Program-made: the position numbers and the translations under genes
Notes under the pieces: model-generated
Seen by the model: only the letters and a program-made list of their open reading frames with translations
Databases searched by the model: none
What the model was told of the DNA's origin: nothing
Part shown: piece after piece, positions 1-64,000 of the stretch
Position numbering within the stretch: position 1 is the first letter of the stretch
How the letters are laid out: each line of letters opens with the position of its first letter
Source: Clostridia bacterium
GTDB lineage: Bacteria; Bacillota; Clostridia; RGIG6154
Length of the DNA: 64,000 bases
NCBI GenBank assembly: GCA_017626145.1
Contig: JAGAJK010000024.1
Span: 1-64,000 of the forward strand
Reading direction: 5' to 3'

Positions 1-366
1 ATACAGCTTTGGCTATGGTTATTTTTATATGTGAGAGGATTTGAACCCCGTAAGGGGCACGAGCCGTGGTAAAACAGTCCGGTGGACTGTTTTGCAGGTG
101 AGTGGTGCGCAGTCGGGTACTGCGAGCATTGCGGAGCGGTCGACAAGCAGAGCAACGCCCTGCGCTGCAATCCCTCCGCACAAAAAATACAGCTTTTGCT
201 ATGGTTATTTTTATATGTGAGAGGATTTGAACCCCGTAAGGGGCACGAGCCGTTGTAAAACAGTTCGGTGAACTGTTTTGCAGGTGAGTGGTGCGTAGTC
301 GGGTACTGCAAACAGACGTTTGCGGTCGACAAGCATTGCAACGCCCTGCGTTGCAATCCTACGTTT
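1..366. repeat. Two tandem copies of a 186-bp structured repeat with tRNA T-arm-like end
   Basis: Copy one spans about 1-186 and may begin before the window. Copy two spans about 187-366. Both start with ATACAGCTTT, then a stretch resembling an inverted tRNA T-arm (GAGGATTTGAACCCC near 38-52 and 224-238). Next comes a hairpin: AAAACAGTCC/GGACTGTTTT at 71-93 in copy one and AAAACAGTTC/GAACTGTTTT at 257-279 in copy two. That is a compensatory C-G to T-A pair change. A second structured part follows the shared word GTCGGGTACTG. A related element lies next to tRNA-Ala near 46.13 kb. No convincing ORF is present in this stretch. Function is unknown. Confidence 0.75.
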
Positions 367-378
367 TTCAGGCAGAGC

Positions 379-615
379 CTATAATCCTCCAATCTGAGCT
401 GTCATATGCATAACTTCTTCCGGAGTAGCTTGTAATTTCCCGTCTTTCATTTTTGTTTTGACCCAATCGCTGAATTCCATTATTTTCTCCACCGAATTTA
501 GTTGTAATATTGTCAAAACTATATCTTTGTCCCCTATTTGTATTTCGTTTTTTATCGAGAGCATCAAGTCTATCAAAACATCCCTGTATGGTTCAAATTC
601 TGTTTGTCTTTGCAT
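379..615 (-). CDS. Small hypothetical protein (78 aa)
   Basis: A 78-residue acidic, probably cytoplasmic protein of no family I recognise. The ATG at 615 is preceded by GAGTGAGGT at a good ribosome-binding distance, which supports it as a real gene. The C-terminal segment (TPEEVMHMTAQI) resembles the C-terminal segment of the next small gene (708-956, TEAQLLEMSSKI), so the two may be distant relatives or share a short helical tail. It lies downstream of three other minus-strand small genes and next to the tandem repeats, in what looks like an accessory patch. Function unknown. Confidence 0.6.
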   Translation of the reverse strand: MQRQTEFEPYRDVLIDLMLSIKNEIQIGDKDIVLTILQLNSVEKIMEFSDWVKTKMKDGKLQATPEEVMHMTAQIGGL

Positions 616-707
616 ACTACCTCACTCCCGTCTGCTACATCTATACTGTATCACAGCAATTGTCCCATAAAACATTCTTATGATATACAAATGCTTTAGT
701 GCTTATT

Positions 708-956
708 TTAATCGAAGGATGTGTTTTCATTCTTCTCACCGTCACAAGACTTCGAAGAGATTTTCGATGACATTTCTAAAAGCTGGGCTTCCGTTGCGTT
801 GGGATTGTCGTGACAAAACTCTAACATTTTGATTGTTTGGTCCGGCTCCCACGTGTTGAAGATTATTCTTGTTGCTGTTGCTCTGCTGCACCCAACCGCT
901 ACCAGATACCCAGCTAACATACGCTGATTTTCCGTCAATACTTTCTCCATTTTCAT
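708..956 (-). CDS. Small hypothetical protein (82 aa)
   Basis: An 82-residue protein starting at ATG 956 with TTGGAGGAAT just upstream, a clear ribosome binding site. Composition is protein-like: a helical central part with VGCSRATATRIIFNTW, then a C-terminal segment NATEAQLLEMSSKIS resembling that of the neighbouring 78-residue protein. Another open frame on the same strand (742-978) overlaps it almost completely. That frame continues the broken upstream gene, and its composition inside the overlap is not protein-like, so I take this frame as the coding one. No catalytic motif, signal peptide or membrane segment is seen. Function unknown. Confidence 0.6.
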   Translation of the reverse strand: MKMEKVLTENQRMLAGYLVAVGCSRATATRIIFNTWEPDQTIKMLEFCHDNPNATEAQLLEMSSKISSKSCDGEKNENTSFD

Positions 957-1353
957 ATTCCTCCAACAAATTAATCATTATGCTTTTTGTTCTGACTTTA
1001 CTTTTTACCGGTAAAGTTTTTTTCAGAAATTCAGGAATTTCGAAATTTTCCCATTTCTCCCATTCATCATCAGGAATAGGATCATAAGCCTTTCTCCAAT
1101 CAACACCCGGATGTTTTTTTCAAGCTTTTGAAATTCTGTCATTGATATTATCTTCTTCATTGACATTTATCAGTATCGCTCCTTTACTAAAATTTGGATA
1201 TGTTTTTGCTCTTTCCTCAGCGGATAATTCAAATCTGTTCCCAACTGAATAAGCTTCTTTTTCGCCGTGTAAAAGCAAATAGGCTGTTTCGGTTGCTTCT
1301 TCCACACTTTCAGTTTTGAATTCGTTTTTGATATATGCGTCAACAGGGTTCAT
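957..1353 (-). pseudogene. Hypothetical gene interrupted by an in-frame TGA
   Basis: Reading starts at ATG 1353 (GAGGTGG upstream) and gives 77 residues ending in NDRISKA, then TGA at 1122-1120. The same frame continues past the stop with clearly protein-like sequence (KKHPGVDWRKAYDPIPDDEW, then KWENFEIPEFLKKTLP) down to about 960, and stays open to 742. Restoring TGA to TGG would give a plausible SKAWKKHPGVDWR junction. The simplest reading is a nonsense mutation splitting one gene. The original C-terminus cannot be placed, because the frame runs into the next gene. Other genes here use TGA as a normal stop, so recoding is unlikely. Family unknown. Confidence 0.6.
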
Positions 1354-1397
1354 GTTGCCACCTCGATTTTGCTTCCTCTATAAAATATATGTGTAAA

Positions 1398-2621
1398 TTA
1401 AATCATCCAAATAGGTACAATATAATTATCACTATCAACGGCAGAAAGCGTTTCTTTCATGCAAATAATTGCACCTTTACCTCTTGGAATAGATGCTTTA
1501 TCTAAAAGTTTAAAAGGTCTTATAAGTTCTGTTCCGGGACTAGCAGTTCTCTTAATTTCAATAGGATGAAGCATACCGTCACTTTCAATTACAAGGTCGA
1601 TTTCATTGCTGTTTGTGTCACGGTAATACCACATAAGACATTCTTTTGCATTATTGTGATACGTTTTGATAATCTCAGACACAACATAGTTTTCAAGTAT
1701 TGCACCGTTAATCGCACCATTTGCTAAAACCTCCGGTGATGAATATCTTGTAAGATATGCAACAAGTCCGGTGTCAAAGAAATACATTTTAGGAGTTTTT
1801 ATTGTTCTTTTAAGGAGATTGTTTGAATACGGGCGCAAGAAAAATACGATGTCAGATTTTTCAAGAATTTTTAGCCAACGCTTTGCTGTATCATTGGAAA
1901 TACCAACATCTTGAGCAATATCTGAAACATTAAGCATCTGACCTGCTCTACAAGCAGCCGAACGAATAAAATCACTAAACAGCATCGTGTCATCAATGTC
2001 AGCTATCTCCTTGACATCTCTCTCTATATAAGTTTGAAGATAACTGCTATAAAACAGATCTCTGTCTGTGTATTTTCCGCTTATATGTCCGGGCAGAGAG
2101 CCACTCCATATACGTCTGTATATTTCATTAAGATCCGCAGGCTTGTTTATTTTGCTGCGTTTCTTTAATTTCTCTAAATCGATAGAAAATGGTTCAGTTT
2201 CATCATTTCCATAGATTTCATGTTGCGAAAGTGATGGCATATGAATAATGGCAATTCTACCGGCAAGAGATTCCTGTGCAAGTTCCATAAGCTTAAATGG
2301 TTGAGAACCCGTAAGCCAAAACGAACCGGGAGCAGCACCTTTGTCTATTGCCATTTTTATATAAGAAAATAGTTCAGGGGCATATTGAACTTCATCTATT
2401 AGAATAGGTAATGAATGCATTTGTAAGAAAAGAGCCGGATCTTTTGACGCTAATTTTCTTTCTTCTATGTCATCCAACAAAACCTCTTCACGATTTTCAT
2501 CCATAAGTTGCTTTAGTACTGTGGATTTACCAACTTGCCTTGCACCTGTTATCAAAATACAAGCATATTCTTTAGAAGCAGATTTGATTTTCTCCTCTAA
2601 GTCACGATTTATATATGCCAT
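1398..2621 (-). CDS. AAA ATPase with DUF4143 domain
   Basis: A 407-residue protein of the AAA_14/DUF4143 family (COG1373 type). Walker A is GARQVGKS near residue 26 and Walker B is ILIDEVQYAP near residue 75. The middle part resembles a winged helix, and the C-terminal DUF4143 domain ends with the family's nuclease-like signature EIDLVIESDGMLHPIEIK. I chose ATG 2621 because AGAGGAG precedes it; an upstream in-frame start at 2672 has no such site. These proteins are scattered and often duplicated in gut bacteria; their substrate is not established. It has its own strong promoter, with a 13-bp inverted repeat abutting the -35 box, suggesting repression. Confidence 0.85.
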   Translation of the reverse strand: MAYINRDLEEKIKSASKEYACILITGARQVGKSTVLKQLMDENREEVLLDDIEERKLASKDPALFLQMHSLPILIDEVQYAPELFSYIKMAIDKGAAPGSFWLTGSQPFKLMELAQESLAGRIAIIHMPSLSQHEIYGNDETEPFSIDLEKLKKRSKINKPADLNEIYRRIWSGSLPGHISGKYTDRDLFYSSYLQTYIERDVKEIADIDDTMLFSDFIRSAACRAGQMLNVSDIAQDVGISNDTAKRWLKILEKSDIVFFLRPYSNNLLKRTIKTPKMYFFDTGLVAYLTRYSSPEVLANGAINGAILENYVVSEIIKTYHNNAKECLMWYYRDTNSNEIDLVIESDGMLHPIEIKRTASPGTELIRPFKLLDKASIPRGKGAIICMKETLSAVDSDNYIVPIWMI

Positions 2622-2654
2622 GGATATTCTCCTCTCATATTTTAATCCAATTAT

Positions 2655-2683
2655 ATTATATACTAATCGCACATAATCGTCAA
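2655..2683 (-). promoter_or_regulatory. Promoter of the DUF4143 ATPase gene
   Basis: On the minus strand, TTGACG (2683-2678) and TATAAT (2660-2655) are separated by 17 bp. The promoter sits just upstream of the ATPase ribosome binding site. Confidence 0.75.
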
Positions 2684-2715
2684 GGTTAATTTACGATTAC
2701 GTCGTAAATTAACCT
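2683..2715. promoter_or_regulatory. Inverted repeat (candidate operator) at the ATPase promoter
   Basis: AGGTTAATTTACG at 2683-2695 is exactly inverted at 2703-2715 (CGTAAATTAACCT), with a 7-bp spacer. The proximal arm touches the -35 box of the ATPase promoter, the position expected for a repressor or activator site. The binding protein is unknown. Confidence 0.6.
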
Positions 2716-2743
2716 AAAATTATTTTTCCCAATATTGTTGTTT

Positions 2744-3150
2744 CTATTCAAATACATTATAAATCATCAGATTTCTCTTGTTAGCATAATCAAAAGCCAT
2801 TCTTGTTCCGCTTTTAGGTTGGTAATCAAATAAATCCCGCCTGCTGTTTTTTCGTCTTGGCGGAGTGTAATTTTCATCATAATAACATATACAATACCTA
2901 CTATTATCTATCATTTCATAGTTTCGCTCTACATAAGCTGCTTTTCCTGCATCAATCATTTTTTCAGGATAATAAGTATCCTCATAGCTTTCCAACAGAT
3001 ATTTGCTATAACTATCATCTATATAGGGAATTTCAGCTCGCACATAGATTCTTTTTATATGCGGATATTTCTCTTTAAGTTCAGTAACTATCGTGTGGCA
3101 TAAATCATCAAACTGACTTTTACTGCCAAAAAGGAAAGAGGAAAACCCAT
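2744..3150 (-). pseudogene. 5'-truncated SLOG/DUF1273-like protein fragment
   Basis: The frame encodes roughly 135 residues that look like the C-terminal two thirds of a small nucleotide-binding-fold protein, from the strand FLFGSKSQFDDLCH through IKRIYVRAEIPYIDDSY and YYDENYTPPRRKNSRRDL to the end at 2744. Such proteins normally begin with a conserved CCFxGHR-type segment, which is absent. Immediately upstream of the preserved frame is a TAA, and the only ATG (3043) lies in the middle of the domain. It therefore looks like a remnant with its 5' end deleted. Family assignment is from memory of the motif pattern. Confidence 0.6.
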
Positions 3151-3239
3151 TTTACTGAGTTTTCCTCATCTTCTTACCTCGCAATGCTCGTATCCTATCA
3201 ACTGTCCTTAGGAACCCGATGCAAAATACCCGTATTTTT

Positions 3240-5048
3240 TTAATTAAACTGTGAATTATAAAGCATACTGTAAAAGCCGTTCTTTTCCATAAGTTCACTG
3301 TGGTTGCCCATTTCGGTTATTCTGCCGTCCTGAATTACAAGAATACAGTCAGCATTCTGAATAGTTGAGAGACGGTGTGCGATAACAAAGCAGGTTTTTC
3401 CCTTCATCAGCTCACCCATAGCCTCCTGGATTTTTATTTCAGTACGTGAATCTACGTTTGAAGTTGCTTCATCCAGAATAAGCATCTGTGAGTTGCTTAT
3501 CATAGCCCGGGCAATTGTTATAAGCTGACGTTGTCCTTTGGAAATATTTACCCCATCATCGGTAATTACTGTATCGTACCCATCAGGAAGGCTTTCTATA
3601 AAGCTGTCAATTCTTGCCGCCTTTGCCGCCTGTTTTACCTCTTCGAGTGTTGCTCCCTCTCTTCCGTACGCAATATTTTCATAAATACTGCTTCCAAAAA
3701 GCCAGGTATCCTGAAGAACCATAGTATATGCTTTTCTTAAGGATTTACGTGTTATATCACTTATCTCTGTACCGTCAACAGTTAAGCTTCCGTCGTTTAT
3801 ATCGTAAAAACGCATAAGCAGGTTTATTATTGTAGTTTTACCTGCACCTGTAGGCCCTACAATAGCTATTGTTTTTCCCGGATGTGCTGTAAATGAAATT
3901 CCCTTAAGTATCGTTTTATCTTCAGCGTAGCCGAAATCAACATCCCTGAATTCAACCTCGCCTTTTGTTCTGTCAAGAACAACAGAATTCTCACAATCAG
4001 GTGTTTCAGGCTCTTCATCAATAATCCTGAACACTCTTTCTGCCGCTGAAAATGCCGACTGCAATTCGTTTAAAATATTGGCAAATTCGTTTATAGGACC
4101 TGCAAATTTTCTTGAATACTGTACAAACTGTGCCACTCCGCCGAGAGTTATGAAAAATATCGTTCCCTGCTGAACAGCACCGTTACAGGAAAGCGAATAA
4201 AGCACTCCTCCAAGAATCATAACAAGCGAAATGGAAAGATTATTTATAAAGCCCATAGCAGGCCCCATAGAGCTTCCATAATAATCAGCATCGTAATAAG
4301 CATCCATAGATTCGGTATTACGTTTGTTAAACCTGCCTGAGATTTCCTCCTGTCGGTTATATGCCTGAATACTGCGACAGCCTGTAAGCATTTCCTCAGC
4401 ATAGCCATTAAGCTCTCCGAGCTTTTTGGAACGCTTGTGGAACATAGGACGTATTTTCTTAGCACGGTAACGTGTAAAAAGAATAGACACGGGAACCGTT
4501 ACTGCAAACACAAGTATCAGAGGTTTTGAAATGCTCCACATAAATGCAAGTGAACCTATCACGGTATAAAGGCTTGTCATAATCTGCACAAGGTCGTGGG
4601 AAAGAGAGCTGTTTATTGTGTCAATATCGTATGAAATACGGCTTATTATATCACCCGTAGGGTGCGTGTCGAAATAGCTTACCGGAAGCGATGTAAGTCT
4701 TTCAAAAAGCTGACGTCGCATTGTCTTTATTATTTTCTGACTGATAAATATCATAAGCACCGAAAGTGAGTATGAAAGTATCACCGATACCAGATAGCAA
4801 ACAAGCATACTTATAACATTTTTCCATACCTCGTCAAATTTAACGCCTCCCGATGCGGCAATTGCATCTATAGCGTCGCCCGAATATTTAGGCCCCAAAA
4901 GGGCAAGCTGATTTGACAAAAGCGTAATAATAATCGCAGGAATAAACAAATACCAGTATCTGAATACATATCCCATCAGCCTGAAAAATATACTCTTTGC
5001 AGTTTTTCTGTCTATTTTCCCGCGGGGCGGTCTTTGTTGGTTATTCAA
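3240..5048 (-). CDS. ABC exporter half-transporter, canonical ATP site subunit
   Basis: About 602 residues: an N-terminal six-helix exporter membrane domain (residues 20-320), then an ATPase domain. It has Walker A GPTGAGKTT, signature NISKGQRQL, Walker B LILDEATSNVD with catalytic Glu, and an intact H-loop (IAHR). I favour a TTG start at 5048, since GGGAGGTG lies just before it and it overlaps the upstream stop (TTGAATAA). A GTG at 5075 is possible but has no site. It forms an operon with the preceding gene. Together they make a heterodimeric type IV exporter of the BmrCD/LmrCD/TM287-288 type. Substrate (drug, lipid or peptide) cannot be told. Confidence 0.9.
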   Translation of the reverse strand: MNNQQRPPRGKIDRKTAKSIFFRLMGYVFRYWYLFIPAIIITLLSNQLALLGPKYSGDAIDAIAASGGVKFDEVWKNVISMLVCYLVSVILSYSLSVLMIFISQKIIKTMRRQLFERLTSLPVSYFDTHPTGDIISRISYDIDTINSSLSHDLVQIMTSLYTVIGSLAFMWSISKPLILVFAVTVPVSILFTRYRAKKIRPMFHKRSKKLGELNGYAEEMLTGCRSIQAYNRQEEISGRFNKRNTESMDAYYDADYYGSSMGPAMGFINNLSISLVMILGGVLYSLSCNGAVQQGTIFFITLGGVAQFVQYSRKFAGPINEFANILNELQSAFSAAERVFRIIDEEPETPDCENSVVLDRTKGEVEFRDVDFGYAEDKTILKGISFTAHPGKTIAIVGPTGAGKTTIINLLMRFYDINDGSLTVDGTEISDITRKSLRKAYTMVLQDTWLFGSSIYENIAYGREGATLEEVKQAAKAARIDSFIESLPDGYDTVITDDGVNISKGQRQLITIARAMISNSQMLILDEATSNVDSRTEIKIQEAMGELMKGKTCFVIAHRLSTIQNADCILVIQDGRITEMGNHSELMEKNGFYSMLYNSQFN

Positions 5049-6762
5049 CGAAAGCACCTCCCATCTGTGAATCACTTATTTCTTTATATTCAATACAATT
5101 ATTAAGCAGGTATTCGTGATTACCTTTACTTATAATTCTGCCGTTATCAAGAACTAAAATAAGGTCACAATCCTTAACAGAACTTACTCTCTGAGCAACT
5201 GTTACAAGAGTTGTACCCTCAAGCTTTTCCTTTAAAGCTTTTCTTAAGTTTGCATCGGTTTTATAATCAAGTGCCGAAGAGCTGTCATCTAAAATCAGTA
5301 TTTCAGGCTTTTGGGCAAGGGCACGCGAAATTAACACCCTTTGCTTCTGTCCGCCCGAAATATTGGTGCCGTGCTGAGAAAGAATGTGACCGTATCCTTC
5401 GGGAAAATCGCTTATAAAGCCGTCCGCCTGGGCAATCTGTGCCGCAGTTTTTATATCCTCAGGGGAAATATTTCTGCCAAAACGGATATTTTCTTCAATT
5501 GTATCTGCATACAGAAAATCCTGTTGCTGACTTACTCCGAACCTTTCATAAAATCGGTCTTTTTCAATGGTACGGATGTTTTCGCCTTCTATGTAAATAT
5601 TGCCGCTGTCCGCATCGTAAAACCGAAGCAAAAGCTTGACAAGAGTTGTTTTTCCTGAGCCTGTTGCTCCGATTATACCAAGAGACTGACCCTTTTTCAG
5701 TTCAAAGCTTATATTTTCAAGATTATTGCGTTTTCCGTTGTAGGAAAAGCTGACATTTTCAAAAACAATATGCGAATCTGTATTTCTGTCAGGAAATTCA
5801 GTTTTGCTTTCGATTGTAATATCCTCCTCCGAATTCAAAACCTCGCTTATTCTGTTTGCGGAAGCGGCACACTTTGTGTACATTACAAACATTCTTGTTA
5901 CAGCCATCATTGCCATTGAAATCTGTGTAAAATACTGCATAAACGCAATAACCGTTTCGGGTCTTGATACATTTCTCGACACCAAAACAGCACCAAGTGC
6001 TACAACCGCTACACTTCCTCCGTTCATAAAAACAGTCATAACCGGATGAACACTTCCCATTACAATTCCTGCCTTGGTTTCATCCTTAACAAGACTGTTG
6101 TTAACACCTTCAAAACGCTTATGCTCGTAATCGGTTTTGGATAACGCCTTTATAACTCTTATTCCCTGTGCATCCTCACGTACTACACGTATCATAGCAT
6201 CTACCGATTTCTGAACCTTTGTGTAAAGCGGAACGCCCTTTTTTCTTATAAAATAAACAGTCCCGAAAATAAACGGAAGTATTGCAATCATAACCAGCGA
6301 CAAACGCCAGTCCATAAACAATGTAATACCTATTCCGCCTGCAAGCATAATAGGTGCACGGACACCCATTCTCTGAATCATATTTATAAAACCGTGTACG
6401 TTATATGTATCTGTCGTTATTCTTGATTCAAGAGACGGAATTGTAAATTTATCAGTCTGACGGGCAGAAAGATGTAAGGTTTTTGAAAACAAATCCTTTC
6501 GCATAGCCTCGGCAAAATTTCTTGATACCTTCGCTGCCATTCTGTTTGCCGAAACATTAAGGGTGCAGGCAATAATGGAGCAAGCTATCATAACTGCTCC
6601 CCAGAACACTATGTCTGTTATACTGCTTCCAAGTACAGTTCCCAGTATATGGCTTAAAATATACGGCAGCATAAGCTCGGCAAGTGTACCGACGGTCTTT
6701 ATAATGAACCCTACGCCCATTTTGCCGTAATATGGCTTTAAATACTTTAAAACGGTCTTCAT
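5041..6762 (-). CDS. ABC exporter half-transporter, degenerate ATP site subunit
   Basis: 573 residues: exporter membrane domain, then an ATPase domain with Walker A GATGSGKTT and signature NISGGQKQR. The catalytic position after Walker B is Asp (LILDDSSSALD) and the H-loop His is replaced by Gln (VAQR). These two changes are the known mark of the non-catalytic site partner in heterodimeric exporters, which fits the canonical second subunit encoded next. First gene of the operon, with its own promoter at 6793-6821. The substrate is unknown. Confidence 0.9.
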   Translation of the reverse strand: MKTVLKYLKPYYGKMGVGFIIKTVGTLAELMLPYILSHILGTVLGSSITDIVFWGAVMIACSIIACTLNVSANRMAAKVSRNFAEAMRKDLFSKTLHLSARQTDKFTIPSLESRITTDTYNVHGFINMIQRMGVRAPIMLAGGIGITLFMDWRLSLVMIAILPFIFGTVYFIRKKGVPLYTKVQKSVDAMIRVVREDAQGIRVIKALSKTDYEHKRFEGVNNSLVKDETKAGIVMGSVHPVMTVFMNGGSVAVVALGAVLVSRNVSRPETVIAFMQYFTQISMAMMAVTRMFVMYTKCAASANRISEVLNSEEDITIESKTEFPDRNTDSHIVFENVSFSYNGKRNNLENISFELKKGQSLGIIGATGSGKTTLVKLLLRFYDADSGNIYIEGENIRTIEKDRFYERFGVSQQQDFLYADTIEENIRFGRNISPEDIKTAAQIAQADGFISDFPEGYGHILSQHGTNISGGQKQRVLISRALAQKPEILILDDSSSALDYKTDANLRKALKEKLEGTTLVTVAQRVSSVKDCDLILVLDNGRIISKGNHEYLLNNCIEYKEISDSQMGGAFVE

Positions 6763-6792
6763 CCTTCACCCACTCTTCCTTTTTTGTAAAAT

Positions 6793-6821
6793 ATTTTATC
6801 ACAATAATCCTGTTTTGTCTA
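6793..6821 (-). promoter_or_regulatory. Promoter of the ABC exporter operon
   Basis: Minus-strand TAGACA (6821-6816) and TAAAAT (6798-6793), spacing 17 bp, 31 bp before the first exporter start codon. Confidence 0.6.
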
Positions 6822-6822
6822 C

Positions 6823-6855
6823 AAAAACAGGGCGGATTGAAATCAATCCGCCCTG
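6823..6855 (-). terminator. Terminator after the DHHW gene
   Basis: A 13-bp perfect stem (CAGGGCGGATTGA at 6828-6840 with its complement at 6843-6855), followed on the minus strand by a run of five T. It separates the acylation operon from the exporter promoter. Confidence 0.85.
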
Positions 6856-6863
6856 CAAATAAT

Positions 6864-7976
6864 TTATCTCATTGCCATACTGTTATTTAAAAGAGTTGTG
6901 CTGTATAAAAAGAGTGCATCCGAGTTTTCCTTGAATTCCACAAGTGCGCCTAAAAAGTCGCTCTGAACGTAACGGATATCAATTACGGTAATTTTTTTGT
7001 AGCCCTCTGCAAACAACGGAGCAATGCTTGAACCGAAGGAATCACGGAAAAGGTACAACTCCTTGTCAGTTTTTGCATCCGGATTTTCTATAGTAATAAG
7101 AGGCATTGTTCCCGAAAGGAACATTTCGTACGGGTCTTTTCCCATAGCCTTTTCCATATTGTACATTTCACCGGTTACAGGCTTTCCCATATCATAATAT
7201 GTTACAGTGCAGTTGTTTAAGGTATCGTTCGTAAGATACTTGATTGTATCCGCTTTAAACGGAATTGCAAGCTGTCCTGTATATACTCCGTAAAACGGAT
7301 TTTCAAGAGTGTTTTCAACGTATCCGGCACTTACATCAACACCCATTTCAGCACCCAGCTTTTCTGCAATATCCGTAATTTTTTCCTGACGCCAATGGGT
7401 ATCCGTTGTGTAATAATCCTCTGCATCAAGTAAGCCTGTTATGTCTATAAACTGCATATAGTCTGTTTTCTGACGCATTTTATCGATAAAAGCTTTATAA
7501 TCAAGAGAGGGGTACCCATTCTTCGGAGCAAGAATAAAATTCTTATCAGGAACAGGTGCAAAAAACAGCTTTATATTCTTATTCTTTAAATATTTGTTGT
7601 TGATATTCAAAAAGCGCTGTGCGGCATAATCCATCATTTCCTCGTTCATATCGGAATCGATTTTTGAAATATGACCGTCTGCAACAAAAATGCCATTATT
7701 GTCAAGCTTACGGAAAACATTGGCAGAAAACCACGCCTTGTATCCACGGAAGGTATCACGCATAGGGAATCTTTCTGCAGTATAGGTTTCAAACCCGCTC
7801 ATAAACTCTCCGCTTTTTACCGTATCGACACTAAGCTTTGGAAACGATGCAAGCTGACGGCGTTCGCTGAGAGAAAACTCATCTGCCGGCTTTGCTACAC
7901 AAAGAACTGACATTCCGAAAATAAATACCGCAAAAACAACAATTGTTATAATATTTTTAATTTTCAAACAAATCAC
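6864..7976 (-). CDS. DHHW-family (AlgX/AlgJ-like) protein, partner of the MBOAT acyltransferase
   Basis: 370 residues with one N-terminal membrane anchor or signal (residues 7-28), then an extracytoplasmic SGNH-hydrolase-like domain. The DTHW motif (YYTTDTHWRQEK) and the later LYLFRDSFGSS segment are the catalytic blocks expected of the DHHW/AlgX group. These proteins act with membrane-bound O-acyltransferases to acylate exported polysaccharide or other surface polymers. It begins 6 bp after the MBOAT stop codon, so the two are co-transcribed. The polymer modified is not identifiable here. Confidence 0.85.
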   Translation of the reverse strand: MICLKIKNIITIVVFAVFIFGMSVLCVAKPADEFSLSERRQLASFPKLSVDTVKSGEFMSGFETYTAERFPMRDTFRGYKAWFSANVFRKLDNNGIFVADGHISKIDSDMNEEMMDYAAQRFLNINNKYLKNKNIKLFFAPVPDKNFILAPKNGYPSLDYKAFIDKMRQKTDYMQFIDITGLLDAEDYYTTDTHWRQEKITDIAEKLGAEMGVDVSAGYVENTLENPFYGVYTGQLAIPFKADTIKYLTNDTLNNCTVTYYDMGKPVTGEMYNMEKAMGKDPYEMFLSGTMPLITIENPDAKTDKELYLFRDSFGSSIAPLFAEGYKKITVIDIRYVQSDFLGALVEFKENSDALFLYSTTLLNNSMAMR

Positions 7977-7982
7977 TCCTTC

Positions 7983-9383
7983 CTAAAATCTGAAATACAG
8001 GAACGGATTAAAAGCTCCGTCTGCAAGATATGCTGTTGATAAAATCAAAAGACCAAGTAACAGCGGAATTTCAATTATACCCCATACTGTCTTAAACACA
8101 TTATTTCCCTCAAGCTTTTCTTTGATAAGCTTCGGCAGAGGGGTTGATGCAATTATTGCAATAAGAACAACCACACCGTAGCTTCTTAAATTGTATAAAA
8201 AGTCAGCCGTAACCGAAAAATCTGTGCCTACACCAAAGAGACCGCCTGCATTCGTAAGAGCCTCCGTTAAAGAATTACCGCTGAAAATTGCAAAGCTTAC
8301 CGCAACAATCAGTAACGTATAAATACGGCTAAGCACCCTTGATTTTTCAAGCTTTTTAACAAGAAAGAACTTTTCAACAAGTAAAAATACCGCAAAGTAA
8401 AGTCCCCATACAATAAAATTCCATTCTGCTCCGTGCCAGAAGCCCGTCAGAAACCATACGGTAAATATATTGATGAAAAATCTGAGCTTATTAACACGGT
8501 TTCCCCCCATAGGGATATACACGTAGTCACGAAACCAGCTTCCGAGAGACATATGCCATCTTCTCCAGAACTCCGAAGCACTTCTTGAAATAAACGGATA
8601 ATTGAAATTTTCCAGAAAATCAAATCCGAATATTTTTCCCAGACCTATCGCCATATCGGAATATCCTGAAAAATCAAAATAAATCTGAAGCATATATGCT
8701 ATAACGAAAAGCCAGTAAAACATTACACTCTTTTCGTCAGATGCATTAAATGCCACACACAACTCACCCAACGTATTGGCAAGAAGTATCTTTTTTGATA
8801 AACCCATAATAAAACGTCTTATTCCAACCGATACTTTATCTATACTGTGACTGCGGTCTGTAAGCTGTTTTTCCACATCGCAGTAGCGAACTATAGGTCC
8901 TGCTATAAGCTGTGGGAACAAAGCTACATAGGTCGCAAGGGTAAGAGGGTTTTTCTGAGCCTTAACGTCACCTCTGTACACATCTATAACATAGCTTAAT
9001 ATCTGGAAGGTGTAAAAGCTTATACCGATAGGCAGAGCTATTTTTAGCAAGGGTACACCAAGACCTGTCACCTTGTTGAAATTTGCTATAAAGAAATCCG
9101 CATACTTGAAATACCCAAGTGCTCCGAGACAAAACAACAGTGCAAGACATAAAAACACCTTTGATAAAAATCTGCCTCTTGTTTTTTCAACAAGTATCCC
9201 CAGAACATAGCACACCAGAACGGTAGCAATCATCAAAAATACATACCTTGGTTCTCCCCAGGCATAAAAAACCAGACTGAATAAAAGCAGCACCGTATTT
9301 TTAAGAGCCTTAGGAGCTGCAAAATACAAAAGTATCACGCAGGGAAGAAAATAATATAAAAATGTAATACTTGAAAAAAGCAT
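7983..9383 (-). CDS. MBOAT family O-acyltransferase (AlgI/DltB-like)
   Basis: 466 residues, about ten or more membrane helices. Conserved MBOAT blocks are seen: QLIAGPIVRY, FDFSGYSDMAIGLGKIFGF, EFWRRWHMSLGSWFRDYVYI and TGFWHGAEWNFIVWG, whose His is the presumed active-site residue. The family moves acyl groups across the membrane onto exported polymers. A ribosome site (GGAGGAAAGGAG) precedes ATG 9383. The gene sits directly downstream of a terminator hairpin at 9404-9433, with no promoter visible between. Expression may therefore depend on read-through from the lipoprotein gene. No acyl-carrier or dlt genes are adjacent, so alginate-like or other polymer acetylation is only an inference. Confidence 0.9.
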   Translation of the reverse strand: MLFSSITFLYYFLPCVILLYFAAPKALKNTVLLLFSLVFYAWGEPRYVFLMIATVLVCYVLGILVEKTRGRFLSKVFLCLALLFCLGALGYFKYADFFIANFNKVTGLGVPLLKIALPIGISFYTFQILSYVIDVYRGDVKAQKNPLTLATYVALFPQLIAGPIVRYCDVEKQLTDRSHSIDKVSVGIRRFIMGLSKKILLANTLGELCVAFNASDEKSVMFYWLFVIAYMLQIYFDFSGYSDMAIGLGKIFGFDFLENFNYPFISRSASEFWRRWHMSLGSWFRDYVYIPMGGNRVNKLRFFINIFTVWFLTGFWHGAEWNFIVWGLYFAVFLLVEKFFLVKKLEKSRVLSRIYTLLIVAVSFAIFSGNSLTEALTNAGGLFGVGTDFSVTADFLYNLRSYGVVVLIAIIASTPLPKLIKEKLEGNNVFKTVWGIIEIPLLLGLLILSTAYLADGAFNPFLYFRF

Positions 9384-9403
9384 AAACTACTCCTTTCCTC
9401 CGT

Positions 9404-9433
9404 AAAAAACGGACGAAACAACAATTTCGTCCG
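9404..9433 (-). terminator. Terminator after the lipoprotein gene
   Basis: Stem CGGACGAAA (9410-9418) with TTTCGTCCG (9425-9433), followed on the minus strand by six T. It ends 20 bp before the MBOAT start codon, so it may attenuate rather than fully stop transcription into that operon. Confidence 0.8.
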
Positions 9434-9452
9434 CAATTTTCGAGATAATTAA

Positions 9453-10190
9453 TTATTCCTCAAAGCTTTTGTTTGACATTACAAAGAATACTTTGTTGCC
9501 AACGCTTCCTGTAACCATTTCTTCCGCTTCAACACAAATGTTCCAGCGCAGGTTTGCGTTTGCCTTAAGATTTGAAATAAATGAAGATACGTCAGCACCG
9601 TCCTCTAAGATAAACACATATCCTATAAAAGGAATAGAGCCTATCATAGGCATAAATGCCGCAGCTTCCTTAAAGCCTGTGATTTCTGCGTCAAAACCTG
9701 AAAGGTAACCGGGTTCAACAGCCATCGCACCAGCCATAAAAGGAATTATACTGTTCTGTGAAATTGCTTCTGCTAATGAAAGTGCATTTGAATATGAGCC
9801 TGCTTTTGATTTAAAATCAGCTAAAAGCTGATTTCCTGCTGTTTTTGGTGTTGTATCAGCAGGTTTTTCAACGGGCTTTTCTTCAGGTTTGTCTGCAGGC
9901 TTATCCACAGGTTTGTCTGCAGGTTTGTCTGCAGGCTTATCCACAGGCTTGTCTGCAGGCTTTTTATCGTCCTTGTTATCCTTCTTATCCTCTGTTTTCT
10001 TGTCTTCTTCTTTTTTATCTTCTGTTTTCTTGTCTTCTGTTTCTTCCTTTACTGTTTCTTCCTCGTTGCCTTCAACTGTAGTTTCAACCTCGGTATCAGC
10101 AGAGGTTTCTTCCTTTTTTCCGCTGTTTGAGCAAGCAACTAATGAAAGCATCATTGCCATTGCTAATATTAAAGCAAGTATCTTTTTCAT
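9453..10190 (-). CDS. Lipoprotein with Lys/Pro/Asp repeat linker
   Basis: 245 residues. The signal peptide ends in a lipobox (LSLVAC, Cys at residue 20), so the protein is likely anchored outside the membrane. Residues 25-120 form a highly charged linker that ends in repeats of the type DKPADKPV, encoded by degenerate 12-bp tandem repeats. A C-terminal domain of about 125 residues follows (from NQLLADFKSKAG). It resembles the small DUF4358-type lipoprotein domains often found beside MBOAT/DHHW genes in Clostridia, but I am unsure of that family. Its own strong promoter lies upstream, and the acylation genes follow. A role with that acylation system is inferred from position only. Confidence 0.75.
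   Translation of the reverse strand: MKKILALILAMAMMLSLVACSNSGKKEETSADTEVETTVEGNEEETVKEETEDKKTEDKKEEDKKTEDKKDNKDDKKPADKPVDKPADKPADKPVDKPADKPEEKPVEKPADTTPKTAGNQLLADFKSKAGSYSNALSLAEAISQNSIIPFMAGAMAVEPGYLSGFDAEITGFKEAAAFMPMIGSIPFIGYVFILEDGADVSSFISNLKANANLRWNICVEAEEMVTGSVGNKVFFVMSNKSFEE
9885..9962. repeat. 12-bp coding tandem repeats
   Basis: Degenerate 12-bp units alternating GCAGGTTTGTCT- and ACAGGCTTATCC-like words encode the minus-strand PADKPVDK linker of the lipoprotein. Copy number is likely to vary between strains. Confidence 0.8.
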
Positions 10191-10223
10191 TCTTTTTCTC
10201 CTTTTTAAATTTACTTCTTTTGT

Positions 10224-10252
10224 ATTATACTAAAAAAAGCTATATATGTCAA
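10224..10252 (-). promoter_or_regulatory. Promoter of the lipoprotein gene
   Basis: Perfect consensus on the minus strand: TTGACA (10252-10247), 17 bp, TATAAT (10229-10224). A GGAGAAA ribosome site lies before ATG 10190. Confidence 0.85.
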
Positions 10253-10280
10253 TACTTTATATTACCAAAGATGGAATCTG

Positions 10281-10321
10281 AAAAGTGCTGTAAAAAATCA
10301 ATGATTTTTTACAGCACTTTT
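10281..10321 (-). terminator. Terminator hairpin with shared core, copy 1
   Basis: A near-perfect 20-bp stem (AAAAGTGCTGTAAAAAATCA with its complement at 10302-10321), directly after the stop of the oxidoreductase gene. The core CTGTAAAAAATCAATGAT is shared with hairpins at 12426 and 24137, while the outer arms (GTG/CAC here) differ. Confidence 0.85.
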
Positions 10322-10324
10322 AAA

Positions 10325-11434
10325 TTATACATCCCAATCCATATCGTCAACATCGGGAATTGCTACGGGTGCACCGTTCTGAAGGGCAGATTCGTGAGCA
10401 TAAATTCCGGGAAGTGACATTCTTATTGCAAGGTCAACGTCAATTGGCGATGGTGTATCGTTCTTTATGCATTCGATAAAATCTCTCATCATCTTTCTGT
10501 CGATGCCTAAATGACCTTCACCCTTACCGTCACCGAAGCAGGAGCAGGTAATGGGAATTTCAATCATTTCGTTACTCTTTATATCTGAAAAATGTGCAAA
10601 GCAATGTGCCTCGGGGCGAGGTGTACACTGGTCAAAAACAATACTTCCTCTTGTTCCGTAAAGTCTGTAGTTATGCGTTGCACCAACGCATGCACCAAAG
10701 CAGATTAATATTCTTATAACCGCACCCTTTGCTGTTTTAAAGAGAGCAACTGCGTTTTCCGAACCCTTTTCCTTGTAAGGATTATACACAACATCAGGTT
10801 CAAGACAGTTAACGGAAACAACCTTATCGTTCATAACCTGAAGAAGAGGGCCAAGGTCGTGAGTTAAATATTTGATTGCAGGGTTAAATGTACGCCAGTG
10901 GTCTTTTTTGTAGTCTTCCTTTTTAAAGCTTTTGTAGTCCTTGGTTGAATGGAAATATTCTGCCTCCGCATAAACCGTTTCGCCGAATTTTCCTTCCTCG
11001 TACATCTTTTTCCAAGCCTGAATAAAGCCAAGGTAACAGTCATTTTCGCCTGCCATATATTTAAGATTTGGGTGTGACATAACTGCTTTTTTAAGCATTT
11101 TCGCTTCTTCAAGTGAATTTACTGCAGGGATTTCGCTTAACACGTGCTTACCTGCATCAAGTGCTTTTATAACAAAGGGCACGTGGTAAATAGCATCTGT
11201 TGCGATAACAACAGCATCTGTATCAGCCTTTAAAAAGTCGTCAAAATTGTCAAAGCACTCAAAGCCTGTTACGCCCTTTTGATTTTCAAGATAGTATTTA
11301 GCTTCTTCCATAAGCTCGGTATTACGGTCACAGATAGCTGTGATTTTAACATCACGGTCACAGGCAACCTCACGAACAATGTGAAGTCCTCTGCCAAGAC
11401 CTATAACACCTAATTTTACAATTTTATTATCCAT
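10325..11434 (-). CDS. Gfo/Idh/MocA family oxidoreductase
   Basis: 369 residues. The N-terminal Rossmann fold starts with KLGVIGLGRGLHIVREV. A later SEIPAVNSLEEAK segment corresponds to the family's EKP block, here with Ile in place of Lys, so dehydrogenase chemistry may be altered. The C-terminal part carries the substrate domain (DHWRTFNPAIKYLTHDLGPL, with conserved His). These NAD(P)-dependent enzymes act on sugars or inositol-like compounds; the substrate is unknown. AGGAGTGAG precedes ATG 11434. The gene is divergent from an AraC regulator at 11576, an arrangement repeated at 27.8-30.0 kb, suggesting that regulator controls it. Confidence 0.85.
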   Translation of the reverse strand: MDNKIVKLGVIGLGRGLHIVREVACDRDVKITAICDRNTELMEEAKYYLENQKGVTGFECFDNFDDFLKADTDAVVIATDAIYHVPFVIKALDAGKHVLSEIPAVNSLEEAKMLKKAVMSHPNLKYMAGENDCYLGFIQAWKKMYEEGKFGETVYAEAEYFHSTKDYKSFKKEDYKKDHWRTFNPAIKYLTHDLGPLLQVMNDKVVSVNCLEPDVVYNPYKEKGSENAVALFKTAKGAVIRILICFGACVGATHNYRLYGTRGSIVFDQCTPRPEAHCFAHFSDIKSNEMIEIPITCSCFGDGKGEGHLGIDRKMMRDFIECIKNDTPSPIDVDLAIRMSLPGIYAHESALQNGAPVAIPDVDDMDWDV

Positions 11435-11527
11435 AAGCTCACTCCTGTCTTGACATTAGAATACCATTCGTTTTTACTTTTGTGAATGGATTTTTTCGCC
11501 TTCAATAAGGAAAATATCCATATTCTA

Positions 11528-11556
11528 TTGACATTTCAAAAATATTAATTCATAAT
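11528..11556 (+). promoter_or_regulatory. Promoter of the first AraC regulator
   Basis: TTGACA (11528-11533), 17 bp, CATAAT (11551-11556), followed by the ribosome site GAGGTGA before ATG 11576. Confidence 0.65.
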
Positions 11557-11575
11557 AATACCGAGGTGAACAGAA

Positions 11576-12403
11576 ATGAAGGATATGGAAAGCATCTGCA
11601 AATTTATGCCGGTTAAGAATTATACAGGCAACATAAAAACCATAAATTTTGTTCTTGAAAGTAAATTTCACAAATTAAAGCAACCCTTTTATTATCCCGT
11701 AAATCATTTATTTCTCGTAATAAGCGGTGAGGGCACTTTAAAAATTAATAACAAGGAATTTGCACTTTGCAAAGGCTCTTTGTTTTTCAGCTTTCCACAG
11801 CATTTTCACGAAATTGAAGCAAGTGAGGATTTTATGTATATTTACATAAGCTTTATGGGAGAAAGCATTCAGGGCATTTTTTCCGAGCTTGAAATTTCAG
11901 CAGAAAATCCCGTTTACTACAATTTTGAATATTTAATCGATTTCTGGATGAACTCAATAAGAAGAATTACCCGTGCAAATTCAAACCTTTTAACAGAAGG
12001 GGTACTTTTGTATACCCTTTCCTTTTTAAGCAGTCGGGAGGACCATATTGAAATCAAATCGGAAAGTGAAAGCAACTTCGACCTTATTGTTTATTATATT
12101 GACAGCCACTATACCGACCCTGATATTTCCCTTAAAAAAATTTCGGACATTTTTTCATATACCCCGAAATATTTATCAAAGCTCTTTTCAAAAAATATGA
12201 ATATGACCTTTTCGGGATATATCAACAATCTTCGTGTTCAGCACGCCTGCAGCTTAATCGAGGACAGCGTAACCTCCGTTTCGGAAATTTCTTCCGCCTG
12301 CGGCTTTTCCGACCCATTGTATTTTTCAAAGGTGTTCAAAAAAACAACCGGCTTCTCCCCCGTCACCTACATAAAAAGAAGAGATAAAGAAACCAATAAA
12401 TAA
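11576..12403 (+). CDS. AraC family transcriptional regulator
   Basis: 275 residues. The N-terminal part looks like a cupin sugar-sensing domain (GEGTLKINNKEFALCKGSLF). The C-terminal 100 residues are a double helix-turn-helix with the family signature ending in SSACGFSDPLYFSKVFKKTTGFSPVTY. Start ATG 11576 follows GAGGTGA. It is divergent from the Gfo/Idh/MocA gene, its probable target. A terminator hairpin lies 23 bp after the stop. The inducer is unknown. Confidence 0.9.
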   Translation: MKDMESICKFMPVKNYTGNIKTINFVLESKFHKLKQPFYYPVNHLFLVISGEGTLKINNKEFALCKGSLFFSFPQHFHEIEASEDFMYIYISFMGESIQGIFSELEISAENPVYYNFEYLIDFWMNSIRRITRANSNLLTEGVLLYTLSFLSSREDHIEIKSESESNFDLIVYYIDSHYTDPDISLKKISDIFSYTPKYLSKLFSKNMNMTFSGYINNLRVQHACSLIEDSVTSVSEISSACGFSDPLYFSKVFKKTTGFSPVTYIKRRDKETNK

Positions 12404-12425
12404 ACACGTATTCCCAACTATATAA

Positions 12426-12464
12426 AAGGGTCTGTAAAAAATCAATGATTTTTTACAGACCCTT
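12426..12464 (+). terminator. Terminator hairpin with shared core, copy 2
   Basis: Stem AAGGGTCTGTAAAAAAT with its complement ending at 12464, just downstream of the AraC stop codon. Same core as the hairpins at 10281 and 24137, with outer arms GGGT/ACCC. Confidence 0.85.
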
Positions 12465-12470
12465 GTTTAG

Positions 12471-12640
12471 GGAATAGGAAAAATGCTTCAGAAAGGACGA
12501 ACTGAGCTGTAAATGCCTGCTAAATGGCATTTACAGGTACCCGAAGGCGTATACGGATACGCCGAGTTTGGCGAAGTTCGTTCGAGCAAAAAGGCTCATT
12601 TAATAGAAAAAATATCGTTCAAAAACGATATTTTCCCTTA
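12471..12640 (+). repeat. Three-stem structured intergenic repeat, copy A
   Basis: Fills most of the 336-bp gap between the AraC gene and the ClpE-like gene. P1 pairs GGACGAACT (12495-12503) with AGTTCGTTC (12575-12583). P2 pairs CTGTAAATGCC (12507-12517) with 12526-12536. P3 pairs GGCGTAT (12546-12552) with ATACGCC (12557-12563). GTACCCGAA joins P2 to P3, and GAGTTTGGCGA lies between P3 and the 3' strand of P1. A further hairpin (ATATCGTT/AACGATAT) lies at about 12612-12632. Related copies at 36195-36345 (minus strand) and 38443-38742 keep the stems with different bases. No ORF. Function unknown: structured RNA or mobile palindromic repeat. Confidence 0.8.
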
Positions 12641-12739
12641 AGTATATATTTTTTGTTTATTTTGACAAACATATCATGTTATATATATTACTATTTAGGC
12701 CTTTTTGCGGTTATGAAGTTTTTTTACATTCCCTTTGTT

Positions 12740-14980
12740 TTATTTTATATCCAAAATAATATCGTTATCTTCTGCCGAAGCATTTATGATTGAACCAAAG
12801 TCAGCCAGACCCGAAACAACGGCTTCTGCCACCTTATCGCCAAGTAATTTCTGAACCGTACGGCGAAGCTCTCTTGCACCGTACTTTTCGCTGTAGCCAC
12901 GCTCTGCAAGGAAGTCAAGTGCCTCATCATCAACGATAAGTGTAATACCCTTTTCAAGAAGTGCTTCCTGAATTTCCCCAACCGCAAGACGGCTGATTTT
13001 CTTAAAGTCTTCCTTATTTAATTTATTGAATACAACAATTTCGTCAATTCTGTTAAGAAGCTCAGGCTTAAATATCTTCTGCAGCTTCTTATTGGCATTT
13101 TCCTTATCACTTTTTTCGCTCTGGGTAAAGCCTAACATATCGTTACCAAAGCCGATACCTGCATTTGATGTAAGAATAATAACGGTATTTTCAAAATTAA
13201 CTGTTCTGCCCTGAGAATCGGTAAGTCTGCCCTCGTCTAAAATCTGAAGCAGAATATTGTAAACACCGTCGTGAGCCTTTTCAATTTCATCGAAAAGAAC
13301 AACGCTGTAAGGCTTTCTTCTTACCTTTTCGGTAAGCTGACCTGCATCATCGTAGCCAACGTAGCCCGGAGGTGAGCCTATCAATTTTGAAACGGAATGC
13401 TGTTCCTGATACTCCGTCATATCAAGTCTTATTAAATCGTCACGTGAACCGAAAAGTTCCTTTGCAAGAACCTTTACAAGCTCTGTTTTACCGATACCTG
13501 TAGGACCTACGAAAATAAACGATGCAGGTTTTTTGCGAAGTTCAATGCCCGCTCTTTTTCTTCTTATTGCCTTTGCAACCTTTTCTACAGCCTCATCCTG
13601 ACCGATAATTTCCTTTTTGATGTCAGCTTCCAATGTCATCAATTTGTTGGATTCATTATTTGTAAGCTTTTTAACGGGAATATTTGTCCACATTTCAATA
13701 ACAGACGAAATATCCTCGGCAGTAATTACGGTAGGCTTGAACTGCGGCTTTAATGCGGCAATTTCCTGCTCGTACTTACATTCCTTGCTCTTTAACTCTG
13801 CAAGCTTTTCGTAATCTGTATTTTCGTCCTTTGCGTTATCAAGCTCTTCTCTTTGCTTTTTAACCTCTTTAAGCTTATTTTCGAGAATAGTAAGCTGTGT
13901 TAAAACCTCGTTTTCAAGGTTTGCCGATGAGCCTGCTTCGTCAATTACGTCGATTGCTTTATCAGGCAGGAATCTGCCCTGAATAAATCTTTCTGATAAA
14001 ATAACCGCCTGCTTTATAATATCATCATTTAAAATGATTTTATGGTGGTCCTCGTAATAGTCTTTTATACCCTTAATTATTTCAATTGCTTCCTCACGGG
14101 AGGGCTCTTCAATAATTACAGGCTGAAATCTTCTCTCTAATGCCGCATCCTTTTCAATGTACTTTCTGTATTCGGAAAGGGTTGTTGCACCTATTACCTG
14201 AATGTCACCTCTTGCCAGCGACGGCTTCATAATATTAGCCGCAGAAAGTGCACCCTCATTATTTGAGGAGCTTCCCACAATATTATGAATTTCATCTATA
14301 ACTAAAATTACGTTGCCTCTCTTTTTAACTTCCTCGATTAAGTTTTTAACTCTTGCTTCAAACTGACCGCGGAACTGTGTTCCTGCAACCATTGCCGCAA
14401 AGTCAATTAAATAAACCTCTCTGTCAAGAAGCTTTGACGGAACTGCCCCCTCAACAATTTTTAAAGCCAGCGCTTCCGCAACGGCAGTTTTACCTACACC
14501 CGGCTCACCTATTAAGGCGGGGTTGTTTTTTGCACGTCTGTTAAGTATCTGAATTACACGGCTGAGTTCCTTTTCTCTGCCGATAATTCTGTCAATCTGA
14601 TTATTTTTAGCCTTTTTATTAAGATTCGTACCAAATGTTTCTAAAGTACTCTGTTTATTTGGCTTTCCGTCCTTACCCTTTTTTGCCTTTGGAAGTCCGT
14701 CACTTGTTGGCTCATCATTGGGAGCGGAAAACATATTCATAACACCCATAGGTGAATCCATATCCAACTCGCCGTTTTCCATCATTTCGGTAATCTGGCT
14801 TTCCATATTTTCCAGATCGTCGGGAGTAATTCCCATTTTACTCATCATATCGTTAAGAGGTGCAATACCCAACTCATTTGCACATTTCATACAGTAGCCC
14901 TCGTCAAAGGTTTTTCCGCCTTCCATTCTTTTGACAAACACTACTGCCATATTCTTTTTACACTTTGAACAAAGCATCAA
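12740..14980 (-). CDS. clpE: ClpE-like AAA+ unfoldase (Clp protease ATP-binding subunit)
   Basis: 746 residues. The N-terminus has a zinc-finger pattern (CSKC at 4-7, CMKC at 30-33), typical of ClpE rather than ClpC or ClpA. Two AAA+ modules follow: Walker A GEPGVGKT with LVIDEIHN, and Walker [10 protein letters not shown] with [10 protein letters not shown] charged coiled-coil middle segment separates them. The C-terminal D2-small domain is complete. The family unfolds damaged proteins for ClpP; no clpP is in the window. Its ATG overlaps the preceding stop codon (ATGA), so it is the last gene of the dxs-recN operon. That position is unusual for a stress chaperone. Confidence 0.85.
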
Positions 14981-15399
14981 TTTAAATCACCTTCCACACT
15001 GTCAATTGCTGTTATTTCAGCTCCGTATTTTCCTTTCATAAGTCCTGCCTTTTCGGCAATTTTCACCGCCATATACCACACTAAAACCGCCGCAATTATA
15101 ACAATTGCCGTAAGTCCTCCCTGCAATTTACACATTGAAGCTATTATAATTCCAAGCAGAATTATTATAACAGGGGCACCGTAGACTAAAAACGCTGCAA
15201 GCAAGCCGCCCGTCTCCATTTCCACCCATACCCTGTCGCCGGCTTTGGCACCTTTGGTATTTTTTACATTCAAAACAGTATCCTTCATTGCACAAAGATT
15301 GCAGGATGCACAGCTGTCACCACACATACTGTCACGCTTTATGGACACAAAGGCTCTGTCGTTTTTTACCTTTTTAACTGTTCCGTATACCTTTTCCAT
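14977..15399 (-). CDS. RseC/SoxR-reducing-system family membrane protein
   Basis: 140 residues. A cytoplasmic or peripheral N-terminal part carries four cysteines (C26, C30, C33, C36), then two membrane helices (about residues 65-115). This is the RseC/MucC family layout. In Clostridia such proteins are often tied to Rnf or redox-stress systems, and the cysteines may hold an iron-sulfur centre. I start it at ATG 15399 because AGGAGAGGA precedes it; the longer frame to 15444 would overlap recN more deeply. Even so it overlaps the recN end by 26 bp, and its stop overlaps the ClpE-like start. No rnf genes are nearby. Confidence 0.8.
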   Translation of the reverse strand: MEKVYGTVKKVKNDRAFVSIKRDSMCGDSCASCNLCAMKDTVLNVKNTKGAKAGDRVWVEMETGGLLAAFLVYGAPVIIILLGIIIASMCKLQGGLTAIVIIAAVLVWYMAVKIAEKAGLMKGKYGAEITAIDSVEGDLN

Positions 15400-17068
15400 A
15401 TTCCTCTCCTGCCATAAGTAATTCCTCTGCCGCAGATAAAGCACTTTCGGTAACCCTGCTACCGCTTATTATTCTGGCAATTTCCTTTTTTCTGCCCTCA
15501 AAATCAAGCTTCTGCACATCGGAAACGGTTTTATCACCCTTAACAGCCTTTGAAACAAGATACTGAGTATCGGCAAAAGCCGCCATCTGAGGAAGATGGG
15601 TTATTGCAAAAACCTGTCTGTTTTGCGAAAGTAGCTTTAATTTTTCCGCAATTCTCTGAGCGGCACTTCCACTTACACCCGTGTCAACCTCATCAAAAAT
15701 CATAGTTCCTACACTATCCGTTTCCGCAAGTATAACCTTAAGGGCAAGAATAATTCTTGAAAGCTCACCGCCTGAAGCTATTTTGTTAAGAGGCTTTAAC
15801 CCCTGACCCTTGTTCGTGGAAATAAGAAACTCTATTTTATCAATACCTTTCGAGGTAGGCTCGATATCCTGAAAGTCAATTTTAAACTCAACACCGCCCA
15901 TTTCAAGGTCTGCAAGCTGAGCCTTTACTTCTTTTTCAATAAGTGCGGCACTTTTCCTTCTTTTTTCGGAAAGCTCTTTTCCTGACTTTAGCAGTCTTTT
16001 ATAAAGCTCTTCTGCCTTTTTCTGTAACTCTTCTTTGTTTTTATCTGAATTTTCAAGCAATTCCAGCTCTGCCTGAGACTGCCTTAAAACCTCATTTATC
16101 CCCTCAATAGTGGGGACATATTTTCTTTTTAATCTGTTAATTAAATCAAGTCTTGATTCAACATAATTTATATCTATTTCCTCACCGTCAAAGGAAGAAA
16201 CCATATCAATAACGGTTTCAGAAATATCCCACAGCTTATCCTTTACCTCTTCCAGCCCGGGAAGCAGTGACTTTGCCTGCTCTGAAAATTCGGAAAGTCT
16301 TGTAAGAGCATCAAGGGCAGTATCGGTCAGGGATTTTGCTCCGTCAAAGCTGTCGGAGCCGCAAAGAGCTTCCTTTGCCCTGTAGGAATTTTCCATAACC
16401 TTTTCCATATTTAAAAACTTATTCCGAAGCTCCGTTAATTCTTCATCTTCGCCCTCTTTAAGGTCAGCATTTGTTATTTCTTCTATTTTAAAGGACAGCA
16501 TATCCTTTTTCTGCAGCATAAGACTTTCATCGGTGTCTGCCTCGTCCAAAAGCTTTAAGGTGCTTTTGTACTCTGTATAAACAGAGCTGTATTCTTTTTT
16601 AAGCTCCTGTGTTTTCCCGAAGCCGTCAACACAGTCACCGTGAAAATCGGTGCTGAGTATTGCCTGATTGTCGTTTTGTCCGTGAATATTTATGATACGT
16701 GAGCATATGCTCCTGAGTAGTCCTGTTGTAGCCGATTTGTTGTTAATTCTTACGCCGGTTCTTCCGTCAGCATTTATTTCCCTGCTGAAAACTATTTCCT
16801 CACCCTCATAATAGGGTATGCCGTTTTCTTCAAGGATTTCATAAATTTTCGGGTCGCTTGTAAAGACACTTCCTTCAACAAACGCCTTATTCTCGCCATA
16901 ACGCACAAGCTCACGGGAGCTTCTTTCACCCGTAAGCAGATTAATTGAGTCTATAATTATAGACTTACCCGCTCCCGTTTCACCGGTAAGCACTAAAAAG
17001 CCCTTGTCAAACTCAATATCAGTATTATCCATTATGGCTATGTTTTCTATATGCAACCGACTAAGCAT
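15374..17068 (-). CDS. recN: DNA repair protein RecN
   Basis: 564 residues, full length for the family. An SMC-like ATPase head is split by a long coiled coil. Walker A GETGAGKS is near residue 30; the C-terminal signature (NKIASGGELSRI) and Walker B (MIFDEVDTGVSG) follow. RecN acts in double-strand break repair, holding DNA ends. It lies one base after argR, the standard clostridial order, and its end overlaps the RseC-like gene. Confidence 0.97.
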   Translation of the reverse strand: MLSRLHIENIAIMDNTDIEFDKGFLVLTGETGAGKSIIIDSINLLTGERSSRELVRYGENKAFVEGSVFTSDPKIYEILEENGIPYYEGEEIVFSREINADGRTGVRINNKSATTGLLRSICSRIINIHGQNDNQAILSTDFHGDCVDGFGKTQELKKEYSSVYTEYKSTLKLLDEADTDESLMLQKKDMLSFKIEEITNADLKEGEDEELTELRNKFLNMEKVMENSYRAKEALCGSDSFDGAKSLTDTALDALTRLSEFSEQAKSLLPGLEEVKDKLWDISETVIDMVSSFDGEEIDINYVESRLDLINRLKRKYVPTIEGINEVLRQSQAELELLENSDKNKEELQKKAEELYKRLLKSGKELSEKRRKSAALIEKEVKAQLADLEMGGVEFKIDFQDIEPTSKGIDKIEFLISTNKGQGLKPLNKIASGGELSRIILALKVILAETDSVGTMIFDEVDTGVSGSAAQRIAEKLKLLSQNRQVFAITHLPQMAAFADTQYLVSKAVKGDKTVSDVQKLDFEGRKKEIARIISGSRVTESALSAAEELLMAGEEYGKGIRNS

Positions 17069-17069
17069 T

Positions 17070-17525
17070 CTATTCTGTTACCTCTCCGATTTTCTCTGCA
17101 ATTTCTTCTGCCGCCTTTGGTGTTGTAACTGCTAAAAATACAGTATCGTCACCTGCAAGTATTCCCACAATTTCTTTAAAATCAAGAATTTCAACCGCAA
17201 TGGCACAGCCTGAAGCTGAACCCGGAATTGATTTTAAAACAACAAGATTTCCTGCGCATTGAACATTTATAAGACTGTGTGACAAAAGTGCTATATAACG
17301 CTTGCTTCTGTCCGCATCGTTTTCTCTTCCCGGAAGAGCATATTTATATTCTTCACCCTTGCCGGCAATTTTAACCAGTCTCAGCTCCTTTATATCACGT
17401 GAAACCGTCGCCTGAGTAACATCAAAGCCTGCATCAATAAGGCAGTCGGTAAGCTGCCCCTGAGTCTGAATACTCATCTGTTCTATTATTTCAAGAATTT
17501 TTTTATGGCGTAATTTCTTACTCAT
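17070..17525 (-). CDS. argR: Arginine repressor ArgR
   Basis: 151 residues, normal length. N-terminal winged helix with TQATVSRDIKELRLVKI, then a C-terminal oligomerisation and arginine-binding domain ending in GDDTVFLAVTTPKAAEEI. ArgR, with arginine, represses arginine synthesis genes and is conserved in the clostridial dxs-recN cluster. It starts 6 bp after nadK and ends next to recN. Confidence 0.95.
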   Translation of the reverse strand: MSKKLRHKKILEIIEQMSIQTQGQLTDCLIDAGFDVTQATVSRDIKELRLVKIAGKGEEYKYALPGRENDADRSKRYIALLSHSLINVQCAGNLVVLKSIPGSASGCAIAVEILDFKEIVGILAGDDTVFLAVTTPKAAEEIAEKIGEVTE

Positions 17526-17531
17526 ATTTTT

Positions 17532-18377
17532 TTAATTCCTTTCAGACAATTTTGTTCTGAGTACATCAAAATAACTCTTATTTTCGAATCTTATAAGGTT
17601 TACCGTATTTTCAGAACGGATAACGCAAACCTCATCCTTGTCGCAAAGCTCAAAGCTTTCCGCCCCGTCAAGGCTTAAAACAACATCCTCATTATGGTAC
17701 ATATCAACCTTTACCTTTACCTTGCTCTCTGCCGAAATTACCATAGGTCTTGATGTTACCGTATGAGCACATACAGGGTTTACAACCACACAGTCAAGCT
17801 CAGGAAGAACCACAGGTCCGCCTGCAGATAAGGAATACGCTGTTGACCCGGTAGGCGTGGAAAGAATAATTCCGTCGGCATAGTATTCGTTAACATTAAG
17901 ACCGTCAATTTCAAGGTTAAGGTGAACCATCTTCATAACTCCGCCCTTGGAAATTACAACATCGTTAAGTGCCTCTGATGAGAAAACCTTCTGTCCGTTT
18001 CTTATAACCTCTGCGTAAAGCATAATTCTGCTTTCGATTTTATAATCCTCTGTAAGAATTCTTGCTATGTATTCAATTTCTTCCTTTTCAAGCTCAACCA
18101 GAAAACCAACTCTGCCCAGATTGAAGCCAAGAACAGGTACTTTGTATTTTGCACAGATTTTTCCTACACTTATCACCGTACCGTCACCGCCAAGAACCAC
18201 CGCTGCATCTGCACGACTTACAAGAGCTGTGATATCTTCAACATAAACGGCATTTTCTATTCCGTCGGTATTGGTATAAACCTCTGCACCCTTACTGTGC
18301 AGAACCTGCACAATATTTCTGGTATGAACAAAATCCCTGTCTCTTTCAGGATTTGTTATTATTGCAATTTTTTTCAA
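17532..18377 (-). CDS. nadK: NAD kinase
   Basis: 281 residues. The GGDGT motif (VVLGGDGTVISVGK) near residue 62 and the NEYYADGIILSTPTGSTAYS block define the ATP-NAD kinase fold. It makes NADP from NAD and ATP in the cytoplasm. It lies 12 bp downstream of tlyA and 6 bp upstream of argR, within the operon. Confidence 0.96.
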   Translation of the reverse strand: MKKIAIITNPERDRDFVHTRNIVQVLHSKGAEVYTNTDGIENAVYVEDITALVSRADAAVVLGGDGTVISVGKICAKYKVPVLGFNLGRVGFLVELEKEEIEYIARILTEDYKIESRIMLYAEVIRNGQKVFSSEALNDVVISKGGVMKMVHLNLEIDGLNVNEYYADGIILSTPTGSTAYSLSAGGPVVLPELDCVVVNPVCAHTVTSRPMVISAESKVKVKVDMYHNEDVVLSLDGAESFELCDKDEVCVIRSENTVNLIRFENKSYFDVLRTKLSERN

Positions 18378-18389
18378 TAAAAATCACTC

Positions 18390-19181
18390 CTACAGCACTT
18401 TATGGCTGGAATCTATTACTTCCTTAATATTTATTTCCGTCTTCTCCTCTTCATGCTTACCAAGCCAGAGAAGATATTCGATATTACCCTCAGGACCTCT
18501 TACGGGGGAATAGTCGAGCGCTTTCGGATAAAGACCTATGCTTTCAGCAAAGGCTACCACCGTTTCCACAACCTCCAGGTGAACATTAATATCTCTTACA
18601 ACGCCTTTTTTACCAACCTTTTCCCTGCCTGCCTCAAACTGTGGCTTTATAAGACAAAGAATTTCACCGTTCTCACCCGTTAACTCCTTTGCAACAGGTA
18701 AAACAAGCTTTAACGATATAAAAGATACGTCAATTGAAGCAAAATCAAGCTTTTCGCCTATCTGCTCGCCTGTAACATATCGGATATTTGTTCTTTCCAT
18801 ATTAACAACCCTTGGGTCTGTGCGAAGCTTCCAGGCAAGCTGACCGTAGCCTACATCAATACAGAAAACCTTTTTTGCACCGTTCTGGAGCATACAGTCG
18901 GTAAAGCCACCCGTCGACGCGCCTATATCAACACAAACCTTATTTTCAAGAGCAACGCCGAAAACATTTATCGCCTTGTCAAGCTTAAGACCTCCGCGGG
19001 AAACGAAGGGGTTGGTTTTGCCTCTTACCTCAACCTCATCGCCATCATTTACGTTATCTCCTGCCTTGTCGGCTTTCTGATTATTTATATAAACGTTACC
19101 GCTCATTATTATTGCTTTTGCCTTTTCACGGCTTTCTGCAAAGCCGTTTTCGAAAAGGTATACATCAAGTCGCTGTTTCAA
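18390..19181 (-). CDS. tlyA: TlyA family rRNA 2'-O-methyltransferase
   Basis: 263 residues. An N-terminal S4 RNA-binding domain (RLDVYLFENGFAESREKAK) is followed by an FtsJ-like methyltransferase with the SAM motif CVDIGASTGGFTDC. TlyA methylates ribosomal RNA in species where it has been studied. It starts one base after the dxs stop, in the conserved dxs-tlyA-nadK-argR-recN order. Confidence 0.93.
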   Translation of the reverse strand: MKQRLDVYLFENGFAESREKAKAIIMSGNVYINNQKADKAGDNVNDGDEVEVRGKTNPFVSRGGLKLDKAINVFGVALENKVCVDIGASTGGFTDCMLQNGAKKVFCIDVGYGQLAWKLRTDPRVVNMERTNIRYVTGEQIGEKLDFASIDVSFISLKLVLPVAKELTGENGEILCLIKPQFEAGREKVGKKGVVRDINVHLEVVETVVAFAESIGLYPKALDYSPVRGPEGNIEYLLWLGKHEEEKTEINIKEVIDSSHKVL

Positions 19182-19182
19182 A

Positions 19183-21006
19183 CTACCTGTCCTTTCTTAG
19201 GTAAGAATATTTTTCTTTCAGTCCCTCACTGTCGAGCCCCTCTTTACTTAAAAGCTCGCTTATCTTTCCGTGAGGCACAAAATTTTTCAATCCCTCGTGG
19301 AAGGTTTTTACATAAATTCCTTCTTCATTTAATTTACGGCTTACCGCCTCACCCATACCTCCTGCAACAATTGAGTCCTCAACTGTTATAAGTAATTTTG
19401 TTTTTTCAAGAGATTCTTTAAGGCTGTCCGCATTAAAGGGAATGCTGGTTATATAAAACACATCTGCATCTATTTTTGCTCCCAACACCTCATTAACTGT
19501 TGACGCCATAGCAACGACAGTTGCCTTGCTGCCGCAAGCTACCTGCTTTAAATCGTAAATATCACCTGTATTGCCGTCCGGGGCATTTCCTTTAGGATAT
19601 CTTATAACGCAGGGACAGCTTTCTTTATTAATTGCCGTATCCATTGCTTCCTCAAGCTCATATGCTGTATACGGCATAAAAATTTTCACATTCGGGATAT
19701 GTGAGCAGAAGCTCAAATCAAAAATTCCGTGATGTGTTTCACCGTCTGCACCGGTTATTCCTGCTCTGTCAAGACAGAAAACAACGTGATAATTTCCTAT
19801 TGCCGCATCGTGAACAATATTGTCGTAAGCTCTTTGCATAAAGGTTGAATATATTGCAACCACAGGTATTTTCCCCATCGACGCAAGCCCCGACGCAAAG
19901 GTTACGGCATGTCCTTCGCTGATACCTACATCAAAAAATCTTGATGGGAATTCTTCAGCAAATTTTTTAAGTCCCGTTCCCTCTGCCATAGCGGCACAAA
20001 TTGCCACAACCTGCTCGTTTTCCGAAGCAATAAGCCTTAGCTTATTTCCGAACAAATTCGAATAAGTACTGCAATTTTCTTTGATTTCAACAGGATTCTT
20101 ATAGTCAAAGGGTGAAATACCATGATAAACATCAGGCATTTTTTCAGCAAATTCATAGCCCTTTCCTTTTACTGTTACCACGTGTAATAAAACAGGCTGT
20201 CTTAAATTCTTTACCCTTTTTAAAACTGTTATAAGCGCCTCTAAATTATGCCCGTCCACAGGGCCTGTATAAGTAAAGCCCAGATCCTCAAAAATCGTAT
20301 TTTTAAGAAGCAGATGCTTAAGCTGTGATTTTGTACTGTGCAGAATTTTACTGATTCTCTTACCTGCCGCACTTCCCGAAAGGGTTTCCTTCACGTTCTT
20401 TTTAAAATCGGTATACCTTGGCTTTGTGCGAAGATCGGTAAGATATTTATGAAAATTACCTACATTTTTACCGATAGACATTTCGTTATCGTTTAAAATG
20501 ACAAGCATATTGGCATCAGAACGTCCTGCGTTATTAAGTCCTTCCATAGTAAGTCCGTTACTGAAAGACGCATCACCAACAACAGCTATCGAATAAGCAT
20601 CCTTTTTATCGAGCTTGTTTGCCTCTGCGATAGCCAGCGCCACCGAAACGGCAGTTGACGAATGACCTGTATTAAAAAAGTCGTACTCACTTTCGCCTGT
20701 TTTGGGGAAGCCTGAAATTCCACCGTACTGTCTGAGTGTGGAAATTTGCTCTCTTCTGCCGGTTAAAAGCTTGTGCACATAGCTCTGATGACCTACATCG
20801 TAAATTATTTTGTCCTCAGGTAAATCAAAAACCGTAAGTAACGCCGCCGTAAGCTCAACAACCCCTAAATTCGAAGCAAGATGCCCTCCGTTTTCCGCAA
20901 CAGTCTTAACCAGAGTTTCCCTTATTTCTCCGCAAAGAAGCTTTAATTCATCTATATTCAGTTTTTTCAGATCGTGTGGGGAATTTATCCCGTCAAGATA
21001 TTTCAA
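19183..21006 (-). CDS. dxs: 1-deoxy-D-xylulose-5-phosphate synthase
   Basis: About 607 residues. The thiamine-diphosphate motif runs from VVGDASFSNGLTMEGLNN to NDNEMSIGKN. Transketolase-type Pyr and C-terminal domains follow (DRAGITGADGETHHGIFDLS). It makes DXP from pyruvate and glyceraldehyde 3-phosphate for isoprenoid and thiamine synthesis. I favour a TTG start at 21006 (AAGAAGGTAA upstream), since the N-terminus then reads LKYLDGINSPHDLKKL as in other Dxs proteins. The longer frame to 21063 would cover the -10 box. First gene of the operon; the usual upstream xseA, xseB and ispA are not here. Confidence 0.95.
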   Translation of the reverse strand: MKYLDGINSPHDLKKLNIDELKLLCGEIRETLVKTVAENGGHLASNLGVVELTAALLTVFDLPEDKIIYDVGHQSYVHKLLTGRREQISTLRQYGGISGFPKTGESEYDFFNTGHSSTAVSVALAIAEANKLDKKDAYSIAVVGDASFSNGLTMEGLNNAGRSDANMLVILNDNEMSIGKNVGNFHKYLTDLRTKPRYTDFKKNVKETLSGSAAGKRISKILHSTKSQLKHLLLKNTIFEDLGFTYTGPVDGHNLEALITVLKRVKNLRQPVLLHVVTVKGKGYEFAEKMPDVYHGISPFDYKNPVEIKENCSTYSNLFGNKLRLIASENEQVVAICAAMAEGTGLKKFAEEFPSRFFDVGISEGHAVTFASGLASMGKIPVVAIYSTFMQRAYDNIVHDAAIGNYHVVFCLDRAGITGADGETHHGIFDLSFCSHIPNVKIFMPYTAYELEEAMDTAINKESCPCVIRYPKGNAPDGNTGDIYDLKQVACGSKATVVAMASTVNEVLGAKIDADVFYITSIPFNADSLKESLEKTKLLITVEDSIVAGGMGEAVSRKLNEEGIYVKTFHEGLKNFVPHGKISELLSKEGLDSEGLKEKYSYLRKDR

Positions 21007-21051
21007 AAATATTACCTTCTTTTGTGCTGAATATATAAATATACATAGTAT

Positions 21052-21080
21052 ATAATACCACAAATCCGCAGAAAAGTAAA
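21052..21080 (-). promoter_or_regulatory. Promoter of the dxs operon
   Basis: Minus-strand TTTACT (21080-21075), 17 bp, TATTAT (21057-21052). It supports the downstream TTG start for dxs. Confidence 0.6.
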
Positions 21081-21128
21081 GCCGAATAAAAAAATAGTAT
21101 AATATAGTAAATTTTTTGCTGAAAACAT

Positions 21129-21157
21129 TTGACTATCTGACGAAAATGTTGTATAAT
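21129..21157 (+). promoter_or_regulatory. Promoter of serC
   Basis: TTGACT (21129-21134), 17 bp, TATAAT (21152-21157). The roughly 65-base leader to the serC start shows no riboswitch that I recognise. Confidence 0.8.
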
Positions 21158-21227
21158 AACAGGTAATTGTTATTATTTATTAACGAAATGTTTAAAATTC
21201 ACAAATTTGAGAAAGGAATGTATTAAA

Positions 21228-22307
21228 ATGGCAAGAGTTTATAACTTCTCGGCAGGCCCGTCTATGTTACCTGAAGAAGTACTTAAGACAGCGGCAGAAC
21301 AGATGCTTGACTACGAAGGCAGCGGTCAGAGCGTAATGGAGATGAGTCACCGATCTAAAGTTTATGACAAAATCATTAAAGATGCTGAAAACGATTTAAG
21401 AAAGTTAATGGAAATACCTGATAACTACAAGGTTCTTTTCCTTCAGGGTGGCGCATCCAGTCAGTTTGCCATGATTCCTCTTAATCTTATGACTAAGAAC
21501 GGTAAAGCTGACTATGTTATTACCGGTCAGTGGTCCAAGAAAGCATTCAGTGAAGCTAAAAAATATGGTGAACCTAATAAGGTTGCTTCATCAGAAGATA
21601 AAATCTTCAACTATATTCCAAAGCTTGACAAGTCAATGTTTGACAAGGATGCGGACTACGTTCACATTACATACAACAACACAATTTACGGTACAGTTTA
21701 CCACGAAATTCCTGATGTAGATGCACCTATCGTTACAGATATGTCATCTTGTATTCTTTCAGAACCTGTTGACGTTTCAAAGTTCGGTATGATTTACGCA
21801 GGCGCACAGAAAAACGTTGGTCCTGCAGGTGTTACAATCGTAATCATCCGTGAAGACTTAATTGGTAAGGCAATGGATATTACTCCTACAATGTTTGATT
21901 ATCAGATTCACGCTGATAATGAATCACTTTACAACACACCACCTTGCTACGGCATTTATGTTTGCGGTCTCGTATTTAAGTATCTCTTAAAGAACGGCGG
22001 ACTTAAGGCTATGAAGGAAATCAACGAAAAGAAGGCTAAGATTCTTTACGATTTCCTCGATTCTTCTGAAATGTTCAGAGGCACAGTTGTAAAGGAAGAC
22101 CGTTCACTTATGAACGTACCTTTCGTTACAGATGATGAAGAATTAAATGCTAAATTTATCAAGGAAGCAACAGAGGCAGGCTTTGTTAACCTTAAAGGTC
22201 ACCGCTCAGTTGGTGGTATGAGAGCAAGCATTTACAATGCAATGCCGGTTGAAGGTGTTGAAGCTCTCGTTGAATTTATGAAGAAATTCGAAAGCGAAAA
22301 TAAATAA
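21228..22307 (+). CDS. serC: Phosphoserine aminotransferase
   Basis: About 359 residues starting MARVYNFSAGPSMLPEEVL, the typical SerC N-terminus. GAAAGGA lies before ATG 21228. The pyridoxal-phosphate lysine is in YAGAQKNVGPAGVT. It converts 3-phosphohydroxypyruvate to phosphoserine with glutamate. Followed by serA, the previous step of serine synthesis; a hairpin lies between them. Confidence 0.96.
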   Translation: MARVYNFSAGPSMLPEEVLKTAAEQMLDYEGSGQSVMEMSHRSKVYDKIIKDAENDLRKLMEIPDNYKVLFLQGGASSQFAMIPLNLMTKNGKADYVITGQWSKKAFSEAKKYGEPNKVASSEDKIFNYIPKLDKSMFDKDADYVHITYNNTIYGTVYHEIPDVDAPIVTDMSSCILSEPVDVSKFGMIYAGAQKNVGPAGVTIVIIREDLIGKAMDITPTMFDYQIHADNESLYNTPPCYGIYVCGLVFKYLLKNGGLKAMKEINEKKAKILYDFLDSSEMFRGTVVKEDRSLMNVPFVTDDEELNAKFIKEATEAGFVNLKGHRSVGGMRASIYNAMPVEGVEALVEFMKKFESENK

Positions 22308-22322
22308 TAAAGAGCCTATATT

Positions 22323-22349
22323 CGCAAGAGCTCAGGCTCTTGCGAGTAT
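22323..22349 (+). terminator. Hairpin between serC and serA
   Basis: A perfect 9-bp stem CGCAAGAGC (22323-22331) with GCTCTTGCG (22336-22344), loop TCAG, followed by AGTATTTTT. It may end part of the serC transcript or set the serC/serA ratio. Confidence 0.7.
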
Positions 22350-22372
22350 TTTTGCAAGGAGGAAATAATAAT

Positions 22373-23533
22373 ATGTATAATATTTTAACATTAAATAAAA
22401 TCGCGTCTTGCGGTCTTAGCAAGCTTGGCGACAACTATGCAATCGGTGATAACATTGCAAATCCTGACGGCGTTATTGTAAGAAGTGCTTCAATGCACGA
22501 AATGGAAATGCCTGAAACATTAAAGGCTATTGCAAGAGCAGGTGCAGGTACAAACAACATTCCTGTTGAAGCTTGTGCTGAAAAAGGTATCGTTGTTTTC
22601 AATACTCCGGGTGCTAACGCAAATGCTGTTAAGGAATTGGTTATCTGTGCACTTTTACTTGCTTCACGTGATATTATCGGCGGTGCAAAGTGGGCTGAAA
22701 CCTTAAAGAGTGAGGGCGATGCTGTAGGTAAATTGGTTGAAAAAGGAAAGAGCCAGTTTGCAGGTAACGAAATCAAAGGTAAAACATTAGGTGTTATCGG
22801 TCTCGGCGCTATCGGTGTTATGGTTGCAAATGCAGCAAAATCACTCGGAATGGACGTTTTAGGTTACGACCCATATATCTCTGTTGATGCAGCATGGAGC
22901 CTTTCACGTTCAATCGTTCACGTTAACGACATTAAAGAAATCTTTGCTAAGTCAGACTTTATCACAATTCACGTTCCTTTAAATGATTCAACAAAGAATA
23001 CAGTTGACGAAAAAGCTATTTCAATTATGAAGGATGGCGTTAAGATTCTTAACTTCTCAAGAAACGGACTTTGCGACAATGCCGCATTAATCAAGGCTCT
23101 TGAGGAAGGCAAGGTTTCAAGCTACGTAACAGACTTCCCATCAGCAGATATGATTGGTGTTAAGAACGTTATCTGTCTTCCACACCTTGGTGCTTCAACA
23201 GAAGAATCTGAAGATAACTGTGCAATCCTCGCTGCAAATGAAATCAAGGACTTCCTTGAAAACGGCAACATTTTAAATTCAGTTAACTTCCCTAACTGCA
23301 GTGCTCCAAGAGAATTTCCTGTAAGAATTTGTCTTACACACAAAAACGTTCAGGGTATCTTAAGTAAAATTTCAAATTCTGTTGCTGAAAAGGGTTTAAA
23401 CATTGAAAACCTCATCAACAAATCAAAAGGCGATTTTGCTTATACAATCGTTGACCTTAAGGACACAACAGATGACCTTGAAGATACACTTAAAGCAATT
23501 GACGGAATTATCACAGTAAGAACAATAAAATAA
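22373..23533 (+). CDS. serA: D-3-phosphoglycerate dehydrogenase (short, ACT-type)
   Basis: About 386 residues; start at ATG 22373 after AGGAGG. The NAD-binding motif GVIGLGAIGVMVANAAKSLG is near residue 140. Catalytic region LNFSRNGLCDNAAL and HLGASTEESEDN follow. A C-terminal ACT domain (PVRICLTHKNVQGILSKISN) is likely a serine-responsive part. The family oxidises 3-phosphoglycerate, the first step to serine. It follows serC and ends at a strong terminator. Confidence 0.93.
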   Translation: MYNILTLNKIASCGLSKLGDNYAIGDNIANPDGVIVRSASMHEMEMPETLKAIARAGAGTNNIPVEACAEKGIVVFNTPGANANAVKELVICALLLASRDIIGGAKWAETLKSEGDAVGKLVEKGKSQFAGNEIKGKTLGVIGLGAIGVMVANAAKSLGMDVLGYDPYISVDAAWSLSRSIVHVNDIKEIFAKSDFITIHVPLNDSTKNTVDEKAISIMKDGVKILNFSRNGLCDNAALIKALEEGKVSSYVTDFPSADMIGVKNVICLPHLGASTEESEDNCAILAANEIKDFLENGNILNSVNFPNCSAPREFPVRICLTHKNVQGILSKISNSVAEKGLNIENLINKSKGDFAYTIVDLKDTTDDLEDTLKAIDGIITVRTIK

Positions 23534-23544
23534 TTTGTGTAAAT

Positions 23545-23579
23545 ACGGGCAACGGAAAAGGTTTTCCGTTGCCCGTTTA
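23545..23579 (+). terminator. Terminator after serA
   Basis: Stem ACGGGCAACGGAAAA (23545-23559) with its complement at 23562-23576. The T-run is short. It sits directly before the apt ribosome site, so some read-through into apt is likely. Confidence 0.75.
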
Positions 23580-23595
23580 AAAAAGGATGGAATTT

Positions 23596-24126
23596 ATGGA
23601 TTTATTAAAAGCTATAAGAACAATCCCCAACTTTCCTAAAGAGGGAATTGAATTTTTCGATATTACTTCTGTTTTAAAGGACCCCGAAGCGTTCAAAGAA
23701 ACAATTGACAGAATGTACGAAGCCTTAAAAGACAAGGATATTGATGTTATTGCGGCACTTGAAGCACGTGGCTTTGTCTTTGCGGCTCCGCTGGCACTTA
23801 AAATGGGAAAAAGCCTTGCACTTATAAGAAAAAAAGGTAAGCTTCCGGGAGAGACAATTTCAGCAAGCTACAGCCTCGAATACGGAAGTGCTGAAATTGA
23901 AATGCACACAGACTCTGTTGAAAAAGGTCAGAATGTTGTATTAATCGATGACCTTCTTGCAACCGGCGGTACTGTAAATGCCGCTATGGAGCTTGTGGAA
24001 AAATCAGGCGGAAACACCGTTGCCTGTGCATTTTTAATTGAGTTACTCGGTCTTGGCGGAAGAGAGCTTTTAGAGAAAAAGTGCTCTGAAATCATTTCTC
24101 TTGTAACAGCTAAAGAAAATATCTGA
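23596..24126 (+). CDS. apt: Adenine phosphoribosyltransferase
   Basis: 176 residues, normal for Apt, beginning MDLLKAIRTIPNFPKEGI. The PRPP-binding motif VVLIDDLLATGGT and the ALEARGFVFAAPLA block are intact. It salvages adenine to AMP. ATG 23596 is preferred over 23587 because the latter lies inside the AAAGGATGG ribosome site. No promoter is visible between the serA terminator and apt, so it may be read through from serC-serA. Confidence 0.95.
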   Translation: MDLLKAIRTIPNFPKEGIEFFDITSVLKDPEAFKETIDRMYEALKDKDIDVIAALEARGFVFAAPLALKMGKSLALIRKKGKLPGETISASYSLEYGSAEIEMHTDSVEKGQNVVLIDDLLATGGTVNAAMELVEKSGGNTVACAFLIELLGLGGRELLEKKCSEIISLVTAKENI

Positions 24127-24136
24127 ACGGATTAAC

Positions 24137-24178
24137 AAAAATGTCTGTAAAAAACAATGATTTTTTACAGACATTTTT
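24137..24178. terminator. Terminator hairpin with shared core, copy 3 (convergent genes)
   Basis: Stem AAAAATGTCTGTAAAAAA (24137-24154) with its complement at 24161-24178, between the convergent apt and GH3 genes, so it can serve both strands. Core as in the hairpins at 10281 and 12426; outer arms here are ATGT/ACAT. Confidence 0.85.
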
Positions 24179-24185
24179 GTTGTTT

Positions 24186-25880
24186 TTATCTTTCGGGTTC
24201 AATAAAACTTACAGGAATTTTCGTATTAAATTCATCTTCGCCGAAAATGTCCTTAATAAGCTGCTTTGTAACAAATTTGGTTTTTGAGCCGAAGGTTGTT
24301 ACGAAGGTTTTTATATGCGGTAAATCATATAAAAGGAACGGTGTGTCAAAGGAAATCAGTATTGGTTTTATTGTTTCCAAAGCACTTGTTCTCCAGATTG
24401 CAAGAGAAATATCTCCGACAGGTCTTGAATTTCCGATACTCGAATGATTATAAAGCATAAAATAAGCATCCCAACGCTTACCTGCTTTTTCGTCCTTAAT
24501 CATCTGCACTTTTTTGTTCCAGTCATTTAAATCGTCAGTGCAGTATTCATCAACCTCAAAGCCTCTTTCCTTTAAAGCGGTTATAAACCGATTACACGGT
24601 GATGTTGGCAAATTACCTTTCTCAAGCTTCAAAATAAGTACATTTTTCACCTTGCTTGCGTCAAGCGGAAGAATGTTATCAAGATTTCTTACCAAGGTTA
24701 CCGTATGCTTTGTAACTTTTTCGTTAAGAATATCAGATTCTTTCATAATTTGTTCCAAATCATATTTTTTAGGTTCAGGTTTTAAGTCAGGTTTGGTAAT
24801 ATCTATTATACCTGCCTTAACTTTAAGGCTTAAAATTCTTTCAACACTCTTATTTATAGTTTCTTCCGCAATTTCACCACGATTTACGGCATCGGTTATA
24901 ATTTCTTCGTATTCTTTACCCGGCCAGAGAGCAACATCCTGACCGCTGTTTATTAAATCAATCATTCTCTGCTTGTAGTTTTTCCACAAAACAAAGGCTG
25001 ACATATTAACAGCATCACTTACCGCAACGCCATCAAAACCTAATCTGTCACGGAGGACACCCTGAACCGCCTTTTTGGACAAGGTTGCAGGGCAGTACCC
25101 GTTTTCTTCTTCGTCAAATTCTTCAACCCACTTAAGATACACATGGGAAATCATAACGCTTTCGGCACAATCCTTTAAAAGCTCCTTGTAAACCTTAGCC
25201 GGAACATTGAACCATTCTTCTTCTGAATATTCGCAGCCTGCCGCAGTAAGATGTGAATTAAGGTCCCCTGTTTTATCGGGAAAATGCTTTAATGTTGCAA
25301 TTAAATCTTCGTCCTGCATACCACGGATTATCTCTCTTGCAACTTCAATTACAACATCGGGGTCATCGCTGATATTTCTTGCATGCCCGCCTGCTTTCCA
25401 GTCGTTATACAAATCAATTACAGGACCAAAACACCAGTTAAAGCCAATAGCTTTTGCTTCTTTACCTACATAGCGACCTACGTTATACGCATCCTCCAAA
25501 TTTCCCGTAACAGCCAACGCCATATTATGAGGGAAAGCACACTGCCCTTTTATGGCGCTTCCTACACCAAACTCGATGTCCCCTGCAACAAACATAGGAA
25601 TTTTTGCGTGTTTCTGCAAATATTCTATGGTTGCTTTAGTTGACAATCCATCCCCGGTTGGTCCTTTTATTATTTCGCCGCTTATAAATATGTTGCCTAC
25701 ATTATATTTATCAACATATGCCTGAATTTTTTCGTTATCGTCTTTTATATAGTCAAACTCTTCATCTTCTAAAATATGAGTTATATGTTCACATACCGTC
25801 TGCCCTATTTTTTCTTTTAAACTCATATTTTGTGTGAAATCTTTTATCCATTGTTGTTCTTTAACTGTCAGTTCTCTCAT
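24186..25880 (-). CDS. Glycoside hydrolase family 3 protein (cytoplasmic)
   Basis: 564 residues without a signal peptide, so probably intracellular. The (beta/alpha)8 domain carries LKHFPDKTGDLNSH and the predicted nucleophile Asp in FDGVAVSDAVNMSA. A C-terminal alpha/beta domain follows. The KHFP and SDA motifs are typical of the NagZ-like beta-N-acetylglucosaminidase branch, but the His/Asp acid-base loop of NagZ is not obvious, so substrate is open. ATG 25880 is chosen for the AGGAGGG before it. It has its own promoter and lies next to a second GH3 gene, divergent in sequence. Confidence 0.88.
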   Translation of the reverse strand: MRELTVKEQQWIKDFTQNMSLKEKIGQTVCEHITHILEDEEFDYIKDDNEKIQAYVDKYNVGNIFISGEIIKGPTGDGLSTKATIEYLQKHAKIPMFVAGDIEFGVGSAIKGQCAFPHNMALAVTGNLEDAYNVGRYVGKEAKAIGFNWCFGPVIDLYNDWKAGGHARNISDDPDVVIEVAREIIRGMQDEDLIATLKHFPDKTGDLNSHLTAAGCEYSEEEWFNVPAKVYKELLKDCAESVMISHVYLKWVEEFDEEENGYCPATLSKKAVQGVLRDRLGFDGVAVSDAVNMSAFVLWKNYKQRMIDLINSGQDVALWPGKEYEEIITDAVNRGEIAEETINKSVERILSLKVKAGIIDITKPDLKPEPKKYDLEQIMKESDILNEKVTKHTVTLVRNLDNILPLDASKVKNVLILKLEKGNLPTSPCNRFITALKERGFEVDEYCTDDLNDWNKKVQMIKDEKAGKRWDAYFMLYNHSSIGNSRPVGDISLAIWRTSALETIKPILISFDTPFLLYDLPHIKTFVTTFGSKTKFVTKQLIKDIFGEDEFNTKIPVSFIEPER

Positions 25881-25900
25881 ATAAATCCCTCCTTTTTCAG

Positions 25901-25929
25901 ATAATACCATATCAAATGCTTAATGTCAA
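25901..25929 (-). promoter_or_regulatory. Promoter of the first GH3 gene
   Basis: Minus-strand TTGACA (25929-25924), 17 bp, TATTAT (25906-25901), close to the AGGAGGG site. Confidence 0.8.
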
Positions 25930-25992
25930 TAAAATTATACCTTGTTTCAGCGGACATTGCCGATGATTAAAAGCACATCTGTTCCTTAAAAA

Positions 25993-26067
25993 ATAATTCG
26001 GAGTGTTCTTTCGAACACTCCGCAAGGCACCCCTAAGCCCCGACGTTAAACTCGTCGTTTGGGCTTA
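25993..26067 (-). terminator. Two hairpins after the second GH3 gene
   Basis: On the minus strand, a bulged stem (TAAGCCC with GGGCTTA, CGACG with CGTCG; 26034-26067) is followed by a second hairpin, CGGAGTGTTC/GAACACTCCG (25999-26022), then a T-rich stretch. The second is the likely terminator. Confidence 0.7.
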
Positions 26068-26068
26068 T

Positions 26069-27748
26069 TTATTCATCGTATTCCTTCATTGGGAATACAC
26101 CCTTGAATTCAATTTCTCCGTAAACACCTTCAACAAAAGCTTTCATCATTTCCGGACTCCAGCCGTAGGCGTTAACAAAGGTATCTGCGTTTTCCATAAT
26201 ATCGTGGTGGATATACGGATAGCCGAATGAAACGCCGATTGACTTTTCCTTACCGCTTGAAAATGCGTAAAGATAAGTTTTTAATTCATCACCGTAAAGT
26301 GAAGGTGGACCCATAGGCTCGTGAGGGCCTACATATGTTGCATAAATTATAAGGTCATTCTTTTCCGAGATTTCAGCCAAAGCTTCGTTGTTAACAAGTC
26401 TTCTCTGAATGGTAACCTCTGCTCCTCTGTCTTCAAACTCTTTCTTTAAAACATCTAATTTATCAACAAAGTGGTCTGCGTGGGTTGAGCAGATAATTGC
26501 AACCTTTTTAACCTTATTCTTGTCGAAAGGAATTGCATTGTTTCTGTCACGCATTAAGGTTATACCCTTTCTCGCAACTTCAATATTAAGCTCTTTTGTA
26601 TATGGAACTATGTCCTCGGCTTTTCCCTTTACCAGTCTGTAGCCATCTTCAAACATTCCCAATTTTTCTTTCATATCAAGAATTCTTGTAACAGCATCGT
26701 CAATTCTTGACATTTCTATTTTACCGTCATTAACAGCATTTATTAAAATTTCCTTTGCCTGTGGGAATGTACCTAAAATAACGTCGTTACCTGCGTTTAC
26801 AACCTCAACTAAAAGCTCATCGTAAGGCAGAAGTGAGAAAAGCGCACCCATAACGATAGCATCTGTTACAACAACACCCTTAAATCCCATTTTGTTTTTA
26901 AGCAGGTCTGTTATTACCTTTTTTGAAATGGTAGAAGGTCTGGGTCTGCCGTTAACTTTTGAGTCATCAACTGCTAAAAATGCTGCATGGCTTATCATAA
27001 TTGAATAAACTCCGCCATCAATTAAAGTCTGGAAAACCTTTCCCTGTTCTTTTTCCCATTCTTCAAACGAAATTGTGTTCTGTGTAGGACAAAAATGTGC
27101 ATCTCTGTAACCTTCACCGTGAACTATTCCGCTACCCGGAAAATGCTTTGCTGTTGCAGCAACACCTTCACTTTGCATACCAAGTGCGTGAGCAAGTGCC
27201 AGACGAGCCTGCTTTTCAGGGTCGTGTGGTGCATAGGATCGAAGGACTGATGTAGTGAATCTTCCGCAAAGGTCAACAACGGGAGTCCATCTCCAGTTAC
27301 AGCCGGCTGCTCTCAGCTCACGTGCAATTGCCGCACCCATTTTGTAAACCAATTCTTCATCATTTGTTGCACCCATTACAGGTGGTGGACAGGTTGCGGT
27401 TAAATCACCGAAAACTGTGCCTGCACCCTCACGTTCTGCATCAAGACAGGTAAGAGCCGGAATCTTTTCGTAGCAGTCGGATTCTGCCTGAATCCAGGCA
27501 CCAAACTCATCACTGAAATCCTTTTCACGGTTTAATTCGGAATTTAACGCAGTACCTCTGTTTCCATCCCCCGTCTGCGCCCATAACGAACCGAACTTAA
27601 AGTCTTCCAAAACTGCCTTCTTTTCTTCCCATGTTCTGATTATCTTTGGGTCAACCTCAGTTTTGCGGTTAATATCCCACTGGTAACCCATAAGTAACTG
27701 ACCAATTTTTTCTTCTAATGTAAGCTCTGTAAGTAATGGTCTTTTCAT
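26069..27748 (-). CDS. Glycoside hydrolase family 3 protein (cytoplasmic)
   Basis: 559 residues, no signal peptide. The (beta/alpha)8 domain has AATAKHFPGSGIVHGEGYRD and the predicted nucleophile Asp in FKGVVVTDAIVMGAL, then an alpha/beta C-terminal domain. Related to, but clearly distinct from, the GH3 protein encoded at 24186-25880. It starts 25 bp after the Gfo/Idh/MocA gene, so the two form one operon, probably controlled by the divergent AraC regulator. An intracellular glycosidase acting with an oxidoreductase fits breakdown of an imported oligosaccharide or modified sugar; the sugar is unknown. Confidence 0.88.
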   Translation of the reverse strand: MKRPLLTELTLEEKIGQLLMGYQWDINRKTEVDPKIIRTWEEKKAVLEDFKFGSLWAQTGDGNRGTALNSELNREKDFSDEFGAWIQAESDCYEKIPALTCLDAEREGAGTVFGDLTATCPPPVMGATNDEELVYKMGAAIARELRAAGCNWRWTPVVDLCGRFTTSVLRSYAPHDPEKQARLALAHALGMQSEGVAATAKHFPGSGIVHGEGYRDAHFCPTQNTISFEEWEKEQGKVFQTLIDGGVYSIMISHAAFLAVDDSKVNGRPRPSTISKKVITDLLKNKMGFKGVVVTDAIVMGALFSLLPYDELLVEVVNAGNDVILGTFPQAKEILINAVNDGKIEMSRIDDAVTRILDMKEKLGMFEDGYRLVKGKAEDIVPYTKELNIEVARKGITLMRDRNNAIPFDKNKVKKVAIICSTHADHFVDKLDVLKKEFEDRGAEVTIQRRLVNNEALAEISEKNDLIIYATYVGPHEPMGPPSLYGDELKTYLYAFSSGKEKSIGVSFGYPYIHHDIMENADTFVNAYGWSPEMMKAFVEGVYGEIEFKGVFPMKEYDE

Positions 27749-27772
27749 AGCATCTCTTTCCTTTCAATACTA

Positions 27773-29053
27773 TTATTTATAGTACTTTTTATTGAATTCG
27801 GCAATATCTACAACGCTATGGTTAAGTCTTGCTTCTTCAGCCGCAAAAACAAGCATATGGTTCTTGCAGGAAATACCGATTTCGCTTAACTTGCTTCCGT
27901 CTAATGCTCCTGTGATATAGTCATATAAGTCAAGAACAATACCCTGGTCTCCGCCGCCGTGACCGTATACAATAGATTCACCGTGCTTTTCCTTTGTTAT
28001 ATCAATTGAAGTTGATTTTCTTTCTGCATTTGAGTAAAATTCTACAGTTTCACCTTCCATTGATGCATAAAGTGCACCCTTTGTACCAACAATCTCTGTA
28101 CGTCTTCCGCCCTTATCGAAAGCGTTCATTGAGAAAGTAACAGTCATCTTGTCTTCAAATTCCATATTAACAATCTGATGGTCAACAACATCGTTGTCGC
28201 ACTTGTAAACGCACTTACCGTACTGTGTTGTCTTAAGAGCTTCCATTACATCTTCATCAGTTGGGTTTGTCATCTGTGTTGAAACTGTACGGAACCACGC
28301 ATTGTCCTTGTTATCATAATAATGCTTGATTGAGTTGTAGTAACAGGTTTCCGCGTGAGGACAACCGTCTGTACATCTTTCGGGAGCACCCTCGGGAGCA
28401 TTGTCCGCTGTAAAGTGAGTAAGGCTGCCGAATGACTGAATCTTTGTGCACTGCTTATCTGTAAGCCACTGAATTAAATCCAGGTCGTGGCAGGATTTCT
28501 GCAGAAGCATAGACGAGCTTCTTGCCTCATTACCCCAGTTACCTCTTACAAAGCTGTGGCTCTGATGAACATTACCAACGCCCTCTGTGTGGTTAATTGA
28601 AATAATTTCACCAACAATACCGTCATCCAATAACTTTTTAATACCGCCATAGAAAGGTGTATATCTTAAAACGTGGCAAACAAGAACCTTTACACCGTTT
28701 TCGTCAGCCGCATTCTTAATTGCGATACATTCCTCAGGTGTTGGAGCTGCCGGCTTTTCAAGAAGAAGATGATACTTTAAATTAGCCGCCTTAATTGCAG
28801 GCTCTGTATGCATTCTGTCCATTGTAGCAATAATTGCAACGTCTGCAAACTTGGGAACATCTAAAATCTTTTCCCATGTATCAAAACAGTTTTCTGCAGG
28901 GATGTTATGCTTTGTTCTCATATATTCACGCTTATCCTCAACAGGCTCTGCAACACCTACAACCTCAAACTTGTCAGGGTACATTGCCATAATATCGGAA
29001 TAGCCCTTACCTCTCATACCTGCACCGATTACTATTACCTTTAATTTTTCCAT
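27773..29053 (-). CDS. Gfo/Idh/MocA family oxidoreductase (Cys-rich insert)
   Basis: 426 residues. Rossmann motif KVIVIGAGMRGKGYSDIMAMY at the start and an intact EKP block (LLLEKPAAPTPEECI). The substrate domain contains the histidine segment LLQKSCHDLDLIQW. An unusual insert near residues 225-240 holds closely spaced Cys and His (CTDGCPHAETC), which could bind metal. First gene of an operon with the GH3 gene that follows; promoter at 29106-29134. Divergent from the AraC gene at 29215. Substrate unknown. Confidence 0.87.
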   Translation of the reverse strand: MEKLKVIVIGAGMRGKGYSDIMAMYPDKFEVVGVAEPVEDKREYMRTKHNIPAENCFDTWEKILDVPKFADVAIIATMDRMHTEPAIKAANLKYHLLLEKPAAPTPEECIAIKNAADENGVKVLVCHVLRYTPFYGGIKKLLDDGIVGEIISINHTEGVGNVHQSHSFVRGNWGNEARSSSMLLQKSCHDLDLIQWLTDKQCTKIQSFGSLTHFTADNAPEGAPERCTDGCPHAETCYYNSIKHYYDNKDNAWFRTVSTQMTNPTDEDVMEALKTTQYGKCVYKCDNDVVDHQIVNMEFEDKMTVTFSMNAFDKGGRRTEIVGTKGALYASMEGETVEFYSNAERKSTSIDITKEKHGESIVYGHGGGDQGIVLDLYDYITGALDGSKLSEIGISCKNHMLVFAAEEARLNHSVVDIAEFNKKYYK

Positions 29054-29105
29054 AACAATTTCCTTTCTTATATCTGAACTTTTGTTTTTACATCATAACA
29101 CTATC

Positions 29106-29134
29106 ATAATATAACAACTGAAATAATATGTCAA
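29106..29134 (-). promoter_or_regulatory. Promoter of the oxidoreductase-GH3 operon
   Basis: Minus-strand TTGACA (29134-29129), 17 bp, TATTAT (29111-29106). Confidence 0.8.
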
Positions 29135-29179
29135 TATTAAAAAAGACACAAAACATTTGATTTCGGACACTTTTTTCTC

Positions 29180-29208
29180 TTTACAATTAAGACTTTTTAT
29201 GTTATGAT
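29180..29208 (+). promoter_or_regulatory. Promoter of the AraC gene, predicted leaderless
   Basis: TTTACA (29180-29185), 17 bp, TATGAT (29203-29208). The start codon ATG is at 29215, where transcription itself should begin, and no ribosome binding site precedes it. Confidence 0.65.
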
Positions 29209-29214
29209 AAGCTT

Positions 29215-30048
29215 ATGAGTTATAAATTATATAAAATAGATAAACAAATTAATATAACAGGCTTCTATACTGCTTTTGAATCGTATTATTCAAGTGACTA
29301 CACCTTTGAGGGAGAGGCTCACGATTTCTGGGAAATTATGTATATAAAAAAAGGCAGAACAAGAGTTTCTGCCGATGAACGCATTTATGAGCTTGGTGAA
29401 GGTGAAATGATTTTCCATAAGCCTATGGAATTTCACAAGTTTGTAAAGCTTGGAGATGAAGACCTTAACTTTTTCATTTTTTCCTTCAGCGTAAAGGGTA
29501 GCGGTATGAAGCAATTCGAAAATGCTGTTTTAGAGCTTAGCCATGAACAGAAATATGCTTTTTCGGATATTATTTATTTTGTCCGTGAACACGAAAAAGC
29601 AACTTATAAGGTACGTACCGTATCTCATCTGGAGGACGAAAATTCCGCAGACTTTCTTGCTATACTCAAAAATATGCTTGAGCTGTTTTTTATGCGTGAC
29701 CTTAAAAACACGGCAAAGGAAATAAAGTCCCTTTCAACCTCTGAAGCGCTTATATTTAAAAAAGCGGTAAAAATGATGCATAGCGAAGTGTCACAAAATC
29801 TTTCTGCCGAGGATTTTGCCCGTTCCTGCAATGTAAGTCTTTCCTACCTTAAAAAGATTTTTGCAAAGCATGCAGGTATCGGTATACACGAATATTTCTT
29901 AAACCTTAAAATTTCCGAAGCAACAAAGCTTTTAAAGGACGGCCATACCGTTACCGAAACAGCAGAAATGCTCGCCTTCAGCTCACAGAATTATTTCAGC
30001 ACAACCTACAAAAGAATGACAGGCACCTCGCCAAATAAAGTCAAATAA
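29215..30048 (+). CDS. AraC family transcriptional regulator (probable leaderless mRNA)
   Basis: 277 residues. The N-terminal cupin-like sensor (EGEAHDFWEIMYIKKGRTRV) and C-terminal double helix-turn-helix (FARSCNVSLSYLKKIFAKHAG, then AFSSQNYFSTTYKRMTGTSPNKVK) are both intact. The -10 box ends 6 bp before the ATG, and there is no Shine-Dalgarno sequence. The next in-frame ATG would cut into the sensor domain. It is divergent from the oxidoreductase-GH3 operon, its likely target. Confidence 0.9.
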   Translation: MSYKLYKIDKQINITGFYTAFESYYSSDYTFEGEAHDFWEIMYIKKGRTRVSADERIYELGEGEMIFHKPMEFHKFVKLGDEDLNFFIFSFSVKGSGMKQFENAVLELSHEQKYAFSDIIYFVREHEKATYKVRTVSHLEDENSADFLAILKNMLELFFMRDLKNTAKEIKSLSTSEALIFKKAVKMMHSEVSQNLSAEDFARSCNVSLSYLKKIFAKHAGIGIHEYFLNLKISEATKLLKDGHTVTETAEMLAFSSQNYFSTTYKRMTGTSPNKVK

Positions 30049-30062
30049 ATTCTTTATATAAT

Positions 30063-30097
30063 AAACGGAAGTATCATACAGATACCCCCGTTTTTTT
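30063..30097 (+). terminator. Terminator after the second AraC gene
   Basis: Stem AAACGG/CCGTTT and GTATC/GATAC with a small bulge, then seven T. It overlaps the accA stop codon on the other strand. Confidence 0.75.
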
Positions 30098-30887
30098 ATT
30101 TTGAGCCGATTTTGCGGAATTTGTTGTATCTTTCGTCAAGCAATTCCTCTTCGGTCATTTTTTCTCTTAATTCTATCTGATTTACAATATAGTCTTTAAG
30201 CTCGGCTGCAATATCCTCAGTTGTACGTTCTGTTTCGGCAATTACTTTTTCAATTACACCGAATTTGTAAAGATTTTCTGCAGTAAATTTAAGTGCTTCT
30301 GCCGCATCAGGTGCTTTTGAAGAATCCTTCCACAGAATTGTTGCACAAGCCTCAGGAGAAATAACCGAATAAATTGCGTTTTCAAGCATTACTACGTTAT
30401 TTGCAACACCAAGTGCCAACGCACCACCACTTCCGCCTTCACCTACAACTACTGAAATAACAGGCGTTTTCAGGGTCATCATTTCGTAAAGATTTTCAGC
30501 AATAGCTTCTCCCTGACCACGTTCCTCTGCTTCGATTCCCGGATATGCTCCCGAGCTTCCTATAAAGCATACAACAGGTCTTTTGAATTTTTCTGCTTCC
30601 TTCATAAGACGGAGAGCTTTTCTGTATCCTTCAGGTGTGGGACATCCGAATTTTCTTCTCATTCTGTCCTCAATTGTATCCCCTCTCTCCATTGCAATAA
30701 CAGTAACTGCCTTTGAACCTATATAACCGATACCGCTTACAATTGCAGGGTCGTCACCGAATCTTCTGTCACCGTGAAGCTCTAAAAAGTTTTCTGTGAG
30801 CATTTTCATATAACCGCCTGCAGAAGGTCTGCCACTTCCTCTTGCCGCACGGGCTCTGTCGTATGCTGTAATATTTGCATTTTCCAT
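30096..30887 (-). CDS. accA: Acetyl-CoA carboxylase carboxyltransferase subunit alpha
   Basis: 263 residues, crotonase-like carboxyltransferase fold, shorter than the E. coli protein (about 319) because the N-terminal extension is minimal. Conserved blocks: YRKALRLMKEAEKFKRPVVC, GSSGAYPGIEAEERGQGEAI and VVGEGGSGGALALGVANNVV. With AccD it moves the carboxyl group from biotin to acetyl-CoA to make malonyl-CoA. It overlaps accD by one base and is the last gene of the fatty-acid operon. The partner genes accB and accC are not in this operon. Confidence 0.95.
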   Translation of the reverse strand: MENANITAYDRARAARGSGRPSAGGYMKMLTENFLELHGDRRFGDDPAIVSGIGYIGSKAVTVIAMERGDTIEDRMRRKFGCPTPEGYRKALRLMKEAEKFKRPVVCFIGSSGAYPGIEAEERGQGEAIAENLYEMMTLKTPVISVVVGEGGSGGALALGVANNVVMLENAIYSVISPEACATILWKDSSKAPDAAEALKFTAENLYKFGVIEKVIAETERTTEDIAAELKDYIVNQIELREKMTEEELLDERYNKFRKIGSK

Positions 30888-31705
30888 TAAGACACCTCCC
30901 GCTTATGCAATACCAGAATTTCTGAAATAGTATCTTTAAGCTTTCCTCTTTCTTCTATCATATCAATAAAACCGTGCTCCAGCATAAACTCCGCACGCTG
31001 AAACCCTTTGGGAAGAGCTTTACCTGTAGTCTGTTCAATAACTCTTGCGCCTGCAAATCCGACCAGAGCATTTGGCTCAGATATAATTATATCTCCAAGC
31101 ATTGCAAAGCTTGCTGTAACACCTCCTGTTGTGGGATCCGTTAAAACAGTTATATACAGATTTCCACCATCGCTGTGTCTTTTAACTGCACCGCTTACCT
31201 TTGCCATCTGCATAAGAGAAATGATGCCCTCCTGCATTCTTGCACCACCCGACGTGGTAAAGCCTATAACAGGAAGCTTTTCCTTTGTCGCCATTTCAAA
31301 AAGACGTGTTATCTTTTCACCTACGACACTTCCCATAGAACCCATCATAAAATTTGAATCCATAACAAAAAGTGCACACTTGCTTCCGTGTATTTCCGCT
31401 GTTCCGCAAACAACGCCCTCATTAAGACCGCTCGCCTTTTTTGCCTTTTCAAGCTTTTCCTCGTATTCAGGAAAATCTATTATGTTTTCGCTGACCAGCT
31501 CGCCGTCACTTTCTGAAAATGTTCCATCATCGGTAATTTTTGCAATTCGCTCCAATGCACCCATTCTCATATATGTGTTACAGGACGGACAAATCATATC
31601 GTTTTCAAAAAGAAGAGAATATTTAATTACCTGACCGCACTTTTTGCAGATTCTCTCTTCCTCGTTATCCTTTTTTAAAAAGCCGAAAATATTTTTAAAA
31701 TTCAT
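30887..31705 (-). CDS. accD: Acetyl-CoA carboxylase carboxyltransferase subunit beta
   Basis: 272 residues with the N-terminal zinc ribbon of AccD (CKKCGQ and CPSC) and the carboxyltransferase core (VMDSNFMMGSMGSVVGEKI, GARMQEGIISLMQMAK). Full length for the family. Encoded between fabZ and accA. In many related genomes accC stands between fabZ and accD; here there are only about 10 bp. Confidence 0.95.
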   Translation of the reverse strand: MNFKNIFGFLKKDNEEERICKKCGQVIKYSLLFENDMICPSCNTYMRMGALERIAKITDDGTFSESDGELVSENIIDFPEYEEKLEKAKKASGLNEGVVCGTAEIHGSKCALFVMDSNFMMGSMGSVVGEKITRLFEMATKEKLPVIGFTTSGGARMQEGIISLMQMAKVSGAVKRHSDGGNLYITVLTDPTTGGVTASFAMLGDIIISEPNALVGFAGARVIEQTTGKALPKGFQRAEFMLEHGFIDMIEERGKLKDTISEILVLHKREVS

Positions 31706-31715
31706 CTATTTTCTC

Positions 31716-32141
31716 CTACTTACTGTTTTTATCGGTAATTGCAAAGGAAAACTCGGCACTTACGCATTTTTTCCCGTTTACATAACCTGTTCCTTTTGCG
31801 AAATAAAATGGCTCTCTTACCTTTACAATTTCGCACTCTGTTTCAAACAAATCCCCCGGAACAACCGTTTTTCTGAATTTAACCTTATCAAGACCTGTAA
31901 AGAAAGGTAATTTATCGTCACCTATACTGTCCTTTAGGCAAACACAAACCGACTGTGCAAGTATTTCGCACAGAATTACCCCGGGCACTACGGGATTGTC
32001 AGGGAAATGCCCCTTTAAGAAAAATTCCTCACCCGTAATTTTCTTTTTTCCGTGAGCTGCATTATCAATAAGCTCCACCTCGTCAAGAAGCAGCATATTA
32101 TCTCTGTGAGGTAATATTTTTTTAATTTCTTCTATATTCAT
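31716..32141 (-). CDS. fabZ: 3-hydroxyacyl-ACP dehydratase FabZ
   Basis: 141 residues starting at ATG 32141, which gives the standard MNIEEIKKILPHRDNMLLLD beginning. The longer frame to 32285 would overlap the end of fabF. The active-site His is in LPHRDNM and the Glu lies in GHFPDNPVVPGVILCEILAQ. It dehydrates 3-hydroxyacyl-ACP. A leader of about 100 bp with two small hairpins separates it from fabF, exactly where accB is usual. Confidence 0.93.
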   Translation of the reverse strand: MNIEEIKKILPHRDNMLLLDEVELIDNAAHGKKKITGEEFFLKGHFPDNPVVPGVILCEILAQSVCVCLKDSIGDDKLPFFTGLDKVKFRKTVVPGDLFETECEIVKVREPFYFAKGTGYVNGKKCVSAEFSFAITDKNSK

Positions 32142-32244
32142 ATTTATAGCCCAGCCACCTTTCCTGCGGCAGAAATGAATTCCGCCTTGCAAAGCCAAAA
32201 TTTTATGAAATAAAATTTTGTGGATAAATCTTATTTTAAACACC

Positions 32245-33474
32245 TCAGATTTTTGCAAAGCCCACACATGCATTATGACCGCCAAAGCCTAAAGATACAG
32301 ACATTGCCATTTCAACCTCTGTTTTGTTTGCTGTGTTTGGTGTGTAATCGAGGTCACATTCTTCGTCCTTTTCACAGTATCCTATTGTGGGAGGAATAAT
32401 ATCTTCCCTTAACGCAAGAATTGCCGCAATGCCTTCGATTGCACCTGCCGCACCAAGTAAATGACCTGTCATAGACTTGGTTGAGCTTACGTGAACCTTG
32501 TAAGCATCTTCACCAAAAGCATTTTTAATTGCCTGTGTTTCTGTTTTGTCGTTAAGAGGTGTGCTCGTTCCGTGAGCATTGATATAAACCTTTTCAGGGT
32601 CAAAGCTTCTGCCCGATTCCTTCAGACAATCGGCAATTGCTCTTCCTGAGCTTTCTGCAGAGCCATCGGGCGCAGTAACGTGAAAAGCGTCACAGGTGCT
32701 GCCGTAGCCTACAACCTCAGCATAAATCTTAGCGCCTCTCTTTACTGCGTGCCCGTATTCTTCAACAATTAAAGCACCTGCACCCTCGCCCATAACAAAA
32801 CCGCCTCTTCTCTTATCAAAAGGAACGGAAGCCGCCGTTTTATCCTCACTTTCCGAAAGTGCCATACAGTTCATAAATGCCGCAACAGCCAATGGAGAAA
32901 TACTTGCTTCAACACCGCCTGCAATGATTGCATCTGCATAGCCGCCCTTTATCGCTCTGTAAGCTTCGCCTATAGCTGTTGTACCCGTTGCACAGGCTGT
33001 ACAAACACCAACGCAGGGACCCTTTGCATTAAACTTTATAGCAAGGTTGCCTGCACCCATATTCACAATCATTTTAGGAATAAAATGCGGTGAAACTCTT
33101 AATGGCCCTCTGTTTAAAAGATTGTTATGCTCATCAATAAATGTATCAAAGCCACCTGTTCCCGAACCGTAATATACACCAAATCTTTCGGGAGCAACAT
33201 TTTCCTCAATTCCGCTGTCCTTTACTGCCTGAGTTGCAGCCGCAATAGCGTATTGAACAAATTTGTCACTTCTTCTTACCTCACCCTTTTCCATATATAA
33301 TAAAGGGTCAAAATCCTTAACCTCTGCCGCTAACTTTACACGGTAATCGGTTGTGTCAAACTTCGTTATATTGTCAATACCGCATTTTCCTGCCTTCAGG
33401 CTTTCCCAGAAAGCTTCAACATTGTTACCTACGGGAGTTATTGCTCCCATACCCGTTATTACTACTCTTTTCAT
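32245..33474 (-). CDS. fabF: 3-oxoacyl-ACP synthase II
   Basis: 409 residues. The catalytic Cys is in CVGVCTACATGTTAIGEA; the two His are in NAHGTSTPLND and SSTKSMTGHLLGAAGAIEG. It elongates acyl-ACP with malonyl-ACP. Starts 11 bp after fabG in the operon. Confidence 0.97.
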   Translation of the reverse strand: MKRVVITGMGAITPVGNNVEAFWESLKAGKCGIDNITKFDTTDYRVKLAAEVKDFDPLLYMEKGEVRRSDKFVQYAIAAATQAVKDSGIEENVAPERFGVYYGSGTGGFDTFIDEHNNLLNRGPLRVSPHFIPKMIVNMGAGNLAIKFNAKGPCVGVCTACATGTTAIGEAYRAIKGGYADAIIAGGVEASISPLAVAAFMNCMALSESEDKTAASVPFDKRRGGFVMGEGAGALIVEEYGHAVKRGAKIYAEVVGYGSTCDAFHVTAPDGSAESSGRAIADCLKESGRSFDPEKVYINAHGTSTPLNDKTETQAIKNAFGEDAYKVHVSSTKSMTGHLLGAAGAIEGIAAILALREDIIPPTIGYCEKDEECDLDYTPNTANKTEVEMAMSVSLGFGGHNACVGFAKI

Positions 33475-33485
33475 CCTTATTCCTC

Positions 33486-34220
33486 CTATATGGCAAGACC
33501 GCCGTCAATGCGGATTACTTCACCGGTTATATAGTCCGATATATCATCTGCCAGGAAGACGGACAGACTTGCAACATCCTCGGGCTTTCCAAGCTTTTTA
33601 AGAGGAATCATTTTCAGAAAGTCCTCTTCTGCATTTAAATCTTTGGTCATATCCGTTGTAATAAAGCCGGGTGCAATTGCATTACAGCAAATATTTTTTG
33701 CCCCAAGCTCCTTGGCAACAGCTTTTGTTAAACCTACTATCCCTGCCTTTGATGCTGAATAATTACTCTGCCCTGCCTGCCCTCTTAAGCCCGAAACAGA
33801 TGAAATATTTATTATCTTGCCGTATTTCTTCTTTATAAAATTTCTTGAGCAGGCTTTAATCATATTAAAGCTTCCCTTAAGGTTAGTATCAATTACATCA
33901 TCAAATTCCGCTTCATCCATAACCGCAAGCAAATTATCTCTTGTTACACCTGCATTATTAACAAGAATATCAATGCTACCCAGGTCATTAATTACAGCCG
34001 CAACTGTTTCTTTACACTCATTAAACTCTGCAACATTGCATTTGTAGATTTTTGCGTTAACCCCAAAGCTTACAGCCTTATCACAAACAGCCTTTGCTTT
34101 TTCTTCACTTCCGTTGTAAATTATTGCAACATTTACTCCGTTTTCGGCATATTTTTCCGCAATTGCCGCTCCGATGCCACGGGATGCTCCTGTTACAAGT
34201 GCAGTTTTTCCCTTAAGCAT
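33486..34220 (-). CDS. fabG: 3-oxoacyl-ACP reductase
   Basis: 244 residues, short-chain dehydrogenase. NADP-binding TGASRGIGAAIAEKYAE and the Ser/Tyr/Lys catalytic set (NISSVSGL, NYSASKAGIVG) are intact. It reduces 3-oxoacyl-ACP. The start overlaps the fabD stop by 8 bp, showing translational coupling. Confidence 0.97.
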   Translation of the reverse strand: MLKGKTALVTGASRGIGAAIAEKYAENGVNVAIIYNGSEEKAKAVCDKAVSFGVNAKIYKCNVAEFNECKETVAAVINDLGSIDILVNNAGVTRDNLLAVMDEAEFDDVIDTNLKGSFNMIKACSRNFIKKKYGKIINISSVSGLRGQAGQSNYSASKAGIVGLTKAVAKELGAKNICCNAIAPGFITTDMTKDLNAEEDFLKMIPLKKLGKPEDVASLSVFLADDISDYITGEVIRIDGGLAI

Positions 34221-35133
34221 TACCTTTCACCGCCTCAATAGTCAGGTTCAATGTATCTTCATCCTGAACCTGATAAACATTAACTTCCTTTGAAATCTTT
34301 TTGATAAGACCGCAAAGGGTTTTCCCCGGACCTACTTCAATAAAATCTGTGTAGCCGTCAGCAATCATATTTTCAATTGTTTCCTGCCACTTAACCGGAC
34401 TTTTCATCTGATTTTCAAGATACCCTTTCACGTCATCACCGTAAGGCTTTGCGGTAAGGTTTGCATAAACAGGTATTTGTGGTGTTTTTATTTCAAAATC
34501 CTCCAAAGCTGATGTAAACTTTTCTGACGCATCCTCCATAAACGGTGAATGAAAAGCCGCACTTACTGCCAAAGGAACAACTCTCCCCCCAAGAGACGCA
34601 ACCTTTTTTGTAAAAGCGTCCACACTTGTTTTCAGACCTGAAACAACAGTCTGACCGGGGCAGTTGTAGTTTACTGCATAAAGCTTTTCAAAGGCTGACG
34701 CTTCCTTTGTTACGGTATCGGAATCAAGCTTCATTACAGCACACATAGCGGTATCTGCCTTTTTTGACGCTTCATTCATAAACAAACCCCTTTTTGTTAC
34801 AATTTCAAAGCCGTCCTTCAGTGAATATGCCTTTGCATAACCAAGTGCTGCGATTTCGCCAAGAGAAAAGCCTGCAACACCATCGGCATAAATACCAGCT
34901 TCATTTAAAAGTGCCGCTCCCGCCATTTCTGCAAGATAAATGCATGGCTGTGTGTTTGCAGTATTTTTAAGCTCTTCTTCGCTACCAAAGAAAGACTGAT
35001 TCTTCGTACCTTCACGAACTTTTTCAGCTTCATCATATATATTCTCAGCAACAGTGCCCATATCGTAGAAGGATTTACCCATTCCGCTGTACTGTGCACC
35101 CTGCCCCGAAAAAACAAATGCTATTTTACCCAT
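34213..35133 (-). CDS. fabD: Malonyl-CoA:ACP transacylase
   Basis: 306 residues. Nucleophile Ser in GVAGFSLGEIAALGYA, catalytic His in AVSAAFHSPFMEDA, and N-terminal FVFSGQGAQYSGMG. It loads malonyl groups on ACP. Overlaps fabK by 13 bp and fabG by 8 bp. Confidence 0.97.
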   Translation of the reverse strand: MGKIAFVFSGQGAQYSGMGKSFYDMGTVAENIYDEAEKVREGTKNQSFFGSEEELKNTANTQPCIYLAEMAGAALLNEAGIYADGVAGFSLGEIAALGYAKAYSLKDGFEIVTKRGLFMNEASKKADTAMCAVMKLDSDTVTKEASAFEKLYAVNYNCPGQTVVSGLKTSVDAFTKKVASLGGRVVPLAVSAAFHSPFMEDASEKFTSALEDFEIKTPQIPVYANLTAKPYGDDVKGYLENQMKSPVKWQETIENMIADGYTDFIEVGPGKTLCGLIKKISKEVNVYQVQDEDTLNLTIEAVKGNA

Positions 35134-36077
35134 TTTGACGCTCCGTTCAATATATTTTCTGTTTCAATGAAAATTTCGTCTATCATTTCCTTTGCAGACT
35201 GCTCCTTATTGACAAGACCTGATATCTGTCCTGCAAGAAAGCATCCTTTTTTATCGTCTCCGTCAACTACAGCCGCCTTAAGTGACCCTACAGCCATCTT
35301 TTCCAGCTCGTCGTCGGTTATATTCATATTATATTCTTCTTTTGCGTAGCTTCTTGAAAAAGCAGTTTTCAGGCTTCTTACAGGATGACCAAGCCTTCTG
35401 CCTGTTACTATAGTTGAAGTATCGTGTGCCTTTATAAGCTTATCCTTGTATGTACGGCTTATACAACATTCATCTGCAAGTAAAAATCTTGTGCCAACCT
35501 GCACGCCCACAGCACCAAGCATAAATGCCGCCGCAACACCTCTGCCGTCTGCAATACCGCCTGCACCAATAACGGGAATTGTTACAGCATCGCAAACCTG
35601 AGGAATAAGTGACATTGTCATCATTTCACCAACGTGACCGCCCGATTCTCCGCCTTCCGCAATAACTGCGTCAGCACCGCTTCTTTCCATTAACTTAGCA
35701 AGTGACGCCGAAGCCACAACGGGAATAACCTTTATTCCTGCTTCCTTCCACATAGAAACGTATTTTGCAGGATTACCTGCACCTGTTGTTACAACTGCAA
35801 CCTTTTTTTGTGCCAGAAGCTTTGCAATTTCGTCTACGTTTTCACCCATAAGCATAACATTTACACCAAACGGTTTATCCGTTAAGGAAAATGCTTTGTC
35901 AATTTCTTCTTCAATTTTTTCTACATTACCGCTTGCCGCGGAAATAATACCCAATCCTCCTGCGTTTGACACGGCAGCTGCAAGCCTTGCATCGGAAATA
36001 TGTGCCATACCGCCCTGAAGAACAGGTTTTTCAATTCCCAGCAAATCGCAAATTGGTGTATAAATCACTTCACCCAC
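35121..36077 (-). CDS. fabK: Enoyl-ACP reductase II (FMN-dependent)
   Basis: 318 residues, TIM-barrel flavoprotein of the nitronate monooxygenase-like group. It has LQGGMAHISDARLAAAVSNAG, the FMN phosphate segment VIGAGGIADGRGVAAAFMLG, and AEGGESGGHVG. FabK performs the last reduction of the elongation cycle and replaces triclosan-sensitive FabI in many Firmicutes. Separated from acpP by 275 bp holding a structured repeat. Confidence 0.94.
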   Translation of the reverse strand: MGEVIYTPICDLLGIEKPVLQGGMAHISDARLAAAVSNAGGLGIISAASGNVEKIEEEIDKAFSLTDKPFGVNVMLMGENVDEIAKLLAQKKVAVVTTGAGNPAKYVSMWKEAGIKVIPVVASASLAKLMERSGADAVIAEGGESGGHVGEMMTMSLIPQVCDAVTIPVIGAGGIADGRGVAAAFMLGAVGVQVGTRFLLADECCISRTYKDKLIKAHDTSTIVTGRRLGHPVRSLKTAFSRSYAKEEYNMNITDDELEKMAVGSLKAAVVDGDDKKGCFLAGQISGLVNKEQSAKEMIDEIFIETENILNGASKWVK

Positions 36078-36194
36078 AACCTTTCAATAATGGAATGTAA
36101 AAATAGTTCAGACCGCAAAAAGCCCCTATTATAATTAATATACAGATAGTCAAAACAAAAAATAATATAGTTTAAAATCTCAATACATTCGGTT

Positions 36195-36345
36195 TTATTT
36201 GTCCATCTGTGACTTTTTGCTATGAAGAAACTTCACCTAACTCGCTGTACCACGTACAGCTTCGGGTACCCGTAAATACCTGTAACCACAGGTATTTACA
36301 GTTCAGTTTCTTCATTCTGAAATATTTTTCCTATCCCATTAGCAA
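36195..36345 (-). repeat. Three-stem structured intergenic repeat, copy B, inside the fab operon
   Basis: Minus-strand orientation, so it would be transcribed with acpP and fabK. P1 pairs 36305-36313 with 36224-36232 (GAAGAAACT/AGTTTCTTC). P2 pairs 36288-36299 with 36272-36283 (GTAAATACCTGT/ACAGGTATTTAC). P3 pairs 36254-36260 with 36244-36250 (GCTGTAC/GTACAGC). It shares GTACCCGAA and ATAGGAAAAAT with copy A while stem bases differ in compensating ways. No ORF in the acpP-fabK gap. Confidence 0.8.
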
Positions 36346-36352
36346 ACTCTTC

Positions 36353-36577
36353 TTATTCAGCCTTTTTAGCATCAATGTATGCTGCAAGCTCTTTTACTGA
36401 CTTACCAACTTCCTGAGCCTTGATTTCAATGCCGAATTCGTCTTCCATTTCCATCATAATTTCAACAGTGTCAAGGGAATCAACGTCAAGCTCTTCAAAA
36501 GTTGTTTCGTCACCGATTTCTGCCACATCCATTTCAAGATGCTCTGCCAATAATTCTTTTACCTTTTCGATTGTCAT
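36353..36577 (-). CDS. acpP: Acyl carrier protein
   Basis: 74 acidic residues. The phosphopantetheine Ser is in ELDVDSLDTVEIMMEME. ATG 36577 is preceded by GGAGGTC at correct spacing; the frame extends five codons further upstream without a better site. It carries acyl chains for the Fab enzymes encoded around it. Confidence 0.97.
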   Translation of the reverse strand: MTIEKVKELLAEHLEMDVAEIGDETTFEELDVDSLDTVEIMMEMEDEFGIEIKAQEVGKSVKELAAYIDAKKAE

Positions 36578-36621
36578 AATAAAGACCTCCATTATTTTTT
36601 AAAATTTATATTAATTGTTAA

Positions 36622-37575
36622 TTAATACTCTATCAAACAAGCTGCACTCGAAAGTCCTCCACCAAATGCACAAATAGCTATTTTGTCACCTTTTTTAAGC
36701 TTACCGGACTTATATAATTCATCAAAAGCTATCGCCACACTTGCCGCAGAAGTGTTTCCGAGCTTTTGTATATTTACAATGAATTTTTCTTTTGCAATTT
36801 TAAGTCTTTTCGCGGCAAATTCAATAATTCTCGTATTTGCCTGATGAGGAACTATGTAGTCTATATCTTCTAAGGATACCCCTGCTTTGTCAGCAACATA
36901 TTTTACATCTTCAACCATTTTGCTTACAGCAAACTTAAAGGTTTCCTGACCGTCCATAAACACATAAGATTTTTTCTTTTCCTTCTTGTAAAAAGGTGAA
37001 TCACCCTGAAAGCCCGGAATTTCTATTACTTCGTTGCCGCCACTTGTGTAAAGCCTGGATGCAAGATAGTTTTCACCTTTTGTTATTACCATAGCACCTG
37101 CACCGTCACCGAAAATAACACAGGTTGAACGGTCGGTCCAGTCAATTATGTTACTCATTCTTTCAGCACCTATTACAAGCGCATTTTTATAATTTCCGCC
37201 CAAAATATAGTTTTTAGCCGTTTCCAGGGCAAACAAAAATCCGCTGCAGGCTGAATTTATATCAAAAGCGGGACAGGATGCACCTATTGCTCTCTGTACA
37301 GACCCTGCCACAGTAGGACACAGTAGCTCATTTGACACAGATGCCGCTACAATTAAATCAATGTCCCCGGGTGTAACGGACGCAGATTCAAGTGCCGATT
37401 TTGCCGCTTTAATTGCCATATCCGCAGTAGTTTCATCTGTAGAAATACGACGTTCACTTACTCCTACTCTCTGAGTAATCCATTCATCAGAGGTTTCTAC
37501 CATCTTTGATAAATCGTCATTCGTTACAACCAAAGGTGGCACATATGCACCTGTTCCCAAAATTTTTATTGCCAT
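36622..37575 (-). CDS. fabH: 3-oxoacyl-ACP synthase III
   Basis: 317 residues from ATG 37575 (AGAGGGC upstream), beginning MAIKILGTGAYVPPLVVTND. Catalytic Cys in DINSACSGFLFALE, His in VPHQANTRI, Asn in LGNTSAASV. It starts fatty-acid synthesis from acetyl-CoA and malonyl-ACP. First biosynthetic gene of the operon; its leader holds three tandem operator-like units, so it is a likely control point. Confidence 0.96.
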   Translation of the reverse strand: MAIKILGTGAYVPPLVVTNDDLSKMVETSDEWITQRVGVSERRISTDETTADMAIKAAKSALESASVTPGDIDLIVAASVSNELLCPTVAGSVQRAIGASCPAFDINSACSGFLFALETAKNYILGGNYKNALVIGAERMSNIIDWTDRSTCVIFGDGAGAMVITKGENYLASRLYTSGGNEVIEIPGFQGDSPFYKKEKKKSYVFMDGQETFKFAVSKMVEDVKYVADKAGVSLEDIDYIVPHQANTRIIEFAAKRLKIAKEKFIVNIQKLGNTSAASVAIAFDELYKSGKLKKGDKIAICAFGGGLSSAACLIEY

Positions 37576-37599
37576 TATTCTGCCCTCTTTCGACATTTT

Positions 37600-37778
37600 T
37601 AGCACACAGTGTGCTGTATTTTTTTTACAGGGATTTGCAATCCCTGACAATTTTTACCTCGTTTCAGCACAATGTGTGCTGTGTTTTTTTTACGGGAAAC
37701 AAAGTTTCCCGATAATATATCTTCTTCAGCACAGTGTGTGCTCTATTTTTTTAAAACAGAGAAAACCTCTGTTTTAAA
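37600..37778. promoter_or_regulatory. Three tandem operator-hairpin units before fabH
   Basis: Three units of about 64, 62 and 52 bp. Each begins with a palindrome: AGCACACAGTGTGCT (37601-37615), CAGCACAATGTGTGCTG (37665-37681), CAGCACAGTGTGTGCT (37727-37742). Each palindrome is followed on the plus strand by a T-run and then a small hairpin with a different sequence (GGGATT/AATCCC; GGGAAAC/GTTTCCC; AAAACAGAG/CTCTGTTTT). The same palindrome overlaps the tetR promoter start. They are probable TetR operators. No clear separate fabH promoter is visible here. Confidence 0.75.
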
Positions 37779-38357
37779 TTAGTTTTTCAATCCATCAAAC
37801 AACAGTCCGAAGCTGTATCTGAAATTGGTTTTAGCTTCCTCAAGCGAAAAATTTCTCGCAACAGCATCCGCATTGAAGCCACGGCAAAAGCACCATATAG
37901 AATAGCTCAGCTTATCAGAATCCACATCCTTTATATGCTTCTTTGCTTTTGCATAATCTATAAGCTTTTTAATTTCGCCCATCCACCACTTAAAATTGCT
38001 TTGTGACAATGAATCGTGTTCAAAAACATAATGATTAAACTGCTTTTTCTGGTTATAAGACGTGAGAAGTGTTTTTTCAAGCATATCAATAACCTGCTCA
38101 AAAAAATCTCTGCTGTCGTCTATACCGCCTGAAATACTTTCTCTTACTTTCATAGTTGTATTGGTATATACAATCTGAAGAACTTCATCAATATTATGAA
38201 AACGGTTGTAGAAAACACGATTTGTTATATCAAGCTTCTGTAAAATCTGTCTTACGGTGATTTCCTTTGCCCCCACCTGTGTAACCAAAGCTTCGGCGGC
38301 AGAAATAATTTTTTCAGACATTTCGTCCTTTATAAGATTATCGTTTTTATCCGCCAC
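37779..38357 (-). CDS. TetR family regulator of the fatty-acid operon
   Basis: 192 residues with GTG start at 38357 (GGAGGTGATT upstream). The N-terminal helix-turn-helix is ITVRQILQKLDITNRVFYNRF; the helical C-terminal part is of the usual TetR size. It lies at the head of the fab operon, and the palindrome over its own promoter recurs three times before fabH. Autoregulation and control of fatty-acid synthesis follow by inference; the ligand, possibly an acyl-CoA or acyl-ACP, is unknown. FapR or the MarR-type FabT would be more common in this position. Confidence 0.88.
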   Translation of the reverse strand: MADKNDNLIKDEMSEKIISAAEALVTQVGAKEITVRQILQKLDITNRVFYNRFHNIDEVLQIVYTNTTMKVRESISGGIDDSRDFFEQVIDMLEKTLLTSYNQKKQFNHYVFEHDSLSQSNFKWWMGEIKKLIDYAKAKKHIKDVDSDKLSYSIWCFCRGFNADAVARNFSLEEAKTNFRYSFGLLFDGLKN

Positions 38358-38373
38358 ACAATCACCTCCGTTA

Positions 38374-38396
38374 CATCAGCACACGTTGTGCTGATG
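38374..38396. promoter_or_regulatory. TetR operator at its own promoter
   Basis: Perfect palindrome with core CAGCACACGTTGTGCTG, extended to 10 bp per arm around CGT. It starts just downstream of the -10 box, covering the transcription start. Same half-site as the three copies before fabH. Confidence 0.8.
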
Positions 38397-38398
38397 AC

Positions 38399-38428
38399 AT
38401 TGTATCACACACAAGCTCTGTTTGTCAA
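38399..38428 (-). promoter_or_regulatory. Promoter of tetR and probably the fab operon
   Basis: Minus-strand TTGACA (38428-38423), 18 bp, TACAAT (38404-38399). Confidence 0.8.
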
Positions 38429-38442
38429 GGTTTTTGTAAAAA

Positions 38443-38742
38443 AGAGTTGCTACATAGCAACTCTCAGCGTGTCGATAAGTTTATCGACACGCTGAACAGA
38501 CAAGGAAAAAGGAAGTTAAATTTTTCGAACACGAAATCGTCGGCGTATGTGGATACGCTAGAGTTCGTGTTCGGAAAAAACAAGCGAAATCGGCTAAAAA
38601 TATTGATTTTTAGCCGATCCTATATAGTAGATATTAACTTTTTTAAATTATACTTTCAATTTAATTTTAAATAAATAAAAAATTCTTCGCTTGTGGTTGA
38701 ACGACTTTTTCGATAGTCTAAGAGTTGCTACATAGCAACTCT
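38443..38742. repeat. Structured repeat copy C flanked by 22-bp direct repeats
   Basis: The palindrome AGAGTTGCTACATAGCAACT occurs at both ends (38443 and 38721), the right one overlapping the end of the next gene. Between lie a GCGTGTCGATAA/TTATCGACACGC hairpin and a two-stem version of the repeat family: P1 CGAACACGAA (38526-38535) with TTCGTGTTCG (38564-38573), and P3 GCGTAT with ATACGC (38543-38558). P2 is missing. A third hairpin, ATCGGCTAAAAA/TTTTTAGCCGAT, lies near 38588-38617. AT-rich spacer follows. No ORF. Direct repeats at the ends could mark an insertion. Confidence 0.65.
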
Positions 38743-39282
38743 TTCATAGTTCTTAAGCTTTCCACGGTAAACAACCCGTCCGTTTACTGCATTATAAATA
38801 TCAATTGGTTTTACTACCTCTAAAAACAAATCTTCGGAAACAACATCAAACCTTACAAGAACATCTTTAACAAATTCTGAACAGTAGTAGCTGTTTTTCA
38901 TTGCACAGCCTTTTCCGAACATCGCAAACACCAAGCCCATATAATTGTACTTATAAATCTGCTTATTGCGATACATAGCCGACAAATGCTTTTTAATTTC
39001 ACGGTACTGCTTTTCTGTAACGCTCAGGGAAACAACAACAGCTTCTGTATCACTGAAACGCAGAAATGTTCCTATATGAGGTGCCTCCCTTACGAAACCG
39101 CCCCTGAAGGGATTGTATGGACGAAGTCTTCCAAAAGAATACATAACAGATAAATCATCCTTTATGCTTATGGAAGAATGATTGAATTCAGCCCCTGTAA
39201 CAAGCTTTAAAAGTCTTGATAAAACTGTGCCTGTCTGCGTAAGGACAAGAAAAATTTCTCTTTTATTTGTATCCTTCTTCAA
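38728..39282 (-). CDS. Permuted papain-like (NlpC/P60-type, YiiX-like) protein
   Basis: 184 residues. The predicted catalytic His is in AEFNHSSISI near residue 36, and the Cys is in the later NSYYCSEFVKDVLV near residue 134. That order (His before Cys) is characteristic of the circularly permuted papain-like hydrolases. No signal peptide is seen, so it may act inside the cell or on membrane lipids. The reading frame ends inside a copy of a palindromic hairpin. Substrate unknown; family assignment rests on motif order. Confidence 0.7.
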   Translation of the reverse strand: MKKDTNKREIFLVLTQTGTVLSRLLKLVTGAEFNHSSISIKDDLSVMYSFGRLRPYNPFRGGFVREAPHIGTFLRFSDTEAVVVSLSVTEKQYREIKKHLSAMYRNKQIYKYNYMGLVFAMFGKGCAMKNSYYCSEFVKDVLVRFDVVSEDLFLEVVKPIDIYNAVNGRVVYRGKLKNYERVAM

Positions 39283-39317
39283 TTATCTCCCTCCTTACGT
39301 CTTCTTGGAAAACAATA

Positions 39318-40688
39318 TTAATAATAAAGACTCATACTAAGGTAGCAATCGTTGATTTTCCAGCTTCCGTTTTCATATATGAAATAAACTGATGCCTCAC
39401 CCGATCTTGGTTCGGTAATTTCATATTCCTCATAAACATCGTCAAAAAACCAGTCCTGTTCAACTCCGGAAAAGGTAAATTCGAAATCAAGACTAACCTC
39501 TACTTCATCATTTGCAGTATAATATTCATCAATTGCAAGTTCCATTTCTGTAACCGTTATGTCGGTAACACCTGTTCCTTCATCGTTTATAGCACAATCG
39601 CAAAGCCAGTCGTAGACAGATTCGGCATAGCCTGTTTCTCCGTCAGCGGCAAAATACTTTTCAATATCAGCAAAGTCCGTAGGGTTATTTGTTCCTGCAC
39701 TTATCATTTTTCTTATGTATTCATCGGCAGTTTTCTTAAGCTCGCCGCATACAGATTCCTTAAGCTCCACACTAAGGAAATCAACACTTTCACCGCTTGC
39801 AAAATATCTTTCATATTCTTTAGTTTCACCATAAGGTGCTTCTACGACAATATGATGCATTGAATCAAACATTTTATCTATTACATACGAATCCACCGCA
39901 GGTCCCATATAATCTGTCATATCCTCGTAATAAGCATCCCCTACCTCTATTCCGTCAAAGTACAGCACAGAGCCTGCAGGAACATTAATAGTACAGCCTG
40001 TAACCATATTTGAGCCTTCAGCCACCTTGTAAACATCAAAAAACAGCCACTGTTTCGAATCCTGTTTAACAAGCTCTACAACTCTTGTCCGTTCCTCAGT
40101 GCTTCCTCTTTCAACATATGTTATAAGATAGCTCTTAACAAGGGCATCGTCATCGGAAATTTCTTCTACTGTAAAATCGGAAATATCCAATTCTTCCTCT
40201 TCAGCTTCAAGATTCATTGCTTTTACGTACATATCTTTTGTTGTGAACTCATTTTCAGAAATATCCATACACTCGTAAGCCGTGCTGTAATCATGGTCTA
40301 CAATACTCTGAAAATACTTTACAACTATTTTCGATGGGTCAGACTGTGCTTTTGCCACAAGAAAAAGTACCAATGCACCCACAACCAGAATAGCCACAAT
40401 CACAGACGTAATTATCAAAGGCAAAGAAACCTTCTTTTTCTGCTTTGGTAATTGAGGAGCATAATTATTAACCGTATCTGCATCTGTATTTATATTACGG
40501 TTTATCTCCTGTGTATCAAGCTTCTGAGTAACAGACGCATCTTCTTCATTTTCTGTTACCGCTATTGCAGGAACTTCAATCTCTTCTTTATTCTCTTCCT
40601 CAGAAGCTTTATATTCCAGCGGTGCACCGCAGCCTTCGCAGAATTTTGCGCCGTCCTCATTTTTCATTCCGCATTTAAAACAAAACAT
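39318..40688 (-). CDS. Zinc-ribbon membrane protein of unknown function
   Basis: 456 residues. An N-terminal zinc ribbon (CFKCGMKNEDGAKFCEGCG) is followed by an acidic linker, then one membrane helix (about residues 86-108). An extracellular part of about 340 residues looks like a TcaA/NTF2-like domain (SKIVVKYFQSIVDHDYSTAYECMD) plus a second acidic domain. The layout suggests a cytoplasmic zinc ribbon with an exported sensor or cell-wall-linked portion. Own promoter upstream. Function not known. Confidence 0.75.
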   Translation of the reverse strand: MFCFKCGMKNEDGAKFCEGCGAPLEYKASEEENKEEIEVPAIAVTENEEDASVTQKLDTQEINRNINTDADTVNNYAPQLPKQKKKVSLPLIITSVIVAILVVGALVLFLVAKAQSDPSKIVVKYFQSIVDHDYSTAYECMDISENEFTTKDMYVKAMNLEAEEEELDISDFTVEEISDDDALVKSYLITYVERGSTEERTRVVELVKQDSKQWLFFDVYKVAEGSNMVTGCTINVPAGSVLYFDGIEVGDAYYEDMTDYMGPAVDSYVIDKMFDSMHHIVVEAPYGETKEYERYFASGESVDFLSVELKESVCGELKKTADEYIRKMISAGTNNPTDFADIEKYFAADGETGYAESVYDWLCDCAINDEGTGVTDITVTEMELAIDEYYTANDEVEVSLDFEFTFSGVEQDWFFDDVYEEYEITEPRSGEASVYFIYENGSWKINDCYLSMSLYY

Positions 40689-40718
40689 ATCCTTAACTCC
40701 CTTATATTATTCATATAA

Positions 40719-40747
40719 ATTCTATCATATATGATATTTTTTGTCAA
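40719..40747 (-). promoter_or_regulatory. Promoter of the zinc-ribbon protein gene
   Basis: Minus-strand TTGACA (40747-40742), 17 bp, TAGAAT (40724-40719). Confidence 0.8.
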
Positions 40748-40793
40748 CAAAGCACCCAAAAGTCATTTTTCTGAACAAAACCCAATTTATGAC

Positions 40794-40822
40794 TTGAAAT
40801 TTCTTTAAGTTTGTGATATTAT
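40794..40822 (+). promoter_or_regulatory. Promoter of the antiporter gene
   Basis: TTGAAA (40794-40799), 17 bp, TATTAT (40817-40822). Confidence 0.65.
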
Positions 40823-40875
40823 ATATCAGGTTTGAAAAATTTATAAATATTAAATAAGAAAGAAGACGTTATAAA

Positions 40876-42174
40876 ATGATGAACACTTTACTATCAGTTT
40901 CTATAGCACTTTTAGCAGGCTTACTTATGACAAGGGCTTTTAAGCCGCTTAAGCTGCCTTCGGTCACTGCATATTTAATTGCAGGTGTACTTATCGGGCC
41001 TTACTGTCTTGGTGCTTTAAACCTTAATTCAATAGGCTTCAATTCAATGGAGGCTGTAAGCTCACTTTCCCTTATTTCAGAGGTAGCTTTGGGCTTTATT
41101 GCTTTTTCAATCGGAAACGAATTCCGTCTTGACGATTTAAAAAACACAGGTAAACAAGCGTTAATTATCGGTATTTTTCAGGCATTAACTGCTACTTTAT
41201 TTGTAGATCTTGCACTTTTTGGTATTTGCTTGTTAATGCCGGGAAAATTAACTCCTGCACAGGCAATAACCTTAGGTGCAATTGCAACTGCTACGGCTCC
41301 TGCCGCAACGTTGATGGTTGTACGTCAGTATAAGGCGAAAGGCCCTCTTACAAATCTTCTGCTTCCTATTGTTGCTCTTGACGATGCCGTAGGTTTAATA
41401 GTTTTTGCAGTATCCTTCGGTATTGCCAAAACCTTAGGCTCTTCAACAAATATAGATGCTTTTTCTATTATAATTAACCCCTTAATGGAAATTATTTGTT
41501 CGTTAGGTCTTGGTGCTATAATGGGCTGGGTGTTAACACAGCTTGAAAAGCTTTTTAATTCCAACACCAACAGACTTAACTTAACAATTGCAATAGTATT
41601 TTTAACAGCATCACTTTCAACACTTGAAGGTCATATAGGCCCCGTGCATATAAGCTTTTCTTCACTTCTTACATGTATGATGCTGGGAACAGTATTTTGC
41701 AATATCTGTGAGCTTTCACACGACCTTATGGCAGCTTCCGATAAGTGGACATCACCTTTATTTGCACTCTTTTTCGTAATAAGCGGTGCAGAACTGGAGC
41801 TTAATGTATTTACCGATTGGGCAATTGTTGTAATAGGTGTTGTATACATTATTTTCCGTTCGCTTGGTAAATACTTCGGTACGTTTGCAAGTGCTAAACT
41901 TGTAGGTTGTGACAGCAATATCTGTAAATATCTTGGTATCACACTTCTTCCACAGGCAGGTGTTGCATTGGGCATGTGTACAACAGCAATGCAATTAGGT
42001 GCTGAAGGTGCATTAATCAGGAATATTACACTTTTTGCAGTTCTTATTTATGAGTTATTTGGTCCTGTGTTTACACGCCAGGCTCTTACCTGGTCCGGAG
42101 ATATTAAGCCTATGCCTGATCACGTTAAAGACCGCAGAAAAACAAAGCTTGAAGAAGCAAAAAATATTAAATAA
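40876..42174 (+). CDS. Cation:proton antiporter, CPA2-like
   Basis: 432 residues, about 12-13 membrane helices. Family blocks include LKLPSVTAYLIAGVLIGPYCLG and the ion-site region ATAPAATLMVVRQY followed by LLLPIVALDDAVGLIVFA, where DD holds the probable ion-binding acid. No C-terminal TrkA or RCK domain is present, unlike KefB/KefC. It exchanges Na+ or K+ for H+ across the membrane. Two adjacent ATG codons open the frame (40876, 40879). Single-gene unit with promoter and terminator. Confidence 0.9.
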   Translation: MMNTLLSVSIALLAGLLMTRAFKPLKLPSVTAYLIAGVLIGPYCLGALNLNSIGFNSMEAVSSLSLISEVALGFIAFSIGNEFRLDDLKNTGKQALIIGIFQALTATLFVDLALFGICLLMPGKLTPAQAITLGAIATATAPAATLMVVRQYKAKGPLTNLLLPIVALDDAVGLIVFAVSFGIAKTLGSSTNIDAFSIIINPLMEIICSLGLGAIMGWVLTQLEKLFNSNTNRLNLTIAIVFLTASLSTLEGHIGPVHISFSSLLTCMMLGTVFCNICELSHDLMAASDKWTSPLFALFFVISGAELELNVFTDWAIVVIGVVYIIFRSLGKYFGTFASAKLVGCDSNICKYLGITLLPQAGVALGMCTTAMQLGAEGALIRNITLFAVLIYELFGPVFTRQALTWSGDIKPMPDHVKDRRKTKLEEAKNIK

Positions 42175-42180
42175 TCATTA

Positions 42181-42216
42181 TAAAAGACTGTGTCGGGATT
42201 TGACACGGTCTTTTAT
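42181..42216 (+). terminator. Terminator after the antiporter gene
   Basis: Stem AAAAGACTGTGTC with GACACGGTCTTTT (one G-T pair); its trailing T-run merges into the next promoter. Confidence 0.75.
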
Positions 42217-42218
42217 AA

Positions 42219-42247
42219 TTGACAAAAAAATTTTGTCATGTTATAAT
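42219..42247 (+). promoter_or_regulatory. Promoter of the TIM-barrel isomerase gene
   Basis: Perfect consensus TTGACA (42219-42224), 17 bp, TATAAT (42242-42247). Confidence 0.9.
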
Positions 42248-42272
42248 TGAAAAAAATCAAGGGAGGATTTTT

Positions 42273-43136
42273 ATGGATATCGGAATTAACATAGGCTACA
42301 TAAGAAAACAAAGAGGCAACGAGAACCCACGTGATATTATAGAATGTGCAAAAATTCTTAAAAATTCAGGTTATAAATTTATAGACTTCGGTGTTGAGGA
42401 TTTTGTCCAAGCCGACAATTGGGAAAATACCCTTACAGAGATTAAAAATTCTCTGGATGAAACGGGACTGATTGTTGAACAGACTCACGCACCTTTTGTA
42501 TGGAAAAAATATGACTCTGAAGAACAATATAAAGAATTAATGATGCGTAGCTTCAAGGCAAGCAAAATTCTGAACGCAAATAATATTGTTATCCATGCAG
42601 ACAAATACGTGCCCGATGAAAAGGGTTTTAGTTTCGACAATGCTCTTAATACCATTTACGATTTTTACGCACCGTATGTTGACTATGCAGTTAAAAACGG
42701 CGTAGGCGTAGCCATAGAAAACCTTTTTGACGGCAAAAAAGCAAAGGACGATAAAGACAGAACACGTTTTTCATCATTTATCGAAGAACAGATAGCGATT
42801 ATAGATAAATATAATGACCCTCTTGTTACCGCTTGCTGGGATACAGGCCACGGCAACGTAAGTTATGGCTACGATGAATCAATTGAAGCAATGAAGCAGT
42901 TAGGTTCACGTCTTACAGCAACTCATATCCACGACAATTATTATCAGTCCGACCTGCATTGCCCCATATTTTTAGGAAACACAAGATGGGAAAAATTAAT
43001 GCAGACATTAAGAGAAATTAATTACAAGGGTAAATTTACGCTGGAACTTGTTTATGGTTCCATTCCTGATGAATTAATGGAGAAATATCTGACACTCTAT
43101 CGTGAAACAGCCGAATTCGTTATTAACAATTATTAA
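42273..43136 (+). CDS. Sugar phosphate isomerase/epimerase (xylose isomerase-like TIM barrel)
   Basis: 287 residues from ATG 42273, preceded by GGGAGG. AP-endonuclease-2/xylose-isomerase-like barrel. Conserved metal and catalytic residues appear in VAIENLFD, TACWDTGHGNVSYG and THIHDNYYQSDLH, with a final Glu in GKFTLELVYG. Such enzymes interconvert ketoses, inosose-type compounds or hydroxypyruvate; the substrate is unknown. It has its own strong promoter and is followed by a terminator. Confidence 0.85.
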   Translation: MDIGINIGYIRKQRGNENPRDIIECAKILKNSGYKFIDFGVEDFVQADNWENTLTEIKNSLDETGLIVEQTHAPFVWKKYDSEEQYKELMMRSFKASKILNANNIVIHADKYVPDEKGFSFDNALNTIYDFYAPYVDYAVKNGVGVAIENLFDGKKAKDDKDRTRFSSFIEEQIAIIDKYNDPLVTACWDTGHGNVSYGYDESIEAMKQLGSRLTATHIHDNYYQSDLHCPIFLGNTRWEKLMQTLREINYKGKFTLELVYGSIPDELMEKYLTLYRETAEFVINNY

Positions 43137-43146
43137 TAAAAATTTT

Positions 43147-43183
43147 ACCATCCCAAGCTTTTAGAGCTCCGGGATGGTTTTTT
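43147..43183 (+). terminator. Terminator after the isomerase gene
   Basis: ACCATCCC (43147-43154) pairs with GGGATGGT (43171-43178), with an inner AGCT/AGCT pairing, then T6. Confidence 0.8.
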
Positions 43184-43227
43184 AATACTTAAATCTAAAT
43201 TTTTAGAATCAAAATAACTATCTGAAC

Positions 43228-43257
43228 AAAAAAATCCGCATCCCGAAGGATGCGGAT
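43228..43257 (-). terminator. Terminator after the leucine-rich repeat gene
   Basis: ATCCGCATCC (43234-43243) pairs with GGATGCGGAT (43248-43257), tetraloop CGAA, followed on the minus strand by T-rich sequence. Confidence 0.85.
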
Positions 43258-43273
43258 AGATTTTTAAGAAATA

Positions 43274-45799
43274 TTACTGCGCGTAATTAACTGTAGCATC
43301 TCTAAGTGCGTTGTTACCTGAACCTGTACCGATTGTGATAGCTGCGTACTGGCCAGCTGTACCTGCATAATTAACTGTTGTAAGCGCTGTATTAAGAACA
43401 ACGTTTGTACCAATTGAAGTTACTGATACAGGGAGATCAATTGTTGTAAGATTTGTAGCTGCAGCAAATGCCTGGTTACCAATCTTTGTAATACCTTCAC
43501 TAACAATTACTGATGTAATACTTGACTTTAATTCATACCAAGGTGGACGATTTGATGAGCTGTAGTTAGGAAGTGCACCTGTACCCATAACTCTGAGAAC
43601 ACCTGTATCTGTTAAGCTCCATGTAATTGTTGAGCCGATAACACCCTTACCAAGGTATGTGTTTTCATCAGTTGCAAGAGTAGCCTTCTTGAATGGGTCA
43701 TTACCACCACCGATTGTCATAGTATCATATTCAGCCTTCTTACCTAAGAAGTTAACTTCTGCAAGTGCAGTACAATCCTTAAATGAGTTTGTACCAAGTG
43801 TTGCGATACCAGGTGAAAGTGTTACTTTCTTAAGACCTGACATTCTGATAAATGCAGCAGCCTGAACGTTTGTTACAGTTGAAGGAATTACGATTTCTTC
43901 AACATTTGTAAGATCACCGAAAGCATACTTACCAATCTGAGTAATACCTTCTTCGATTACAACGTTCTTAATCTGATCCTTGTATGGATACCAAGGCTGC
44001 GCTGAAGCAGAATCCTTACCAGCCATGTTACCTGTACCTGTAACGGTAAGTGTGTCACCAACTAAGTACCAGTTAATTGTCTGAGCCGAAGAAGCTGCTG
44101 AGTGGAAGCCCTGAACTGCATCAGCAAGAGTTACTGTTGTTCTCTTGAATGCGTCATTTGTCTTAGCAAATATAATTGCATCATACTGAGCCTTTGTAGC
44201 TGCAGATACAACCGATGTAAGTGGGTTACCATAGAAAGCACCTGTACCTAAAGCTTCAATTGAAGCAGGAAGCTTAACTGATTCGAGTGCTGTTGCATTA
44301 AAGAACGCCCATGAGTTAATTCTCTTGATTGTTTCGCTATTTGCATCAAGTTCCTTAACTGATGCAGAACTAAACATTGTTCTTGAACCGATTAAAGCAA
44401 CATCTCTAACTGTTACCTTTGTGATTACATCAAGATATTCTGCCCAAGGAACAGCTGCTTCGTTCTTGAAGTTAAGCATATCTCTTGCAGAAACGTTAGG
44501 ACAGTTACCGATTTCAAGGCTGTTATCTGCACCGTTGAAAATCCATGTAGCATAGATGCTCATGCCTGCCTTAGAAACAACATCACCATCTGTGATTGTT
44601 GCATTAGCTCTTAAGAATTCAAGGTTAGAATCACCGGTTGCAGCAATTGCAGCTTTGTACTGGTCAACTGAACCTGTGTAGTTAACTGTTGTGAGTGCTG
44701 AACAACCATTGAATGAGTTAGAACCGAGGATTGCACCGCCTGAAATATTAACAGTCTTAATACCTGCTGAATTTAAGAACGCATAGTTGCCAATCTTTGT
44801 AACTGTTGAAGGAATTGTAATTTCTTCAACTGCTGCAAGTTTCATAAATGCTCTGTTACCGATAGCTGTAATGCCTTCAGCAATGTTAAGTTCTGTAATT
44901 TCAGCAGCTGATTCTTCCCAAGGAGCTACATCTGAAGATGTGTAATTCTTGATAGCACCTGTACCTGTGATAGAAAGAACACCGTCTTCAAGTGCCCAGT
45001 ATGCATTTGCACCACATGTGTTTTCCGGTTCAACAACAGGAATCTCTGTGTAAGAACCTGTAACTGTGATATTTTCTGCAGGCATTGTTGCAGGAACGCC
45101 TACCCAACCATCGAATGTGAAGCCTTCTTTTGCAGGAGCATCAATTGCTGTAACTGCAGCGCCTACTTCATATTCCTGAGTACCTACTGTTACACCGTCG
45201 ATTACATAAGTAATTGTGTAAACTTCAGGAGCAGCTTCAGGGAATGTAACACTCGCACCTGTTAATGTTGTAGGCATTGTTGTAGGCTCATCTGTGTCAG
45301 CTGCGATAAGTTCACCGCCTGGTGTGAATTCAAATGTCTGTTCTGAATAATCAGCAACATCACCGTTAACTGCGAAGTACAGAACCATCATATCCTGTGA
45401 ATTGTAAGGATAAACATCATATGCACCTAAACCTGTTTTAACGAGGTTTTCTTCAGGATAAGCGTTTGGCGTAGGAGCCAAAGGCCATGAATATGTATCA
45501 TCCCAGTCATCTGTGTAATCTAAGATTTCAGCACCAACATAATTAAATGCGCTGCTGTCATAGAAAATTCTGCCTTCATTCCAACCTAAGAAAAAATCAT
45601 CGGGAATTTCAGCTCTTACTGTTACTGCCACACCTGTATAGCTTTCGCCACCAAATGTGAATTCTTCTACTCCGTTTGTTGATAAAACAATTTCACCGGA
45701 GCTTGCTGTTACATCAGCTGCAAATGATACACATGCCATTGATAAAAGCATAGTAGCAATTACAAATAATGCAACAAATGATTTTAATACCTTTCTCAT
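43274..45799 (-). CDS. Secreted BspA-like leucine-rich repeat protein with cohesin-like and InlB-type domains
   Basis: 841 residues. Signal peptide ends at SFAADV. Residues 30-195 look like a cohesin or CBM-type beta-sandwich (EIVLSTNGVEEFTFGGESYT). Residues 200-250 form one InlB/Flg_new repeat (GFTFDGWVGVPATMPAENIT). Then four modules of about 140 residues follow, each starting with a W-containing strand such as WALEDGVLSITGTGAI and continuing into LRR_5 repeats (GITAIGNRAF, IPSTVTKIGNYAF). There is no sortase signal or S-layer domain at the C-terminus, so it is likely secreted or bound through another protein. Single gene with promoter and terminator. Role may be adhesion; ligand unknown. 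Confidence 0.85.
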   Translation of the reverse strand: MRKVLKSFVALFVIATMLLSMACVSFAADVTASSGEIVLSTNGVEEFTFGGESYTGVAVTVRAEIPDDFFLGWNEGRIFYDSSAFNYVGAEILDYTDDWDDTYSWPLAPTPNAYPEENLVKTGLGAYDVYPYNSQDMMVLYFAVNGDVADYSEQTFEFTPGGELIAADTDEPTTMPTTLTGASVTFPEAAPEVYTITYVIDGVTVGTQEYEVGAAVTAIDAPAKEGFTFDGWVGVPATMPAENITVTGSYTEIPVVEPENTCGANAYWALEDGVLSITGTGAIKNYTSSDVAPWEESAAEITELNIAEGITAIGNRAFMKLAAVEEITIPSTVTKIGNYAFLNSAGIKTVNISGGAILGSNSFNGCSALTTVNYTGSVDQYKAAIAATGDSNLEFLRANATITDGDVVSKAGMSIYATWIFNGADNSLEIGNCPNVSARDMLNFKNEAAVPWAEYLDVITKVTVRDVALIGSRTMFSSASVKELDANSETIKRINSWAFFNATALESVKLPASIEALGTGAFYGNPLTSVVSAATKAQYDAIIFAKTNDAFKRTTVTLADAVQGFHSAASSAQTINWYLVGDTLTVTGTGNMAGKDSASAQPWYPYKDQIKNVVIEEGITQIGKYAFGDLTNVEEIVIPSTVTNVQAAAFIRMSGLKKVTLSPGIATLGTNSFKDCTALAEVNFLGKKAEYDTMTIGGGNDPFKKATLATDENTYLGKGVIGSTITWSLTDTGVLRVMGTGALPNYSSSNRPPWYELKSSITSVIVSEGITKIGNQAFAAATNLTTIDLPVSVTSIGTNVVLNTALTTVNYAGTAGQYAAITIGTGSGNNALRDATVNYAQ

Positions 45800-45840
45800 A
45801 TTTACCTCCCATAAACATTAATTTATAGTTTTGCTACTTC

Positions 45841-45869
45841 ATCTTACCACATCCTTAAAAAAAATGCAA
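45841..45869 (-). promoter_or_regulatory. Promoter of the leucine-rich repeat gene
   Basis: Minus-strand TTGCAT (45869-45864), 17 bp, TAAGAT (45846-45841). Confidence 0.65.
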
Positions 45870-45964
45870 TAGGTAATGCAAACTTTTTTTAAAAATATTT
45901 TTAAATTATACAAATTAAATAAACATTTTTGTTAAAAACACCGAAAATTTGTTTCAAAAAACTA

Positions 45965-45993
45965 TAGACAAGGATATTTTTTTGTGATATACT
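45965..45993 (+). promoter_or_regulatory. Promoter of tRNA-Ala
   Basis: TAGACA (45965-45970), 17 bp, TATACT (45988-45993), 20 bp before the tRNA 5' end. Confidence 0.7.
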
Positions 45994-46013
45994 GTATAAG
46001 TACTCAAAAATAC

Positions 46014-46089
46014 GGGGGTGTAGCTCAGCTGGGAGAGCACCTGCCTTGCAAGCAGGGGGTCAGGAGTTCGATTCTCCTCATCTCCACCA
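46014..46089 (+). tRNA. tRNA-Ala (anticodon TGC)
   Basis: 76 nt with encoded CCA. The acceptor stem GGGGGTG pairs with CATCTCC; the anticodon loop CTTGCAA gives anticodon TGC; the T-loop is TTCGATT. A promoter precedes it and a terminator hairpin follows at 46091. It is encoded about 0.7 kb from an alanyl-tRNA editing protein gene. Confidence 0.97.
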
Positions 46090-46090
46090 T

Positions 46091-46124
46091 AAAAACACAG
46101 ACACCATCAGGTGTCTGTGTTTTT
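46091..46124. terminator. Terminator of tRNA-Ala
   Basis: AAAAACACAGACACC (46091-46105) pairs with GGTGTCTGTGTTTTT (46110-46124). Symmetrical, so it could also stop minus-strand transcription. Confidence 0.9.
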
Positions 46125-46365
46125 ATATAGAGAGAATCGAACTCCGACAGGTGAGCCGTAGCAAAACAGTCCGGTGGACTGTTTTGCAGGCGATGGCTGC
46201 TTTTCGGGTACTGCGAGCAACTTCTTTGTTGCGTAGCGGTCGAAAAGTAGTCGTTTATTGCGACCATTTATGCGAGCAATAAACCGATTCTCCGTCACTT
46301 CCAATTTTCTCTTTCGCCAACCGGGCATCTGTTTTTATATAGAGAGGATCAAACTCACGTCTGAT
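46125..46365. repeat. tRNA-linked structured repeat related to the 1-366 repeats
   Basis: Starts with an inverted T-arm-like stretch (GAGAATCGAACTCC, 46132-46145). Then comes the hairpin CAAAACAGTCC/GGACTGTTTTG and the word TTTTCGGGTACTGCGAG as in the first-kb repeats, with a GCAAC/GTTGC stem and CTTTTCG/CGAAAAG pairing. The right part reads ACCGATTCTCCG, a T-arm-like word in the opposite sense. A second partial left end (TTTTTATATAGAGAGGATCA) lies at 46332-46351. ORFs across it are read-through of tRNA-like sequence. Fills the gap to mscL. Confidence 0.7.
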
Positions 46366-46370
46366 ACAGC

Positions 46371-46395
46371 TAAAGCCACCCGTTGGGTGGCTTTA
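46371..46395. terminator. Hairpin downstream of mscL
   Basis: Perfect 11-bp stem TAAAGCCACCC with GGGTGGCTTTA, 8 bp after the mscL stop (minus strand). The T-run is weak, so termination is likely but not certain. Confidence 0.6.
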
Positions 46396-46402
46396 GTCTT
46401 TA

Positions 46403-46813
46403 TTATTTTACTTCTGCTGTTTCAAGTTCGCTTGTACAATTAGGACATCTTGTAGCTTCAATGCTTATTTCTGTTTTACAGAATGGGCAAACCTTAGTTG
46501 TAGGTTCAGCAGGTGCCTCAGGCTTTTTACCGATAGACATAATTTTCGAAATTGCTTTAACAAGACAGAAGAGAACAAACGCTGTAATTAAAAAGTTAAT
46601 TACTTCTGTTAAAAATGCAGCTGAATTTGTCTGCATCATAACAACTGTGATGGGTTCTCTTGCAGTAACGAACTTTAAGATAGGGTCAATAAAGTTTGCA
46701 GTAAGTGATTTTACAATCCCTGTAAATGCAGTAGCAATAATAACACCGACTGCCATATCGAGCACATTACCCTTTAAAGCGAACTCCTTAAATTCTTTTA
46801 AAAATTTCTTCAT
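46403..46813 (-). CDS. mscL: Large-conductance mechanosensitive channel with C-terminal zinc ribbon
   Basis: 136 residues. The first 95 are a standard MscL: N-terminal amphipathic helix (LKEFKEFALKGNVLDMAVGVIIATAF), TM1 and TM2. After TM2 the usual helical bundle is replaced by a zinc ribbon with CPFCKTEISIEATRCPNC. MscL opens under membrane tension to release solutes during osmotic downshock. The start codon follows directly after the stop of the alanyl-tRNA editing gene, so the two are coupled. Confidence 0.93.
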   Translation of the reverse strand: MKKFLKEFKEFALKGNVLDMAVGVIIATAFTGIVKSLTANFIDPILKFVTAREPITVVMMQTNSAAFLTEVINFLITAFVLFCLVKAISKIMSIGKKPEAPAEPTTKVCPFCKTEISIEATRCPNCTSELETAEVK

Positions 46814-47965
46814 TTATATATCATTCCTTTCAAAATATTTTTTCACGTCTTCAAAGCTTGCAGAAAAGCTTCCCTGTATCATAGCACCTCTGCCACCGCC
46901 CTTACCGTTTAACGCGGCATTTATTTCCTTTGCTTTTTCACCCATATCAAGTGAGTTACTGCCTATTATATACCGCAATGCATTTTCTGTCTGAAAACAA
47001 AGAACGAACATTCCTGAACATTTTTCCATACCCATATTAACGAGGTTTATAAGTGCGTTCGAATTAAGTTCTTCAAAAAGAACGCAATGATTGCCATCTT
47101 TATAAGGAAGAGAATTTACAAACTGCTCTGCAAGAATGTTGTTTTTTTCTGCCAGCTCTCTCTTGATTTCAGAATAAGCATTGTTAAGCTTTTTAACGCC
47201 TTCCGCCACATTTTCGGGAGGAACTGACAAAAGATTTGAAACCATTCTTACATTTTCCCATTTGTTACGGTAATCGGAATATGCCATTTCACCCGCCGCA
47301 ACAAAAATTCTTATACCGCCCTTATGCTTCATCCACCACAGAATTTTAAACAATCCCGCTTCACCCGTAGACTTAAGATGCGGAGCACAGCAGGCACAAA
47401 AATCAACGTCCTCAATTTCCACAATCCTCACCTTACCGTCATAAACTTCTTTTTTACTGCGGTAAGGAATTTTTGAAAGCTCGCTTTCCTCAGGGAAATA
47501 TGTCTTTATAGCTTTATTTGCCCAGATAGCTTTGTTTGTTTCATATTCAAGAACCATAAGCTGCTCTTCCGAAAGAAGAATATCAAAATCAACGGTTACG
47601 GTATTATCAAGGTGAAAGCCTGTATTTTCACACCCGAAAAGACGATGTGCAACACCGCTGAAAATATGCTCTGCGGTATGAATCTGCATTTTAAGAAATC
47701 TTTCTTCCCAGTTAAGCGTGCAAAAATATTCTTTCCAAGGTTCAATAAATTCCTTTGTGTAATGGTAAACAACACCGCTTTCAATCTGCGTATCGAAAAC
47801 CCCGACATCACCTATTTTTCCGGTATCACCTTTCTGACCGCCCTGTTCGGGGAAAAATGCCGTCCTGTCAAGAACGCACTTAAATCCGTTTTCCGTTTCA
47901 TCACAGGAAATTACCTTTGCGGAAAATTCTTTTATATAACTGTCAATATCGTATAATCTTTCCAT
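46814..47965 (-). CDS. Alanyl-tRNA editing protein (AlaX-type, long form)
   Basis: 383 residues. AlaRS-like editing domain with zinc ligands HTAEHIFSGV and CACCAPHLK, and a C-terminal DHHA1-like part with Gly-rich NGKGGGRGAMIQGSF. There is no aminoacylation core, so it acts as a free editing enzyme clearing Ser or Gly from mischarged tRNA-Ala. It lies between icd and mscL, near the only tRNA-Ala gene in the window. That proximity may be chance. Spacing to icd is one base. Confidence 0.92.
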   Translation of the reverse strand: MERLYDIDSYIKEFSAKVISCDETENGFKCVLDRTAFFPEQGGQKGDTGKIGDVGVFDTQIESGVVYHYTKEFIEPWKEYFCTLNWEERFLKMQIHTAEHIFSGVAHRLFGCENTGFHLDNTVTVDFDILLSEEQLMVLEYETNKAIWANKAIKTYFPEESELSKIPYRSKKEVYDGKVRIVEIEDVDFCACCAPHLKSTGEAGLFKILWWMKHKGGIRIFVAAGEMAYSDYRNKWENVRMVSNLLSVPPENVAEGVKKLNNAYSEIKRELAEKNNILAEQFVNSLPYKDGNHCVLFEELNSNALINLVNMGMEKCSGMFVLCFQTENALRYIIGSNSLDMGEKAKEINAALNGKGGGRGAMIQGSFSASFEDVKKYFERNDI

Positions 47966-47966
47966 A

Positions 47967-49181
47967 TTAAAGTATTGCCTGTAATCTTACATTTACTTCC
48001 TTTAAGAAGTCCTCTGTATTAACCTTTTTCTTGTTTGGTAATGTTGAAAGAAGCGCTAAATCGCCTGTCATTACGCCCTCTTCAATGGTTGTGATAATCG
48101 CTTTTTCAAGACAGTCTGCGAAACGGCATAATTCGGGTAATTTGTCAAGCTCGCCTCTTTTTCTCAAAGCGCCTGTCCACGCAAAGAGAGTTGCAACACT
48201 GTTTGTTGAGGTTTCTTCACCCTTTAAGTGCTTGTAGTAATGTCTCTGAACTGTACCGTGAGCCGCTTCGTATTCGTAAACGCCCTCGGGTGATACCAAA
48301 ACAGAAGTCATCATAGCAAGTGAACCGTATGCAGTTGCAACCATATCACTCATAACATCACCGTCGTAGTTCTTGCAAGCCCAGATATAACCGCCCTCGG
48401 AACGAATAACTCTTGCGACAGCATCGTCAATTAATGTGTAGAAATATTCAATACCTGCTTCTTTGAATTTTTCCTTATATTCATTTTCAAAGATTTCGTT
48501 AAAGATATCTTTAAAACGGTGGTCGTAGATTTTTGAAATTGTATCCTTTGATGCAAACCAGATATCCTGCTTTAAGTCGAGAGCATAGTTAAAACAGCTT
48601 CTTGCAAAGGAGGAAATTGATTTATCTGTATTGTGAAGTCCCTGAATAACACCGTCTGTGCCATTGAAATTATGAATTAGGCTTCTTGTTTCGTTGCCGT
48701 CCTTATCGGTGCAAACCAATTCACACTTAGAGTCTGCAGGTACTTTCATTTCAGTATTCTTATAAACATCACCGTAAGCGTGACGTGCAATTGTTATAGG
48801 CTTTGTCCATGTAGGGATAAAAGGAGTAATACCCTTAACAATAATCGGGGTTCTGAAAACAGTACCGTCAAGAGCCGCTCTTATAGTACCGTTAGGTGAT
48901 TTCCACATTTCGGTTAAATTGTATTCCTTAACTCTGTCTGCATTAGGTGTGATTGTTGCACACTTAACAGCAACACCGTATTTTTTAGTTGCCTCAGCAG
49001 AATCAATTGTTACCTGGTCCTTTGTTTCGTTTCTGTATTCAAGACCTAAATCGTAATATTCTGTTTTCAGGTCTACATAAGGAAGAATAAGTATGTCCTT
49101 AATCATCTTCCATATAATTCTGGTCATTTCGTCCCCGTCCATTTCAACAAGAGGGGTAGTCATTTTAATTTTTTCGCTCAT
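47967..49181 (-). CDS. icd: Isocitrate dehydrogenase (NADP+), type II
   Basis: About 404 residues from ATG 49181, preceded by GAAAGGAC. The sequence ([20 protein letters not shown], later [20 protein letters not shown], and [17 protein letters not shown]) is of the eukaryote-like homodimeric type. It converts isocitrate to 2-oxoglutarate with NADPH. No aconitase or citrate synthase is adjacent. First gene of an operon with the editing protein and mscL. Confidence 0.95.
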
Positions 49182-49246
49182 AGTATAAAGTCCTTTCAAT
49201 TTAATCATAGACTATATTTTATCATAAATACTTGAAATACACAAGA

Positions 49247-52200
49247 CTATAACTCATATTTTTCACTGACGTAAGGAACCATCGAGTCCAGACTTTTCCA
49301 TATGAATACCTTTACATATGCCGCTTCCTTATTATCGACAGTTTCAAAAGCAAAGGAGCTTTCATAAAAATCGGCATCGTAATCATTAAATGCTACATCT
49401 ACAAGTGTTCCGTCGCTTTTATATGAAGCAACAATTACCGTAACCGGCTCTGTTTTACCAGTTTGTGACTTAAAGAAAACACTAACCTCGTTACCTGTTA
49501 CGTACATATCCTCAATAATAACCTTTGCACTGCTGTTTTGAGTAATATCTATTACAGCCGCTCCGTTCTGTAATTTAACCCTGAAGTTTCTCATACTTCC
49601 GTTTTCAAAAAGGGCAGTTTCATTTTCAGTTGAGAAAACTACCGAATTATTAAAGTAATTTTCCGAAATTTTCCCCTTTTCATAAGTAACGGTTGCACTT
49701 GGTTCGTGAAGAACAAGAGGAATGTTTACCCATAAATCGTCTGACACATCGCCACTTGCCTTTGCAGTAACACGAACACCCTTATCCGTTAATTGGTATC
49801 TGAAGACAACAGTTATGTTTCTGTCAGGCAGCGTACCGCTTATCTCAAAAATCTTGTCTTTTTCAATCCACTTAAGGGTTGCCATTTCCTTACCCGATGC
49901 AAAGAATTTACCGCTTGAATCGGTGCCGTAAATACAACTACTCTGAATCTGACTTTCCTGTGTTACTCCCGATGAATAATTAACAGGCTTTCTTGATGCA
50001 ACAACAGTTCCCGTTCCCTTGCTCCATACATTTGTCATACCGCCACCCATAAAGCTCATGGCAGGAAGCTCCGTTTCATCCTCAAAGGTATAAAAAACAT
50101 TAAAATAAATTCCTTTATGCTTAACTGCAATTATTCCGTTTTTATCCCATATACCACTTTCCTGCTCGCAGGGTAGTGGCGTGCTTTGTGCCGTATACTG
50201 ATTTTTGAAGGCGTTGTATAGAGCTATGCTTCCGTGAGAATTATAGTTTTTGGTATGGTTCTGGTACAAAGGATAGTATTTATTAATTACCCTCATTGCC
50301 CATTCATCATTTGTTACAAGGCATGAGAATGTTCCTGCAGCGCCAAGTCCCGATGCAGGCATATTGCTTGTTTCAAGACGTCTTTTCGCAAGTGGGAATA
50401 AATCCGTTACAATCTCGTAATTGGTATGGGTTGTAATTGCGTTACCCGTTTCAGTTCTTGATGTAAAGCAATTTGTTGACGGATATTTTTCCGTTGTAGG
50501 TTGCGGCATCCAGAAGAGACTGTTAAATTCTACATTTTTGCCTACTATTTCGTCAAGCTGTTTTACCGTTACCTTGTCCGCTCCCTGCCAGTCTCTGTAG
50601 TTGCGGTAGGTTACATATAAAAGAAGCTGACAAAGGTTGTGATACTGACCGTCACAACCGTAGCCTTCAACAAAATAACCGCTTGTTGCCTGACCAAGTC
50701 TTTTCTTGTATATATCGTTTGTATAAAGTGCATTTATGTGATTTTTAAATAAATCGTGGTGTCTTGATTCATTTGTCATTCTTGCAACGGAATCAACTGC
50801 CGCAACGGTAAAGAACCATTGGTTTGTTGTGTTCATTCCACGAAATGTTCCCTGTTTGTCTGCCAAGGCTTCAAGACCGTTATCAATAACTCTTTTTGTT
50901 TCTTCATCAAGTAAATGGCGTATCCCTTCATACCCTTCCGAAACCCAGTGAAAATAGAAATTACCGTGAGTTGTGGGGTAATTTAAAGCATTGTCGCCCT
51001 CTCTTATGTAACTGTCTTCGCTCATCTGAGCAATAGCTCCAAGTATCATTAAAGCGGCTCTGTTGGCAAGAGCTTCATTGTTGTAAAAATAATTAAGCTG
51101 TGCGTTTAAGGATACTACGTTACCGAAAACCGAATCGTTTCCGCCGGGTGTAAAGTATCCGCCTTCCCAGGACTGTGCAGGAATTGCACCGTCATCAAAA
51201 ATATTTCCCAAGTAAGGACTTTCAGGGTCTAAAATCTGACGCTGCATCTGATGCCCCAGCGGTGTTATAAGTCCGTATGGGCTAAATAGCTGCGCTTCTG
51301 CCATAGGATAGTTTATAACAGAAGGAAGCGAAGGTCTTGTAAGGGAAACATCAAGATTTTTTGTTTCTAAAATACGAAGTGCTTCCAGTCTTGCACTTTG
51401 CTGAATTGTACCCTGACAAAGCACCCCCTCGGTATCAATCCATCCGCCCTTTAAGGCGTAAGCCATTTCCTTTGTGGGAGTAATAAGTGACGGGACTCTG
51501 TCAATGGAAAATCCGCCGTAAAAACCGTCGGCAATATTAACCTTGTATGTAGTTTCGCCGCCGATTTCCTCTAATTCAATCACATTTTTTCCGAAAGTAT
51601 AATTCTTACCTGTCGGATTATACACATTACCCGATTCATCAGTAAGAGTAAACATATCGGTTGCAACACTTGACCCTGCAATAAGTCTGTCCGACTTTTC
51701 GGGAACGTAAATGTAACCTTCCTTAAGGGTATTTTCGGTGATTCCTAAAACACTTTCTCCCCTTACCCCCCAGACGGCAGCATTTTCAACACCTATTCCT
51801 ATTATGTCGTCATTTCGTGATGCGGCAATCTGAAACTGCCATATTCCGCTTTTGGCAGAATCAATTTTTACTGCAAAGCCGCTTTTGCCGTTTTTACATT
51901 TGGTTATATCCGAAACAAAATAAGTATTACCATCCGGGTCAATAACCTTTACAAAGGTTGCAGGTTCAAAGGGAAGGTCGTCCTCTTCTTTTTTATCTAT
52001 GGTATCACGTTCAAAGTAAACCCATCCCGGTGTATCGCCGTCGAAGGATGCTATTATGCTGAAACCACCCATACCTGCCTGAGAAATATTTTTGCTTTGC
52101 TGAAAAACGTCAAATACCTCTGCAGGTGATTTGGTTTTAAAGCTGTAGGTATGAAGCGTTTGTCGTCCGTTTTGTTCGGTAACAAGTATTTCCACATTTA

Positions 52201-53380
52201 CTTCTGCATCAAAAGGAATTATTTTTTCGGAAGTATATTCTATTTCAATTCCGTTTGATGTATCAACCGTAAAATCGGTAAAATCGATGCCGTCAGCCTT
52301 TATTGCCACATCTGCACCGATGATTTTTCTGTCAAATTCAAAATAAAGGTTTTCAAGAGGATTGTAACCATCACATGCATTGGTTTTAGTAACAGTTGCA
52401 GACTGAAGCGGTAATGAAAAGTTAAAGCTTTTTTCAGAATCAAGAGTTGTTCCTGCAACACTTGTTGCCTCTGTTATTTTAAGTGTGTAACTTTCTCCGT
52501 AATTTAAGCTGTTGTAAGCAATTTCGGCAAATCTGCCGTTTACATTTGCTACACAGTCACTGATTTTAGTTTTGTTTTGCCAGATACTCGCCTTTACACT
52601 TTTTAAAGGTGCGTTAAATTCAACCAAGGTTGTCCCGCTGTTAAAATAAAAATCGTCAAGATAATCCGTAAGTGTCGTAACATAAGAGGGAATTGCAAAG
52701 ATTTCAATATTATCAATGTTAACTGCTTCGCCTTTGGTTACGTTAAAGCCTAAAGTGTCAACCTTGTTGCCCGTAGAGTTGCCATAGAAGGGCAGATTGC
52801 TTTTAGTGGTATTATTGGATGTATATGAAAGCACTCTGTTTTCAAAATCAAAAACGTAAATAATTTTGTCCTTATAATCTTTTGGTACCTTTATTGTGCC
52901 TGCACCGTTGTTGTTTGGTCTCGGATTGCTGAAATCTGTATTATTCCCCCTTAAAAAGAACATTGAAAGATATGTTCCGTCACTTCCTGAAACGGAATGG
53001 AAGCTGTAATTATCTACCGCCCCTTTTGCCGTTACCTGCTGGTCAAACATAACAACAAGCTTTGTATTTGGATATTTTTCCAGACTGTATTCGTTAAACT
53101 TAAATGTAAAACTACGATTTGCATAATAAGGCATTTCTGCCTCTGTATATCCCGTTATACTGAATGCGTGAGAATTATTTACATAATCAATACAATAATT
53201 TTTTACCGCAAAATTAGTAGTTGCGGTTGAGATTCTCCCGTTCTCTTTAAAATAGTCACCAACTCCGCCTGCAGTATACTCAAAATCCCACTCTCCAAGT
53301 ACAATTCTGTCCTCCGCAAAAGCAAACATTGGCAAAGAAATTATAAAAATAACCGCCAAAATAAAAACTATCTTTTTCAT
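49247..53380 (-). CDS. Large secreted multidomain protein, putative polysaccharide lyase-like
   Basis: 1377 residues. Signal peptide ends at FAFAEDR. Residues 30-240 look like a LamG-type jelly roll and 250-440 like Ig-type domains. Residues 660-1010 form an (alpha/alpha)-toroid-like helical part (EGYGCDGQYHNLCQLLLYVTY, TTNQWFFTVAAVDSVARM). The next 220 residues are a beta-sandwich starting near GIWDKNGIIAVKHKGIYFNV. The last 90 resemble a small C-terminal domain common in clostridial secreted proteins (KVFIWKSLDSMVPY). Toroid plus sandwich is the plan of PL8 and heparinase-like lyases, but I cannot identify the catalytic set or family. ATG 53380 is chosen over TTG 53386 because GGGGGT spacing fits. 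Confidence 0.75.
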   Translation of the reverse strand: MKKIVFILAVIFIISLPMFAFAEDRIVLGEWDFEYTAGGVGDYFKENGRISTATTNFAVKNYCIDYVNNSHAFSITGYTEAEMPYYANRSFTFKFNEYSLEKYPNTKLVVMFDQQVTAKGAVDNYSFHSVSGSDGTYLSMFFLRGNNTDFSNPRPNNNGAGTIKVPKDYKDKIIYVFDFENRVLSYTSNNTTKSNLPFYGNSTGNKVDTLGFNVTKGEAVNIDNIEIFAIPSYVTTLTDYLDDFYFNSGTTLVEFNAPLKSVKASIWQNKTKISDCVANVNGRFAEIAYNSLNYGESYTLKITEATSVAGTTLDSEKSFNFSLPLQSATVTKTNACDGYNPLENLYFEFDRKIIGADVAIKADGIDFTDFTVDTSNGIEIEYTSEKIIPFDAEVNVEILVTEQNGRQTLHTYSFKTKSPAEVFDVFQQSKNISQAGMGGFSIIASFDGDTPGWVYFERDTIDKKEEDDLPFEPATFVKVIDPDGNTYFVSDITKCKNGKSGFAVKIDSAKSGIWQFQIAASRNDDIIGIGVENAAVWGVRGESVLGITENTLKEGYIYVPEKSDRLIAGSSVATDMFTLTDESGNVYNPTGKNYTFGKNVIELEEIGGETTYKVNIADGFYGGFSIDRVPSLITPTKEMAYALKGGWIDTEGVLCQGTIQQSARLEALRILETKNLDVSLTRPSLPSVINYPMAEAQLFSPYGLITPLGHQMQRQILDPESPYLGNIFDDGAIPAQSWEGGYFTPGGNDSVFGNVVSLNAQLNYFYNNEALANRAALMILGAIAQMSEDSYIREGDNALNYPTTHGNFYFHWVSEGYEGIRHLLDEETKRVIDNGLEALADKQGTFRGMNTTNQWFFTVAAVDSVARMTNESRHHDLFKNHINALYTNDIYKKRLGQATSGYFVEGYGCDGQYHNLCQLLLYVTYRNYRDWQGADKVTVKQLDEIVGKNVEFNSLFWMPQPTTEKYPSTNCFTSRTETGNAITTHTNYEIVTDLFPLAKRRLETSNMPASGLGAAGTFSCLVTNDEWAMRVINKYYPLYQNHTKNYNSHGSIALYNAFKNQYTAQSTPLPCEQESGIWDKNGIIAVKHKGIYFNVFYTFEDETELPAMSFMGGGMTNVWSKGTGTVVASRKPVNYSSGVTQESQIQSSCIYGTDSSGKFFASGKEMATLKWIEKDKIFEISGTLPDRNITVVFRYQLTDKGVRVTAKASGDVSDDLWVNIPLVLHEPSATVTYEKGKISENYFNNSVVFSTENETALFENGSMRNFRVKLQNGAAVIDITQNSSAKVIIEDMYVTGNEVSVFFKSQTGKTEPVTVIVASYKSDGTLVDVAFNDYDADFYESSFAFETVDNKEAAYVKVFIWKSLDSMVPYVSEKYEL

Positions 53381-53410
53381 ATCCAACCCCCATTTTTTCT
53401 TATTGACTAT

Positions 53411-53439
53411 ATTTTAATACAATATTCAAAAAATTGCAA
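53411..53439 (-). promoter_or_regulatory. Promoter of the large secreted protein gene
   Basis: Minus-strand TTGCAA (53439-53434), 17 bp, TAAAAT (53416-53411). It lies downstream of the small-RNA terminator, so the gene has its own start. Confidence 0.6.
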
Positions 53440-53440
53440 C

Positions 53441-53586
53441 AAAAAAAGAGCCACGGTGGGGCCGTGACTCCAACAAGTGCCGAAAAGGTTTTAAAAAAAG
53501 GATTTTAAGAGTTTATTTTTTATTTTAAATTAGCCGGCACTCATATCGGTTTGGGTATAAGGGGAAGAAACCAAAACCGATAACCA
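53441..53586 (-). ncRNA. Candidate small RNA with own promoter and terminator
   Basis: About 146 nt on the minus strand. Promoter TTGAAA-17-TAGAAT puts the start near 53586. A 5' hairpin follows (ATCGGTTT at about 53581-53574 with AAACCGAT near 53546-53553). A long-range pairing GTGCCG/CGGCAC joins 53540-53535 with 53482-53477. It ends in a terminator: GAGTCACGG (53470-53462) with CCGTGGCTC (53456-53448), then seven T. No ORF or ribosome site inside. It does not match a riboswitch or small-RNA family I can recall. It lies between divergent genes for a secreted enzyme and an AraC regulator. Confidence 0.65.
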
Positions 53587-53591
53587 AGTAT

Positions 53592-53620
53592 ATTCTAAGT
53601 TATTTTTGTCGAAATTTCAA
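53592..53620 (-). promoter_or_regulatory. Promoter of the candidate small RNA
   Basis: Minus-strand TTGAAA (53620-53615), 17 bp, TAGAAT (53597-53592). Confidence 0.7.
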
Positions 53621-53683
53621 TAAACAAATGTCTTATCTTTTTGCACTATTGTACGAACTTTTTAAAAAACGGACATTGTTTTA

Positions 53684-53712
53684 TTGACAAAATAAAATTT
53701 TTAATATAATAT
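53684..53712 (+). promoter_or_regulatory. Promoter of the third AraC gene
   Basis: TTGACA (53684-53689) with TAATAT after 17 bp; a TATAAT word overlaps at 15 bp. Confidence 0.65.
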
Positions 53713-53742
53713 GAAATCAGCAAATATTAAGGGGTGATTGTT

Positions 53743-54588
53743 GTGTTTTATGAATTTCATGACCTTGCTCACGCAAAGATTCCCGTGATTCTTCATTTTG
53801 ATGAAGTGCAAAACTGTGAAAGAAATTATACTTTTTTCAAGTACGGGAAAATAACTCATAAAAAAACCACCAAAGAAACTTATGTTAACTGGCACGAAAA
53901 CATAGAATTTTTCTATGTTACAAAGGGCAGTGGGACATTGTTTTTAAACGGTTTTGAGCACGCAATTACCGAAAACAATATATACTCCGTAAACTCCAAT
54001 GAGCTTCATAATATCTCTTCAAAAACAGGAATTTCCTATTACTGTCTTATTCTCGACAACTCCTTTTGCACATTTTTAGGAGCTAACATGGAGAAATACA
54101 CCTTTCCTACATGTATAAACGATGAAACCTCTATAAAGCTTTTTAAAAACATTACTGATGCATTTCTGGTAAGAGGAACCTTTCGTGAAATTTCCATCAA
54201 ATCGGCAGCCTCTGCTTTTATATGCCATATTACAAAGAATTTTTCAAAACCCACAATGGTAACAAAGGAATATATTGCAACCCAGAGTGTCCGTGATGCG
54301 ATTAAATACATTAAAGAAAATGCCACAACAGATTTAAGTGTGGAAAATATCTGCCATATAAGCGGATATTCAAAAAGCCATTTTTCATACCTTTTCAAAC
54401 AGGCAACGGGAATGACTATAGTGGACTGTATAAAATTAACACGCTGTCAGATTGCCCGTGAACTGCTCCGCAATTCCAACCTGAAAATCCACGAGGTTGC
54501 GGAGAAAAGCGGATTCTCGGGAGTTTCGTACTTTACGAGAACCTATAAAAAGCTTACAGGGCATCTGCCATCGGAAGAGAACAGTTAA
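53743..54588 (+). CDS. AraC family transcriptional regulator
   Basis: 281 residues from GTG 53743, with AAGGGGTGAT before it; another GTG at 53734 lies inside that site. The cupin sensor has NWHENIEFFYVTKGSGTLFL. The two helix-turn-helix motifs are ICHISGYSKSHFSYLFKQATG and VAEKSGFSGVSYFTRTYKKLTG. It is divergent from the large secreted enzyme and the candidate small RNA, which it may control. A partial, decayed copy of its C-terminal part follows directly downstream. Confidence 0.9.
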   Translation: MFYEFHDLAHAKIPVILHFDEVQNCERNYTFFKYGKITHKKTTKETYVNWHENIEFFYVTKGSGTLFLNGFEHAITENNIYSVNSNELHNISSKTGISYYCLILDNSFCTFLGANMEKYTFPTCINDETSIKLFKNITDAFLVRGTFREISIKSAASAFICHITKNFSKPTMVTKEYIATQSVRDAIKYIKENATTDLSVENICHISGYSKSHFSYLFKQATGMTIVDCIKLTRCQIARELLRNSNLKIHEVAEKSGFSGVSYFTRTYKKLTGHLPSEENS

Positions 54589-54598
54589 ATAATATAAA

Positions 54599-54648
54599 AA
54601 ACGTACCTCAATTAAGTGAAAATTCACTTGTCGAGGTGCGTTTATTTT
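54599..54648 (+). terminator. Terminator after the third AraC gene
   Basis: Outer stem AAACGTACCTC with GAGGTGCGTTT (one wobble), inner stem AAGTGAA/TTCACTT, then T-rich sequence. Confidence 0.8.
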
Positions 54649-54723
54649 AACTATTGTCTTTTTTTTAATTGTATTTTTAAGTTTCCGGGGTATTATAAAC
54701 TTATATTTGCAGACAGAAATGCC

Positions 54724-54930
54724 ATGGAAAATTTTCAAAAAAATGCAAAGCTAATGAGTATTATTGATTTTATTAATTTAACACGCTGCAAGCTGGCTAA
54801 GGATATGCCGAGAAGCAGTAACCTGAAAATAAACGAAATCGCCTTAAAATCAGGGTTTTCAAGCATTTCGTATTTTACAAGAACATACAAAAAGGTTATG
54901 GGCTATACTCCTTCAAAGGAAAAACAGTAA
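54724..54930 (+). pseudogene. Decayed partial copy of the adjacent AraC gene
   Basis: The last 65 or so residues of this frame align with the end of the intact AraC protein: IIDFINLTRCKLAKDMPRSS matches IVDCIKLTRCQIARELLRNS, and SGFSSISYFTRTYKKVMGYT matches SGFSGVSYFTRTYKKLTGHL. The sensor domain and first helix-turn-helix are missing. Upstream the frame has no protein-like sequence and no good ribosome site. It is best read as a remnant of a tandem duplication; a short stand-alone DNA-binding peptide is possible but less likely. Confidence 0.75.
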
Positions 54931-54956
54931 TCAATAAAAATTATTTCACATTTTTG

Positions 54957-54985
54957 TTGAAAATAGTTTAATTTTGGTGTATAAT
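54957..54985 (+). promoter_or_regulatory. Promoter of the pgsA-hydG-hydF unit
   Basis: TTGAAA (54957-54962), 17 bp, TATAAT (54980-54985). Confidence 0.75.
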
Positions 54986-55024
54986 ATAATGATAGATAAA
55001 TTTAATCACAAAAGAGGATATAGT

Positions 55025-55639
55025 ATGCCAAAATTAAAAATTGCCAGAAGTGAGTGGTACGCAATACCTAATATATTAGGGTATATCAGAATTCTGCTTA
55101 TACCCTTATTTGTGTGGAAATATCTTAGCGCACAGACAAATCTTGATTACTATATTGCCGCAGGAATCATCGTTCTTTCAAGCCTTACCGATATGCTTGA
55201 CGGCAAAATAGCAAGAAAATTCAATCAGATTACCGATCTGGGCAAAATACTTGACCCCATTGCAGACAAGCTGACGCTTTGCGCCATACTGATTTGCTTT
55301 TCTCTTAAATTTGACGCAATTTTTCAGATGCTTCTGCTCTTATTCCTGGTTAAGGAAATCACAATGGGTCTGCTTACCATTCTGCTCTTTAAAAAGCACG
55401 GTAAAAAATTAAACGGTGCAAAATGGTTTGGCAAATTTGCAACTGCAGTAACGGATGTTCTTATTGTTATTCTGCTTCTGTTTCCACAGTCAATGCAACA
55501 CGATATTTACAGCCGTTATATGATTTACACTATGATTTTTATAATCGGTTGCGTAATGCTTTTTGCATTTATTATGTACACAAAGGTGTTACTTGGTATG
55601 CTTTTTGATGCAATCAGAAACAACAAAAAAAATCGCTGA
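55025..55639 (+). CDS. CDP-alcohol phosphatidyltransferase (PgsA-like)
   Basis: 204 residues from ATG 55025, preceded by AGAGGATA. The family motif DG-x2-AR-x8-G-x3-D-x3-D is complete in the stretch from DMLDGKIARKF to GKILDPIADK. About five membrane helices. It probably makes phosphatidylglycerol phosphate from CDP-diacylglycerol and glycerol 3-phosphate, though cardiolipin or other head groups are possible. First gene of a unit with hydG and hydF (15 bp to hydG), an unexpected pairing. Confidence 0.85.
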   Translation: MPKLKIARSEWYAIPNILGYIRILLIPLFVWKYLSAQTNLDYYIAAGIIVLSSLTDMLDGKIARKFNQITDLGKILDPIADKLTLCAILICFSLKFDAIFQMLLLLFLVKEITMGLLTILLFKKHGKKLNGAKWFGKFATAVTDVLIVILLLFPQSMQHDIYSRYMIYTMIFIIGCVMLFAFIMYTKVLLGMLFDAIRNNKKNR

Positions 55640-55654
55640 AGGAAGGAATAAGTC

Positions 55655-57070
55655 GTGTATAACCCAAAATCACTCAAAGCAGAAGAATTCATCAACCATG
55701 ACGAAATTCTCCAAACCCTTGAGTATGCTGAAAAGAACAAGGATAATCTTGAGCTTGTGCACAGCATTATAGAAAAAGCAAAGGAAAGAAAGGGTCTTAC
55801 TCACAGAGAAGCATCTGTGCTTTTAGCCTGTGAGGATAAGTCCTGCACAGAAGAAATTTACAACCTCGCTGAACAGATAAAGAAGGATTTTTACGGTAAC
55901 AGAATTGTTATGTTCGCCCCCCTTTATCTTTCAAACTACTGTGTTAACGGCTGTGTTTACTGCCCTTACCACTTAAAAAACAAAACAATCCCAAGAAAGA
56001 AATTAACTCAGGAAGAGGTAAAGGCTGAAGTTATCGCACTTCAGGATATGGGGCATAAAAGACTTGCCATTGAAGCAGGTGAAGACCCGGTTAACAATCC
56101 TATCGAATACATTTTAGAATGTATCAACACTATTTACTCAATCAAGCACAAAAACGGTGAGATCCGCAGAGTAAACGTAAACATTGCGGCAACAACCGTT
56201 GAAAATTACAGAAAATTAAAGGAAGCAGGAATAGGAACATATATCCTTTTCCAGGAAACCTATCACAAGGAAAGCTACGAAGCACTTCATCCTACAGGTC
56301 CCAAGCACGATTATGCGTACCATACCGAAGCTATGGACAGAGCTATGGAGGGCGGTATTGACGACGTAGGTCTTGGTGTTTTGTTCGGTCTTGAGCTTTA
56401 TAAATACGAATTTGCAGGTCTTCTGATGCACGCAGAGCATTTGGAAGCAGTTCACGGCGTAGGTCCTCATACCATAAGTGTTCCACGCTTAAAGCGTGCC
56501 GACGATATTAATCCCGATGACTTTGACAACGGAATAAGTGATGAAATTTTTGCTAAGCTTTGTGCTCTTATCAGAATTTCTGTTCCTTACACAGGTATGA
56601 TTATTTCAACCCGTGAAAGCCAGCAGGTAAGAGAAAAGGTTATCCGTCTCGGCGTTTCACAGATAAGCGGCGCTTCAAGAACCTCGGTAGGCGGCTACGC
56701 ACAGGAAGAAAGACCTACAGACACCGAGCAGTTTGACGTATCGGATCAGAGAACTCTTGACGAGGTTGTTAAATGGCTTATGGAATCGGGTTATATCCCC
56801 TCTTTCTGTACAGCCTGCTACCGTGAAGGCAGAACAGGCGACAGATTTATGACACTTCTTAAAAACGGTCAGATTTTAAACTGCTGTCACCCTAATGCAC
56901 TTATGACCTTAAAGGAATTCTTAATGGATTACGCAAGCGAGGAAACCAAAGAAATCGGTGAAAAGATGCTTGCTGAGGAGCTAAACAGAATTCCAAACGA
57001 AAAGGTAAGAGAAATCTGCAGAGAAAACCTTGAAAAGATAGCAAACGGAATAAGAGATTTCAGATTTTAG
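55655..57070 (+). CDS. hydG: [FeFe]-hydrogenase maturase HydG (radical SAM tyrosine lyase)
   Basis: 471 residues, GTG start at 55655 (GGAAGGA upstream). Radical SAM cluster motif C96-x3-C100-x2-C103 (YCVNGCVYCPY). The HydG-specific C-terminal motif CX2CX22C (C385, C388, C411) separates it from the thiamine enzyme ThiH. It splits tyrosine to make the CO and cyanide ligands of the H-cluster. Followed 11 bp later by hydF. HydE and a hydrogenase gene are not in the window. Confidence 0.96.
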   Translation: MYNPKSLKAEEFINHDEILQTLEYAEKNKDNLELVHSIIEKAKERKGLTHREASVLLACEDKSCTEEIYNLAEQIKKDFYGNRIVMFAPLYLSNYCVNGCVYCPYHLKNKTIPRKKLTQEEVKAEVIALQDMGHKRLAIEAGEDPVNNPIEYILECINTIYSIKHKNGEIRRVNVNIAATTVENYRKLKEAGIGTYILFQETYHKESYEALHPTGPKHDYAYHTEAMDRAMEGGIDDVGLGVLFGLELYKYEFAGLLMHAEHLEAVHGVGPHTISVPRLKRADDINPDDFDNGISDEIFAKLCALIRISVPYTGMIISTRESQQVREKVIRLGVSQISGASRTSVGGYAQEERPTDTEQFDVSDQRTLDEVVKWLMESGYIPSFCTACYREGRTGDRFMTLLKNGQILNCCHPNALMTLKEFLMDYASEETKEIGEKMLAEELNRIPNEKVREICRENLEKIANGIRDFRF

Positions 57071-57081
57071 GAGTCAGTCTT

Positions 57082-58278
57082 ATGGAACTTAACAAAACTC
57101 CTGCCTCAGGCAGAATCAATATAAGCTTTTTCGGAAAAACAAATGCAGGTAAATCCAGCCTTGTAAATGCATTTACAGGGCAGGATTTTGCTATTGTTTC
57201 GGACGTAAAAGGAACTACAACAGACCCAAATGTGAAAGCTATGGAGCTTTTACCGTTAGGGCCTGTTTTAATTTGCGATACTCCCGGCTATGACGATTTT
57301 TCGGTTTTAGGAGAAAAGAGAATAGCAAAAACAAAGCAGGTTTTAAGGAAAACCGATATTGCAATTTTGGTTACAGAAAGCTTAAGCGATGAGGATAAAG
57401 CATTTATAAAGCTGTTTAAGGAAAACGACATTCCCTTTATTGTTGCTTATTCAAAATCGGATATTTTAAAAGAAAAACAAGCTTTAAAGGAAAACGAAAT
57501 TTATGTAAGCTCAAAAACGGGCGAAAATATTAATACTCTTAAGGAAATGGTTGCAAAATGTGTAAAGACCGACAACCTTGAAATAAATCTTGTGGGTGAT
57601 TTTGCAGAAAAAGAGGATTTGTTTGTTTTAGTTACCCCCATTGACGAAGCCGCCCCAAAAGGAAGACTTATCTTGCCTCAGCAACAGACAATCCGTGATA
57701 TTCTTGACCATAACGCAGTATGCCTGGTTACAAAGGAAACTCAACTTGAACACACCTTAAAAAACTTAGGCGTAAAGCCTAAAGCCGTTATAACCGACAG
57801 TCAGGCTTTCGGCAAGGTAGCCCCCATTGTGCCAAAGGATATTAACCTTACATCATTTTCAATTTTAATGGCAAAATACAAGGGCTTTCTGGAAACTGCA
57901 GTTAAAGGTATAAGTGTAATAGATACATTAAATGACGGCGACAAAATTTTAATTTCAGAGGGATGTACGCATCACCGTCAATGCGGTGATATAGGAAGTG
58001 TTAAAATTCCTGCCCTGCTGAAAAAATACACAGGTAAAAGCTTTGAAATTGTCCTTTCGTCAGGAAGTGAATTCCCCGAGGATTTAACCCCATACAAATT
58101 AATAATTCATTGTGGCGGATGTATGCTGAATAACCGTGAGATGAAATTCCGTATGAACAGTGCGATAAAACAGAATGTACCATTTACAAATTACGGAATT
58201 GCACTTAGCTATATGAACGGAATTTTAAAACGAAGTCTTTCGGTTTTTCCTGATATACAAAAACTTATAGAGGAGTAA
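57082..58278 (+). CDS. hydF: [FeFe]-hydrogenase maturation GTPase HydF
   Basis: 398 residues. The GTPase domain has Walker A GKTNAGKS (18-25), DTPGYDD and the late G-motif AYSKSD. The C-terminal cluster-binding pattern CxH-x46-HCxxC is seen (C295, H297; H344, C345, C348). HydF is the scaffold that delivers the diiron subcluster to the hydrogenase. AGGAG precedes ATG 57082. Only 4 bp separate it from the next gene, a glycosidase-like protein, so they may share a transcript. Confidence 0.96.
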   Translation: MELNKTPASGRINISFFGKTNAGKSSLVNAFTGQDFAIVSDVKGTTTDPNVKAMELLPLGPVLICDTPGYDDFSVLGEKRIAKTKQVLRKTDIAILVTESLSDEDKAFIKLFKENDIPFIVAYSKSDILKEKQALKENEIYVSSKTGENINTLKEMVAKCVKTDNLEINLVGDFAEKEDLFVLVTPIDEAAPKGRLILPQQQTIRDILDHNAVCLVTKETQLEHTLKNLGVKPKAVITDSQAFGKVAPIVPKDINLTSFSILMAKYKGFLETAVKGISVIDTLNDGDKILISEGCTHHRQCGDIGSVKIPALLKKYTGKSFEIVLSSGSEFPEDLTPYKLIIHCGGCMLNNREMKFRMNSAIKQNVPFTNYGIALSYMNGILKRSLSVFPDIQKLIEE

Positions 58279-58282
58279 ACAT

Positions 58283-59953
58283 ATGAAGTATTCACTTATT
58301 TTAAATACACCAAATGAAAATATTTTAACCGATATTAAACCTTTTGAAAAAAGTATAAATGCAAAGTACGGCAATTTCAGCATCTCAATGGAAACCAAAG
58401 CGGTTGATTACTGCACCGTTTCAACCTTTACCGTTACAGGCGAAGGAGAGGCATATTTATCTGTTGAAGGGAAATATTATGAAGGTGTTTGCTGCACCTT
58501 TTCGGGTGAAAAGACTAAAAAAGGCGTTTACAGACAAAGCCCCCATAATGTACAACAATGGAAAATAAACACCTCAAAGGAAGCTGTTCCCATGGCAGGC
58601 GTTTTAAAGGATGGCGAATATGAAATTATAATGAGCGACAATCCTGCAATGTCGGACAACTATACCACTCAGATAACAGACCCTGAAAACAAAAAGATCT
58701 GCGTTTGTTCGGGTGACAACGGCGAGGTTTACGAGGGTGAGCTTACCTTTGATAAGTATTACCACAAAATCACAAAGGAAAAGCCCCACGTTTTTACAGT
58801 TGTTTTGTTCAGGTCAGATGCAAAGGACCTTAACTCTATGCGCAAGGATGTTTTTTATGCCATTGACAAGGTTTTCGGCGAAGACGGTAACAAGTTTCAC
58901 GCAATCTGCTTTTCAAGTAATTATATGCATTACCGCAGAAATGAAATGGGTGTAAGCGATTACTGGATTATTCCGGGAATTGAATACTGCAACACACAGT
59001 ACCCGAGAGACGCTTTCTGGCAGAGTATGATACTCCCTCCTGAAATGGCACATCAATGCTATAACGGACTTTACAAGGGAAGATGCAACTATGCAGAAAA
59101 TGCCTGCATTTTCATATTCTGGTCATACCGTAATTTTATAAACGGATATCCCTACGACAAAGAGCGTCTTTACGATTCTCTTGATTATATTAAAGACCAC
59201 GTTAAGGACAACTGCTACATAACAGGCGAATCAAAAACACTCGCATTTCGAAGCTGGTACGATATATGTTCCTTTGAAAACGATGACTGTCTTACATATA
59301 ATCAGGGCTTTTTCGTGCTTGCTTTAATGGCACTTGACAAAATGGAAATAGAGCATCCTTACGATACAGAAAAAGCCATAGAAGAATATAATAATTTATT
59401 TCTTGAAAAAGAGGGCTACTATCCGATGAGCCGTAAAAAGCCTTTTATGATTACCCTTGACCCAACAATCGGAGATTTGCTTGCGTACATTTATTTTGAC
59501 CGTAAAATTTTAAACAGCGAAAATGTTAAACGCCATTATAAAACAAGCTTTAATGCGGCAAGAACCGATTTAGGCTGTAAGGTAACCTGTCGTCCCGACG
59601 GAAGTTTTTGTACTTTGGAGGATTACTCTGCATACGGAAAAGTCAATGACGAGCTTGCAACTCACACTCCCGGTTACTATTCCTGGGGTGGTTCGTACTA
59701 TATTTACGAAATGCTTTTCCATATGGACGCCTATATTCACGGAGCTGAAAACGCCGAGGAAAACTTAATATGGAGAAGCGGTATTGATTTTAAATTAGGC
59801 GGGACTTATTTTGAACACATAAATACCGTAACAGGTGATGCAAACAAAGCAAATCAGGGATGGAACGCCTGCATTTACGCTCTCTGGCAGATGCTTATAG
59901 ACAAAGGCGTTGCAAACGACAGATTTTTCAGAGAAATGGATAAAATACTTTAA
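58283..59953 (+). CDS. Six-hairpin glycosidase-like protein of unknown family
   Basis: 556 residues without a signal peptide. The first 190 look like a beta-sandwich (TVSTFTVTGEGEAYLSVEGK). The rest is an (alpha/alpha)6-barrel-like helical region rich in aromatic and acidic residues (GIEYCNTQYPRDAFWQSMIL, SYYIYEMLFHMDAY, NQGWNACIYALWQMLIDKG). The layout recalls trehalase-like or rhamnosidase-like glycosidases, but I do not recognise the family. It directly precedes a GH78 rhamnosidase gene (12 bp), suggesting joint use on a rhamnose-containing glycan. Starts 4 bp after hydF. Confidence 0.7.
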   Translation: MKYSLILNTPNENILTDIKPFEKSINAKYGNFSISMETKAVDYCTVSTFTVTGEGEAYLSVEGKYYEGVCCTFSGEKTKKGVYRQSPHNVQQWKINTSKEAVPMAGVLKDGEYEIIMSDNPAMSDNYTTQITDPENKKICVCSGDNGEVYEGELTFDKYYHKITKEKPHVFTVVLFRSDAKDLNSMRKDVFYAIDKVFGEDGNKFHAICFSSNYMHYRRNEMGVSDYWIIPGIEYCNTQYPRDAFWQSMILPPEMAHQCYNGLYKGRCNYAENACIFIFWSYRNFINGYPYDKERLYDSLDYIKDHVKDNCYITGESKTLAFRSWYDICSFENDDCLTYNQGFFVLALMALDKMEIEHPYDTEKAIEEYNNLFLEKEGYYPMSRKKPFMITLDPTIGDLLAYIYFDRKILNSENVKRHYKTSFNAARTDLGCKVTCRPDGSFCTLEDYSAYGKVNDELATHTPGYYSWGGSYYIYEMLFHMDAYIHGAENAEENLIWRSGIDFKLGGTYFEHINTVTGDANKANQGWNACIYALWQMLIDKGVANDRFFREMDKIL

Positions 59954-59965
59954 AGGGTGAATGAT

Positions 59966-62398
59966 ATGAAGATCTACGATCTTAAATGCGAATATCAGGT
60001 AAATCCTGTAAATGTTAATATAAACAAGCCTGCTTTCTGCTGGAAGCTTGAGGGTGAAAATAACACATTTCAGACCGCATACGAATTAAAGGTTGGTGCT
60101 TGGTCAAGCGGTAAAATAGAAAGTGACAAATCTTTATTTGTTGAATATGGCGGAGAAGCTTTGAAGCCTGAAACGAAGTATAACTATTCTGTTACGGTTT
60201 GGGATAATCACGGTAATACAGATACTGCTGAAGGCTTTTTTGAAACAACACCTGAAAAAATTAACGCTTTATGGCTTGAACCTGAGTGTGAAAGTGTTGT
60301 TTCCTTAACAAAGGAATTTGAAGCAGGCGAATTTTCAAAAGCAAAGCTTTATGCTTCTGCTTTCGGTATTTACGAGGTTTACATAAACAATCAAAGAGTT
60401 TACGATTATTATTTAACTCCCGGTTTTACAAGCTATCCAAACTATATTCAGTATCAGATTTACAACATAGAAAAACACCTCAAAAAAGGAAATAATGTTA
60501 TAACAGTAAACCTTGCAAGAGGCTGGGCGTGCGGAAGATACCCATTTCAGAAGCCGGTAGAAAAGGTAACGGGAACTCCGGCCTTTATCTGTGAGCTTAA
60601 AACGGATAATAAAACCTTAATCTCAACCGACAGCTCCTGGAAAGCAACGGAAAGTAAAATCCGTTTTTCAGAATTTTATGACGGTGAAACCTACGACAGT
60701 AATTTCGTTCCCGAAAAGGAGCTTGAAATAACCGTTAAAGACCAAAATAAATACGGAAAATTAGTTCCTCAGATAACAGAACCTGTCCGCATTGTGGAAA
60801 CAATAAAGCCCATAGAAATCATCAAAACACCAAAGGGTGAAACTGTAATTGATTTCGGACAGAATATGGTGGGCTGGGCAACCTTTAATGTAAAGGGCAA
60901 AAAAGGCGAAGTTGTTGAACTGCTTCATGGCGAGGTTCTTGATAAAGACGGTAATTTCTATAACGATAATTTAAGAACCGCAAAATCATGCGTTAAATAT
61001 ATTTTAAGCGGTGACGGCGTTGAAACCTATCATCCGCATTTCTCATTCCAGGGCTTTCGTTATGTTAAAGTCGTTTCTTTTCCTTGCGAAGTAACAAAAG
61101 AAAATTTTACAGGCACGGTTATATGCACCGATATGGAAAGAACGGGATATTTTGAATGTTCTCACGAAAAATTAAATAAGCTTTATAAAAATATTATATG
61201 GGGACATAAGGGTAACTATGTTGATATTCCCACCGACTGTCCGCAACGTGACGAAAGAGTTGGCTGGACGGGAGACACTCAGGTTTTCTGCAAAACTGCG
61301 GCACAAAACTACAACGTAAATCTGTTTTTCAGAAAATGGCTTTCTGACCTTGCTGTTGACCAGGAGGAAAACGGTCTTGTTCATATATTTATTCCCAAAA
61401 TGCAGGAAACGTTAACCGCACCTGTCTGGGGCGATGCGGCAACTGTATGCCCCTGGGAGATTTATTTTCAGTCGGGAGATTTGAGAGTACTTGAAAATAA
61501 TTACGAATCCATGAAAAAATGGGTTTATTACTTAAAGAACAGCGGTGATGGCGTAACCTGGAGAAAAGAGATTGATATGCGTTTTGGTGACTGGCTTGGT
61601 CTTGATGCCGAGGACGGTTCATATGAAGGTAAAACTCCCCGCTACCTTATAGCCGATGCGTACTTTGCACGTTCTTCGTTTTTAACCAAAAGAGCGGCAG
61701 AGGTTTTAGGTAAAAATGAAGATGCGGAAGAATTCGGCAAGCTTTTTAATGATATAAGAACGCATTTTATAAAAGAGCATTTAGATAAAGACGGAAAAGT
61801 AGCTGCCGATACACAAACAGGCTGCTTGCTTACACTCGCCTTTGATTTATGTGACAACAAAGAAATTGTCGCTCATCAGCTTAAAAAGCTGATAAACGAC
61901 AACGGCGACAGACTTACTACAGGCTTTGTTGGCACTCCCCTGCTTTGCGAAACAGTAAATAATTACATCGACAGCAATCTCGCCTGTACCCTTTTACTGC
62001 AGGAACAGTTCCCATCCTGGCTCTTTTCCGTTAATATGGGTGCAACTACAGTCTGGGAGCATTGGGACTCACAAAAGCCCGACGGCACCTTCTGGGATAC
62101 TCATATGAATTCCTTTAACCATTACGCCTACGGCTCCGTTGCAAGCTTTATGTACGAAAGAATTTCAGGTATTACACCTATTGAAGCAGGCTATAAAAAA
62201 ATAAAAATTGCCCCCGTTACCGACCAACGCATAACGTGGGCAAAGGGAAGCATTGAAACTCTTTACGGCAAAATTTCATCCGATATAAATAACGAACGCC
62301 TTAAGGTTGAAATCCCTGCCAATACCACGGCAGAAATAGTTCTTCCAAACGGTACAACCCAAACCGTAGGTTCGGGCACTTACACTTTCAAATTGTAA
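59966..62398 (+). CDS. Alpha-L-rhamnosidase (GH78)
   Basis: About 810 residues, no signal peptide. N-terminal beta-domains: fibronectin-like, then the rhamnosidase N domain with YASAFGIYEVYINNQRVYDY and GFTSYPNYIQYQIYNIEKHL. A Bac_rhamnosid core follows: VDIPTDCPQRDERVGWTGDT, with acidic catalytic residues in DERVGWTGD and later GATTVWEHWDSQKPDGTFWD. It ends with a beta-sandwich. It removes terminal alpha-L-rhamnose, probably inside the cell. ATG 59966 fits AAAGGGTGA spacing better than GTG 59957. Partner of the preceding glycosidase-like gene. Confidence 0.94.
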   Translation: MKIYDLKCEYQVNPVNVNINKPAFCWKLEGENNTFQTAYELKVGAWSSGKIESDKSLFVEYGGEALKPETKYNYSVTVWDNHGNTDTAEGFFETTPEKINALWLEPECESVVSLTKEFEAGEFSKAKLYASAFGIYEVYINNQRVYDYYLTPGFTSYPNYIQYQIYNIEKHLKKGNNVITVNLARGWACGRYPFQKPVEKVTGTPAFICELKTDNKTLISTDSSWKATESKIRFSEFYDGETYDSNFVPEKELEITVKDQNKYGKLVPQITEPVRIVETIKPIEIIKTPKGETVIDFGQNMVGWATFNVKGKKGEVVELLHGEVLDKDGNFYNDNLRTAKSCVKYILSGDGVETYHPHFSFQGFRYVKVVSFPCEVTKENFTGTVICTDMERTGYFECSHEKLNKLYKNIIWGHKGNYVDIPTDCPQRDERVGWTGDTQVFCKTAAQNYNVNLFFRKWLSDLAVDQEENGLVHIFIPKMQETLTAPVWGDAATVCPWEIYFQSGDLRVLENNYESMKKWVYYLKNSGDGVTWRKEIDMRFGDWLGLDAEDGSYEGKTPRYLIADAYFARSSFLTKRAAEVLGKNEDAEEFGKLFNDIRTHFIKEHLDKDGKVAADTQTGCLLTLAFDLCDNKEIVAHQLKKLINDNGDRLTTGFVGTPLLCETVNNYIDSNLACTLLLQEQFPSWLFSVNMGATTVWEHWDSQKPDGTFWDTHMNSFNHYAYGSVASFMYERISGITPIEAGYKKIKIAPVTDQRITWAKGSIETLYGKISSDINNERLKVEIPANTTAEIVLPNGTTQTVGSGTYTFKL

Positions 62399-62485
62399 AA
62401 AGGCATAAGCAGTTACGTAAAAACACGTTCCCAAAACGGGTTCGGATATTAACGCAACTGCTTAACCCAAAAGGGAAATAATTTA

Positions 62486-62517
62486 AAAAGACGTTGCGAA
62501 ATCACAACGTCTTTTAT
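62486..62517. terminator. Terminator between the rhamnosidase and nucleotidyltransferase genes
   Basis: AAAAGACGTTG (62486-62496) pairs with CAACGTCTTTT (62505-62515). The genes are convergent, so it can serve both. Confidence 0.85.
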
Positions 62518-62520
62518 AAT

Positions 62521-63426
62521 TTAGAATAATTTTTCAGGATAAGTACCATTTGCAACGAGTTCTGCGATTGATTCACGAACTGTTTCAAGGTCTTCTTTAT
62601 ATGTCATACCAAACCATTTTTCCTTTGTTTCAAGAAGTGTTACCTTTGCCACACCCTTTTTAATCAATGTGTCGATATAGATAGGAAGAAGGTACTCGCT
62701 CTTGATATCACCCGGTTCAACGGCACTTAAGAATTCAATAAAGCCTCTTTCAAGTCTGTTAAAGAAGCTTGGCTTAAGACCCCACATATTCATTGAAACA
62801 TATGCGTTCTCATTCAATTCCTTTAAGCCGTCATCTGTTTTTGCAGCTGCGCCGTTTTCAACCTTTATGATGTCCTTTGTTTCGTCAATTTCCATAAGAA
62901 CATTATCTTCGTCAACCAAGCAGATACCTCTTGTAACACTACCGTTATCACTTAAAGTATTCTTTAAAATGTAACCTGCCATACAAATATCTTCAACAGC
63001 TACATCGTTTTCAGTAACAAGATAATCGTGAAGCTTAACAAAAGCTTCTCTGCCGTAAAAGTCGTCTGCATTAATAACTGCAAAAGGTTCTTTTACAACG
63101 TCCTTACAAACAAGGATTGCCTGACCTGTTCCCCATGGCTTTGTTCTTTCTCCTACAGAAAAGCCTACAGGAATATCGTCAAGCTCCTGGAAAACATAAT
63201 CTGTTTCACAAACAGATGCAATACGGTTTCCGATAATTTCCTTGAAATCCTTTTCCAAATCTTTTCTTATAACGAAAACTACTTTATTAAAACCTGCCTT
63301 TAAAGCATCGTAAATAGCGTAGTCCATAATAATTTCTCCATTTTTGCCAACGGTTGCAAGCTGCTTTATACCGCCACCGTAACGTGAACCGATACCTGCC
63401 GCCATAATTACTAATGTTGTTTTCAT
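62521..63426 (-). CDS. Sugar nucleotidyltransferase (NTP_transferase)
   Basis: 301 residues from ATG 63426 (AAAGGTTGG upstream). Nucleotide-binding start TTLVIMAAGIGSRYGGGIKQL, followed by the metal-binding VINADDFYGREAF. It belongs to the family that makes NDP-sugars from sugar phosphates. The GxGxRxGG signature is present, but the substrate (glucose, mannose or another) cannot be told. Own promoter upstream. Confidence 0.88.
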   Translation of the reverse strand: MKTTLVIMAAGIGSRYGGGIKQLATVGKNGEIIMDYAIYDALKAGFNKVVFVIRKDLEKDFKEIIGNRIASVCETDYVFQELDDIPVGFSVGERTKPWGTGQAILVCKDVVKEPFAVINADDFYGREAFVKLHDYLVTENDVAVEDICMAGYILKNTLSDNGSVTRGICLVDEDNVLMEIDETKDIIKVENGAAAKTDDGLKELNENAYVSMNMWGLKPSFFNRLERGFIEFLSAVEPGDIKSEYLLPIYIDTLIKKGVAKVTLLETKEKWFGMTYKEDLETVRESIAELVANGTYPEKLF

Positions 63427-63477
63427 TTCTACCAACCTTTCATACTGCAATATTTTGCACATATATCATATAGGTTT

Positions 63478-63506
63478 ATTTTACCATAAATAATGCAATT
63501 AGTCAA
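63478..63506 (-). promoter_or_regulatory. Promoter of the nucleotidyltransferase gene
   Basis: Minus-strand TTGACT (63506-63501), 17 bp, TAAAAT (63483-63478). Confidence 0.7.
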
Positions 63507-63514
63507 CCGACAGA

Positions 63515-63543
63515 TTGACAATTTAATATAAATATCCTATAAT
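63515..63543 (+). promoter_or_regulatory. Promoter of the final hydrolase gene
   Basis: Perfect consensus TTGACA (63515-63520), 17 bp, TATAAT (63538-63543); GAGGTGA follows before the ATG. Confidence 0.9.
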
Positions 63544-63563
63544 GTTTTCTGAGGTGACAAAAA

Positions 63564-64000
63564 ATGATTAACGAAAAAATCTGTCTTGACGAAAAAAATC
63601 CCGAAGTTTTTATCGAAACCTTCGTTCCCGATACTATAAAATTCAGAGTTTTGGATGCAATTTTAATTATTCCCGGCGGTGGCTACAGCTGGGTCTGTGA
63701 TTTTAAAGAGGGCGAACCTATTGCTCTGGAGTTTGCATCAAAAGGCTACGCCTGCTTTGTTCTTCATTACTCCGTTAAGGAAAAGGCAAAGTTTCCTTTA
63801 CCGCTTATTCAGGCATCAAGAGCAATGAAGCATATTAAAGATAATGCAGAAAAATACAATTTAAATCCCGAACGTGTTTTCGCTATAGGTTTTTCCGCAG
63901 GCGGTCACCTTTGTGCGTCACTTGGCTCGTTATGGCATATGGACGAAATTTACAGGGAAATTGATATGGAATACGGCTATAACAAGCCAAAAGCAACTAT
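63564..64000 (+). CDS. Alpha/beta hydrolase (acetyl-esterase/BD-FAE-like), cut by window end
   Basis: The first 145 residues are visible; the gene continues beyond the window. ATG 63564 follows GAGGTGA. The oxyanion-hole motif is in LIIPGGGYSW, and the nucleophile elbow GFSAGGHLCASLG carries the catalytic Ser. This is the pattern of small carbohydrate esterases or lipase-like hydrolases (BD-FAE/Axe type), often used to remove acetyl or feruloyl groups from plant glycans. No signal peptide, so intracellular action is likely. The remaining catalytic Asp and His lie outside. Confidence 0.85.
   Translation, partial: MINEKICLDEKNPEVFIETFVPDTIKFRVLDAILIIPGGGYSWVCDFKEGEPIALEFASKGYACFVLHYSVKEKAKFPLPLIQASRAMKHIKDNAEKYNLNPERVFAIGFSAGGHLCASLGSLWHMDEIYREIDMEYGYNKPKAT

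Follow-up and report, generated by a model that had tools for sequence, protein, structure and literature searches.

Tandem hairpin-operator units between tetR and fabH in Clostridia: a conserved regulatory architecture and a possible repressor-gated terminator

Background

FapR is the usual regulator of fatty-acid synthesis in Gram-positive bacteria (PMC5052256). Action of repressors beyond the promoter is also known: LacI, PurR, GalR, CcpA, and CodY are described as roadblocks in bacteria, and polymerase stalled at such sites is removed by Mfd (PMC4132739, PMC10310618). In yeast, RNA polymerase I is stopped by Reb1 or Nsi1, and fast release of the RNA takes place only with a hairpin upstream; a random 9-bp hairpin works as well, the hairpin sequence being unimportant (PMC12366685).

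Here, a regulatory architecture of hairpins and operators between a tetR gene and the first gene of a fatty-acid operon is described. It is real and conserved, and as far as found it is undescribed in the literature searched. The search for a clostridial TetR at fabH yielded nothing specific, and an earlier description is possible in subscription papers, most of which were outside its scope.

Results and discussion

The tetR-fabH region

The window, a stretch of 64,000 nucleotides from a Clostridia bacterium of the gut (contig JAGAJK010000024.1), contains the following features, given in the order of transcription.

38399..38428, minus strand: tetR promoter, TTGACA-18-TACAAT with TG before the -10 region, a near-consensus design common to relatives
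38377..38393, minus strand: operator at the tetR promoter, perfect CAGCACA-n3-TGTGCTG, 6 bp behind the -10 region
37779..38357, minus strand: tetR, start codon GTG at 38357, regulator of 192 amino acids with a TetR fold (AlphaFold model and TetR matches)
37750..37778, minus strand: hairpin of unit 1, 12-bp stem with A-T outer pairs, directly behind the tetR stop codon
37727..37743, minus strand: operator of unit 1, one mismatch to CAGCACA-n3-TGTGCTG (pattern match)
37693..37711, minus strand: hairpin of unit 2, CGGGAAAC-TTT-GTTTCCCG
37682..37692, minus strand: A-rich linker of unit 2, AAAAAAAA in the mRNA
37665..37681, minus strand: operator of unit 2, perfect CAGCACA-n3-TGTGCTG (pattern match)
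37628..37646, minus strand: hairpin of unit 3, CAGGGATT-GCA-AATCCCTG
37617..37627, minus strand: A-rich linker of unit 3
37600..37616, minus strand: operator of unit 3, one mismatch to CAGCACA-n3-TGTGCTG, with 24-25 nt between its end and the start codon of fabH
36622..37575, minus strand: fabH, first gene of the fatty-acid operon, ATG at 37575 (TIGR00747 above cut-off)
30096..36592, minus strand: remaining operon with genes for acyl carrier protein, fabK, fabD, fabG, fabF, then fabZ-, accD-, and accA-like genes (the last three assigned from translations only)

The four palindromes of the preliminary description were thus recovered, two perfect and two with one mismatch each. Its spacing of about 63 bp within the array was measured as 65 and 62 bp, and hairpins of different sequence were found in every unit, as described, with stems of 8 to 12 bp. 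The first operator had been placed over the tetR start site. It overlies the probable transcription start of the strong minus-strand promoter; the start codon is not covered.

In the 2.78-Mb genome (95% complete), the pattern AGCACAnnnTGTGCT has exactly four matches, one at the tetR promoter and three between tetR and fabH, all within a stretch of 0.8 kb. Genome-wide occurrence of the palindrome at unrelated genes had been named as a possible refutation, and all four exact matches are located at this locus. The reversed control pattern gave no match in the whole genome, and eight near-matches with one mismatch were detected on other contigs.

The intergenic region upstream of tetR harbors another palindrome, AGAGTTGCTACATAGCAACTCT, in two identical copies (38443-38464 and 38721-38742; none expected), and two further long inverted repeats lie between them (38464-38495 and 38521-38578).

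The regulator and its operator

The AlphaFold model of the tetR product (pLDDT 87) shows an N-terminal helix-turn-helix and an all-helical TetR fold, and its best structural matches are diverse TetR regulators with 14-18% identity. FadR structures are among the weaker matches, at about 17% identity. Pfam TetR_N was detected with an E-value of 4e-5 and 23.6 bits, slightly below the cut-off of 24 bits. None of the NCBIfam equivalogs came near its cut-off, so that no equivalog-level match to FadR, FabR, DesT, or FasR was obtained, and the FapR model NF003359 was not matched by the protein, which matches TetR models.

Public genomes supplied 80 loci with relatives of the regulator, and a match was present in 28 of 391 Clostridia genomes. 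The analysed set comprised 107 loci, all from Clostridia; in a phylum-wide sample of 299 genomes, no TetR relative was matched beyond that of the window itself. The palindrome, matching at 10 or more of 12 positions, is present upstream of tetR at its promoter in 100 of the 107 loci, while matches of equal quality occur elsewhere in the same loci at 0.05 per kb. The tetR promoters of the relatives are near-consensus as well, 55 of 100 matching the consensus at 12 of 12 positions, and the operator most often lies 6 nt behind the -10 region. Because of this conservation at the promoter of the regulator gene, the palindrome is almost certainly the operator of this TetR, as had been proposed.

Some loci have peculiarities. 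Many of those in which the next gene is acyl-CoA-synthetase-like (L030, L037, L059, L069, L080, L088, and others) have two operators about 21-34 bp apart, not one, upstream of tetR. In L006/L112 (G056:C36:174056-174628), tetR contains an in-frame TAA about 24 residues before the expected end, with promoter and operators intact. L160 (G400:C16:13105) has a consensus promoter, a hairpin, and the same operator in front of a gene without relation to tetR (about 343 codons), which may be a further target or a chance occurrence.

A unit of hairpin, linker, and operator

In dozens of related bacteria the block of hairpin, A-rich linker, and operator is seen, and many of them carry one to four copies of it between tetR and the next gene. 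For analysis of this block, 62 non-redundant internal operators were used, the 34-bp arrays of L098 and L102 described below being set aside. A stem was counted if it had at least six Watson-Crick pairs and its base was 7-15 nt before the operator. Such stems were found at 43 of the 62 internal operators, with 3.8 expected from dinucleotide shuffles, and at 2 of 117 operators of tetR promoters; the 7-15 nt range was picked after viewing loci, but a choice of this kind could not produce an effect of anything like this size. No clear hairpin is present at the other 19 internal operators.

The sequences of the stems differ in 40 of the 43 units. Since varying stem and loop lengths defeat ungapped consensus folding, which registered only the operator in 32 units, pairing was tested unit by unit. 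The two arms pair at 97% within their own unit and at 47% if arms are swapped between units. In 42 of the 43 units, the operator lies 10-14 nt behind the outermost G-C pair, and the linker is almost wholly A and T with the A-run densest beside the hairpin. In the operator stem, no compensatory change was seen, as a protein site would predict. What is conserved of the hairpin is its structure, and of the operator its sequence; the simplest reading is that the former works as RNA and the latter as a protein site. These data strongly indicate a single conserved unit composed of hairpin, linker, and operator. The Rfam search revealed nothing near any gathering score, and a known regulatory RNA family was rejected for the units.

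The unit is portable, as judged from L058 and L067: in both, a hairpin-operator unit is located about 4.5 kb beyond the start of tetR, inside a gene row without adjacent tetR, and in L067 it precedes an acyl-CoA-synthetase-like gene.

A stem on either side of a single-stranded A-rich stretch, behind a repressor gene that comes first in its operon, could also serve RNA processing. The layout of tetR and fab resembles that of cggR-gapA in Bacillus subtilis. Roadblocked or cleaved tetR RNA would end close to the hairpin and be shielded by it from 3' decay, the A/U-rich linker would be an RNase site, and a hairpin formed by the operator would guard the 5' end of the fab mRNA, giving different levels of tetR and fab. 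For such a function, up to four units are unneeded, and the absence of compensatory variation argues that the operator stem is kept as a DNA site; processing is therefore a rather improbable explanation.

The orientation of the A-rich stretch bears on termination. A T-run had been noted in each repeat and is indeed present on the plus strand. Transcription of tetR and fabH runs on the minus strand, and in their mRNA the T-run becomes an A-run, the order in each unit being hairpin, A-run, operator. Terminator-like sites were not detected on the minus strand of the window, and a U-run on the sense strand was found in 1 of 23 later units and in 8 of 39 first units of the relatives. An intrinsic terminator in sense direction was rejected, as the U-run is absent from the transcribed strand in the window and rare in relatives.

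On the opposite strand, the operator palindrome followed by the T-run could end transcription entering from the fab side. In the window, good plus-strand terminators are formed by operator and T-run. Five terminator-like sites were counted on that strand, compared to 0.4 expected, and 46 of 62 units pass the same loose rule. Shuffled linkers, however, already yield 35.5 of 62, the A-run in relatives hugs the hairpin and not the operator, and a source of antisense transcription was not seen. As the variable hairpin would also be left without explanation, antisense termination appears quite improbable.

Internal operators in the transcribed leader

Using a matrix built from 99 tetR promoters, no tetR-like promoter was found at internal operators; the best score was at most 4, compared to 13.7 for the 5th percentile of tetR promoters. 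Between the end of the last operator and the start of fabH there are usually 11-39 nt, too few to hold a promoter. TAAAAA in the linker was considered as a -10 element and rejected, since it ends in A, not in T, in 37 of 43 cases. Hidden promoters at internal operators were rejected on the strength of the matrix search. Without a promoter of their own, the internal operators are most likely part of the leader in a tetR-fab mRNA and would act on elongation as roadblocks, the arrangement being that of a repressor site within a region that is presumably transcribed.

Spacing within arrays has a mode at 62-67 bp, with 34, 46, 49, 56, 69, 75, 76, and 85 bp also occurring. The preliminary description suggested that the sites share one face of the DNA and could allow looping to the distal tetR operator. 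Neither idea was supported: the first internal operator lies between 632 and 824 bp from that of tetR, with no helical phase (at 10.5 bp, R 0.13 and P about 0.5), and spacings outside the mode are not significantly phased either (P about 0.18). Looping by helical phase was rejected on both grounds.

Ordinary repression from multiple operators, by way of an unrecognised promoter, cooperative binding, or looping and with incidental hairpins, was weighed against these results. Multiple operators are common among repressors, the spacing mode is narrow, and L098 and L102 have a promoter-like sequence, TG-n-TATAAT, after operators spaced by 34 bp. In other loci, however, no promoter was found at or after internal operators and no phase with the tetR operator, and the hairpins hold their position while their sequence changes. 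This explanation is very improbable.

The arrays with 34-bp spacing are apparently of a different design from the hairpin units. In L098 and L102 (also L118 and L120), four operators with exactly this spacing are located 47-164 bp behind the tetR stop and before fabH; only the first is accompanied by a hairpin, and the promoter-like sequence follows the last. Hairpin-bearing units are never less than 46 bp apart, while the 34-bp arrays are mostly hairpinless, which suggests that a polymerase would have to fit between units.

Distribution of arrays and regulated genes

A search of relatives for the palindrome at fab genes, as had been proposed, revealed at least two internal operators in 16 of 28 fabH-linked loci, compared to 1 of 72 others; the Fisher value (3e-10) overstates this link, because on the TetR tree it comes down to four to seven independent pairs and is not significant by itself. 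At least 13 changes of array state are required on the tree, and the copy number of units is thus labile. Four units are present in L074 and L082, and L109 reaches this number if two more, located about 1.1-1.2 kb away from the start of tetR, are included.

The gene next to tetR is AMP-binding acyl-CoA-synthetase-like in 40 loci, fabH in 34, and of the DegV family, which includes fatty-acid-binding proteins, in 11. FMN/NADH oxidoreductase (six loci) and iron alcohol dehydrogenase (five loci) are rarer.

Of the 391 genomes, 128 encode FapR, and the 28 with the TetR all lack it (9.2 with FapR expected; Fisher P = 1e-5, a value inflated by the relatedness of the genomes). Several families (f11, f15, f18, f29) include genomes of both kinds. 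The genome of the window, too, is devoid of FapR, showing just a weak match to the DNA-binding domain (E-value 6e-6). That the two regulators share no genome in this set suggests that this TetR is a lipid regulator separate from FapR in some of the Clostridia, in line with the distinct fab control system suggested before.

A possible mechanism

The evidence for the operator and for the unit is strong; the mechanism proposed here is open to direct testing. A roadblock by TetR combined with hairpin-driven release of the transcript in the tetR-fabH leader is the preferred explanation, with a probability somewhat below even. TetR would repress its own promoter by binding across the transcription start, and it would also bind the three leader operators and there block RNA polymerase before it enters the fab operon. 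As the polymerase meets bound TetR, the RNA hairpin would fold behind it, and the encounter would most likely become transcript release. A unit of this kind would be a terminator without U-run, armed only with the repressor bound. Repeated units would multiply the block, and tetR could be expressed with fab still silent. TetR would be freed from the DNA by a ligand, for which the gene neighborhood suggests an acyl compound, probably a thioester, and the polymerase would read through. Gated termination is favored because a hairpin lacking the U-run would not terminate alone, and a pause supplied by the repressor could allow release.

Several points count against it. The A-runs in the units do not provide the usual weak hybrid of terminators. 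A clear hairpin is missing at 19 of the 62 internal operators and in the 34-bp arrays of L098 and L102. In addition, with a stop about 15 bp before the site, as at Reb1, the end of the RNA would be inside the 3' arm of the hairpin, which would then be incomplete; gated termination needs the polymerase to come closer to TetR. Alternatively, the hairpin acts as the polymerase passes, as ratchet or pause.

In that case the internal operators would be roadblocks with non-terminating hairpins, working either as a ratchet against backsliding, by which the polymerase ousts TetR, or as a hold that prevents rebinding of TetR. With a distance of 10-14 nt, the hairpin would be complete at the moment when the active site arrives at the edge of the operator, as estimated from the geometry of RNA polymerase. 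A nascent hairpin is reported to limit movement of the polymerase in both directions (Toulme 2005, cited in PMC10310618). It is hard to explain, on the other hand, why up to four repressor sites should each be paired with a weakening device, and a pause consensus was not found by inspection of the units by eye. The ratchet or hold is considered unlikely, if worth keeping in mind, and gated termination remains the preferred reading.

If gated termination is true, a repressor and an RNA hairpin act jointly on elongating polymerase in a natural bacterial circuit, and gut Clostridia without FapR gain a route to control membrane lipid synthesis.

Comparison with known systems

With the TetR-type lipid regulators FadR, FabR, DesT, and FasR, the regulator of the window has the TetR fold and lipid genes as neighbors in common; it differs by its identity of about 17% to solved FadR and by the lack of an equivalog near cut-off. 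To our knowledge, internal hairpin-operator arrays are not known in these systems. The FapR regulon (PMC5052256) likewise has an autoregulated repressor at fatty-acid synthesis genes, but protein family and operator are different, and the two regulators do not co-occur in the 391 genomes.

The roadblocks formed by LacI, PurR, GalR, CcpA, and CodY resemble the units in that a repressor downstream of the start site blocks elongation; in the literature consulted, neither a paired hairpin nor tandem hairpin-operator units were found described for them.

The terminators of RNA polymerase I with Reb1, Nsi1, or TTF1 share with the units a hairpin of free sequence, an A/T-rich stretch, and a DNA-bound protein stopping the polymerase, and fail-safe copies of these terminators carry hairpins likewise (PMC12366685). 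The polymerase there is eukaryotic, and the coding strand is T-rich, not A-rich as in the units. Polymerase I stops 15 bp before the site with the hairpin 20 nt further upstream, much wider than the 10-14 nt of the units. Its roadblock is constitutive, whereas the TetR units are proposed to be controlled by a ligand. Tentatively, and with less confidence than for the mechanism at this locus, the units may be regarded as modular and repeatable repressor-gated terminators, each consisting of a free-sequence hairpin, an A-tract, and an operator 10-14 nt downstream with no U-run, and thus as a bacterial counterpart of hairpin-plus-roadblock termination by polymerase I, placed in series to grade a fatty-acid operon. 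If so, a principle found so far with polymerase I could be tested in a simple bacterium, for which natural versions with one, two, three, and four units are available.
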